Program-made: the position numbers and the translations under genes | Source of the DNA: a virus | Direction: 5' to 3' (one strand) | IMG/VR virus record: IMGVR_UViG_3300026457_000038 | Coordinates: 1 to 36,305 of that record | DNA: 36,305 nt | In this document: positions 1 to 36,305 of the stretch, one piece after another | Layout of the letters: every line of letters starts with the position of its first letter | Position numbering within the stretch: the first letter of the stretch is position 1 | Notes under the pieces: model-generated | Told to the model about the DNA's origin: nothing | The model's database searches: none | What the model saw: only the letters and a program-made list of their open reading frames with translations

Positions 1-429
1 ATAACGAGAAGCAGAAGTAAATTGTATCAAACCATAACCTCTTCCACAATTATAGTATGAGGTTCTGCTACCACCTTCGCAAATATTAGGCACAAACATA
101 GATTCCTGCTTAATATTGCCCATGATAGTAGCAAGGGCGTTTTTATCTTTGATACCAATATTTTGAAAATATGCTAAAGCAGTATTTTCATGATTATTAC
201 ACCCTTTACAAATTAGCCTTTTCTCTTTTGGTTTTTCGGGAGCAACCTCTCGGATTGCTGTCTTCTTTTCATCTACAAGATCAAATTCTTTGATAATAGC
301 AAATGGTTTGGTTGTTGGTTCAATTGGAGGGGGAGGCCCCTGCATCTTGTAGTTGACGAATGGCAGTGATGCCGTACTGGTTGTAACCGTTGCCAGAAGA
401 GGCAGGGCTACTGTAAAGAAACTTTGCAT
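1..429 (-). CDS. Phage lysozyme-like protein, N-terminal part (runs off the window)
   Basis: The ATG is at 429 and 143 codons are open to the window edge, so the C-terminus is missing. Residues 1-24 are hydrophobic and end in a Ser/Ala-rich stretch, like a signal peptide or membrane anchor. A Pro-rich linker and a CKGC pair (74-77) follow. Residues 84-143 fit the phage tail-lysozyme pattern: ALATIMGNIKQES, with a candidate catalytic Glu109, then a Gly-Gly segment and GYGLIQFT before SRY. By family this would cut peptidoglycan, either in the tail or as a lysis enzyme; the N-terminal export-like segment argues for action outside the cytoplasm. A sigma70-like promoter with an ATAAATA motif lies about 120 bases upstream. 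The domain call is by eye and the lost C-terminus limits certainty. Confidence 0.7.
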   Translation of the reverse strand, partial: MQSFFTVALPLLATVTTSTASLPFVNYKMQGPPPPIEPTTKPFAIIKEFDLVDEKKTAIREVAPEKPKEKRLICKGCNNHENTALAYFQNIGIKDKNALATIMGNIKQESMFVPNICEGGSRTSYYNCGRGYGLIQFTSASRY

Positions 430-472
430 TAATACGTACAGAATTCTACATCCGTATAGGGAAACCGCACAT

Positions 473-488
473 CCCCTTTTTCAAGGGG
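473..488. other. Short hairpin in the leader of the lysozyme-like gene
   Basis: CCCCTT and AAGGGG flank a four-base loop, which reads GAAA on the minus strand. No T-run follows on either strand, so it is not a clear terminator. It lies in the predicted 5' leader of the minus-strand lysozyme-like gene and could affect RNA stability. Confidence 0.35.
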
Positions 489-545
489 GAATCCCCACGG
501 CTCTAAGTCAAAAATCATCTGATCCCGAAGGAAAGATGAAAAAAT

Positions 546-575
546 ATTATGAGTTATTATTTATTGATTTGTCAA
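546..575 (-). promoter_or_regulatory. Sigma70-like promoter with an embedded late motif
   Basis: On the minus strand TTGACA (575-570) and CATAAT (551-546) are separated by 18 bases, a near-consensus sigma70 promoter. The spacer contains ATAAATA (564-558), the core of the T4-type late promoter. The site lies just past the stop of the 62-residue ORF and points to the lysozyme-like gene. Confidence 0.45.
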
Positions 576-577
576 TA

Positions 578-766
578 TCAGATCCTACTCTTGCGTCTTA
601 CGGTAAGAATGGTCGGTTTTTCCTGCTCTATCAACCACTCTCGGAGTTCATCATGCATTGCACATGCATCTAGAGTTCGGTTTTCCTCACATAACTCATT
701 AATTCTACTAATAAAATATTTTTTCGTTTCTCCGAAGATTTCTTTAATCTTTTCATTTTTTGCCAT
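578..766 (-). CDS. Small hypothetical protein (62 aa)
   Basis: The ORF starts MAKNEKIKEIFGETKKYF and is charged, predicted helical, with two Cys residues (in NELCEEN and DACAMH). No family is recognised. No convincing Shine-Dalgarno precedes the ATG. It is collinear with the lysozyme-like gene downstream and could be transcribed from the promoter at 1413-1386, across the oppositely oriented GIY-YIG gene. It is called mainly because its composition looks coding and the overlapping plus-strand ORFs do not. It could be spurious. Confidence 0.5.
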   Translation of the reverse strand: MAKNEKIKEIFGETKKYFISRINELCEENRTLDACAMHDELREWLIEQEKPTILTVRRKSRI

Positions 767-794
767 AATATCTTTTTATATTCAAACTTCTGTT

Positions 795-816
795 GACTAC
801 AATATTACTTGTAGTC
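795..816. repeat. Perfect 8-bp inverted repeat between divergent genes
   Basis: GACTACAA and TTGTAGTC flank TATTAC, a perfect 8-bp palindrome arm pair with a 6-base loop. It sits between the minus-strand ORF at 766 and the plus-strand GIY-YIG gene at 906. It could be an operator or an RNA hairpin; it lacks a T-run on either side. Confidence 0.5.
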
Positions 817-877
817 TTGTATTCTACCTGATTACTGATCAAATGACAAGAATATAATAAACTAAATTATCTTACTA

Positions 878-885
878 TATAAATT
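878..885 (+). promoter_or_regulatory. Late-promoter-like TATAAATT for the GIY-YIG gene
   Basis: TATAAATT differs from the T4 late consensus TATAAATA at one base and ends 21 bases before the ATG of the only plus-strand gene. The region is very AT-rich, so a chance match is possible. Confidence 0.3.
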
Positions 886-905
886 AAACAAAATAAGATA
901 TCTTA

Positions 906-1337
906 ATGAATTGGAAATATAATGATGAAGATTTTATTGAAGTCACAAAAAATCTAGAAGGTTTTGTATATTTGATTACTAATACAACTAACAACAAAAA
1001 ATATATTGGAAAAAAACATTTTTGGGTTAGAAGAAAGGATCCAAAAACAGGAAGAAGGAAAACTAAAGAAAGTAATTGGAAAAATTATTTCGGATCTTGT
1101 GATGAATTAACTAAAGACGTAAAAGAAATAGGAAAAGAAAATTTTACTAGAGAAATCTTGTACTTATGTCCTCATAAAAAATCCATGTCATACTATGAAA
1201 TGTATGAACAATTTAATAGAAATGTTTTAATGAGTGATGAATATTACAACACCAATATTGAAGGAAAATTCTTCTCAAGTGAAAAGACTACAATTTATGA
1301 AGTAGTATTAAAGAGTAATAAGAGTTTTATATCTTAA
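906..1337 (+). CDS. GIY-YIG endonuclease-like protein (SegE type)
   Basis: This is the only plus-strand gene in the window. Residues 21-24 (VYLI) and 32-37 (KYIGKK) are the two halves of a GIY-YIG nuclease core. NYFGSCDEL, a FTREILYLC segment, a YYEMYEQF segment with the likely metal-binding Glu, and YYNTNIEG follow in the order seen in T4 SegE-like proteins. Such proteins are usually free-standing homing endonucleases that cut sites in related phages lacking them. At 143 residues it has little room for a separate DNA-binding domain. Its orientation opposite to every neighbour, between intergenic hairpins, fits an acquired mobile gene. Ribosome binding is weak (AAGATATCTTA before the ATG). 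Its target site cannot be inferred from sequence. Confidence 0.75.
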   Translation: MNWKYNDEDFIEVTKNLEGFVYLITNTTNNKKYIGKKHFWVRRKDPKTGRRKTKESNWKNYFGSCDELTKDVKEIGKENFTREILYLCPHKKSMSYYEMYEQFNRNVLMSDEYYNTNIEGKFFSSEKTTIYEVVLKSNKSFIS

Positions 1338-1354
1338 TAGTTTTATTACTCTTT
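1310..1354. terminator. 12-bp inverted repeat over the 3' end of the GIY-YIG gene
   Basis: AAAGAGTAATAA (1310-1321) and TTATTACTCTTT (1343-1354) are a perfect 12-bp inverted repeat with a 21-base loop that includes the stop codon of the GIY-YIG gene. No T-run follows, so it may be an imperfect terminator or a 3'-end stabiliser rather than a classical rho-independent terminator. Confidence 0.45.
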
Positions 1355-1385
1355 AATATAGTAATTCTTCAAACTCCACAGGGTT

Positions 1386-1413
1386 ATTATAGCAAGATTT
1401 GAATACTTGTCAA
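1386..1413 (-). promoter_or_regulatory. Consensus sigma70-like promoter reading into the GIY-YIG gene antisense
   Basis: On the minus strand TTGACA (1413-1408) and TATAAT (1391-1386), both perfect hexamers, are 16 bases apart. The site sits just after the stop of the 126-residue gene. Its transcript would run antisense through the plus-strand GIY-YIG gene to the small ORF at 766 and possibly the lysozyme-like gene. Confidence 0.6.
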
Positions 1414-1417
1414 GAAA

Positions 1418-1798
1418 TTATCCTTTCTTTTTTCTTCTTGCTAATTTTCTTAATGTTTGAGCTAGTCTTGCTCTCTTACCCAACTTGCCACCTTTTTTTG
1501 CTGCAGCAGCAAGTTTTTTGGCAGGGATATTCTTTTCCTCAGGAACTCCTAAAGATTTACTCAATGCTCCTGGTTTTTTAATAGCTTTTTGAATCCATTT
1601 AGTAGCTTCTAAAATATCATGTATGTCTTTTTCAGTTAATTCATTTGCTACCATCCAATTTGCTTCATCTAAAGTAGAGGCATAACCCTCTAGACAAAGG
1701 AATTCGATTACAGTATTATAAATGTCTAATTCTTCTTCAATTGAAGCATAAATTTGTTGATATGCTTCCGATAAATCTTTAAACTCTTGATAATTCAT
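1418..1798 (-). CDS. Putative internal head protein with prohead-protease-like N-terminus (126 aa)
   Basis: The N-terminus MNYQEFKDLSE-AYQQIY resembles a T4 capsid-targeting peptide and contains LSE before Ala, matching the (L/I)xE cleavage rule of the T4 gp21 protease. Residues about 31-65 are an acidic helical module (EFLCLEGY, then TLDEAN) that recurs in the two large proteins upstream. The tail from about residue 70 is strongly basic (PAKKLAAAAKKGGKLGKRAR, then KLARRKKKG), suited to binding DNA inside the head. It is a separate late gene: ATAAATA lies 26 bases before the ATG and a terminator of the previous gene lies upstream. The family is known only as cyanophage hypothetical; packaging is inferred from sequence. 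Confidence 0.65.
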   Translation of the reverse strand: MNYQEFKDLSEAYQQIYASIEEELDIYNTVIEFLCLEGYASTLDEANWMVANELTEKDIHDILEATKWIQKAIKKPGALSKSLGVPEEKNIPAKKLAAAAKKGGKLGKRARLAQTLRKLARRKKKG

Positions 1799-1823
1799 TT
1801 TTATTTTAGTGTGGGGTCAAATT

Positions 1824-1830
1824 TATTTAT
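1824..1830 (-). promoter_or_regulatory. Late promoter motif ATAAATA
   Basis: ATAAATA on the minus strand lies 26 bases before the ATG at 1798 and directly after a terminator. This is the core of the T4 late promoter (TATAAATA) recognised by gp55. Confidence 0.6.
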
Positions 1831-1841
1831 TATTTTGCAAT

Positions 1842-1869
1842 AAAAAACCTCCCCTTTCGGAGAGGTTTT
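1842..1869 (-). terminator. Rho-independent terminator after the 813-aa gene
   Basis: On the minus strand, a stem of AACCTC with GAGGTT and a GAAA-containing loop is followed by TTTTTT. It ends the 813-residue late gene about 20 bases past its stop codon. Confidence 0.85.
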
Positions 1870-1888
1870 AAAAAGTTAAATCAATCGA

Positions 1889-4330
1889 TCACTTGAGACC
1901 CATTCTCTTGATATCACCAAATTTGATTGCACTTGGTTGATATTTACCAAAAGGTCTGCCGAACTTTTTCTTGTGTCCTACTCTTCTGAACCATTCTGCA
2001 GTTTCCTTATCGGGAACCTTCTTATCTTCTGGCTTATAGAATTTTTCATCAGGACCATAACCTGACTTATCACTACCAGATTCTACATGCTTTTTACGAG
2101 CTTTTCTTTCATTTGCTCTAATTTCTGCTTGAGTTGGAGCAGGCTTATATGCCTTTACACCCTTTGCTCTTGCTTCAGTGAAAATCAGTTTTCTAGTTGA
2201 AAGATCACCATATGCTTCTTCCAAATCGTAATCTGACATTTCTGATAGATCATAACCTAATTCATCGAGACATTCTACAAACATATTATAGTTTTCTACA
2301 TATTCATTGTACTCTTGAATAATGCCAGAAATCCACTGGGAACTCATATTTTCCATGATAGCATTTGCACTATCAACAGATTCTGCTAGATTATTCTCTA
2401 GCAGGTAGCTTGCCACTACTTCGTAAATTTGATGATTGTTTGACATAATTGATTTCTCGGATAGTTCTTGTGATCCCTTTTGATATTTATTAAAATTATC
2501 ATTTAACTTTTGCTTTTCCGCAGGGGTAAGAGTTCCTGCACTTCTGGCAGAACCTCTTGCAGATTGTAGGTCCCTATCAGAACCCTCTACCTTAGCAGCA
2601 TATCCTCTCATTCCTGCTCTTGGTTTATCCCTTACAGACCCTCTTCTCGAAGCAGCAAGTCCTCTTAGTGTTCTACTTTGCTTTTCTTCTCTTGCTTTTC
2701 TGTCAGAATCAGATTCATCACGTTTGTGCTTAATATAAGGTCTATCGGCACCTCTTTCTGCTGCTGCAATTGTCTTATCTACACTACCAGAACGTTTGAA
2801 TGATTTAGAACGTGCTGCAAGTTCCTTACGAGTTGCAATTTCACCTTCCTTACCGAGTTCCTTTCTCATTCTAGTTGCTTCATCAATTTCATATGCTTCA
2901 CCAAACTCACCCATTGCCTTTTGCTTACGGAGTTTCTTAGCACTCTTGGTTATTCCACCAGGACCTTGTGAAGGATAATCATGTCCTCTAGGGGAACCAT
3001 GTGCTGCACCAGCTCTTGCTTCCTCTCTATCAGAAGCAGTCATGCCCTTTCTTGGAGAATCATAAGCATCCTTTCTATTTGCAGGATTAGTTCTGCTCAT
3101 CATTTTCTTGAGGAAAGGTTTTCTCTTTGCAGTCATCTTGGTTTTGAATGCTGCACTATATGCCTTTGGAGTTTCTCCATATGAACCTTCTGCTTCACTA
3201 AGATAAATATCAAACATTTCTTCCATAGTATAATCAGAAAGGTCATAACCTTCCTCCACAAGAGAATCAATCCAAGATTCAAATTCTTCATTGTATGGTT
3301 TATTCTTAACTGCTGCGATTGCTTTTTCTTTTGGAACACCAGAGGCAATCATTCTTGCAATTCTTACGTCTGCAAAGTCATTATCACCATCTTTGTCTTG
3401 GTCTACTTTTTTCTTTGCTTCATAGATTGAAGCATAAGCATCTGCAATATCATCAACAATTTTAGAAGTTGATCCCCATTCAAATGATTGTTTCAATGCT
3501 TCTACTTTACCACTCTTTACAATTTCTTGTGCTTTTGCTTTTTGTTGTGACATTGAAATATCGGAACTTGTAGGATTTTTTGCACCTGGTAATGATATAT
3601 TATTCTGCCTCATTACTGAAGCAGATTTCATTTTACTAATTTCATTATCTTGCAATAGTGGATTGGGAGTTTTTTGTTTGTTTGCAAGTGTTGGGTTTGC
3701 CAATGCCCAAGTTGATTTTCCAGTTGCTTCTGCACCTTTTATATCTCCAGACTTAACTTGAGACTTATAAACATCCAATCCACCTTTAATCTTTTGTGCA
3801 GTCGTTGCAGTTGCAGGTGAACTTGTTGGTCTTGCTGCAGCAGTTGGTGCAACCTTTGCTCCTGCTCCTGGTGTTGCTGGTTTTGCTGCTGGAGAAGTTG
3901 CCGCAGGTGTAGTTACTGTTGGTCTTGCTGGAGTTGTAGCAGGAGTTGTTGCTGCTCTTTCTTTTGCTTTTGCTTTTTCTGCCCTTTCTGCAGCAGCAAT
4001 TGCAGCATCTTGTGCTCTTGATATTCTTGCTTCTCTTTGTGCTCTAGTTTCTCTTGCTGCTGATGTTGGTGCTTTATCCATACTTTGGACATGAGAAAAT
4101 CCAGTAGTTGGTGTTCTAACACCAGCACGAACTGATGGTTCAGCAGACCTTTCTGGGGATGGGGCAAGATACTCTCCTGCAGATTTAGCAGCATTTGTAA
4201 CTTTTGTGACAAACCTGCCCATATTGCTATCCCAAAACCTTGCGGGACCACCTGGTGCTTCATTTAAATATTCTTCATCATAGACACTCTCGTATAAAAC
4301 CTTCAAATCATCCAAATTCTCTTTTTTCAT
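1889..4330 (-). CDS. Large modular virion-associated protein with many protease-like sites (813 aa)
   Basis: No enzyme domain is recognised. Residues 85-180 are Ala/Pro/Thr-rich low complexity. Residues 310-321 form an EF-hand-like calcium loop (DQDKDGDNDFAD) followed by VRIARMIASG, a segment common in cyanophage structural proteins. Two acidic modules containing GYDLS occur near 351-380 and 684-706, and a helical module near 638-672 (NNLAESVDSAN) is shared with neighbouring late proteins. Between them are Arg/Lys-rich stretches. At least seven (L/I)xE sites occur: LNE24, IYE304, LSE379, IDE484, LSE625, LAE650 and LEE705, several followed by Ala as in T4 gp21 cuts. This suggests a processed head polyprotein, which is inference. 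ATAAATA at 4373-4367 precedes it and a terminator follows. Frame is secure; function is not. Confidence 0.75.
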   Translation of the reverse strand: MKKENLDDLKVLYESVYDEEYLNEAPGGPARFWDSNMGRFVTKVTNAAKSAGEYLAPSPERSAEPSVRAGVRTPTTGFSHVQSMDKAPTSAARETRAQREARISRAQDAAIAAAERAEKAKAKERAATTPATTPARPTVTTPAATSPAAKPATPGAGAKVAPTAAARPTSSPATATTAQKIKGGLDVYKSQVKSGDIKGAEATGKSTWALANPTLANKQKTPNPLLQDNEISKMKSASVMRQNNISLPGAKNPTSSDISMSQQKAKAQEIVKSGKVEALKQSFEWGSTSKIVDDIADAYASIYEAKKKVDQDKDGDNDFADVRIARMIASGVPKEKAIAAVKNKPYNEEFESWIDSLVEEGYDLSDYTMEEMFDIYLSEAEGSYGETPKAYSAAFKTKMTAKRKPFLKKMMSRTNPANRKDAYDSPRKGMTASDREEARAGAAHGSPRGHDYPSQGPGGITKSAKKLRKQKAMGEFGEAYEIDEATRMRKELGKEGEIATRKELAARSKSFKRSGSVDKTIAAAERGADRPYIKHKRDESDSDRKAREEKQSRTLRGLAASRRGSVRDKPRAGMRGYAAKVEGSDRDLQSARGSARSAGTLTPAEKQKLNDNFNKYQKGSQELSEKSIMSNNHQIYEVVASYLLENNLAESVDSANAIMENMSSQWISGIIQEYNEYVENYNMFVECLDELGYDLSEMSDYDLEEAYGDLSTRKLIFTEARAKGVKAYKPAPTQAEIRANERKARKKHVESGSDKSGYGPDEKFYKPEDKKVPDKETAEWFRRVGHKKKFGRPFGKYQPSAIKFGDIKRMGLK

Positions 4331-4365
4331 CTTTCTTTGAGCATTGAAAAGTACTTTTATTAATA

Positions 4366-4839
4366 TTATTTATCTTTATCAATTTCCCAAATTCCTCTTA
4401 TACCAATATCTCCACCTAAAAGTTCCTGTGCCTTACTGCCATCTGGTTGTTTTTCATAATATACTGCATCCTTTACAATCTTCTTTTGAGTTTTAGTATA
4501 CTTATCTTTTTCTATTTCTTTTAATATCACCTCATTCTTCATATTCACTGGTTCTGATTCTTCCAGTTGTTTATATTCTTCGATTGCTCTATCTACATCA
4601 CGTTCAACTCGTTGATCCAATAATTCTGGAGTATTGATGACATACTCATTCACAGTATCATCAATCCAACCTCTTTTTAAAAGTTCTCTTTGAAGTTCAT
4701 CTACAATATCCCAGAGTCTTTTTTTATCAATATTAAATTTATTTGACAAAAACTCAATAATACTTTCAAAAATTATAGAGAGTTTTGCCCACTCTATAAT
4801 TCCTCTTCTTTTCTTACCGAAAGAAAAATTAAATTTCAT
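4366..4839 (-). CDS. Conserved-type cyanophage hypothetical protein (157 aa)
   Basis: The protein begins MKFNFSFGKKRRGIIEWAKL and is mixed-charge and predicted helical, with a long acidic middle (ERDVDRAIEEYKQLEESEP) and a C-terminus containing AVYYEKQPDGSKAQELLG. I do not recognise the family. It overlaps the end of the 86-residue gene upstream by 11 bases, so the two are probably cotranscribed and coupled. Its stop codon overlaps the late promoter motif of the next gene. The surroundings suggest a late, virion-related role, but nothing in the sequence proves it. Confidence 0.7.
   Translation of the reverse strand: MKFNFSFGKKRRGIIEWAKLSIIFESIIEFLSNKFNIDKKRLWDIVDELQRELLKRGWIDDTVNEYVINTPELLDQRVERDVDRAIEEYKQLEESEPVNMKNEVILKEIEKDKYTKTQKKIVKDAVYYEKQPDGSKAQELLGGDIGIRGIWEIDKDK
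4367..4373 (-). promoter_or_regulatory. Late promoter motif ATAAATA for the 813-aa gene
   Basis: GATAAATAAT on the minus strand is 37 bases before the ATG at 4330 and overlaps the stop of the upstream gene. Confidence 0.6.
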
Positions 4840-5089
4840 TTTTAAACATTAATAACATACAAGTTTCATAAAACTCATCAAAAGTCTTCATTTCTTTTAA
4901 AGAATTTTTTTCTTTGATCCACTCATCTGGAGTTTTATGATGTTTATCTTTAAAAGAGAAATGAAGTTCCTTTGCAGTAACATCATACTTTCTCATAATA
5001 CGTCTCATTAGTGAATCAATAGATGAGTATGAAACCTTCCTAAGTTTAGGAAGGTTTTTTTCAAGTTCACTTACTGCATTATCGATCAT
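4829..5089 (-). CDS. Small cyanophage structural-type protein (86 aa)
   Basis: The sequence contains SIDSLMRRIMRKYDVTAKEL and KHHKTPDEWIKEK, a segment I recognise as recurrent in T4-like cyanophage late proteins, where it is often fused to larger proteins (established pattern, no known activity). It is predicted helical and basic in the first half. The ATG overlaps the stop of the HAD-containing gene (ATGA), so translation is likely coupled. It may be a detached C-terminal module of that neighbour. Function unknown. Confidence 0.75.
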   Translation of the reverse strand: MIDNAVSELEKNLPKLRKVSYSSIDSLMRRIMRKYDVTAKELHFSFKDKHHKTPDEWIKEKNSLKEMKTFDEFYETCMLLMFKNEI

Positions 5090-6957
5090 TTTTGAACTTC
5101 TCTTTGTTCAATAAATTTTTTCCACTGTTCATAAGTAGTTTCTTTTTTATTCTCTACAATTACTTCTTCTGAAATAACCTCTTCTTCAACTTCTTCTTGA
5201 ATATCATCTTCACCAATAAATGTTTTCCAATACTCATATGGTGTTAGTTGTTCGTCATCCTCTTCGATTGTATTTTCAGTTCTATTTGTAAATCTAGATA
5301 CGTATCCAAATTTTAAAGCAGATTCATCTTCTACAGATTCTGAAAGTAATCCAATACTCTGTGAAATTAAATCATCTACATAATCCTCTTCAAATGTATC
5401 TACTAAATCCAATGCAGAATCTAGATTTTCTACATAACCCTGATCTACAAGTTGCTCTAGAATAAAATCTAAAATAACTTCAAATTCTTCCTTAGTTGCT
5501 TGATAAGAACGTGACACGACTTTACCCTCCTTATTTGGTTTTACCATGTGAGTTTTAACTTTTGGACCAGATACTGTTTCTTTATTGGCCTTTTCCATTG
5601 CTTTATGCACTTTTGCCGCATCATCATACATATGACCTTTTTTAGTACCTGCTTTCTTCATTAAACCATGAAGGATGGTTTTTTTCTTTTCACCAATGTC
5701 ACCACCTTCTACATTTCCTGCACGATGGACATGAACATAATTTTTTCCACCTTTTTCAATATTAATACCGTGTTTTTTCAAGTGTTTTGAAAAGGTTTTT
5801 TGATCATCCATATCACCACGAGCAGTAATGATATGAACGTTTTTACCTTGCTTTACTTGCTTCTTTAACTTTTTGATAATTCCTTTATTAGGTTTAGCTG
5901 ATTTTGTAAAGACTTTAGAACTACGGAATTCACCAAAGTCATAAGAATGTCCTTTTGGAAGTTTGTGAGTATTAAACTCTTGATTAGTGAGACTCTGTAC
6001 TCTCTTTCCTTTATCATCTTTTACATGAACTTTTACTTTTGAATGGTCATGACCAAACAAAGTTTCGTCCATATCGTAAGCATGAACTGCACCACCTTTT
6101 TTCTTTTTACCTTGATTTTGTTCTCTTCTTTCAGTTCTTGAAAGTTTTTTCTCTTCTAAGGTTTCACCATCATAATCAATTGATTGCTTTAATTGATTTA
6201 ATTGTGAAGAATATCTCTCACCACCAATAGGTGAAGTTTTTCTTGCTTTATCAATTGTAGAATCTACTTTTTTCTTTGCTGCCTCCATGCCCTTGCTTGC
6301 TAGATAACCTCCAAGTGCAGCAGCACCTGCACGAAGTCCTAATCCGACCAGTGGATTCTCATCAAGTTGTTCACCTTCTGGTTCAAATGAGTTTGCCATT
6401 GCTTGCTTACGGATAGTTGCAAAATATACTTGCTTTCCTTTTTCTTCCCCATATTGATCAATCATACTTTTCTTCATTCCACTATCATCATATTTACCTT
6501 TAAGTCTTTTCTCCTTTCTAACTTCAGAAGGAGTCATTTCTCTTTCAAGCATAATATCTTCTTCAATATGATCGTGCTCACCACTCTCAATATAAGTTGA
6601 TGCTGAATCTAAATAATCTGCTGCTCTCGTAATTTTAGATTGCACCCAAGCTTCAATATTACCTTCACCTTTTAATTTTTTACGAAGTTTTTTAACTGCA
6701 CCATCAATTTTATGAAGTTCAGTTCGAGCCATTGAGTACTCATGATCCTTTTCTTCGATTTGAATACCCTTCTTAGTTTTTAAAAACTTAGGAAGTTGAG
6801 GTCCCGATTTTTTTGCTCTTTCCTTTCTTCTACGTGCAAGTTCTTCATCTGCCTTTTTGGCAAATTCCTTCTGTCCAGAAATATCAGGATGTTCTGATGC
6901 AATACCTTCTGAATAAACCTGAAGATAAGCTTCGTAAATATTTTGTGATTTATCCAT
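5086..6957 (-). CDS. Virion-associated protein with embedded HAD-phosphatase-like domain
   Basis: I chose the ATG at 6957 (MDKSQNIYEAYLQVYSE). The earlier in-frame ATG at 6996 abuts the nrdB terminator and precedes the late promoter at 6987-6981. Numbering from 6957, residues 71-130 contain AWVQSKITRAADYL, common in T4-like phages. A Gly/Ala-rich segment lies near 202-220. Residues about 289-450 hold HAD motifs: I, YDMDETLF with Asp295 and Asp297; II, HIITARG with Thr378; IV, MYDDAAKVH with Asp445 and Asp446. HAD proteins usually remove phosphate. An acidic helical module near 495-535 (QGYVENLDSALDLVD) matches modules in the 813- and 126-residue proteins. Protease-like sites include IYE-A at 7-9 and LDE-N. 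The tail is acidic and repeats YExWKxFI. The role inside a virion protein is unknown. Confidence 0.75.
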   Translation of the reverse strand: MDKSQNIYEAYLQVYSEGIASEHPDISGQKEFAKKADEELARRRKERAKKSGPQLPKFLKTKKGIQIEEKDHEYSMARTELHKIDGAVKKLRKKLKGEGNIEAWVQSKITRAADYLDSASTYIESGEHDHIEEDIMLEREMTPSEVRKEKRLKGKYDDSGMKKSMIDQYGEEKGKQVYFATIRKQAMANSFEPEGEQLDENPLVGLGLRAGAAALGGYLASKGMEAAKKKVDSTIDKARKTSPIGGERYSSQLNQLKQSIDYDGETLEEKKLSRTERREQNQGKKKKGGAVHAYDMDETLFGHDHSKVKVHVKDDKGKRVQSLTNQEFNTHKLPKGHSYDFGEFRSSKVFTKSAKPNKGIIKKLKKQVKQGKNVHIITARGDMDDQKTFSKHLKKHGINIEKGGKNYVHVHRAGNVEGGDIGEKKKTILHGLMKKAGTKKGHMYDDAAKVHKAMEKANKETVSGPKVKTHMVKPNKEGKVVSRSYQATKEEFEVILDFILEQLVDQGYVENLDSALDLVDTFEEDYVDDLISQSIGLLSESVEDESALKFGYVSRFTNRTENTIEEDDEQLTPYEYWKTFIGEDDIQEEVEEEVISEEVIVENKKETTYEQWKKFIEQREVQK

Positions 6958-6980
6958 TAATATAAAAAGATCTTTATTTT

Positions 6981-6987
6981 TATTTAT
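6981..6987 (-). promoter_or_regulatory. Late promoter motif ATAAATA for the HAD-domain gene
   Basis: AAGATAAATAAAA on the minus strand sits between the nrdB terminator and the ATG at 6957, 24 bases upstream of it. Its position makes the ATG at 6996 unusable from this promoter. Confidence 0.65.
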
Positions 6988-6996
6988 CTTTTTCAT

Positions 6997-7025
6997 AAAA
7001 AAAGAGGGGTTATTACCCCTCTTTT
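6997..7025 (-). terminator. Rho-independent terminator after nrdB
   Basis: AAAAGAGGGG and CCCCTCTTTT form a 10-bp stem with a 6-base loop, followed on the minus strand by seven Ts. It starts one base past the nrdB stop codon. Confidence 0.92.
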
Positions 7026-7026
7026 A

Positions 7027-8169
7027 TCACAAACTAAATCCCGCAAAGGCATTAGTTTCAATATCTTGTTTAATTGCCCCTACCAAATAACTTTCTTTTT
7101 CAGTTTCCATTGGAGCTTCTTGCATATTTTTGCTATTCAACCAATGTTCAGTCCAAGGGAGTGGATTGGTTTTAGCTGGAATATCAAACATTGGTTTTAG
7201 TCCAATTGATTTCATGCGACGATTAGCAATCCATTCCACATACATCCAAAGAAGTTTATCATTGAGGCCTATCATCGATCCATCCTTGAACAGATATTCT
7301 GCCCAACGTTTTTCTTCGTTTACAGTGTTTTCAAACATTTTATAGACATAAGATTCTTCTTCTTTAGCAATTTCTTGCATTTCTGGATCATCACCCTGAG
7401 CCCACTTAGTCAGAATTTTTTGAGTAAGTGTAAGATGTTGGTTTTCATCTCTTGCGATGAAAGAGATAATTTTAGCGGATCCTTCCATAAGCTTGAGTTC
7501 ACCAAACGCAAACGAGCAAGCAAAAGAGACGTAGAATCTGATACCTTCGAGAATATTGACATTGGCAATTGCACGGTAAAGTTTCCTCTTTAATTCGATT
7601 CTTTCGGTTTTACCCAAATCAACCCCTTCATTTGCAAACCTCCAAGTGTTGGAAGTTCCATATTGTTGAGCAGAATTGATAAAGTCATCATATGATGATG
7701 TCACAGAGGATGCTCTTTCCAAGATCATTTCATCAGTAATGATTTTATCAAATACTACTGAAGGATCTGCATATACATTTTTAATTATATAGGTATATGA
7801 CCTACTGTGAATCATCTCCATAAATTCCCATACTGTCATTGCTGCCTCCAATTCAGGAAGAGAGCAGTATGGGATAAATGCCATACCAGGTCCACGACCT
7901 TGAACACTATCAAGGAGGATCTGATACTTTAGATTGGAAGTGAAGATATGCTTTTGTTCTGGACGAAGTGTAAGGTAGTCAGAACGATCTTTTTGTAAAG
8001 AAACCTCCTCAGGTCTCCAAAAGAATCCAAGTTGTTGTTGAGTGAGTTTATCAAATTCAGGATACTTATAAGTATCATATCTTTGAACTCCTAAAGGAGC
8101 ACCAAAAAACATTGGTTGTTTAAGTGTATCTACTTGATTTGTATTAAAGACTGTCATCCCTTCTACCAT
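7027..8169 (-). CDS. nrdB: Ribonucleotide reductase class Ia, small subunit
   Basis: NrdB holds the di-iron centre and tyrosyl radical that NrdA needs to make deoxyribonucleotides for phage DNA. At 380 residues it has the family's usual length and aligns with the E. coli protein at an offset of three: iron ligands Asp87, Glu118 and His121, the radical tyrosine in HSRSYT (Tyr125), then LEGIRFYVSF and ARDENQH with the remaining ligands. A good ribosome-binding site, AAGGAG, lies seven bases before this ATG, which favours it over the ATG four codons later. It follows nrdA by 10 bases, is last in the primase-nrdA-nrdB unit, and ends at a strong terminator. Confidence 0.97.
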   Translation of the reverse strand: MVEGMTVFNTNQVDTLKQPMFFGAPLGVQRYDTYKYPEFDKLTQQQLGFFWRPEEVSLQKDRSDYLTLRPEQKHIFTSNLKYQILLDSVQGRGPGMAFIPYCSLPELEAAMTVWEFMEMIHSRSYTYIIKNVYADPSVVFDKIITDEMILERASSVTSSYDDFINSAQQYGTSNTWRFANEGVDLGKTERIELKRKLYRAIANVNILEGIRFYVSFACSFAFGELKLMEGSAKIISFIARDENQHLTLTQKILTKWAQGDDPEMQEIAKEEESYVYKMFENTVNEEKRWAEYLFKDGSMIGLNDKLLWMYVEWIANRRMKSIGLKPMFDIPAKTNPLPWTEHWLNSKNMQEAPMETEKESYLVGAIKQDIETNAFAGFSL

Positions 8170-8179
8170 TTAATTCTCC

Positions 8180-10480
8180 TTAGATTGTACAACTATCGCA
8201 AGCTTCTTCATCATCACTGTTTAAAATTTCATCAATAAGATTTTGAATTTCATTATTATCTTCTTTAGGTTCATCACTCTTACCATCATATGTATTCTGA
8301 TAGTAACCAGTCTTATGACCATACTTATATGCCCTCAGAAAATCTTGAGCAATTACACTCATAGGCACTTCATTGTTTGGATAATGCTCTGGATTATAAT
8401 TCCAATTAGCACTAATTGCCTGATCAAAAAACTTCTGAATTACTGAAACAATATTAAAATAACCATTGTTATTTTTCATGTCCCAAAGCAAAGTGTAATG
8501 ACTTTTCAAAGTAGTATATTGGGGAACTACTTGTTTGATAGGTCCTTTTTTAGACTTTTTAATGGAAAGATATCCACGAGGAGGTTCAATTCCATTGGTT
8601 GCATTTGAAGTCACTGAACTACTTTCAGAAGGCATGATACAGGTAAGAGTAGAATGCCTTAGTCCATCTGTCAAAATATTCTGACGAAGTTCTTCCCAAT
8701 CGTGCTGAAGTGGATCATTACAAATCTCATCAACATCTTTCTTATAAGTATCAATTGGAAGAATTCCATCTGCATATTTAGTTCTATGGAAATAATCACA
8801 CTTACCTTTTTCTTTAGCAAGTTGATTTGATGCCTTCAGGAGATAGTATTGAATACTCTCAGAAAGACCATGAACTGCACTCCATGCCTCAGGTTGATCA
8901 TAATTGTATCCCAATTTAGCAAGATAGTGAGCAAGTCCAATAATACCAACTCCAAGTGTTCTACGTGCCTTTGTAGCAATCTCTGCAGCCTTGATTGGAT
9001 ATTCTTGATACTCAATCAATTCATCAAGAGTTCTGACACAAAGATCACATAACTCTTCCAGTTCTTCATCAGATTTAATTTTTCCAACATTTAGTGCTTT
9101 AAGAATACACAATGCAATTTCACCATCTTCATCATCAATATGTTGAATTGGTTTAGTAGGAAGAGTAATCTCACAGCAAAGATTACTCATATTAACCTTA
9201 TCCTTGAAAGAACTATGAGAATTACAATGATCAATGTTCATCAAATAGATACGACCCGTTTCAGCACGTTCTTTGAGGAGATCAAGAATGAGTTCTTGTG
9301 CCTTGACAGTTTTTTTCGGAATGGACGAATCTTTTTCATACTGAATATAGAGGTCGTCAAATAAATCTGTTCCGAAAGAATCATAAAGTCCAGGGACATC
9401 ATGCGGAGAAAATAATGTAATCTCCTTATTTTGAATGAATCTTTCATAGAAAATTTTAGATAATTGAATATTATAATCTAGTCTACGTACACGATTATCT
9501 TCGGTTCCTTTATTGTTTTTTAAAACAATAACTTCTTCAATTTCTTTGTGCCAAATTGGAAAATAAACAGTAGCACTTCCTTGACGTAGACCACCTTGGT
9601 GGCATGATTTTAATGAACTTTCAAATTTTTTAAGGAATGGAATTACTCCAGTAGAAACAACTTCACCATTACGAATTTTACTATTAATTGCACGAAGTCT
9701 ACCAATATTCAAACCAATTCCAGCACGTCCTGCAACGTATTTCATCATTGCACCATCAGATGCAATAATACTATTCAGAGTATCATCAACATCAATCAGA
9801 GTACATGATGCAAATTGACGAGTAGGAGTTCTTACTCCTGCCATAATTGGAGTTGGGATATTAATCTTGTGTTTTGAAATAGCATCATAATACTTTCTAA
9901 CATAAGAAAGACGAGTACTTTGAGGATAATTTGCAAACATTGTTGCCGAAATCATCATATAAGCAAATTGTGGTGTCTCGTAAACTTTCCCAGTACTTCT
10001 GTCCTGAACTAGATACTTATCCACAACTTGTCTCAATCCAGCATAGGTGAAGAGATAATCTCTATCATGGTCAATATAATTGCCAAGTTTATTGAGTTCA
10101 TCTTCAGTATACTTTTCTAAAATCTCTGTATCATACACATTAACTCCCACACACTTTACAATGTGATCAAAGAATGAGGGGTGATCTTTAATTTTTCCGT
10201 AAAGTGACTTTCTGAGAGAAAATAGCAAAAGTCTTGCCGCAACAAATTGATAATTTGGATTGTCCAAATCAATTAAATCAGACGCAGATTTGATCAGAAT
10301 CTCTTGAATTTCTTGTGTAGAAATCCCATCATAAAATTGAATCCCAGATTGCATTTCTACTTGAGATGCAGAAACTCCTGAAAGGTCTCTACATGCCTCC
10401 TCAACCATCGTATGAATCTTATTCAGGTCAAGTGGTTCAGTGTGACCTTTTCTCTTCAGTACTTTAGTTCCATTGCTCAT
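8180..10480 (-). CDS. nrdA: Ribonucleotide reductase class Ia, large subunit
   Basis: NrdA reduces ribonucleoside diphosphates using the radical passed from NrdB. The first 95 residues form an ATP-cone (KVLKRKGHTEPLDLNKIH), so allosteric activity control may be retained. Counting from the ATG at 10480, the active-site residues are Cys226 (RQFASC), Cys435 and Glu437 (NLCCE) and Cys458 (EIALC). The C-terminus ends ACDSCTI, the swinging CxxC pair that is re-reduced by thioredoxin or glutaredoxin. An in-frame ATG at 10492 is possible, but the one at 10480 overlaps the primase stop as ATGA and fits coupling better. The pair of nrd genes is standard in T4-like cyanophages. Confidence 0.96.
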   Translation of the reverse strand: MSNGTKVLKRKGHTEPLDLNKIHTMVEEACRDLSGVSASQVEMQSGIQFYDGISTQEIQEILIKSASDLIDLDNPNYQFVAARLLLFSLRKSLYGKIKDHPSFFDHIVKCVGVNVYDTEILEKYTEDELNKLGNYIDHDRDYLFTYAGLRQVVDKYLVQDRSTGKVYETPQFAYMMISATMFANYPQSTRLSYVRKYYDAISKHKINIPTPIMAGVRTPTRQFASCTLIDVDDTLNSIIASDGAMMKYVAGRAGIGLNIGRLRAINSKIRNGEVVSTGVIPFLKKFESSLKSCHQGGLRQGSATVYFPIWHKEIEEVIVLKNNKGTEDNRVRRLDYNIQLSKIFYERFIQNKEITLFSPHDVPGLYDSFGTDLFDDLYIQYEKDSSIPKKTVKAQELILDLLKERAETGRIYLMNIDHCNSHSSFKDKVNMSNLCCEITLPTKPIQHIDDEDGEIALCILKALNVGKIKSDEELEELCDLCVRTLDELIEYQEYPIKAAEIATKARRTLGVGIIGLAHYLAKLGYNYDQPEAWSAVHGLSESIQYYLLKASNQLAKEKGKCDYFHRTKYADGILPIDTYKKDVDEICNDPLQHDWEELRQNILTDGLRHSTLTCIMPSESSSVTSNATNGIEPPRGYLSIKKSKKGPIKQVVPQYTTLKSHYTLLWDMKNNNGYFNIVSVIQKFFDQAISANWNYNPEHYPNNEVPMSVIAQDFLRAYKYGHKTGYYQNTYDGKSDEPKEDNNEIQNLIDEILNSDDEEACDSCTI

Positions 10481-11472
10481 ACTCTTTTCCATCCGATAAG
10501 TTTTGCTTTTGCTTCTAATCCCATAAAAGTGTTTTCTTTTATAATTTCCTCAACAGGAAGTCCTGCTAAGATCATATCATTAATGTCTTTTTCTTTCAAG
10601 TCATTTGGCCAAATTACAATATAATGCCCTTGAGAAATAGTTTTTTGCATTCTGTCTACTATTTCTTTATTCCGTTTCTCATTATCATACACAAAAATGT
10701 AATCAATATCTTTCCTATCTGGAATTTGAGAAATGTTTACATCTGCACCGACCATAGCAATAGCATTTGGGATAAACATGCTATCAATAGGTCCTTCCAC
10801 TACATAAACATTTTTTGACCAATCTATTCCATCGAGACCATAAATTTTAGGTATAGAATCATCTAAAATAATTGTTATGTATTTTACTTTTGAATTCTTA
10901 GATAAACTTCTACCTTGGAATCCAAAAATTTCATCATTATAAATGAGAGGAATGATAATTCTAGGTTCATCATATTCCAATGATTTAAAAGTTGGTTTTT
11001 GTGTGTTGGTCCATTCTTTAAATTTTTCACAAAAATAAAGTTCACTCAATTTTTTTTCTGGAATTCCTCTTTTCTCTGCGTATTGTCGTGCAAAGTGTTC
11101 TTTATTTAGTTTAGACAGTTGAGGAAGATCAAAATATTTTTTTTTAAATACTGGTTTAGATGATTTTTTTTCTACCTTTAATACTGGTTCTTTTTTCTTA
11201 TTTGTTTTAAATCTATCAATGATATATTGATCATGAATATTTGGATCTACATCTTTTAGGAAATTAACAAACGATGTAGATTTCCCACAATTATGACACT
11301 TGTAGTTAAAGGTATTCTTGATAGAATACAAATATCCTCTTGCTTTATTTTTTGTCCTTTTACTATCCCCGCAGTAAAAGCAACGAAAATTATAAAGACT
11401 ATCTTTTACTCTTTTAAATTTTTGCAGTCTGGTAGATACAAGATCAATATACTTGAAATCAATTAAATCCAT
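10477..11472 (-). CDS. 61: DNA primase, T4 gp61 type
   Basis: It makes RNA primers for lagging-strand synthesis together with the gp41 helicase encoded at 17857-19230. Near residues 30-65 two Cys pairs (CFYCGDSK and CHNCGKS) form the N-terminal zinc-binding domain of bacterial-type primases. The middle has a TOPRIM core: VYVVEGPIDSMF with the catalytic Glu, followed by YIFVYDNEKRN. At 331 residues it is close to T4 gp61. It is the first gene after the sigma70-like promoter at 11524-11496 and overlaps nrdA, which puts priming and dNTP supply in one transcript. No strong Shine-Dalgarno is seen. Confidence 0.93.
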   Translation of the reverse strand: MDLIDFKYIDLVSTRLQKFKRVKDSLYNFRCFYCGDSKRTKNKARGYLYSIKNTFNYKCHNCGKSTSFVNFLKDVDPNIHDQYIIDRFKTNKKKEPVLKVEKKSSKPVFKKKYFDLPQLSKLNKEHFARQYAEKRGIPEKKLSELYFCEKFKEWTNTQKPTFKSLEYDEPRIIIPLIYNDEIFGFQGRSLSKNSKVKYITIILDDSIPKIYGLDGIDWSKNVYVVEGPIDSMFIPNAIAMVGADVNISQIPDRKDIDYIFVYDNEKRNKEIVDRMQKTISQGHYIVIWPNDLKEKDINDMILAGLPVEEIIKENTFMGLEAKAKLIGWKRV

Positions 11473-11495
11473 TCATATAAAAGTCTGTGACTCAC

Positions 11496-11524
11496 ACTCT
11501 ACTGAAAGATCAAGTTTTTGTCAA
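11496..11524 (-). promoter_or_regulatory. Sigma70-like promoter of the primase-nrdA-nrdB unit
   Basis: On the minus strand TTGACA (11524-11519) and TAGAGT (11501-11496) are exactly 17 bases apart, and the primase ATG is 24 bases downstream of the -10. The -35 overlaps the stop codon of the holin-like gene. Predicted early or middle promoter read by the host enzyme. Confidence 0.65.
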
Positions 11525-11967
11525 TTCTTATCTGGAGGTACGTTTTGCTGATGCATATGTCCATCTTTTAACATTTGCATTTCAGGAGGAGTCCACCAAC
11601 CAGAAGCAAGAGTTGAAAATGCTGTTGCTAATACTGCAAGAACTACTCCAGTTCCAATAGTCATCCATTTAATTTTACTTATTTCATCGACTTTATCTTC
11701 CAATTCATTCATTCTTGTAATTACTTTTTCATGCTCTATGGCATTTCTAGCATCTACCTCAGTAATTTTTTGTAAAATCAATGTATCCGATCTTATTGTA
11801 TTTTCCAATCTTTCATCATGTATAGCCAACATTTTTGAAATGCCTTGACTAGTTTCACTAATTGTTCTTATTGCAGCTTCTAACTTATTCATCATTTGCT
11901 CATACACACTGAATTTTTCTTCAAGTACTGCCACTCTAGTATCAAATGGTGCGTTTTGATTGAACAC
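11521..11967 (-). CDS. Coiled-coil protein with C-terminal membrane segment, XhlA/holin-like
   Basis: The start is a GTG at 11967, preceded by AGGAGG with a 7-base spacer, one of the best ribosome-binding sites in the window. Upstream codons in the same frame overlap the 78-residue gene and look non-coding. The 148-residue product has a coiled coil (about 10-95, with VAVLEEKFSVYEQMMNKLEA and ELEDKVDEISK), one membrane helix (about 102-125, MTIGTGVVLAVLATAFSTL) and a short Pro-, His- and Lys-rich tail. This layout resembles XhlA-type lysis proteins, in which a coiled coil precedes a membrane anchor. A role in lysis with the neighbouring late genes is plausible. It could instead be a membrane-anchored structural protein. 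Confidence 0.75.
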   Translation of the reverse strand: MFNQNAPFDTRVAVLEEKFSVYEQMMNKLEAAIRTISETSQGISKMLAIHDERLENTIRSDTLILQKITEVDARNAIEHEKVITRMNELEDKVDEISKIKWMTIGTGVVLAVLATAFSTLASGWWTPPEMQMLKDGHMHQQNVPPDKN

Positions 11968-12178
11968 TCGTTTTCCTCCTAAACATGTCTTTATAAAAGA
12001 ATGGTAATTTTTTATATTTCTTTTTACGAAGATCAACGGGGGGTAAATCACCTGCTTCAGGAGTTCCTGCAATCTTTCCACTAGATAAACTATTTGTCGG
12101 TGCAGAAATCGCAGAGACATCCTCTTCTAACATATCATGAATGATTTTTCTTATATAATTAAAAGTTCTGTCTTTCAT
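11942..12178 (-). CDS. Small late hypothetical protein (78 aa)
   Basis: It begins MKDRTFNYIRKIIHDMLEED and has a central segment GKIAGTPEAGDLPPVDLRKK followed by aromatic and basic residues (KYKKLPFFYKDMFRRK). The Gly/Pro-rich LPPVDLRKKK peptide looks like segments of other cyanophage virion proteins, but I do not recognise a domain. The ATG overlaps the stop of the 123-residue gene (TAATG), and its own end overlaps the GTG start of the holin-like gene by 26 bases. All three are therefore coupled in one late transcript. Confidence 0.75.
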   Translation of the reverse strand: MKDRTFNYIRKIIHDMLEEDVSAISAPTNSLSSGKIAGTPEAGDLPPVDLRKKKYKKLPFFYKDMFRRKTSVQSKRTI

Positions 12179-12549
12179 TAGAGATCATTGAGTTGATTTA
12201 AACAGCTAGTATCAATTGGTATATCGTGCAATTCAGTTTTTGGATAATTTGGAAATCTTCCCAGATACATGATTATAGTTTTTATCAAACTCCAATATTC
12301 AGAATCAATTTTATAAAACAATAAAGGAGTAGTAGCTTCACCAAAAACATTATATAAAATCAAAAAGTGGTTAATTAACAGATGAGTGTTCAATTCACCA
12401 CTTGATTTATATTTTCTAAGTAACCGTTTTATCCATTTAAACCGTTTAAGGTCATCGTAAAAATCCTCTTTTGTTACTGCTTGAGGATTTTCATAATGTT
12501 TAATTGCAAATAAAACATAGTTCTCTTCATTCAACTCATTAAATCTCAT
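12178..12549 (-). CDS. Conserved cyanophage late hypothetical protein (123 aa)
   Basis: The sequence has FNELNEENYVLFAIKHYENP, DDLKRFKWIKRLLRKY and HFLILYNVFGEATTPLLFYK, a pattern I recognise from T4-like cyanophages with no assigned activity. It is predicted all-helical. It starts 9 bases after the Ig-like protein gene and overlaps the next ATG by one base. By context it is a late gene, possibly virion or assembly related. No better function can be given. Confidence 0.8.
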   Translation of the reverse strand: MRFNELNEENYVLFAIKHYENPQAVTKEDFYDDLKRFKWIKRLLRKYKSSGELNTHLLINHFLILYNVFGEATTPLLFYKIDSEYWSLIKTIIMYLGRFPNYPKTELHDIPIDTSCLNQLNDL

Positions 12550-12558
12550 ACTAAATTA

Positions 12559-13353
12559 TCATGAAACAGTTAATGTAGCAAATGAAGACGTTACTGAAAC
12601 ATCACCACTAGTAATAACGACACGATAACGATATCCGTTATTTGCAGTTCCATTATTAGTAATGTTTACACTGGAGTTAGTTGCTCCAGCAATGTCAGCA
12701 TAAGTCGATCCACCTGCAGTTGTAGACTTCCTCCACTGGTAAGATAGAGGTGCAGTTGAAGGAACTACAGTTGCAGCAACACTAAATGTTGCTGTTTGAG
12801 TGGTTCCTACTCCAACAGAAGCAGGTTGAGAAGTGATAGTGATATCTACATCTGGAAGTTTAGCATCATCTGCCGCATCACCTGCAGTAGCGTATGTTGT
12901 TGTGCCTGTTGTAATTCCAGACATTGCGACTAAAGTTTCAGTCTTTGTTCTCAGTTCACCACTACTATCTACATAAGTAATAATTCCAACCCATCCTGCA
13001 TGAGTAAGATAAGTATTTACTGCAATCTCACTCTCATCTACACCAAAAATTTGGTTTGCAGTGAAATGTGTATCATGCTGAGTGTATTTTGGTTTTTGTG
13101 AAATTACATAGTCACTTACACCAGAAATGGCAGCACCACTTAAAAATTGGGTAGTAGCAATAGAAATAGAAGTCTGTGAATTAATTTTATCAATGATTGC
13201 TTCACCAAAAGTTTTACCTGCACCAATACTAATCACATCACCAACAGAAGCTGCAAGGAAAGAAGTTCCAGATCCAGTAATTACTTTAGTTGCATAATTT
13301 ACTGATACTGAGCCAGGAGAGAATACATCGTCTTTATTACCCCAAAGTGCCAT
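12559..13353 (-). CDS. Virion decoration-type protein with C-terminal Ig-like domain
   Basis: The first 165 residues begin MALWGNKDDVFSPGSV and are rich in Ser, Thr, Gly and beta-formers, a start I recognise from cyanophage structural proteins. Residues about 168-264 form an Ig-like domain: ITSQPASVGVGTTQTATFSV, YQWRKS with the core Trp, and a closing GYRYRVVITSGDVSV segment. Ig-like domains on tailed phages are exposed on heads or tails (T4 Hoc is an example) and bind surfaces or carbohydrates weakly. A TATAAATA motif lies 31 bases before the ATG, directly after a terminator. Where it sits in the virion cannot be told from sequence. Confidence 0.85.
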   Translation of the reverse strand: MALWGNKDDVFSPGSVSVNYATKVITGSGTSFLAASVGDVISIGAGKTFGEAIIDKINSQTSISIATTQFLSGAAISGVSDYVISQKPKYTQHDTHFTANQIFGVDESEIAVNTYLTHAGWVGIITYVDSSGELRTKTETLVAMSGITTGTTTYATAGDAADDAKLPDVDITITSQPASVGVGTTQTATFSVAATVVPSTAPLSYQWRKSTTAGGSTYADIAGATNSSVNITNNGTANNGYRYRVVITSGDVSVTSSFATLTVS

Positions 13354-13383
13354 TTGTTTATTCCCGTAAGTTTTTTCTAAGAG

Positions 13384-13390
13384 TATTTAT
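13384..13390 (-). promoter_or_regulatory. Late promoter, full TATAAATA
   Basis: TTATAAATAC on the minus strand contains the complete T4 late consensus, 31 bases before the ATG at 13353. It directly abuts the T-tract of the preceding terminator. Confidence 0.75.
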
Positions 13391-13419
13391 AAAAAATGGA
13401 GACCCTAGAAAGGTCTCCA
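13391..13419 (-). terminator. Rho-independent terminator after the 56-aa gene
   Basis: TGGAGACC and GGTCTCCA form a perfect 8-bp stem with a 7-base loop and are followed on the minus strand by TTTTTT. It lies 20 bases past the stop of the small gene at 13439. Confidence 0.9.
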
Positions 13420-13438
13420 AAACTTATTTAATTTAGTA

Positions 13439-13609
13439 TCAGCAATTCTTTAATAGTGCTGTTCTAACAGTTGCTGCGATTAGATTGTCTACATCATTAT
13501 CGGTTGATTTTGCATAACGATCAAGTAAATCACACACAAGTTTTTTTGTGGTGCAACTATTAATTGCAGCAAATAAAATTGGTTTTACTAGTTCTACAAG
13601 TGCTCCCAT
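13439..13609 (-). CDS. Small conserved cyanophage protein (56 aa)
   Basis: This short gene reads MGALVELVKPILFAAINSCT, TKKLVCDLLDRYAKSTDNDV, DNLIAATVRTALLKNC, then TGA. The first 20 residues are hydrophobic and amphipathic; the rest is helical. The pattern VKPILFAAINS, TKKLV, DLL, TDN, DD is one I recall from other cyanomyoviruses, with no known function. It is a single-gene late unit: ATAAATA is 27 bases before the ATG and a strong terminator follows. A membrane-active or virion role is possible, but the sequence does not decide it. Confidence 0.75.
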   Translation of the reverse strand: MGALVELVKPILFAAINSCTTKKLVCDLLDRYAKSTDNDVDNLIAATVRTALLKNC

Positions 13610-13635
13610 GATGCTCTCCGTGTTATGGATAAAAA

Positions 13636-13642
13636 TATTTAT
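13636..13642 (-). promoter_or_regulatory. Late promoter motif ATAAATA for the 56-aa gene
   Basis: AGATAAATATT on the minus strand lies 27 bases before the ATG at 13609 and just after the stop of the 490-residue gene. Confidence 0.6.
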
Positions 13643-13656
13643 CTAAAATTAATGCT

Positions 13657-15129
13657 TTACCATTTAACTTTATTTGCCCAATAAGCCGCAGACATTTTTC
13701 CTTTTGCAATATTTTTTGCATGTCTTGTTTTAAATCGATTACGACGACTTGCATATTCTTTAGATTCACCTTTTCTCTTTGGAGAACCTTTGACTCCAAG
13801 TTGCCCAAAACGAATTAATTTTTCAGTTCCACCTTCACAAGCCTTTACGACATGAGATTTTCCAGTTTCACCAGAACCATGTGCTTCTGCTCTTGGTTTA
13901 TTACATTTCATCTCAGACTTTTTTGCTTCTGAGATTTCCATCTTTTCCCCAATAATTCCAGAATTCAACAAATAATTTTTTCTTTTCTTTTCACTCATAG
14001 CTTTTGAGACTATTGCTTTTACTAATTCTTTTTTTGGATCTTTTTCACAATCACATTCTTCGGTAACTTTTTTTTTCTTAATGTTTCTAGAGGGGTGAGA
14101 AACTCTACCACTATCTAAATTTCTTTCTGCCTCACCTCTTTTTCTTGCCCATGTTTGCATAAGAGCAGTTCCAGGTGACTCAATATGACCAGTTCTTACA
14201 AAATCTTTGGGAGATTGTCCCGCAGTTGCTGCCATAGTTGCTAAAAGAACTGCATTAGCAATTTTCTCTCTTTTTCTTGCTTCTACAATATCTAATTGCT
14301 CATCAATTTTTGGACCAATTACAATTTTATTTTTACCACTCATTACATCAATAATTTTTTCTTCATCACCATTTTTCATTTTCTTATTTTTTTTATTTTT
14401 TCTAAGTTCCCCTAGTTCATATAAAAATTCTTCTCTCCAACAAGAAAATTCTTCTCCAACAGATCTTTGTGCGATTAACTTTTTTTTAAGTTCTGGATTT
14501 TTTCTAGCTCTTTGTCCAAGTGTACCTGATGGTTTACTAGGACCTTGACCTGCAGGCAGTCTTCTTGCAATTGGTGCTTTACCTGCAGGGAGTTTTTCTC
14601 TCTCTGGAGTTCCGGACAATTTTTGAGGTTCCAATTTCTTTTTTTTCTTAGCAGACTTATATGCAATCGAATATGGTTTAGGTTCTCTAGTTCCAACTTT
14701 AGGTTTTTTAAGTCCTTCAGATTCTTGTTTTTTCTTTTCTGCTCTCCTTTTAACTGCAGCAACTCCCGCAGTAGCAAGTCCTTTTGCTAAAGATGCTGCA
14801 CTTCCCATTGCTTTTTGATAAGCAGTTGGATCTTTATCTTTATCACTAATTACTTCAGTTTTAATTTTACGAAGTGGTTCCTTTACACTTTCAGCACCCT
14901 TTTCAGTTTCTCTTTTTCTTCTTAATTTATCCTTTAATAATGACCTTTCCTTTTGCCACTCTAATCTTTCTCTCTTATATGCGAGATTTGCCTCGAGCTG
15001 CTTCCTATACCACTCGGAATCCTTTTTTTCCTTTTTATTTTCCTTTTGAGTTTTTTTAAGTTCCTTCTCACCAGCTCTTTTAATTTCAGCAGCCGTAGCC
15101 TCTAAAAAAATTCTTTCCTCAGAACTCAT
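13657..15129 (-). CDS. Lys-rich late protein with C-terminal DUF6321-like domain (490 aa)
   Basis: The first 170 residues are a highly charged helical region (KKTQKENKKEKKDSEWYRKQ). Residues about 175-215 are Pro/Lys-rich with two PAGKAPIARRLPAGQGP-like turns. The last 80 residues carry the strongest signal: a CNKPRAEAHGSGETGKSHVV segment, then KACEGG, KLIRFGQLGVKG, and RRNRFKTRHAKNIAKGKMSA before the final AYWANKVKW. I recognise this as the DUF6321-type domain of T4-like phages, of unknown activity. CDC at 371-373 and CNKP suggest possible metal sites. The gene overlaps its upstream neighbour as ATGA and shares its late promoter. A head-internal or DNA-binding role is inferred from charge and context. 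Confidence 0.8.
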   Translation of the reverse strand: MSSEERIFLEATAAEIKRAGEKELKKTQKENKKEKKDSEWYRKQLEANLAYKRERLEWQKERSLLKDKLRRKRETEKGAESVKEPLRKIKTEVISDKDKDPTAYQKAMGSAASLAKGLATAGVAAVKRRAEKKKQESEGLKKPKVGTREPKPYSIAYKSAKKKKKLEPQKLSGTPEREKLPAGKAPIARRLPAGQGPSKPSGTLGQRARKNPELKKKLIAQRSVGEEFSCWREEFLYELGELRKNKKNKKMKNGDEEKIIDVMSGKNKIVIGPKIDEQLDIVEARKREKIANAVLLATMAATAGQSPKDFVRTGHIESPGTALMQTWARKRGEAERNLDSGRVSHPSRNIKKKKVTEECDCEKDPKKELVKAIVSKAMSEKKRKNYLLNSGIIGEKMEISEAKKSEMKCNKPRAEAHGSGETGKSHVVKACEGGTEKLIRFGQLGVKGSPKRKGESKEYASRRNRFKTRHAKNIAKGKMSAAYWANKVKW

Positions 15130-16325
15130 TTTACTTTTTGCAAATCTTTCCTAAGTTTATTTAGGTTTTTAGGTACAGTTTCTTTAATGGGAATTTTAGT
15201 AAAAGATTTTATAGGTTGACCATGTACCATGCTTTGAAGTTTTTCCCTATACTTATCTGTCCCTACCTCATAAGTAGATTCTCTTACATTTTGCAACCAA
15301 GATTTAAACATTACCCCACTTTCTGTAACACAGATAAGGTAATTTGTACCTCTTCTTAAAACTCTTCCTGATAATCCGGTATTTAAATTTTCAACCATAG
15401 AACCTACAGGGTATAAATTATTTTTTTTATAATTTATACGCAAACTTTCCATATCAAGTTCGGGGGCAATCTTCCACAATTCTAAATCCTCACCAATTTT
15501 CATCGATTTAACTACAGAATCAAATAATTGCTGCTTATCTGCAGTTTTCATTTTAGGTGGAAGATTAGAAGCAAATGCTTCATAATTTCCTTCAGCAGCA
15601 GCAGTTCTCAATGCTACAGAAGATCCAGAACCTGCAGTATCACTATCAGGATCTCTAACAGATGCAGATAATACTTCTATATTATCGAAAGTATAATTCT
15701 GACCATCATTCCTATGAGCAAGACTTTGAAATTCTCCAAGTCTATCTGATCCAACTACAATTTTAACATTCTTATATCCATCTCCATACAAAGATTCAAG
15801 TACATCAAAAATTGTCTTAGAGTCTTCACTATCTAAAATATAATCTGCATACTCTGGATACATGATCTGCATAAATTGAACCTTCAAAGAAGGATTCAAT
15901 GGATTAGTTCCAGCATCTTGAATACGACTTGGGTAAATTCTATAGTCATATCCAGATTCTTTAGATCTAGCAAATCCAAATTTTAAAAGTTGCTCATGAT
16001 TCCTAGATGGTGGATTAAATCTTCCAAATACTACAACGATTCCATCGGATCCGTCCGACTGTTGCTGTTGTGCATCAGATTGTTGTTGAGAAACTTTATC
16101 AGTTACTGATATCTTTTGTTTAGTTTGAGGTTGAGATTCATCTCTAGGTCCCTTTCCACCTCTCCCTTTAAATACTTTTAATTTTCCACCAACAGTTTTT
16201 GCTACTAAATTTCCTTGATTGTCGTACCAATCTCCATGACCATTCCCCCTCAAACCCATTTGCTTGGCTTGAGATGATGCTACAGTTTCTAAAGCTTCTG
16301 ATATAAACTGACGAAAGGACTTCAT
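15126..16325 (-). CDS. Nucleotidyltransferase-like protein with capsid-targeting-like N-terminus
   Basis: The N-terminus MKSFRQFISE-A closely matches the T4 internal-protein capsid-targeting sequence (MKTYQEFIAE-A in IPIII), including the (I/L)xE cleavage site. Residues 21-52 (MGLRGNGHGDWYDNQGN) are a module I know from other cyanophage proteins. Residues 95-245 form a cytidylyl/adenylyltransferase-like fold: VVVFGRFNPPSRNH (97-110) at the nucleotide-binding turn, VVGSDR (190-195) and GSSVALR (234-240) as the C-terminal phosphate motif. The usual HxGH is SRNH here, so activity may be altered. Relatives transfer nucleotides to NMN, lipids or sugars; the substrate here is unknown. ATAAATA precedes the gene. 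Packaging is inferred. Confidence 0.8.
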   Translation of the reverse strand: MKSFRQFISEALETVASSQAKQMGLRGNGHGDWYDNQGNLVAKTVGGKLKVFKGRGGKGPRDESQPQTKQKISVTDKVSQQQSDAQQQQSDGSDGIVVVFGRFNPPSRNHEQLLKFGFARSKESGYDYRIYPSRIQDAGTNPLNPSLKVQFMQIMYPEYADYILDSEDSKTIFDVLESLYGDGYKNVKIVVGSDRLGEFQSLAHRNDGQNYTFDNIEVLSASVRDPDSDTAGSGSSVALRTAAAEGNYEAFASNLPPKMKTADKQQLFDSVVKSMKIGEDLELWKIAPELDMESLRINYKKNNLYPVGSMVENLNTGLSGRVLRRGTNYLICVTESGVMFKSWLQNVRESTYEVGTDKYREKLQSMVHGQPIKSFTKIPIKETVPKNLNKLRKDLQKVK

Positions 16326-16341
16326 TGATTAGTTTTTTAAT

Positions 16342-16348
16342 TATTTAT
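16342..16348 (-). promoter_or_regulatory. Late promoter motif ATAAATA for the nucleotidyltransferase-like gene
   Basis: GATAAATAAT on the minus strand is 17 bases before the ATG at 16325 and overlaps the stop of the upstream gene. Confidence 0.6.
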
Positions 16349-17328
16349 CTTTTTCCTGGAATGGTGTTTCTAACTCTACTTTCTGGAACAAATGATATTT
16401 GATATCCTCTATATTGATTTCCTATTGTAATGCTAGCATTGGAAACTTTAGAGATTAACAAATAACAATTTTTTCTAACTTCTTCATAATCAATAGGAGT
16501 TCTAGAATATATTTTATTCACTATTATAGTAAGAGTTTTAGTATCTTGATTATATTTAAATGAAGATTTAGGTGATTTTGATGTAAAATCTGCACTAATA
16601 ATATAATCTACTCTATTTGACCCATCTCCACCAAAACAAAATTCTTTAACTTCAGATAAAGTAGAGATAACAGAAACTCCACCAGAACCTTTACCAAATG
16701 AAGCAGTAGGATTTACTAAATTGCTTATTATTTTTTTTGCAGTCTCTACTGCAGATGGACTACTATTTGCATATCCTTGCCAAGCTGGAAACTGAGACAT
16801 TTTTAAGGATATGTTATATTCTTTTCCTATTGTCTTAGTTATTTTTATATCCGACTTTTTATTCAATCCCCCAACTCTAGTAACACTTTTAACATCATCT
16901 ATAATGATACTTTTTCTACCATCACTTATAAGTATTTTATATTTACTTGAATCTTCATCTGCATAATCTTTATATTCATTAGATATGTCAGCAAACATTT
17001 CTTCATTTAAAAGCCAATTTTTTAGAATAATTGGTTCTAGTACTGGTTTTAAAAGTACTACTATATCCCGAGATCCACTATTTATTATCTCAGTTCTTCC
17101 TATTGTACTACCAGATCCTTTAGGATTGTAAATTATAAGATTAGAAGATTCTGGAAATTTCTCTCTTAAATAATCTCTAATTCCTCTTAGTTTATTTTTC
17201 CTTTCTTCTGATTTTTTTATTGAATCATTTGAGTATATAGTGATTTTATTAGCCTCTTTTACTATATTTGAGGAATACTCTGGTTTTTTTATTAATTCAT
17301 CGTAAACCTGATCTACAGTAATATCCAT
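16345..17328 (-). CDS. Hypothetical protein, possible PD-(D/E)xK-type nuclease (327 aa)
   Basis: The start is the ATG at 17328 (MDITVDQVYDELIKKPEYSS). A GGAGAG ribosome-binding site sits 10 bases upstream, inside the 3' arm of the mazG terminator; the earlier TTG in this frame lies in the hairpin loop. No family is recognised with confidence. Features: TIGRTEIINSGSRDIVVLLK near 75-95, and KKSDIKITKTIGKEYNISLK near 155-174. In the second, an Asp and a SLK triad spaced across two beta strands resemble the core of restriction-like (PD-(D/E)xK) nucleases. Next come MSQFPAWQG and a Gly-rich GKGSGGVSV. It stands between the replication operon and the late island. The nuclease idea is a weak motif-level inference. 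Confidence 0.7.
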   Translation of the reverse strand: MDITVDQVYDELIKKPEYSSNIVKEANKITIYSNDSIKKSEERKNKLRGIRDYLREKFPESSNLIIYNPKGSGSTIGRTEIINSGSRDIVVLLKPVLEPIILKNWLLNEEMFADISNEYKDYADEDSSKYKILISDGRKSIIIDDVKSVTRVGGLNKKSDIKITKTIGKEYNISLKMSQFPAWQGYANSSPSAVETAKKIISNLVNPTASFGKGSGGVSVISTLSEVKEFCFGGDGSNRVDYIISADFTSKSPKSSFKYNQDTKTLTIIVNKIYSRTPIDYEEVRKNCYLLISKVSNASITIGNQYRGYQISFVPESRVRNTIPGKR

Positions 17329-17330
17329 AC

Positions 17331-17362
17331 AAAAAAATCTCTCCAAATATTTAGAGAGATTT
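17331..17362 (-). terminator. Rho-independent terminator after mazG
   Basis: AAATCTCTC and GAGAGATTT form a 9-bp stem, followed on the minus strand by seven Ts. Its 3' arm and loop also hold the GGAGAG ribosome-binding site of the next gene, so readthrough structure could affect that start. Confidence 0.88.
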
Positions 17363-17383
17363 AAATTGGATAATCAAGAATAA

Positions 17384-17857
17384 TTATCTATCATCCGAAG
17401 CACGGTTTTCAGAGAAATAAACATCAAAAGCACCTTCAGGATAACGTTTGAGGAGTTTGTGCACATTACGAGCAACCACATCATCAAGAGTCACATCAAG
17501 TGCCATACATGCCTGAGCAACGTACCACATGATATCACCCAGTTCGATAATCAAGTGCTCACGATTATCTTCATTGTAAGGTTTGCCTTGGAACACCATC
17601 TTTTTGACGATTTCCATAAACTCACCACCTTCAGCATTAATACCAACGGCAGAAGTCAAAAGTCTTTCAATATTTGCACCCTTCTCATCTAGAGCAACTA
17701 GACGATCTGAAAGTGCAAGGAAGTCTTTTGATTCATCAGAAGTTACAGCATCTACAAATTCAGCATACTTATTAAAGTCAACATGCTTTGGAGTTTCAGT
17801 CATAGTATATTCGGCACATCCGTTTTCTAGTGTTTTCTTATTGATAGAAATAGACAT
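17384..17857 (-). CDS. mazG: MazG-type nucleotide pyrophosphohydrolase
   Basis: MazG proteins hydrolyse nucleoside triphosphates or ppGpp-like nucleotides to monophosphates. Metal ligands fit the family rule: ExxE at Glu79 and Glu82 (EGGEFMEI) and ExxD at Glu105 and Asp108 (IIELGDIMWYV). NVHKLLKRYPEGAFD closes the domain. At 157 residues it is a single-domain phage-type MazG. It is a cyanophage auxiliary gene proposed to adjust the host nucleotide pool or alarmone response. The ATG overlaps the gp41 stop (TAATG), with AAGGA about 12 bases upstream, so it is the last gene of the gp43-uvsX-gp41 unit. Confidence 0.92.
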   Translation of the reverse strand: MSISINKKTLENGCAEYTMTETPKHVDFNKYAEFVDAVTSDESKDFLALSDRLVALDEKGANIERLLTSAVGINAEGGEFMEIVKKMVFQGKPYNEDNREHLIIELGDIMWYVAQACMALDVTLDDVVARNVHKLLKRYPEGAFDVYFSENRASDDR

Positions 17858-19230
17858 TAAAATTTAAATTCCTTAAATTTGCTTTTTTTATCATCCTCAA
17901 AATTATACTCTTCTTCTAAAGCTTCGTCAAGAGCTTGAATTTGAGCATTTTGTTCAACATCATACAATCTCATTTTATTCCTATCTACACCAACAACAAA
18001 TCTTTTAAATTTTGAAACATCATTATCACGATTTTTAATTTGTTTAAACATTACCTGACCAAGTTGATCAAGTTCTTCAGTTTTAATCATTGCGATAATC
18101 ATATCTACGGTAGCAACTGTACCAAAACTTTCTGAAGTATCAGTCATGTCTGGGTCAGTTGTACTGTAACCACTACGAGTAGTTTGAGTTGAACTGAACA
18201 CTGGTACATTATATTCAACAGCAAGGGCACGAAGTTCTTCAGAGATACTCTTAACGTAAGTGTAAGAGTTTACTGCTGAGTTATTCCTATACCTACTGGA
18301 TGCACAGATATTAAGATAGTCAACAAAAATTATATCAGGATGGAAATGCTTTTTAAGAGCAAGTTCATTGAGAAGAGATTTGAAATGACCTACATGAGCA
18401 GAAGAAGGTGGATATTCTTTAATGATCAACTTACCATGGGTTTTTTGTGAAAGTTTGACAATTTTATTCTCAAACTTTTCTTTTGATAATTTATCAATGT
18501 CTGTGATGTTAACATTCAAAAGATTAGCATCTATTCTTTGTGCGATTTTTTCTTCTGCCATTTCTAAAGTAATGTATAAAACATTTTTACCTTTGGATAG
18601 AAATCCAGATGCAAATGAGCACATTGCAAGTGATTTACCTACATTAGGACCTGCAAGAATCAATGATAATGTTTTCTTTGAAAGTCCACCATTAGTAATT
18701 CTATTAAAGTAATCTAAATCAAAAGGAAGTTTTTCTTCAACTCTAGTATAATAATCATATCGTTTAGAGTAATCCTCAATGAAATCGTGTCCGATATGCT
18801 CATCGAAAGATACAGAGAGTGCCTCCTGAAGAATTCCAGGAATAGCATCTCTACCTTTCTTTTCATCCTGCCCATCAGCAATCTTGATGCTTTCCATGAG
18901 TGCAAGGTAAATTGCACGATCTCTACACCAAGATTCTGTAGTGTCCATCAACCACTGAAGGTCTACATGAACATTATCCAGATTAGATACATAATCACAA
19001 ATAATTTTATAAGTTTCTTCTGAAATATCAGTTCTTTTTTCTGCCTCAATTAAGACAACTTCTTTTGTTGCCATATCTTCATAAGAAACAATAAACTTAC
19101 TTATTTCTTCAAAGACAACACGTTCATGTTTATTCTCAAAATAATCAGGGTTTATGAAAGGCAATACTTTTCTACAGTATTCACTGTTGAAAAGTAAATT
19201 ACGAAGAATAGTAGTCTCAACTCTTTCCAT
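17857..19230 (-). CDS. 41: Replicative DNA helicase, T4 gp41 (DnaB family)
   Basis: The ring helicase unwinds the fork 5' to 3' and recruits the primase. The first 150 residues are the helical N-terminal domain. The RecA-like motor starts about residue 170 with GGLSKKTLSLILAGPNVGKS (Walker A at 194-200). A Walker B-like HPDIIFVDYLNICASSRYR and a DnaB-type segment FSSTQTTRSGY follow. The tail is acidic then basic (EEEYNFEDDKKSKFKEF). At 457 residues it is close to T4 gp41. It lies 57 bases after uvsX and overlaps mazG. The gap shows only a weak 5-bp hairpin and no clear promoter. Confidence 0.95.
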   Translation of the reverse strand: MERVETTILRNLLFNSEYCRKVLPFINPDYFENKHERVVFEEISKFIVSYEDMATKEVVLIEAEKRTDISEETYKIICDYVSNLDNVHVDLQWLMDTTESWCRDRAIYLALMESIKIADGQDEKKGRDAIPGILQEALSVSFDEHIGHDFIEDYSKRYDYYTRVEEKLPFDLDYFNRITNGGLSKKTLSLILAGPNVGKSLAMCSFASGFLSKGKNVLYITLEMAEEKIAQRIDANLLNVNITDIDKLSKEKFENKIVKLSQKTHGKLIIKEYPPSSAHVGHFKSLLNELALKKHFHPDIIFVDYLNICASSRYRNNSAVNSYTYVKSISEELRALAVEYNVPVFSSTQTTRSGYSTTDPDMTDTSESFGTVATVDMIIAMIKTEELDQLGQVMFKQIKNRDNDVSKFKRFVVGVDRNKMRLYDVEQNAQIQALDEALEEEYNFEDDKKSKFKEFKF

Positions 19231-19287
19231 TATTTGTATTGTAAATGAATATTAAACTATTTTATGCCCTGTAGTCAGACACCTACA

Positions 19288-20298
19288 TCAAGTTGGTTGA
19301 CCATAAGAGTATTCTGTTTTTGCTGCTTCATCAAGTGCTTGCATTACATCAGGAGTAAAGTATTTTTCTGGATTTTCCATAATGGTTTTTCCATATTGAG
19401 AAGTTCCATCTCCAACTTGATATCTGGCACCAGACTTTTTAAATATTTCGTATTTTTCAGCAAGATCCAAAAGACCATAATACCTATCAAGTCCCCTTTC
19501 ATCATAATAAAGACGAACTTCAACTTCTTTATTTTCTTTACTTAAACGTGACTTGAATGTTTTTACTTTGATTATATTGCCAACTACTTCAGTACCTTCC
19601 TTCTCTTTTGATTTCGAAAGATAAACGATAGTAGATGCGGCATATTTAAGTCCACTTCCCCCAGACATTTCCTTAGATGAGTACATACTCATAGTTTCAT
19701 AAGTATGGTTTGTCACTATCATTGGAATATTAACCTGCCCAAGTTTAAGAGTCAACATTCGGAATGCACCTTTAATAAGTTGAGGTTTGGTCATATCCCT
19801 AGTGTCTTTTTCAGAGAGAGCATCTCCAATTTCTTTATTGGTAGAAAGCATACCCAAACTATCAAGAACAAAAATACAAGGTTTTCTATCCTTTTCTGGT
19901 TTTTTCTCGTAAATATCAACTGCCTTTAAAGCCTTTGTTCGGAATTCTTCAACAGTTACTACATTAACTACAACCAAACGATTTGTATCAATTCCTCTAC
20001 TTTGTAGAAGAGATTTTGTTATTGCAGCTTCAGTATCAAAATACAAACAATACCCTTCTGGATTATTTTGTAGGAAATTCTTAACTACTGCAAGTGCAAA
20101 GAACGTCTTACCACTTGCTTGCTCACCTGCAAGTGCTGTAATTTTATTTCCAGATACTCCCCCATAAATGCTTCCAGAAACTGCAGCATTGAATATATAA
20201 GAACCAGTATCTACATATGATTCAGTTTCATCAATTTCAGAGGCTAGTTGTGTGTACTCTCCTCCAATTTCATTTACAATATCTTTTAGAAAATCCAT
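19288..20298 (-). CDS. uvsX: UvsX, RecA-like recombinase
   Basis: It forms filaments on single-stranded DNA and drives strand invasion for recombination-dependent replication. Walker A is GEQASGKT (58-65), with ITALAG before it. Later features are the FVLDSLGM Walker B, VTNHTYETMSMYSSKEMSGG (the DNA-binding loop region) and SGGSGLKYAASTIVYLSKSK. The 336-residue length fits cyanophage UvsX, shorter than T4's. It follows gp43 by four bases. Its partners UvsY and UvsW are encoded near 31.9-33.9 kb. Confidence 0.95.
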   Translation of the reverse strand: MDFLKDIVNEIGGEYTQLASEIDETESYVDTGSYIFNAAVSGSIYGGVSGNKITALAGEQASGKTFFALAVVKNFLQNNPEGYCLYFDTEAAITKSLLQSRGIDTNRLVVVNVVTVEEFRTKALKAVDIYEKKPEKDRKPCIFVLDSLGMLSTNKEIGDALSEKDTRDMTKPQLIKGAFRMLTLKLGQVNIPMIVTNHTYETMSMYSSKEMSGGSGLKYAASTIVYLSKSKEKEGTEVVGNIIKVKTFKSRLSKENKEVEVRLYYDERGLDRYYGLLDLAEKYEIFKKSGARYQVGDGTSQYGKTIMENPEKYFTPDVMQALDEAAKTEYSYGQPT

Positions 20299-20302
20299 AA
20301 TT

Positions 20303-22798
20303 TTATGCGTAAAAGTTTGCTAAGTTTACTGTCTTCTCTGTTTTCCACCCAATAGCATCTAGAATAATTTTAAGAGGCTCCAGAAAAGATTTATTGAACT
20401 GTGTAGTATAGTCTACGTACTTATCCAAATCAAGTTCCTTCGGAAAGTTCTGGATAAAACAAATTACATCTTCCCTAATAGGATTTGGAACTTTAAGTGC
20501 ACAGTACTTTATTTTTTCTCCATTTTGGATAATTGGATATTTATGATCTATTTTATTCTTCCTTACATAGTAATTATAAAGAAGTGCTCCCCTAACATGC
20601 ATCGGAGTTCCTTTTTTGTAAATTTCACCTCTAGATCCATAAACATCTAAGTTATTAACAGATCTTGGAAATGAAATCTCTTCAACTGAAAATTTCATAA
20701 ATTTTTCCTTACATTCTTTGATGTAACGGATCATATCATCTTCAGATTGATTCATCATAATTGGAACTGCATCTTTAATCATTTTTCTGCATACTGCAGG
20801 GGTAGATGATTTAATTGCTTCTAGACCCTTGATTTTAATCTTAGGTTCCTCATACCTAACTCCTTCATTATCCCATACATTGAGGATATATCTTTTCTTT
20901 TTGGTCCAGATAGCCCTATCGCAAATTGCCTCTCTTTTCATATAAAGAGTATTTTTATATGCATTGGTGTAATCAGAAAGTTCCTGGAACGATGTATTAA
21001 TAAACTCTTGGAATTTATCTTCACAAATAGTATCGATGAAACTAATAATTTTTTCTTTTGATACTTGCTTATCTTTAAAAACTTTTTTAATAAGAGGTCC
21101 CAAATTTAAATAGTTAGAATCAGTATCCAATGCAATAATAAAGTCTTGATTTTTAGTACCAATAATTTTATTGAGATATGTATTTAATTTACTCTCAATC
21201 CACTTAATTACAGTTTGCCCAGAAAAGGTAACTGCCTTTGCATTGTCTAATCGGTAATATCTAAAGTATTGATTTCCAAGGGCACCATAAAGACTATTCA
21301 AACAAATCTTCAAGTTCTGTTGGATATTATTATATTCAGAAATTAAGTTGCTTAACTTTTTAGATGGTTCTTTTTCATACTTTATCTGAGCCTCAAGCAT
21401 TTTTTTCTTGTAGAGTTTTCTATCATTGAACATTTTTTCAATAAGTTCAGGAAAGAATCCACGTATATCTTTTCTGTACATACATCCATTTGGACATATA
21501 GCATACTCAGAATAACTTTCAGTATCTACAGTTTTATTAAGAACTTTTTGAATGTTAATGTTAGGATGTTTATTATCCAAAATTGTTTCTGGACTAATAT
21601 TATACATCATGATTAGACTTGGATATAGGGAAGCAAGGTCAAAACTCACAACCCAATCGTACATTCCAGGTTTAGGTTCTTTTACATAAGCACCCTCAAA
21701 TTTTTCATCCTTATCTGAAGCAACTTTAGGTGGAATTGCAATATTCTTTTTTCTCAAATAATTGTAAGTAATTGCATCCCACATCCTAACTTGATAAAAA
21801 ACGTCATCGAAGTTAATCTTTGCATTATATGCCATCATAATACAAAGTTCAATTAATTTTAATTTCTCCTCAAGTTTATCTACAAGTTCTACGTCTAGAA
21901 TATTATAATCAACAAACTTATTCCAATTTTTTGTATAAAATTCTTTAAACGTATCAAACTCTGAGTGGTCCAGTTTTTTCTGACCTAATTCTACTTCACC
22001 AATGTGATTAAGTGCATAACTTTCCCTATTAGTATAAGTAAACTTTTTATAGAGATTGAGATAATCCAATATAGTAATTCCAGAAATATCACAAATAAGA
22101 TTTGTCCTTCCAGAAATTTCTACTTCTCTAATTCTTACATTTTTCCAAGGAGAAAGTCTTTTAACCTCTTTGGAACCAAGTACTCTATCAATCCTACCCA
22201 CAATATATGGAATATCATACAGTGAATTATTCCATCCAGTTACTACATCAGGAGATGAAGTTTCCCAAAATTCCAAGAATTTATTAAATAGATCAACTTC
22301 ATCTTCACATTTTATAAATGTGAAGTCTTTTCTATTTCCAGAATAATCCCTAGACCCGAAAGTAATAATTTCCTTGGTATTATAATCTTGAATTGTAATC
22401 AAAAGAAGTTCTTCTGAGCAATCAAAAACATTGGGGAATCCATTTTCAGATGCAACCTCAATGTCAATTGTAAATAATTTAATTTTAGAAATATCATATT
22501 TAATTTCATCCTCAGAATAATTATCTGAGATATATTGGAAGGTATAGTTATCCATCCCATAAATGGAAAATCCATCTACTTCATTATATTTTTTATAAAA
22601 TTCTCTACAATCAGAAATCAATCCAGGTTGAATTGGTTTTACAAATTGACCATCAAGTGTCTTATGTTCTGTCTCTTTTTTACTTAAAACATATAATGTA
22701 GGATAAAATTCAAGTTCCTGGTTAAACCTTTCACCATCTTCATATCCACGAACCAACATTTTATCGAATTTTTGAGTTACATTAGTGTAAAATCTCAA
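20303..22798 (-). CDS. 43: DNA polymerase, T4 gp43 (family B)
   Basis: It carries both proofreading exonuclease and polymerase domains. Exonuclease motifs: Exo I FTIDIEVAS (Asp112, Glu114), Exo II WNNSLYDIP (Asp195) and Exo III YNILDVEL (Asp302). Polymerase motifs: A FDLASLYPS (Asp387), B KICLNSLYGALGN (about 497-509) and C ALDTDSNYL (Asp558, Asp560). The Gly that usually precedes DTD in motif C is Leu here. At 831 residues it is somewhat shorter than T4 gp43 (about 900). The ATG overlaps the stop of the small Sm-like gene. Replication partners gp44, gp62, gp45, gp41 and gp61 are all in this window. Confidence 0.97.
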   Translation of the reverse strand: MRFYTNVTQKFDKMLVRGYEDGERFNQELEFYPTLYVLSKKETEHKTLDGQFVKPIQPGLISDCREFYKKYNEVDGFSIYGMDNYTFQYISDNYSEDEIKYDISKIKLFTIDIEVASENGFPNVFDCSEELLLITIQDYNTKEIITFGSRDYSGNRKDFTFIKCEDEVDLFNKFLEFWETSSPDVVTGWNNSLYDIPYIVGRIDRVLGSKEVKRLSPWKNVRIREVEISGRTNLICDISGITILDYLNLYKKFTYTNRESYALNHIGEVELGQKKLDHSEFDTFKEFYTKNWNKFVDYNILDVELVDKLEEKLKLIELCIMMAYNAKINFDDVFYQVRMWDAITYNYLRKKNIAIPPKVASDKDEKFEGAYVKEPKPGMYDWVVSFDLASLYPSLIMMYNISPETILDNKHPNINIQKVLNKTVDTESYSEYAICPNGCMYRKDIRGFFPELIEKMFNDRKLYKKKMLEAQIKYEKEPSKKLSNLISEYNNIQQNLKICLNSLYGALGNQYFRYYRLDNAKAVTFSGQTVIKWIESKLNTYLNKIIGTKNQDFIIALDTDSNYLNLGPLIKKVFKDKQVSKEKIISFIDTICEDKFQEFINTSFQELSDYTNAYKNTLYMKREAICDRAIWTKKKRYILNVWDNEGVRYEEPKIKIKGLEAIKSSTPAVCRKMIKDAVPIMMNQSEDDMIRYIKECKEKFMKFSVEEISFPRSVNNLDVYGSRGEIYKKGTPMHVRGALLYNYYVRKNKIDHKYPIIQNGEKIKYCALKVPNPIREDVICFIQNFPKELDLDKYVDYTTQFNKSFLEPLKIILDAIGWKTEKTVNLANFYA

Positions 22799-23085
22799 TT
22801 CAGTTCCTCCTCCTCACTAGTTGAAACCTCTTCTACATATCCAGTCAAAATTCTATATTGATCCTTTATATCAGTAAGTGGATCAAAGATAGTTAAAATT
22901 TTATCAGATGAAATCATAAATGTAGTCTGATTTGTGTGATCAGACAAGTACCTTACAAGATCACCATCACTATTAATTGTGCAAGGATTAACCATCCTAC
23001 AATTAGGTTCACCCAAATCAACCATCACTTCATGTACTTCCGTTACTAAGATTTGGTTAGTTGTAAGTAATAGTCCTTGTATCAT
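22795..23085 (-). CDS. Small Sm-like fold candidate upstream of gp43 (96 aa)
   Basis: The ATG at 23085 (MIQGLLLTTNQILVTEVHEV) is chosen because the upstream GTG at 23127 sits at the end of the terminator's T-run. The strand pattern fits an Sm/LSM-like barrel: a hydrophobic LLLTTNQILVTEVHEV, NCRMVNPCTI, then FMISSDKILTIFDP. The protein at 31554-31967 shares the same order, including NPVFI and MSLDKIITM, so the two look like distant paralogues. The acidic tail is EEVSTSEEEELN. It overlaps the gp43 start and may act on RNA or with the polymerase; both are inference. Confidence 0.75.
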   Translation of the reverse strand: MIQGLLLTTNQILVTEVHEVMVDLGEPNCRMVNPCTINSDGDLVRYLSDHTNQTTFMISSDKILTIFDPLTDIKDQYRILTGYVEEVSTSEEEELN

Positions 23086-23127
23086 TTTATTTTTCCATTC
23101 ACATTTGGTATCCAACAATGATATCAC

Positions 23128-23170
23128 AAAAAAAAGGAGGAGTCAACCTGGATTTTGCCAGGTACTCCTC
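23128..23170 (-). terminator. Rho-independent terminator before the gp43 operon
   Basis: On the minus strand, AGGAGT plus ACCTGG pair with CCAGGT plus ACTCCT across a short loop, with a small internal mismatch, followed by eight or more Ts. It ends the transcript carrying the 51-residue gene and possibly hsp20. Confidence 0.88.
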
Positions 23171-23195
23171 TTGCGCCGACGATATTCAAAAGTAT

Positions 23196-23351
23196 TTATC
23201 TTTTTCTTTTGAACTTACATACTCTTTTTCCGGGAAGCATGGCATAAGTAGTCGTTTTCCCATAACATTTGGGTTTTGGTGGTCTTACACCAGAACCAAA
23301 ATCACCTACCATTTCATTTATAATTTTTTTAAATTCCTGAAAGGTTTTCAT
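23196..23351 (-). CDS. Small basic protein with capsid-targeting-like N-terminus (51 aa)
   Basis: The product reads MKTFQEFKKIINE, MVGDFGSGVRPPKPKCYGKT, TTYAMLPGKRVCKFKRKR, then TAA. The start MKTFQEF is nearly identical to the T4 capsid-targeting sequence MKTYQEF, and INE before Met fits the (I/L)xE protease rule. The rest is strongly basic with two Cys, suited to packing with DNA. A perfect TATAAATA lies only 11 bases before the ATG, so the leader would be very short and no Shine-Dalgarno is visible. This suggests an internal head protein delivered with the DNA, like T4 IPI-III. That is an inference from the N-terminus and promoter. Confidence 0.7.
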   Translation of the reverse strand: MKTFQEFKKIINEMVGDFGSGVRPPKPKCYGKTTTYAMLPGKRVCKFKRKR

Positions 23352-23361
23352 TTTTTATTTT

Positions 23362-23369
23362 TATTTATA
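23362..23369 (-). promoter_or_regulatory. Perfect late promoter TATAAATA
   Basis: CTATAAATAAA on the minus strand matches the T4 late consensus at all eight positions. It overlaps the stop codon of hsp20 and lies 11 bases before the 51-residue gene. Confidence 0.75.
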
Positions 23370-23796
23370 GAACACTATAAGTTCTTTTCTTTTGATGATC
23401 TGGAATAATTCTCAATACCTCAATAGACAATAAACCATCTATAAGTTTTACATCACCAATTCTAATATCATCTGAAATTGGCCATGTTCTAGTGAATGAT
23501 CTAGAAGCAATTCCATGATGCTTATAGTTTTCTTCAGGTCTACTTTCTTTTGTTCCAGAAACTGTTAGAACATTATTTTCAGTGTAGACACTAATTTCAG
23601 ACTTTGAAAATCCTGCAACTGCAATTTCTAATCGTTGCTGACCATTCCCTAAATCTATAACATTAAATGGGGGATAATTAGTAACATGAAGATTATCTAA
23701 CCTACTAAAAAATGGATCCATTCCAATTGTTAGTCTGTCAATATCTTCAAAAAACTTTTGAATGTTAGACGTGTTGTATTTTGCGATAGTTGTCAT
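23365..23796 (-). CDS. hsp20: Small heat-shock protein, Hsp20 family
   Basis: The ATG at 23796 (MTTIAKYNTSNIQKFFEDID) has GGAGG six bases upstream; the longer in-frame start is unlikely. The 143-residue protein has the alpha-crystallin domain from about residue 40: PPFNVIDLGNGQQRLEIAVA, GFSKSEISVYTENNVLTVSG, then RSFTRTWPISDDIRIGDVKL and DGLLSIEVLRIIP. Such proteins hold unfolding proteins in soluble form. Hsp20 is a recognised T4-like cyanophage auxiliary gene, thought to help photosystem or virion protein stability during infection. It lies between the regA terminator and a late gene. Its leader can fold over the ribosome-binding site (see 23800-23846). Confidence 0.93.
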   Translation of the reverse strand: MTTIAKYNTSNIQKFFEDIDRLTIGMDPFFSRLDNLHVTNYPPFNVIDLGNGQQRLEIAVAGFSKSEISVYTENNVLTVSGTKESRPEENYKHHGIASRSFTRTWPISDDIRIGDVKLIDGLLSIEVLRIIPDHQKKRTYSVL

Positions 23797-23799
23797 TTT

Positions 23800-23846
23800 G
23801 ACCTCCAATGAGCATCTTAGTTTATGAGATCCCAGTGGGCATCTCA
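23800..23846 (-). promoter_or_regulatory. Folded hsp20 leader, candidate RNA thermometer
   Basis: On the minus strand, GATCTC (23831-23826) can pair with GAGGTC (23805-23800), which includes most of the Shine-Dalgarno, across a 20-base loop (six pairs, one G-U). The same bases can instead form a hairpin of TGAGAT with ATCTCA (23846-23841 with 23830-23825). The two structures exclude each other. A -10-like TATAAT (23859-23854) lies upstream. Cyanobacterial hsp17 has a known leader thermometer; a similar role here is inference. Confidence 0.4.
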
Positions 23847-23873
23847 TTTCATTATTATATATTTTCTTACATT

Positions 23874-23906
23874 AAAAATGGGAGTGTGGTTAGCACTCCC
23901 ATTTTA
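23874..23906 (-). terminator. Rho-independent terminator after regA
   Basis: AATGGGAGTG and CACTCCCATT form a 10-bp stem with a 7-base loop, followed on the minus strand by TTTTT. It ends the gp45-gp44-gp62-regA transcription unit. Confidence 0.92.
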
Positions 23907-23924
23907 TTCGGGTTATATCACTGA

Positions 23925-24359
23925 TTACTCGTTTTCAGGTTTAACTTTTTTGCCAATGGAATATTTACTTTCCAGTGCCCACTCATTTTTTTCTTTAAAA
24001 GAAATAACTTTGATTTGATTGAGAGGAGCAATATCTACTACTTGATCTGGATTTACAATAGAAATCAATCCCCAATCTGCAACTAGTTGAACAATTCTAT
24101 TACGTCTTTGAACATCATTGACTGTAATATTTGCATATTTTCCATCTAGAGCAAATAGTTCTTTAAAATGTGTCAGATAATATCTGCCTTGCTTATGAAG
24201 AATATGAACGGATTGATAAAGTTTCTTTTCCTTTCTAGATGCAACTCCTATTCTAGTAAGAGTCTCTCTAACTTTCAAAAAGTCATCTGGTTCGTTTAGA
24301 GTAACTTCAACCATCATAGATGGTGTCCAATTTACTTGGGGTTCATTTACATTAGTCAT
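23925..24359 (-). CDS. regA: RegA translational repressor
   Basis: RegA binds early phage mRNAs near their start codons and lowers their translation. This 144-residue protein matches T4 RegA throughout: VEVTLNEPDDFLKVRETLTR, IGVASRKEKKLYQSVHILHK, YYLTHFKELFALDG, RRNRIVQLVADWGLI and KVISFKEKNEWALESKYSIG. It has about 15 extra N-terminal residues; the ATG codons at residues 15-16 (MMVEV) are alternative starts that would match T4 better. The ATG used overlaps the gp62 stop (ATGA). As in T4 it sits at the end of the clamp-loader operon. Confidence 0.95.
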   Translation of the reverse strand: MTNVNEPQVNWTPSMMVEVTLNEPDDFLKVRETLTRIGVASRKEKKLYQSVHILHKQGRYYLTHFKELFALDGKYANITVNDVQRRNRIVQLVADWGLISIVNPDQVVDIAPLNQIKVISFKEKNEWALESKYSIGKKVKPENE

Positions 24360-24745
24360 TGTTTTTCAAATCCACGATTTTCAAGTCTATCTTTTATATA
24401 GTTTATTTGTTTTTTTGAGAGAATACTAAGAACTTGAAGTGCTTTTTCATTATTATATCCATAATATGCCTTGATATAATCTAAATCTTGTATACTTTCT
24501 TTTTTAATCCAAGGAGAAAATCCTCTTTTCATTTTACGAATACCATGCAAGTAAAAAGAATACTGCATATCTTTATCTAGATAAAAATGCTTATTCATTT
24601 CATTTGCATATAAAGTACAATCAAAATGATACGATAAAGCTTTATTTACTATGAAAGGTTCATAAGTTTTTAAATCTTCAGTCTCTAATAGATTTTCTTT
24701 AGTACTCGTTATTGTTTTTACCCAATCCCAAGGAGAAGTGCTCAT
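24356..24745 (-). CDS. 62: Clamp loader small subunit, T4 gp62
   Basis: gp62 joins four gp44 subunits to load the gp45 clamp. The start MSTSPWDWVKTITSTKENLL is the usual gp62 opening, followed by FIVNKALSYHFDCTLYANEM and a C-terminal helical stretch with KAYYGYNNEKALQVLSILSK. At 129 residues it is shorter than T4 gp62 (187), as in other cyanophages. It overlaps gp44 and regA by ATGA. No catalytic residues are expected, since ATPase activity lies in gp44. Confidence 0.92.
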   Translation of the reverse strand: MSTSPWDWVKTITSTKENLLETEDLKTYEPFIVNKALSYHFDCTLYANEMNKHFYLDKDMQYSFYLHGIRKMKRGFSPWIKKESIQDLDYIKAYYGYNNEKALQVLSILSKKQINYIKDRLENRGFEKQ

Positions 24746-25683
24746 ACAAACTCACATTCACACATAATTTCAACTAAACATGCAAGAAGATTGATTTCCT
24801 GATCCATCACAAAACCACTTTGATATTGATATTTTGCTAAAACCAAAACAGCAGCAGGAAGAGTAGATGGAACCAATACTTTATAAAGTTCATCATAAAT
24901 TTGACGTAAAACTTTACTAATATCATTGTCAATATTTAAAGTAGTCCACTTCTTGACTTCTGTGAAATTTTTAGTTTTCAGGTATTCCATTAATTCTAAA
25001 ACATTTGCATTAGATGAAGATGTTATTGAATTTAATTCTAACTTACCTGTAGATGAATACCTTTGAAGTTCATTTAGAGTTCTACGGAAATCTGGAAAAT
25101 ATTTTTGCACTAGTTGTGCAAGAACTTTCTTTTCATATTCAATATTTTCAGATTTTAAAATATTTTCAATACGTTCAAATAATGCTAGAGCCAGTTTAGG
25201 TTTTTCTTTTGTAGGAATAGTAAAATCTAATACTGAACATCTAGAATGAAGAGGTGGAAGAATTTTATTTTTGTAATTACAAGTAAAAATAAAAATACAA
25301 TTCTTTTGAAGTTTTTCAATTGCCCCACGTAAAGCAAGTTGGGCATCATGAGTTACATTGTCTGCCTCATCAATCAAAAGTATTTTTTTACCAGTATTTG
25401 TAAGTGATACTGTGGATGCATAAGTTTGAACCTTATTTCTAATAGTATCAATAAAACGTCCTTCTTCTGATCCATTAATCATCATAAAGTCCAATCCAAG
25501 TTCATTGGATAGAGCTTTAATTGTAGAAGTTTTACCTATCCCAGGAGGACCAGACAAGATTAAATTAGGAACTTCTTTAGAGTTTCTAATTTCATTAAAA
25601 AACTTCCTCAGTTCTTCGGGAAGAATACATTCATCTATGGTTTTTGGTGCATATTTTTCAACAAACAAAAAGTCATCACGCAT
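24742..25683 (-). CDS. 44: Clamp loader large subunit, T4 gp44 (AAA+ ATPase)
   Basis: It uses ATP to open the gp45 clamp and place it on primer ends. Walker A is GPPGIGKT (45-52), Walker B ILLIDEAD with DEAD at 105-108, sensor 1 is FIFTCNYKNK, and the SRC arginine-finger motif is at 147-149. EKYAPKTIDECILPEEL is the conserved N-terminus. The C-terminal helical collar follows from about 220. At 313 residues it matches T4 gp44 in size. Its ATG lies eight bases inside the end of the gene upstream. Confidence 0.96.
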   Translation of the reverse strand: MRDDFLFVEKYAPKTIDECILPEELRKFFNEIRNSKEVPNLILSGPPGIGKTSTIKALSNELGLDFMMINGSEEGRFIDTIRNKVQTYASTVSLTNTGKKILLIDEADNVTHDAQLALRGAIEKLQKNCIFIFTCNYKNKILPPLHSRCSVLDFTIPTKEKPKLALALFERIENILKSENIEYEKKVLAQLVQKYFPDFRRTLNELQRYSSTGKLELNSITSSSNANVLELMEYLKTKNFTEVKKWTTLNIDNDISKVLRQIYDELYKVLVPSTLPAAVLVLAKYQYQSGFVMDQEINLLACLVEIMCECEFV

Positions 25684-26215
25684 AATTAAAAATCCACTCA
25701 GGTAGTCTTTCAGGTTTTCTTAGGTAATTATCTTTCACCCAAGGTTTAGATGCAACATATTTTTGATATGCTTCCATTGTACTTATAGACGTATTATTTT
25801 TCAACTCATCTGGCATTGCACGAGTAAATTCTATTACATCTTGGTAATTAGAGAATAACCTATCACTTTTACTATTAAATATATCAATTGCCTGCTCAAT
25901 TGTATTCTGACAGGAATGTCTTTTATTGTAACGTTCAGTATATTCTAAGCAAAGAAATAGTCCATGGGAAAGCAACCAGGCAAGATTCCCGTAAGATTCT
26001 GATGCCCATTTAGTACATGGATGGTTACGGAATGCTCCTCGTTTGGTGCTATAAGGATTTCCATCTACTTTGTTAATTGTTCCCCAATTATAATACCAAT
26101 CCGAATATATCACAGAGACCATTTGACAGGTCTCTAAGGGCATTTTTACAATATGTTTATCGGGAAGTTGTTCAGCAGATTTTTTTGGACATTGATCTAC
26201 AACAAAAATGTTCAT
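25676..26215 (-). CDS. Conserved cyanophage hypothetical protein in the clamp-loader operon (179 aa)
   Basis: The sequence opens MNIFVVDQCPKKSAEQLPDK and continues HIVKMPLETCQMVSVIYSDW. Later segments are HPCTKWASESYGNLAWLLSH, GLFLCLEYTERYNKRH and a C-terminal KPERLPEWIFNYA. I recall this pattern as a widespread family in marine T4-like phages, without a name or known activity. Conserved-looking DKH, HPC, W and Y residues suggest a soluble enzyme or nucleic-acid protein. It overlaps gp44 by eight bases and sits between gp44 and the HExxH protein. Its persistence in a replication operon hints at a replication or nucleotide role (inference). Confidence 0.8.
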   Translation of the reverse strand: MNIFVVDQCPKKSAEQLPDKHIVKMPLETCQMVSVIYSDWYYNWGTINKVDGNPYSTKRGAFRNHPCTKWASESYGNLAWLLSHGLFLCLEYTERYNKRHSCQNTIEQAIDIFNSKSDRLFSNYQDVIEFTRAMPDELKNNTSISTMEAYQKYVASKPWVKDNYLRKPERLPEWIFNYA

Positions 26216-26221
26216 AACAAA

Positions 26222-26632
26222 TTAAAAACAGTATTTTTTCAAATAACTTGAAACCAACTCAGGTTTATCTTCCAAATAATAAGATTCCATTTCATAAACA
26301 CTTGCAGAAGTTCCATAATTTACAGAACGATTTACATCATTCAATTTTTCAGAACTAAGTGTAATGTCTTTTATATTAATTGGACCACCTTTACATGATT
26401 GTACAACATGAACAGCTTCATGGTATACAGTTTCATTTACATAATGTGATACTGGACTGATATTATTTTTAATGTTATCTGTGCAAATTACAAAATTGGG
26501 ACTTTTAGTATATCCAAACAAATCTTTATATTTTTTACAAATAGGAGGATTTTCCTGAATTCTAAAGTTTTTTAGCATAACACTGCTGATGATTTCTCTA
26601 CCTATAGGTGTTAGATAAAACAAAAAGTCCAT
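26222..26632 (-). CDS. Possible zinc metallopeptidase-like protein (HExxH)
   Basis: Residues 70-79 read YHEAVHVVQS, the HExxH zinc-binding signature, with His71 and His75 as ligands and Glu72 as the base. A glutamate-rich helix, YEMESYYLED (113-122), could give the third ligand (Glu114 or Glu116), a gluzincin-like order. The protein is short (136 residues) and mixed alpha/beta. It has no signal peptide, so action would be in the host cytoplasm. It lies between gp45 and the unknown gene upstream of gp44. Substrate unknown; a structural zinc fold without activity is also possible. Confidence 0.75.
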   Translation of the reverse strand: MDFLFYLTPIGREIISSVMLKNFRIQENPPICKKYKDLFGYTKSPNFVICTDNIKNNISPVSHYVNETVYHEAVHVVQSCKGGPINIKDITLSSEKLNDVNRSVNYGTSASVYEMESYYLEDKPELVSSYLKKYCF

Positions 26633-26640
26633 AATAAAAA

Positions 26641-27309
26641 TTAAGAGATGAAGGAACTATCACTCTCAAGACCAACAAAATAAGTCAAATCAAAATTCTG
26701 ATTTGTAAACTCTGCAATGAATTGCCTTGAGATAACTACGTTATAGGATCCAGGAATAATCCGCAAGTTTTCAATTTTGAAGTTCAAGCAAAACTCATCC
26801 TCAGTCTCACCCACAACAATAGATACTTCATTAGATGTAACATTTTCTTTCTGTCGAACTTGCAATTCGATTTTTCCATCTTCCCCAACTACTGAAAGGT
26901 CAGGAAGACCAAAAACAGATGAAGCTCGAACTAATTTTTCAAATTGTGCTTCATCAATTTGGAAACAAATATCTTTAGAAGGGAGAACAATATCTTTATT
27001 TTCAGGTGCGAAAATAAGAGTAGGATCAGTTAGAAAATATTTAATGGTATGACTTCCTTGCTTCACCAATACGCAATTTTCTTCAGAAAAATCTAGTTGT
27101 GGATTATCATAAAGTTTCAGACCATTAAGAAATTGATTCAGATCATAAATTGCAAATTCATTATCAAATTCTTCTGCAACTTTTGCAGATGCAGCAATAT
27201 TTCCAGACATTGCAATAGTTCTGATGACATTACCTTTTCGAATGTAGATACTAGGATTAATAGTCGAAAAGTTTTTTAAAATAGAAATAGTATTTTCAGA
27301 AAGTTTCAT
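26641..27309 (-). CDS. 45: Sliding clamp, T4 gp45
   Basis: gp45 is a trimeric ring that tethers gp43 to DNA; in T4 it also activates gp55-dependent late transcription. The start MKLSENTISILKNFSTINPS matches T4 gp45 (MKLSKDTTALLKNFATIN), and AIYDLNQFLNGLKLYDNP continues the match. At 222 residues it is the usual length. The ATG at 27309 overlaps the stop of the DUF3310-type gene (TGATG). With gp55 encoded at 30.9-31.4 kb, the late-transcription coupling known in T4 probably also operates here. Confidence 0.95.
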   Translation of the reverse strand: MKLSENTISILKNFSTINPSIYIRKGNVIRTIAMSGNIAASAKVAEEFDNEFAIYDLNQFLNGLKLYDNPQLDFSEENCVLVKQGSHTIKYFLTDPTLIFAPENKDIVLPSKDICFQIDEAQFEKLVRASSVFGLPDLSVVGEDGKIELQVRQKENVTSNEVSIVVGETEDEFCLNFKIENLRIIPGSYNVVISRQFIAEFTNQNFDLTYFVGLESDSSFIS

Positions 27310-27779
27310 CACTTGTTTTCAATAAGGTTAAGATGATTGATCAGGAGAATAGTGTAATGCAGTACTTTAAAGAGATCTGCACGAGGAGTTCCTTTGGTAT
27401 CGTAACGATCAATATACTTAGTTACATTACCAGCACAAAACCCTTCACGACGATTGTGTTTGATCTTGTCTAGTGTTTGTTCATTTCCACCACCAGTTCG
27501 ATCTACATAATGCTGTCGATATGTACCTTTAATATATTCTTCTAGTTGCTTTATAATTTTATCTTCATTATATTTCCAAAAACCATTTGCATTTTCATTA
27601 GTCATAGGACTTCCAGCACTAGAACCTGACATTGTATTAAATGTAATATAATCTGAATTGTAAGAATTAGAATTAAAACTCAAATAGTCTTCCCCTCCTA
27701 AAATTGTAGTATCCGCATAAGGTGAAGGTAAAGAAGATGAAATTCCAATGTAATCATTGATCATGTCAAAGTTTTCCAT
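27309..27779 (-). CDS. DUF3310-type protein
   Basis: I chose the ATG at 27779 (MENFDMINDYIGISSSLPSP) over an in-frame TTG 15 bases earlier. The first 75 residues are Ser/Asn/Gly-rich with little structure. From about residue 80 the DUF3310 pattern appears: YRQHYVDRTGGGNEQTLDKI, then GFCAGNVTKYIDRYDTKGTP and RADLFKVLHYTILLINHL. This family is common in phages and sometimes annotated as nucleotide-kinase-like, without a proven reaction. It is the first gene after the sigma70-like promoter at 27829-27801 and overlaps the gp45 start. The low-complexity N-terminal extension is unusual for the family. Confidence 0.85.
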   Translation of the reverse strand: MENFDMINDYIGISSSLPSPYADTTILGGEDYLSFNSNSYNSDYITFNTMSGSSAGSPMTNENANGFWKYNEDKIIKQLEEYIKGTYRQHYVDRTGGGNEQTLDKIKHNRREGFCAGNVTKYIDRYDTKGTPRADLFKVLHYTILLINHLNLIENK

Positions 27780-27800
27780 AATTGCTTTTATCAAGAATAA

Positions 27801-27829
27801 AGTATAGTAAGTTTCGGGTTAAAAGTCAA
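27801..27829 (-). promoter_or_regulatory. Sigma70-like promoter of the gp45-gp44-gp62-regA unit
   Basis: On the minus strand TTGACT (27829-27824) and TATACT (27806-27801), each one base off consensus, are exactly 17 bases apart. The first gene starts 22 bases downstream. The -35 overlaps the stop of gp46. Confidence 0.65.
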
Positions 27830-29541
27830 GAGAAAAATTTGGAGAATCCATTAACTTTTTTTACCTCTAATACCCTTTCAAATTTATCTGTAAGGTCATC
27901 GATTCTATGAGAAATTATAAAAATATTAGAATCTTGAATTGCGTATTTAATTATTTTAAGTAAGTATTCTGTTCCTTCAGTATCCAACGAACTATCAAAA
28001 ATTTCATCTAGGAAAAGTAAATTGCAATTTACCGAATTCTTCATTCTAGCAACCTCTCTCCATGCAAATAAAATGGATAAGGATATTCTTTGTTTTTCAC
28101 CCTCACTAAAAGATCCATAAGAAAAATCTTCATGGACTGGTGTATTAACACTTTCTTTAAATTCTTCATCTAAAGAAAAATTAATAAACAAATCCATCAT
28201 TTGGAGATATCTGTTTATTTGCTGATTTATTATTGGCAAATATTTTTGAATTATTTTGGATTTTATTCCACCATCTTTCATAAGAAGATGTGCAAATTCA
28301 AAGTAATGAAGTGCTTCATTACATTGAGACTTTACTTTATCCAACTTATCTTCTTCTTTCATCATATCTCTTAAAATTTTTACTTCTTTGCTTTCATTTT
28401 TATTTTTGCTAAGAAGATTCTCAATTTCTTTTTCAAGTTCTAACTTCTGTTTATTATATTGTTTTATTGTAGAATTGTTGACAGTAATATTTGATGTTAT
28501 GTTACTGATGTCTTTGGTTATATTTTTAACTATACTTTCTCTATTCTCTTCTTCCAAAATAGCATCTTGCAATTCGATAAATCCTTCTTCTATTTTTTGA
28601 AGTTGAATGTCGATTTCTTTTACTTTTTCTTCTCTAAAATCAACTTGTAAGTGTGTCTTACAAGTTGGGCAAATTTCATTTTCGTTAAAAAAATCTTTCT
28701 CTTCTTCAAAAATAGATTTTTTAGTTTCTAATTTACCACGTATTCCAGATAATTGTTTTAATTTTTTAGATGAAAAAGAAATTGAATTTAATTTTTCTTG
28801 CTCAATTTCAATAGATTTTAAATATTCATCATTCAATTTAATCAATTCCTGCACTTGGAAATCCAACTCACCAATCTTATTTTTATGTTTAGTGATAATA
28901 TCTTTACTGTTATTTTTAAGTGTTTCAATAAAGACTTTTTGCATTTCAATTTTGTCTTTGATTGATGAAATATTTGAATCTATTTCTTTAGACTTTCTTT
29001 CCAAACCTTTAATTTTATCTTTTAATACAATGTTCATTGAAGAAAAGATTTTAATGTCCAATAATTCTTCCACTAAATCTCTACGATCAGAAGAAGACAA
29101 TTGCATAAATGGTATAAAATTACTACTCCCAAGAACAACAACCTGCATGAAAGTTTTGTAACTCATTTTTAGAATTACTTGTTCCAAATATTTTTGTTGA
29201 TCTTTCACTGCAGAAAGTTCTTCTTGCAAATTACCATTTATCCAAATTTCAAAAATATTTGGAGAAATTCCTCTTACAATTTTGTAGTCTTTACCCTCGT
29301 TTGAAAAATAAACTTCGACTACACAATCTTTTTTATTTCTACTATTGACCAATAGTTTTTTTGTTGTGTTTCTATTAGATTTACCGTACAGACCAAATAC
29401 TAAAGCAGAGTGTAGTGTAGTCTTACCCTCTCCATTTTTTCCTACTATTAATGTAGTTTTTGTGTCAGTAAAACATATTTCAGTAAATTGATTTCCAGTA
29501 CTTAAAAAGTTTTTATATTTTATTTTCTGAATACAGAGCAT
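27826..29541 (-). CDS. 46: Recombination nuclease subunit, T4 gp46 (Rad50-like)
   Basis: With gp47 it resects DNA ends for recombination-dependent replication and host DNA breakdown. Walker A is VGKNGEGKTT (33-42). A long coiled coil (about 170-420) carries a zinc hook CPTC (291-294). The C-terminal lobe has the ABC signature SEGEKQR and Walker B LLFLDEIFDSSLD, ending with an IISHR switch motif. At 571 residues it matches T4 gp46. It overlaps the DUF3110-type gene by 29 bases. The antisense ORF of 184 codons here is a shadow of the coiled-coil coding. Confidence 0.95.
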   Translation of the reverse strand: MLCIQKIKYKNFLSTGNQFTEICFTDTKTTLIVGKNGEGKTTLHSALVFGLYGKSNRNTTKKLLVNSRNKKDCVVEVYFSNEGKDYKIVRGISPNIFEIWINGNLQEELSAVKDQQKYLEQVILKMSYKTFMQVVVLGSSNFIPFMQLSSSDRRDLVEELLDIKIFSSMNIVLKDKIKGLERKSKEIDSNISSIKDKIEMQKVFIETLKNNSKDIITKHKNKIGELDFQVQELIKLNDEYLKSIEIEQEKLNSISFSSKKLKQLSGIRGKLETKKSIFEEEKDFFNENEICPTCKTHLQVDFREEKVKEIDIQLQKIEEGFIELQDAILEEENRESIVKNITKDISNITSNITVNNSTIKQYNKQKLELEKEIENLLSKNKNESKEVKILRDMMKEEDKLDKVKSQCNEALHYFEFAHLLMKDGGIKSKIIQKYLPIINQQINRYLQMMDLFINFSLDEEFKESVNTPVHEDFSYGSFSEGEKQRISLSILFAWREVARMKNSVNCNLLFLDEIFDSSLDTEGTEYLLKIIKYAIQDSNIFIISHRIDDLTDKFERVLEVKKVNGFSKFFS

Positions 29542-29797
29542 CTTCTTTTGGGGGGATCACGAAATCATCAGGTTTTACAACCACGTAGTGGTAATTATAC
29601 ATTTCACACGTCTTTATTGCAAGTTCATCCTCTACTTCTATTACTTCCATTTCAGGATAATCATCTGCTTCCAATAATCCAGCATATCTAATTGCATCAT
29701 CTTCTTCTTCAAAAAAACACAAGGTTTTGTCACCATGTTCATCAATTACTGCATATGCACCTTCATCCTTTTTACCACTAATTGTAATTATATACAT
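29513..29797 (-). CDS. DUF3110-type protein
   Basis: The sequence MYIITISGKKDEGAYAVIDE, then FFEEEDDAIRYAGLLEADDY, MEVIEVEDELAIKTCEMYNY and VVVKPDDFVIPP is the DUF3110 pattern of cyanobacteria and their phages. It is acidic and about 94 residues long. Function is unknown; the beta-alpha-beta pattern with VIEV and VVVKP strands suggests a small ferredoxin-like fold. In cyanomyoviruses it commonly sits between gp47 and gp46, as here. It overlaps the gp46 start, so a fixed stoichiometry with the nuclease is possible. Confidence 0.85.
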   Translation of the reverse strand: MYIITISGKKDEGAYAVIDEHGDKTLCFFEEEDDAIRYAGLLEADDYPEMEVIEVEDELAIKTCEMYNYHYVVVKPDDFVIPPKEDALYSENKI

Positions 29798-29836
29798 GCA
29801 TTAGTTCCCCATCTGTAAAAGTGCATATGAAAAATA

Positions 29837-30886
29837 TTATGCGATTTCTAATTCTATTGCCTCTTTATAAACATCTTGCAATATTTTTTTAACTTTATTT
29901 TTGTTTAAGTTAAAATCTGCATCTTCGATATATTTATTAAGAATACTCAAAGTATCCTCGGAATCAATATTGATGATATCCACACGTTCAGATTCCAAAT
30001 CAACAGTTTCAGATATTTTAAGATCTACAATATTTCTTTTTAAAATTTCTGAAATGAATTTTTCATATTGAAGTTGATTAGTTCTTTGTTGCACTAAAAC
30101 TTTTACATTTTTATTTTCTAAAGTAGAAAAGTCAAATTTTTTATAATCAAGATCAGAATAATAGATTTTTTCATACATGTAATATGGATTTTCTATAAAT
30201 TCTATCTCATAAGTTTCTGTATCAAAAATACTAAATCCTCTTTTATCATTCACATCTGACCAGAACATCTGATATGGATTTCCCAGATAAAATATTTTTC
30301 CATCGTTACTGCGAGTATGATAATGACCAGAATATACTCTATCAAATTTTTCAAATTTTTCCACACTCATACCATGAGTTTGAGGGTGTCCTGGGAATAA
30401 GGAAAATCCTTGAAGTTCCAAATGACCAAAAACAACTTTTGCTTTTGTATTTTGAATTAGTTCAAATGTTCTCTGCTCATTATCTTTACAAATCCATGGA
30501 AGCATCAAACAGTCCAGTCCACCAATATTATATTCTTTAGGATCTGTTATTGGAATTATATTATCATAATGATACAAAAGAGTTTCAACTGAATTTATAG
30601 TGTTAGTATTCTTGTGGTATGCATCATGATTTCCCATGATTTGATAGACTTCAATACTTAAGTCTCTAAATTTATTATAAACTACTCTCTGTGCCCACTC
30701 TAGTCCCCAGTAATCGACTCCTCTACGATTATCAAAAGCATCCCCCATATGAATGACATGGGTGATCTTACGGTCTTCTAGAGTAGGGAAAAACACATTA
30801 CTATAAAATCGTTCAAAATAATCATGATATACTTTGCTAGATTTTTTAAAGCAAAAGTGAGTGTCCGTAATTACTGCTACTTTCAT
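29837..30886 (-). CDS. 47: Recombination nuclease subunit, T4 gp47 (Mre11-like)
   Basis: gp47 is the metallophosphoesterase half of the gp46-gp47 nuclease. Metal-binding motifs appear in order: MKVAVITDTHF (Asp8, His10), HMGDAFDNRR, IMGNHDAYH, FGHLELQG and SGHYHTR. The rest (about 215-349) is the capping domain and helical tail. At 349 residues it matches T4 gp47 (339). It follows gp55 by 23 bases and precedes the DUF3110-type gene by 39 bases. Confidence 0.95.
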   Translation of the reverse strand: MKVAVITDTHFCFKKSSKVYHDYFERFYSNVFFPTLEDRKITHVIHMGDAFDNRRGVDYWGLEWAQRVVYNKFRDLSIEVYQIMGNHDAYHKNTNTINSVETLLYHYDNIIPITDPKEYNIGGLDCLMLPWICKDNEQRTFELIQNTKAKVVFGHLELQGFSLFPGHPQTHGMSVEKFEKFDRVYSGHYHTRSNDGKIFYLGNPYQMFWSDVNDKRGFSIFDTETYEIEFIENPYYMYEKIYYSDLDYKKFDFSTLENKNVKVLVQQRTNQLQYEKFISEILKRNIVDLKISETVDLESERVDIINIDSEDTLSILNKYIEDADFNLNKNKVKKILQDVYKEAIELEIA

Positions 30887-30909
30887 TATTTTTATAAATT
30901 AAATCAAAA

Positions 30910-31389
30910 TCAATAATACTTAGAATAAACAGCATCTTTAATAGAATTATAATCTGAACTGCTGTAATGTTCATCTGCTGTGAAAACTTCATCAAAAGAA
31001 GTTCTTTCTAGAATTTTTTCTTTTATTTCCACTTGCTTCTTTTCTCTACCAATCCTACGAAGAAATGCGTAGTAAACTATTTGAGTAAAATATGCAAAAG
31101 GATTACTACGAGTTACGTCAAAATTATGAATATATTGAACACAATTTTCAACTCCATCTGAAATCATATCATCACGATACATATAATTTACGAAATTTGG
31201 ACGATATGAAAGGTGGGTTGCAATTTTTAAAAAGCAATCTCCAAGATAATTTGGTATTCTTGGTTTCGGTTGTCCATTTTCTTTAGCAATGTCTACCTTC
31301 CTTTTGTAAGCAATGAGTGCATCATGGAAATCTTTATTGTTTACATAGTGGACATTTTTTTGTTTTTTATTCATAACCTGATTTAACAT
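30910..31389 (-). CDS. 55: Late sigma factor, T4 gp55
   Basis: gp55 directs host RNA polymerase to TATAAATA late promoters, the motif seen before the late genes of this window. Recognisable segments: RIPNYLGDCFLKIATHLSYR, DDMISDGVENCVQYIHNFD (sigma region 2-like -10 recognition), NPFAYFTQIVYYAFLRRIGR and a tail with ERTSFDEVFTADEHYSSSDY. The length (159) is slightly below T4 gp55 (185). The ATG at 31374 is an alternative start; neither has a strong ribosome-binding site. Its upstream region carries both a sigma70-like promoter and a TATAAATA motif, so it may promote its own late expression. Confidence 0.93.
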   Translation of the reverse strand: MLNQVMNKKQKNVHYVNNKDFHDALIAYKRKVDIAKENGQPKPRIPNYLGDCFLKIATHLSYRPNFVNYMYRDDMISDGVENCVQYIHNFDVTRSNPFAYFTQIVYYAFLRRIGREKKQVEIKEKILERTSFDEVFTADEHYSSSDYNSIKDAVYSKYY

Positions 31390-31410
31390 GTTGTATTTTA
31401 TTTTTTTATG

Positions 31411-31440
31411 ATTTTAATCTCAAAATAATTAATAAGTCAA
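31411..31440 (-). promoter_or_regulatory. Sigma70-like promoter of the gp55-gp47-gp46 unit
   Basis: On the minus strand TTGACT (31440-31435) and TAAAAT (31416-31411) are 18 bases apart, with each hexamer one base from consensus. The gp55 ATG is 22 bases downstream of the -10. Confidence 0.5.
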
Positions 31441-31456
31441 TTTTTTAAAATATGGG

Positions 31457-31464
31457 TATTTATA
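31457..31464 (-). promoter_or_regulatory. Full late promoter TATAAATA upstream of gp55
   Basis: TATAAATA on the minus strand lies in a GGGTAT/ATACCC palindrome (31454-31467), 68 bases before the gp55 ATG. It would let gp55 activate its own gene late; the hairpin-like symmetry may instead reflect a protein-binding site. Confidence 0.5.
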
Positions 31465-31467
31465 CCC

Positions 31468-31496
31468 TTGACACTATACCTGAATACCGGTATAAT
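31468..31496 (+). promoter_or_regulatory. Perfect sigma70 promoter on the plus strand, against all neighbours
   Basis: TTGACA (31468-31473) and TATAAT (31491-31496), both perfect hexamers, have the ideal 17-base spacer. Every gene for about 30 kb around is on the minus strand, and no plus-strand ORF of plausible coding content follows. A transcript would be antisense to the Sm-like gene and uvsW. The -10 overlaps the palindrome TACCGGTA. Confidence 0.6.
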
Positions 31497-31553
31497 TACT
31501 CTGTTGAGTTTGGAAAATACTATATTAATAATACTATAAGATACTCTAGGAAA

Positions 31554-31967
31554 TCATTCGAATTTACTGTTTGAAGTCTCCGAGTTATAAAGTTTCTCTA
31601 GGGAAACCCTAGCATCTGAAATAGAAGAAACATATCCCATATTAGGAGTTAATGTTGTTAGATTAGTTTCTTTATTTTGTTCTCTAACATAACGTTGATG
31701 TATCTTAATTAAAGATACATCCTTACATTCAGTCATTGTTATAATTTTATCTAAACTCATTATAAACATAGTATCCTCAGAAAGTCTTAACCAAGGATTT
31801 ATTTTAGCAATGGGAACACCGAGTTTAGGTACAAAAGCAGTTTCAATGAATACAGGGTTGTCTAACACAACCATTGTATCATCATTTTCATCAAAAGGAC
31901 ATACCTTTGATAAGATTTCTTCACCAGATACTAATTTAATAATTGCATAAAATTCTTCTTCTTTCAT
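31554..31967 (-). CDS. Sm-like fold candidate between uvsW and gp55 (137 aa)
   Basis: The first 80 residues look like an Sm/LSM barrel: EEFYAIIKLVSGEEILSKVC, TMVVLDNPVFIETAF, and MFIMSLDKIITMTECKDVSL. The order and the NP-F and S-DKI-T positions match the small protein upstream of gp43. The last 45 residues (KETNLTTLTPNMGYVSSISD) are polar and probably flexible. It overlaps uvsW by four bases (ATGA). A role as an RNA- or replication-associated ring is inference; the cyanophage family has no assigned function. Confidence 0.8.
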   Translation of the reverse strand: MKEEEFYAIIKLVSGEEILSKVCPFDENDDTMVVLDNPVFIETAFVPKLGVPIAKINPWLRLSEDTMFIMSLDKIITMTECKDVSLIKIHQRYVREQNKETNLTTLTPNMGYVSSISDARVSLEKLYNSETSNSKFE

Positions 31968-33439
31968 TTTTCCTTAAAATTAATTTTATGTAATTCATAA
32001 ACAAAATTTTCTTCATTATAGGTTTTGATTCTTTCAATAAGATGATTTAAGGTATAATTTTTTTTAGACTGATAAGTGATATCATCAGCAATATCATACA
32101 AAACTGCTTTATTTTTAGTATTTGATTTTCTTAAAATCCTTCCAATGCTTTGGAGATTTCTAATTTTAGATTTAGTTGGACTTGCAAAAATTAAATTATG
32201 TAAGTTTTTTATTGATATTCCAGTACTGAATACACCATAAGATGCAACGATAATTGCATTATTTTCTTGTTCAGTAATTTCTCTAATTTTTTCTCTTTGT
32301 TCAGTATCCACACCACCATAAACAAAGAATACTTTTTGATTTTCTTTGACTGAATTATTTATTAATTCAAATAAAACAGATCCGTGGGTTTCTACTCTAC
32401 TAAAAAGAATCAAAGTGTTTCCTTTTAAATCTAATGCTAGATTTTTAATAAAATTATTTCTCTTTTCATGTGTAATTAAATATTGCAATTCATCTTCATA
32501 GGTTTCAAATTTTTGACCTTTATGTTGAAGAATTAAAATTTTAATTTGAAGTTTTGCAATATTTCCTTTATCCATCAATTCTTGAGTACGGATAACTTTA
32601 TATGCAGGACCAAATAATCCTTCAAGAATCCAAATGTTTACTTTTTCTGGATTAGTTGTACCAGTAAATCCAAAACGATACTTAGCACCATGCATTTTGT
32701 GCAAAATATCTGTTATAGATTTACTTTTTGCAGTATGTGCTTCATCTACAATTACTACATCAAAATTTTCAAAATAAGATTTCTCCAAATCATATAAACT
32801 TTGGTATGTCGAAATAGTAACTTTTTTATCTGTATTTTTAGCACGACCTGCATAAATTTTATGCACATAGTTTTGAGTGTCCCAACCATAGTCTTCAAAA
32901 TCTTTACTCATTTGTTCAACTAAAGAAGTAGTAGGAACAATCAATAAAGTTTTCATATTTTTTTCAGTATAGTATCTTACCAATGAATAAATCATCATAG
33001 ATTTACCAGAGGAAGTTGGTGATACTAATAACTTCCTATTATTTTTTAATGCGTCTGTTACTGCTTGAATTTGATAATCTCTAGGTTCATATTTTGACGA
33101 GATAATCTTTTTCATATAAGATTTAACACCTTCATATGAAATCATCTCGTTCTCTTCATATGGAAGTCCATAGTACTTACTATTCTCAAATTCGTAAGTA
33201 TAATCATGTAATTTTATTTTTTCTATTAATTTATCTAAAAGTCCTACATAAATTTCTTTACTGTGTACGTTTAGTAGATGAATTTGACCATTCCAATTTT
33301 TATACTTATTACCTCTCATAAATTTTGCATTGGGAACTTCAAATGCAAAATATGGGGATAGATCATATAAAACGTGAGGTTCACATTCTAACTTTAGATA
33401 GACTTCATTTTTCTTTTTAATAACAACATCAGATTTCAT
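31964..33439 (-). CDS. uvsW: UvsW DNA/RNA helicase
   Basis: UvsW unwinds R-loops and branched DNA, moving replication from origin-driven to recombination-driven mode. The ATG at 33439 (MKSDVVIKKKNEVYLKLECE) follows the uvsY stop by one base, with AGGA about 10 bases upstream; the ATG at 33475 lies inside uvsY. An N-terminal DNA-binding module (KFMRGNKYKNWNGQIHLL) precedes the motor: SPTSSGKS (about 141-148), IVDEAHTAKS with DEAH at 232-235, a GFTGT segment, ILFSRVETHG, IIVASYGVFSTGISIKNLH, and SIGRILRKS (motif VI). At 491 residues it matches T4 UvsW. Confidence 0.95.
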   Translation of the reverse strand: MKSDVVIKKKNEVYLKLECEPHVLYDLSPYFAFEVPNAKFMRGNKYKNWNGQIHLLNVHSKEIYVGLLDKLIEKIKLHDYTYEFENSKYYGLPYEENEMISYEGVKSYMKKIISSKYEPRDYQIQAVTDALKNNRKLLVSPTSSGKSMMIYSLVRYYTEKNMKTLLIVPTTSLVEQMSKDFEDYGWDTQNYVHKIYAGRAKNTDKKVTISTYQSLYDLEKSYFENFDVVIVDEAHTAKSKSITDILHKMHGAKYRFGFTGTTNPEKVNIWILEGLFGPAYKVIRTQELMDKGNIAKLQIKILILQHKGQKFETYEDELQYLITHEKRNNFIKNLALDLKGNTLILFSRVETHGSVLFELINNSVKENQKVFFVYGGVDTEQREKIREITEQENNAIIVASYGVFSTGISIKNLHNLIFASPTKSKIRNLQSIGRILRKSNTKNKAVLYDIADDITYQSKKNYTLNHLIERIKTYNEENFVYELHKINFKEK

Positions 33440-33440
33440 G

Positions 33441-33869
33441 TTAACTATATCCTGCAGTAAATTTAGACCATTCAATACTGTTTTTAATTACAAAAGTTCT
33501 ATTTTCAATATTTTTTAAAATACTTTCCAGATATTTTAACATTAAATTATAATAATCTATTTTAGTTGCAGACTTTATAATATCTTGATCTGAACTCATA
33601 TACTTATCTAGGTCTTGTTTAATTACTCTATGATCGAAAGGGTTTTCCTTGTACACTTCAGGACTTGCCTTTCCTGAGTAATATAACCATTTTTCTTTTT
33701 GAATTTCTAAGTACTTGTTTTCTTCTATTTTTTTTAAAAGTGAAATATTATTATAAATTTTATAATATTTGGAGTGTAGATTGGGAATTTTAATACTTTC
33801 TAGATGTAAATTATCGGGATCTATTTGAGAATCTTTTTCCCAAAGATCTTCAATTTCATTGATATTCAT
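33441..33869 (-). CDS. uvsY: UvsY recombination mediator
   Basis: UvsY loads UvsX on single-stranded DNA coated by the single-strand binding protein. The 142-residue protein follows T4 UvsY: MNINEIEDLWEKDSQIDPDN, LHSKYYKIYNNISLLKKIEE, YYSGKASPEVYKENPFDHR, SSDQDIIKSATKIDYYNLML and a C-terminal ENRTFVIKNSIEWSKFTAG. It is predicted helical, with the YYSGKA segment strongly conserved across T4-like phages. The ATG overlaps the stop of the tail-tube-like gene, and uvsW follows immediately. Confidence 0.93.
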   Translation of the reverse strand: MNINEIEDLWEKDSQIDPDNLHLESIKIPNLHSKYYKIYNNISLLKKIEENKYLEIQKEKWLYYSGKASPEVYKENPFDHRVIKQDLDKYMSSDQDIIKSATKIDYYNLMLKYLESILKNIENRTFVIKNSIEWSKFTAGYS

Positions 33870-34414
33870 GAATTAAGTTTGACAATATTGTAGATAGTAT
33901 ACTTGAAAGTTGCTTGTGCTGTCACGTATTGGATATCATTTACTTGTGAATTAAATTGTATCGTGCTAAGAGATACTGGAAATAAATCTTTAAAATCAAT
34001 TCTTATATTAGGATTGTAGTTACTATTATAAATTACTAAACTTCCATCTGACATACCTGAAATAGCAGTTTGCTTGCCTTTGCTATTCTCGTCTTCATTT
34101 AGAAGTTGTTGATATTGCTCTAGACTACTTGGGAAACCAAATTGAATTAACCAATTATAAACTTCAAGATAATTTTCCATATCTTCATCTACATTAAAAC
34201 GAAGAGTTAAATCATCATAAGTTAATACATCACCAGGAACTGGAATTTGTTTTAAATATGATGACTGGACTGCAACTCCCAAATTAATACCAGGAATTGA
34301 AATTTCATTACAAAAAAAATCAATTTTTGGTTTTTTAACTAAAGAAAATTTAAATCCCGTTGGAGATAAAAAACTTTTATTATTGATTTGATTTTTCCAA
34401 GGATTTTGTGACAT
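33866..34414 (-). CDS. Virion structural protein, tail-tube or baseplate-like (182 aa)
   Basis: The ATG at 34414 (MSQNPWKNQINNKSFLSPTG) is chosen because upstream codons in this frame overlap gp23 and its terminator. The sequence FSLVKKPKIDFFCNEISIPG, QIPVPGDVLTYDDLTLRFNV and DEDMENYLEVYNWLIQFGFP is a pattern I recognise as a widespread marine T4-like virion protein located between gp23 and uvsY. The beta-rich layout with PVPGD and a mid-chain W suggests a tail-tube or baseplate fold; that part is inference. A late motif lies 27 bases upstream and the stop overlaps uvsY (ATGA), so uvsY can also be transcribed late. Confidence 0.82.
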   Translation of the reverse strand: MSQNPWKNQINNKSFLSPTGFKFSLVKKPKIDFFCNEISIPGINLGVAVQSSYLKQIPVPGDVLTYDDLTLRFNVDEDMENYLEVYNWLIQFGFPSSLEQYQQLLNEDENSKGKQTAISGMSDGSLVIYNSNYNPNIRIDFKDLFPVSLSTIQFNSQVNDIQYVTAQATFKYTIYNIVKLNS

Positions 34415-34440
34415 TTTATTGAAAAAATATTCATACAATA

Positions 34441-34447
34441 TATTTAT
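34441..34447 (-). promoter_or_regulatory. Late promoter motif ATAAATA after gp23
   Basis: AAATAAATATATT on the minus strand lies between the gp23 terminator and the ATG at 34414, 27 bases upstream of it. Confidence 0.6.
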
Positions 34448-34454
34448 TTCCAAT

Positions 34455-34478
34455 AAAAAAGGACCCCCTGAGGGGTCC
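34455..34478 (-). terminator. Rho-independent terminator after gp23
   Basis: GGACCCC and GGGGTCC form a 7-bp stem with a 4-base loop and are followed by six Ts on the minus strand, 22 bases past the gp23 stop. Confidence 0.92.
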
Positions 34479-34499
34479 AGTGAACTTAATGTGAATGGA

Positions 34500-35909
34500 T
34501 CACATGAGGTTCTTAACAAGAGTTCTCTTGTAGTAGGTGTTGGAGTTTCTCTGGAGTCTTCCAAGACCTTGGTTAAGACCTTCAGCAAATGGGTTAGCAA
34601 CCATGCCATAACGAGTCTTAAATCCAATTTTTGGTTGGAAGGACTGCTCACCAACGGCACGAACCATTTGGAGAGGAACATATGGGCAATAGAAGAGACC
34701 TGCATCGTAAGGTGAGGTTCCCTTGTAACCAGCAACATAGAACTGGGTGTTGCTATTGTTTGCAGAATATGGGTCGATATAAACCTTATACTTACCTTGG
34801 AGAACACCTGCAAAAGTATTACCGGTGTCATCTACCTGGAGGTTTGCGTTGAGTGCTGGGGTGTAATCCAGGATTCCTGCGTGAGACAGTGCTGAAGCAA
34901 CGTCTGCAGAGCAGAGAATCATGTTCCCCTTACCTCTACGAGTTCTTTGTGCAATCAGGTTGGCATCTCTTTCCATTTGGAAAATAAGACCTTTGAACTT
35001 CTCAACTGACCAACGACCGTTGGAGTCAACATCAAGGTCAAAGATACCAGGAGTTGCAACGTTATTTTGTGCACCAGGTTCTGCAATCATGTAGATGGTA
35101 CGAATAACTTCACGGTTGATCTCAGCAAGAATCTCAGTTGAGAGAATGTTTGCAAGTTCAGCCTCAGCATTCAGACCGTGAATTGCCTTCAGATCCTGAG
35201 CAAGCTCAAGACTGTATTCTGCTTTCAGAGCACGAGACTTAGCAGTAACGGATACACGCTCGATGCTAAGTGCCATCTCGTTGAAGAAGGTGCCAGCATC
35301 ATTGAGATCATTACCGAGACTTTCTGCCTCAGAAGTGCTCATTGCCTGACCAACATTGTACTCACCGAGAGGTGCAGAAGTTGGGTTGAGAAGACCTGGG
35401 TTTGAACCAACCTGTGCAGTGGTTCCGAAACCAACGTTACCGTTAGTCCAACCATTGTCATTGTTTCTGCCAGCATTCTGACCAGAGAAGGTGGTATCTA
35501 CTTCATTGTAGAATGTTTCATTACCTTGTGGGTTGGTATAACGTGATCTCATTGCGAAAATGAGACTTACAGGACCGTTCATTGGTTGAACACCTGCTAG
35601 GTCATATGCAACAAGGTTAGGCATTGAACGTCTGATCAGTGAGATCAGAACTGGGTCGAAACCTGCTACTGGACCTGCTGCGGAAGCACCGTAGCTGAAA
35701 CCTGCTGCACCTGATCCTGCGGGATCAGTGTTCATGGTTGGGGTTGCTTCTGTAAGAAATTCTCTCTCTTCTCTAAGAGCTTTTTCTTGGTTCTCTAACA
35801 GGATAGCAGTTACCGCTCTACGATGTGGATCTTTGATTTCATTAAGACCATTGTAGTCAAGGAGTGGTGCCCACTTTTCCTGCAGCTGTTCTGCATTGAA
35901 CATTTGCAT
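34500..35909 (-). CDS. 23: Major capsid protein, T4 gp23
   Basis: gp23 forms the hexamers of the head. The ATG at 35909 has AGAGG eight bases upstream. Residues 1-54 are the delta domain (MQMFNAEQLQEKWAPLLDYN and RRAVTAILLENQEKAL) ending FLTE-A, which matches the (L/I)xE site cut by the prohead protease (T4 removes 65 residues). The mature part follows the T4-like fold: DPVLISLIRRSMPNLVAYDL, AGVQPMNGPVSLIFAMRSRY, a Gly/Asn-rich insertion and RGKGNMILCSADVASAL. At 469 residues it is the typical cyanophage length. No perfect late motif precedes it; the nearest is AGATAATAAA near 35950. Confidence 0.97.
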   Translation of the reverse strand: MQMFNAEQLQEKWAPLLDYNGLNEIKDPHRRAVTAILLENQEKALREEREFLTEATPTMNTDPAGSGAAGFSYGASAAGPVAGFDPVLISLIRRSMPNLVAYDLAGVQPMNGPVSLIFAMRSRYTNPQGNETFYNEVDTTFSGQNAGRNNDNGWTNGNVGFGTTAQVGSNPGLLNPTSAPLGEYNVGQAMSTSEAESLGNDLNDAGTFFNEMALSIERVSVTAKSRALKAEYSLELAQDLKAIHGLNAEAELANILSTEILAEINREVIRTIYMIAEPGAQNNVATPGIFDLDVDSNGRWSVEKFKGLIFQMERDANLIAQRTRRGKGNMILCSADVASALSHAGILDYTPALNANLQVDDTGNTFAGVLQGKYKVYIDPYSANNSNTQFYVAGYKGTSPYDAGLFYCPYVPLQMVRAVGEQSFQPKIGFKTRYGMVANPFAEGLNQGLGRLQRNSNTYYKRTLVKNLM

Positions 35910-35963
35910 TTGAATTTACCTCTGTGTAAAATTGTTTTTTGTTTGATTTTTATTATCTAAAAT

Positions 35964-36305
35964 TCACTTTCTAGAAACCTTTCCAAGTGCATTTAAGTAT
36001 GCATCCATAGTTCTACTGGTTGACTGATATTGCATAGTCTCAGTAGTTTCTTCTACTAGATAATCTTGGGTGTTTCTTGGAGTACCAGTAGTAGATGGGA
36101 AATAAGATTCCCTCAATGTTACTAGTTTCTCACGATATTCTTCCTCACCATCAAACTCAACATTTTCCGCAAGAGAAGCAAGCTTATCTTTCTGAGAAAG
36201 TGCAAGACCCTCAGAAACTTCACCAAAGATTACATCGGTAACTGACTCTGCTAGTCTTTTGTTTAGAGCAATATTTCTTTCAATTTGCTCGTTGAGTTTA
36301 GTCTC
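35964..36305 (-). CDS. 22: Prohead core scaffold, T4 gp22, C-terminal part
   Basis: The frame is open to the window edge and ends with TGA at 35964-35966; 113 residues are present and the N-terminus is missing. The sequence includes ETKLNEQIERNIALNKRLAE, SVTDVIFGEVSEGLALSQKD and KLASLAENVEFDGEEEYREK, which I recognise as the gp22 C-terminus of T4-like phages. gp22 forms the internal core on which gp23 assembles and is then degraded by the prohead protease. It precedes gp23 by about 55 bases, the conserved gp22-gp23 order. Confidence 0.92.
   Translation of the reverse strand, partial: ETKLNEQIERNIALNKRLAESVTDVIFGEVSEGLALSQKDKLASLAENVEFDGEEEYREKLVTLRESYFPSTTGTPRNTQDYLVEETTETMQYQSTSRTMDAYLNALGKVSRK

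Follow-up and report, generated by a model that had tools for sequence, protein, structure and literature searches.

A nucleotidyltransferase-fold protein of a T4-like cyanophage with a leader resembling the T4 capsid-targeting sequence

Phage T4 packs the cargo of its internal proteins into the head and injects it into the host. The leader of T4 IPII and IPIII reads MKTYQEFIAE-A, and the Alt protein starts with MELITELFDE (T4 record). According to published work on IPIII, residues 4 and 7 mainly target the protein, while residues 8 and 10 serve its processing (PMC9026906). The second close system is the protein family T4-GC190/PHROG_395 ("cytitidyltransferase"), which is present in 531 phage records and to which the protein studied here belongs. 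Members of this family have been detected in virions of S-SM1 by mass spectrometry (PMC3037559), of S-SCSM1 by the same method (the NMNAT ORF91, PMC9602691), and of S-CREM2 (ORF154, 3 peptides, PMC10665884); S-CBWM1 virions are also credited with one, as cited by another paper. The family protein was not detected in the S-PM2 study, and in the part of the S-CREM1 source available it is absent from the names of the 14 virion proteins. The authors of the S-SCSM1 and S-CREM2 proteomes have already speculated that the protein is carried in and acts early (PMC9602691, PMC10665884). The idea of an NMNAT-like enzyme that travels in the virion and acts during infection was thus already in print when our preliminary description suggested that it would be a new kind of cyanophage effector.

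The gene, its leader and its neighbourhood

The gene lies in a stretch of 36,305 nucleotides (the window) from an IMG/VR virus record, and the following features are needed here:

15126..16325, minus strand: whole gene, 399 residues (ATG at 16325-16323, stop at 15126-15128; PHROG_395, E 1.5e-74)
16296..16325, minus strand: capsid-targeting-like leader, residues 1-10 (MKSFRQFISE), with a predicted helix at 4-10 and a predicted protease cut after Glu10
16167..16286, minus strand: "GHGDWYD" module, residues 14-53, helix plus short strands (pLDDT 87-89 over 21-50)
16047..16166, minus strand: disordered, variable linker, residues 54-93 (pLDDT below 50 at 54-90)
15498..16046, minus strand: predicted HIGH-superfamily nucleotidyltransferase fold, residues 94-276 (pLDDT 81-96 over 91-270)
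15996..16007, minus strand: altered HxGH motif, residues 107-110, SRNH, where most relatives have TxGH
15276..15470, minus strand: C-terminal domain (beta unit), residues 286-350, five strands at 310-349
13657..15129, minus strand: adjoining Lys-rich gene, 490 residues, overlapping the 15126-16325 gene by 4 nt
12559..13353, minus strand: nearby head-type protein, a homologue of the virion-labelled protein 95 of S-SCSM1
34500..35909, minus strand: major capsid protein gp23, named from sequence, with FLTE-A at residues 51-55

The open reading frame, its N-terminus MKSFRQFISE-A and the stretches GRFNPPSRNH, GSDR and GSSVALR were all found as first described, on the minus strand; a plus-strand reading is ruled out by stop codons all along. 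A 100% identical copy of the gene is carried by a 284-kb cyanophage contig, and the two Photo_RC genes (psbA/psbD type) encoded by this near-identical contig back the cyanophage origin that had been assumed. The gene is set in a replication and nucleotide-metabolism block in the order mazG, the 15126-16325 gene, gp61 and nrdA (window genes being named from sequence and order), and is probably co-transcribed with the adjoining 490-residue gene.

With F4, F7, I8 and E10, the window leader matches the T4 IPII/IPIII type at all four key positions. It is identical to the IPIII leader at 6 of 11 residues, including positions 7, 8 and 10, and has F for Y at position 4, both aromatic. What IPII, IPIII and the window protein have in common is a leader of about ten residues with an aromatic residue 4, Phe7, Ile8 and Glu10, followed by an acidic cut site; Alt, with its start MELITELFDE, was rejected as the nearest T4 leader. 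The cargo differs from that of T4, being a protein with a predicted nucleotidyltransferase fold and a shared GHGDWYD module, and nothing points to anti-restriction or ADP-ribosyl activity in it. When the T4 record was searched with a loose form of the leader motif, IPII and IPIII were recovered and IPI and Alt were not; 61.1 and a-gt.5 also gave matches at their annotated starts. A similar search of the virus's own contig gave 8 ORF-level matches, of which only the 15126-16325 gene and one at 111426 were convincing by eye. Of 19 records, 14 encode a prohead protease (PF03420), one of them being the 284-kb contig of the virus itself (G003, E 1.6e-34), and the processing site FLTE-A of the capsid protein gp23 is of the same kind as the leader site (T4 gp23 has LTE-A at 63-66).

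Recurrence of the leader and timing of expression

The leader recurs in IMG/VR more often than expected by chance. A degenerate DNA pattern for it found at least 120 stretches, against 12 for a control in which the F and E codons had changed places, and an ORF of at least 60 residues was opened by 119 of the 124 listed leader matches, against 0/12 of the control matches. These 119 ORFs on viral contigs (the 5 ORFs shorter than 60 residues being left out) fall into at least 34 BLAST clusters, and 5 of 16 leader cargoes scanned match a Pfam family over the cut-off. The leader is thus separable from its cargo and, since it is common to many unrelated virus proteins, may mark proteins carried into the host at infection.

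In S-CREM2, the leader occurs within the first 16 residues of 5/52 virion proteins versus 0/167 others (Fisher 6.5e-4), or 5/52 versus 1/167 when the pattern was written in an alternative form (p 0.003); both forms were written after the virion N-termini had been inspected, an earlier form having found ORF154 alone among the virion proteins. Its virion SAM lyase (ORF6), kinase (ORF14) and Cas9-like nuclease (ORF12) have the leader as in the window; ORF12 and ORF14 share the GHGDWYD module of about 40 residues, which thus occurs on unrelated virion enzymes too, but their catalytic domains are unrelated to that of the window protein. The name "Cas9" is the record's own, and ORF12 has no Pfam match; in the protein as annotated, its leader-like stretch starts at residue 17. 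In S-SCSM1 the leader was not enriched, at 1/48 labelled virion genes versus 1/234 other CDS (p 0.31; the record labels 48 virion genes, and the paper counts 45).

Within the family, the leader opens all three members detected in virions (S-SM1 MKKFSAFLNEA, S-SCSM1 MKSFLQFLKEA, S-CREM2 MKNFSSFLTEA). The S-SM1 and S-SCSM1 members have the same full domain order and the same position between mazG and gp61/nrdA as the window gene; ORF154 of S-CREM2 has the leader without the module and is located elsewhere, after a late sigma factor gene. The leader and the module are conserved at least as strongly as the enzyme domain, with a mean identity of 73% for the leader, 74% for the module, 62% for the enzyme domain and 26% for the linker (leader values from named-phage and homologue-search sequences only, with the alignment rows picked by leader pattern, L026 onward, left out). 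The corresponding pN/pS values, from 114 pairs of which many have saturated synonymous sites and some are near-copies, are 0.31, 0.27, 0.41 and 0.83. Leader positions, the IMG/VR pattern, the S-CREM2 virion proteins and this conservation all back the T4-like head address read from the sequence at the outset.

Two late-promoter-like motifs bear on the timing of expression:

16342..16349, minus strand: T4-type late-promoter-like motif GATAAATA, 16 nt upstream of the ATG of the 15126-16325 gene
30 nt upstream of the head-type gene 12559..13353, minus strand: late-like motif TATAAATA

The same late-type motif stands 17-18 nt upstream of the ATG in 9/9 members of the window clade examined. Across the window it lies within 70 nt of 6 of the 37 gene starts examined, namely the 15126-16325 gene, the tail-tube-like gp19 and four others; no recognised replication gene is among the six. 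The major capsid gene has no such motif within 70 nt. Since ATAAATA shows no excess over the whole window (17 versus 21.5 expected), only the placement of the motif is informative. In S-SCSM1, the motif precedes 17/47 virion genes (47 of the 48 labelled) versus 2/71 others (p 1.7e-6), the latter being starts in the first 98 kb, plus strand only, 71 of 234 CDS; in S-CREM2 the difference is weaker (10/52 versus 13/167, p 0.02). As a general sign of leader genes in IMG/VR the motif is weak, being only slightly commoner before them than before other ORFs (45/124 versus 184/678).

A predicted nucleotidyltransferase fold with a remodelled active site

Structure prediction bore out the proposed nucleotidyltransferase fold. 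The predicted model ties between PPAT (Z 12.9), NadD (12.7) and NMNAT (12.7), and the structural matches span residues about 93-279 with Z 11.5-12.9 and, among the matches listed, 9-19% identity. No cytidylyltransferase chain was among the best 50 rows of either structure comparison, a result with which such an activity is still compatible. Searched against Pfam and NCBIfam, and as a single sequence against the PDB, the window protein gave nothing relevant, with no NCBIfam match and no PF01467 match over the cut-off for it or two clade-mates, versus 4 passing of the 5 other family members tested. Relatives match the NCBIfam NadR/NadD models far below the cut-off, and the general domain model TIGR00125 is barely passed by one of them. 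From a profile of 61 rows came no more than six weak PDB matches (best E 0.077); the GxFNP..xH stretch is aligned in two of these, 3gmi and 9rpk, and two, 9rpk and 1f9a, are NMNATs.

Compared with NMN/nicotinate mononucleotide adenylyltransferases and PPAT, the predicted fold of the window protein keeps the final His of HxGH and the Arg of an ISSTxxR-like motif, and adds N- and C-terminal domains; His110 and Arg195 are invariant across 61 sequences. It does not have HxGH itself, SRNH keeping the last His alone. This change is part of a wider remodelling, because in the window clade (n=13) TxGH is replaced by [SAG][KR][NSA]H. Relative to the other T4-GC190 members, the clade no longer has the TxGH glycine or the lysines of three positions, and its position 108 has become basic: positions 139, 140 and 238 are basic in 0% of the 13 clade members versus 87, 98 and 96% of 46 others, and position 108 in 100% versus 2%. 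The final His, NPP, the Arg of GSDR and R240 (Lys in 1/13) are kept. A second lineage of two sequences (SKEH) has 10 changed conserved positions in common with the window clade (p 0.0014), and the tree calls for two separate changes.

The suggestion that the changed HxGH motif may alter the activity is strengthened by this clade-wide remodelling, but lost catalysis and a changed substrate are equally possible. The alteration of HxGH alone is not decisive, since the motif of a plant NMNAT reads TFMH, in which the first His and the Gly are missing too. The pN/pS of 0.41 indicates purifying selection on the domain and argues against a simple pseudogene.

Competing explanations and significance

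We consider it likely, as a whole, that the window protein belongs to the internal proteins of a T4-like cyanophage head, docked by its leader, cut and delivered. Its synthesis would be late, driven by a T4-type late promoter of its own. Residues 1-10 would form a helix docking it to the prohead scaffold core, as the T4 capsid-targeting sequence does, and the gp21-type prohead protease of the same virus would cut after Glu10, so that the mature protein would start at Ala11. Next to the leader, the GHGDWYD module may be a second, shared unit for packaging or for contact with DNA. The protein would then enter the host together with the DNA and there, through its nucleotidyltransferase-fold domain, bind or convert a nucleotide, our best guess being NAD-type metabolism. 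Packaging in the head is very probable; cleavage after Glu10, predicted from the site, is probable; delivery is slightly less so; and action on an NAD-pathway nucleotide, a guess at the chemistry, is less likely than not.

The protein might instead be a late-made soluble enzyme, an auxiliary metabolic enzyme of the infected cell with an ordinary N-terminal helix, which merely co-purifies with virions. Lysate carry-over is allowed for by the authors of both recent proteomes (PMC9602691, PMC10665884), the gene sits among replication and nucleotide-metabolism genes, and, of the 14 domain-bearing proteins from named phages, 5 lack the strict leader (P-HM2, S-CAM3, HTVC008M, Melnitz and RaK2), so that not every family member is packaged. 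We nevertheless think co-purification quite unlikely, given a leader that is spread over so many clusters, fits the T4 signal at its four key positions with a protease-type cut site, and is better conserved than the catalytic domain. Least likely is a purely structural role, as a scaffold-core or DNA-condensing internal protein in which the enzyme fold is incidental. The C-terminal domain does occur elsewhere without the nucleotidyltransferase, and one sequence (L052) joins leader, module and C-terminal domain without it; the breadth of the family and the invariant His110 and Arg195 speak against this role.

A third alternative concerns the chemistry only and is compatible with packaging, namely that the clade domain is catalytically dead or re-purposed and binds a nucleotide, as a sponge or sensor, without transferring it. 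The replaced TxGH, the basic positions lost and gained, the parallel changes in the second lineage and the missing PF01467 matches favour this reading. On the other side stand the retained His, NPP and Arg residues, the purifying selection, the plant NMNAT motif, Lys139 retained in the second lineage, and the long branches that form the stems of both lineages. We hold it to be a serious possibility, somewhat short of an even chance. The internal head protein proposed above would accommodate either outcome.

In open-licence PMC full text, no report of a capsid-targeting sequence in cyanophages was found, the sole paper with both "capsid targeting sequence" and "cyanophage" having the latter only within a reference title, and no paper combined cyanophage with the misspelt "cytitidyltransferase". 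Within the same scope, seemingly unreported are the leader on at least 34 clusters and on the S-CREM2 SAM lyase and kinase, the conservation of leader and module with the preceding T4-type late motif, and the remodelled active site of the window clade with its similar second lineage and purifying selection.

A broader reading, which we regard as unlikely, is that T4-like marine phages load their heads by a common code: a cleavable leader of eleven residues, in many cases with a GHGDWYD adaptor behind it. Its exchangeable, injected cargo set might comprise nucleotidyltransferases, a SAM lyase, a kinase, a Cas9-like nuclease, an acetyltransferase, a lytic-transglycosylase-like protein and others. 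On this speculative reading the clade nucleotidyltransferase would be a delivered nucleotide binder, enzyme having been converted to binder twice, for example into a sponge that takes up an immune signal derived from NAD before phage gene expression. The finding provides a simple rule, read from sequence, for predicting the proteins that T4-like marine phages bring into their hosts. Scattered proteomics matches, so far read as possible carry-over, would become a prediction testable by one peptide (Ala11 versus Met1), and the rule would yield a candidate list of first-minute effectors against cyanobacterial defences.

The nucleotidyltransferase-fold gene and its source virus

That this is a real head-packaged protein is well supported, and the family to which it belongs is an ordinary one. 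The gene is located as follows:

15126–16325, minus strand: nucleotidyltransferase-fold gene, 399 residues

A Pfam profile search with the protein gave no match, and a profile search placed it clearly in PHROG_395 (E 1.5e-74, residues 88–378 matched). By tblastn, 531 of 50,697 phage records contain a match. Query coverage is at least 80% in 382 of these 531, and 462 bear the names Synechococcus, Prochlorococcus or Cyanophage. The order uvsX–gp41–mazG–nucleotidyltransferase-fold gene–gp61–nrdA is common to the window (gene names assigned from sequence and order, mazG confirmed by BLAST), P-SSM4 and S-SM1, and the counterpart in the two phages is annotated as cytitidyltransferase T4-GC190. The window corresponds, in reverse complement, to 73515–109819 of a 284-kb IMG/VR contig; since this contig carries two Photo_RC genes, and none were found in the pelagiphage or Methylophilales phage searched in parallel, the source virus is very probably a cyanophage.

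A lone plus-strand ORF in the window, 906–1337 (+), has a motif suggestive of a GIY-YIG-type endonuclease. On two of the three contigs of loci L006, L007 and L008 (G005:32721–34491 and G006:13993–15763), a psbA-type gene lies in two parts, with an intron-like insert of ~0.87 kb at the break (profile position ~137–139), and that of the third (G007:18858–19939) is broken near profile position 200 and contains internal stops.

A T4-like leader shared with other cargoes

The T4 internal proteins IPII and IPIII both start MKTYQEFIAEA in the T4 record. According to a review excerpt (PMC9026906), targeting in T4 involves chiefly residues 4 and 7, and processing residues 8 and 10; the window protein has F4, F7, I8 and E10 there. 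The N-terminus was present in 20 of 21 clade loci (retrieved with peptides other than the leader; all one clade, two from the same virus), all 20 starting MK[ST]F..F[IF].EA, and the leader is also found on 9 of the 14 named-phage proteins containing the nucleotidyltransferase domain. Among clade members, mean identity is 73% for the leader, 74% for the adjoining GHGDWYD module, 62% for the enzyme and 26% for the linker, with pN/pS values of 0.31, 0.27, 0.41 and 0.83, respectively; conservation of leader and module exceeds that of the enzyme, and that of the linker by a wide margin. When run on T4 as a check, the leader motif recovers IPII and IPIII but neither IPI nor Alt, and it further matches the starts annotated for 61.1 and a-gt.5. 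The hypothetical gp61.1 (NC_000866, 18966–19130) has a capsid-targeting-like N-terminus, MKTFKEFIKED.

The leader is modular. Its back-translated pattern gave at least 120 stretches in IMG/VR, versus 12 for a control with swapped F and E codons, and an ORF of at least 60 aa was opened by 119 of the 124 leader matches listed versus none of the 12 control matches. After leader removal, the 119 cargoes among the listed matches fell into 34 BLAST clusters, the largest being the nucleotidyltransferase-fold family (58 of these 119). Pfam matches over the cut-off were obtained for 5 of 16 cargoes scanned: a GNAT acetyltransferase, a DPBB lytic transglycosylase, DUF6267, DUF5661, and a fusion of a nucleotidyltransferase with a zeta-toxin-like kinase. 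The GHGDWYD module, too, is found on proteins lacking the nucleotidyltransferase, examples being S-CREM2 ORF12 and ORF14 and the S-CRM01 kinase; S-CRM01 virions contain a putative protein kinase, according to an excerpt of PMC10665884.

Locus L052 (3797–4228) fuses leader, module and C-terminal domain without the nucleotidyltransferase domain. Just outside the window, the same virus has a second leader-like start (KTFSEFIYE; G003:111426–112034, plus strand), on an ORF whose remainder looks, by eye, like leader cargo L083. In L116 (1085–1591) and L043 (3736–4149) the leader is followed by a YHGT stretch, and in L065 (1211–1858, minus strand) by HYTS, which we take to be reminiscent of ADP-ribosyltransferase folds; a profile scan of these three cargoes gave no match.

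Relatives in virions, and a late-promoter-like motif

Family members are present in virions of S-SM1 (PMC3037559), S-SCSM1 (PMC9602691, where S-CBWM1 is cited as a further case) and S-CREM2 (PMC10665884), as stated in excerpts of these papers, and the leader is present on the family sequences of the three inspected (S-SM1, S-SCSM1 and S-CREM2). The protein was not detected in the S-PM2 virion study as excerpted from PMC3037559, nor is it named in the excerpted descriptions of S-CREM1 virions. In S-CREM2, the leader is carried by 5 of 52 virion proteins (SAM lyase ORF6 (PF23780), ORF13, kinase ORF14, ORF136 and ORF154) versus 0 of 167 others, an alternative form of the pattern giving one extra non-virion match, ORF175. 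The corresponding counts in S-SCSM1 are 1 of 48 virion-labelled versus 1 of 234 others, the latter being a small gene flanked by two virion-labelled genes. Enrichment gave p 3.3e-4 for the two phages pooled and p 0.31 for S-SCSM1 alone, values that are optimistic because the patterns were written after the S-CREM2 N-termini had been seen. A conserved ~106-aa protein with the leader occurs at S-SCSM1 44215–44535 (MKTFKQFMSESVNISGDF), L024 12451–12771 and L075; in S-SCSM1 its neighbours are virion-labelled and its own label is not virion.

The sequence GATAAATA, resembling the T4 late promoter (TATAAAT, as quoted in an excerpt of PMC3037559), lies 16 nt upstream of the ATG of the nucleotidyltransferase-fold gene, and in all 9 clade members inspected this motif stands 17–18 nt upstream. 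It precedes 6 of the 37 gene starts in the window, namely those of the nucleotidyltransferase-fold gene and gp19, of a gene homologous to S-SCSM1 protein 95 and another similar to protein 89 (both virion-labelled in that phage), and of two unknown long genes, and among these 37 starts it was found upstream of neither the recognised replication genes nor the capsid gene. In S-SCSM1 it discriminates between virion-labelled genes and the rest (17/47 versus 2/71), and weakly so in S-CREM2 (10/52 versus 13/167). The P-SSM4, S-SM1 and P-SSM2 orthologues have no such motif within 70 nt, and that of P-TIM68 has it at an odd distance, 6 nt. On IMG/VR contigs it is only slightly commoner before leader genes among the listed matches (45/124) than before other ORFs (184/678). 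Two window genes with such a late-like motif are the following:

1418–1798, minus strand: small protein resembling S-SCSM1 virion-labelled protein 89, motif 25 nt upstream
5086–6957, minus strand: long protein, motif 23 nt upstream of the likely ATG (6957, MDKSQ), with a stretch, AYDMDETLFGHD, that we take to be HAD-like

Predicted fold and remodelled active site

An AlphaFold2 model built with 61 sequences (mean pLDDT 78, pTM 0.51) predicts a helix at residues 4–10, a small module up to residue 53, a disordered linker (54–90), a confident core (91–270, block pLDDT 81–96) and a C-terminal unit of five strands (310–349). The predicted nucleotidyltransferase fold of the core is supported by Foldseek (E 9.9e-6 with plant nicotinate mononucleotide adenylyltransferase) and by structure comparison, in which PPAT (Z 12.9), NadD (12.7) and NMNAT (12.7) match it equally, so that the fold indicates no single substrate.

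His110 is invariant in the 61 aligned sequences, and Gly109 is present in 46 (TxGH in 45, HLGH in one); among named phages, S-CREM2 has HKGH, P-SSM2 HAGH and RaK2 HLGH at this site. The 13 members of the window's clade have [SAG][KR][NSA]H, with position 108 always basic (2% in the others) and positions 139, 140 and 238 never basic (87, 98 and 96% in the others). A separate SKEH pair has lost lysines 140 and 238 and kept 139. Since the tree requires two changes, and since, of 59 conserved positions, the 13 and 22 changed in the two lineages coincide at 10 (p 0.0014), the aligned sequences suggest convergent remodelling, to be read with caution because both stems are long. Purifying selection, as judged by pN/pS, argues against decay of the enzyme domain and, as the plant NMNAT motif is TFMH, the altered motif leaves activity of the clade domain possible.

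A virion-carried NMNAT-like protein with early action was proposed in 2022 and 2023 (excerpts of PMC9602691 and PMC10665884); our literature search found no report of a leader address on the nucleotidyltransferase-fold protein or of a common leader in cyanophages. Phages rebuild NAD against NAD-depleting defences (excerpts of PMC12774641 and PMC13232231), to which, we infer, this protein may be tied. What is new is the address logic of the protein, together with the remodelled active site in the window's clade.
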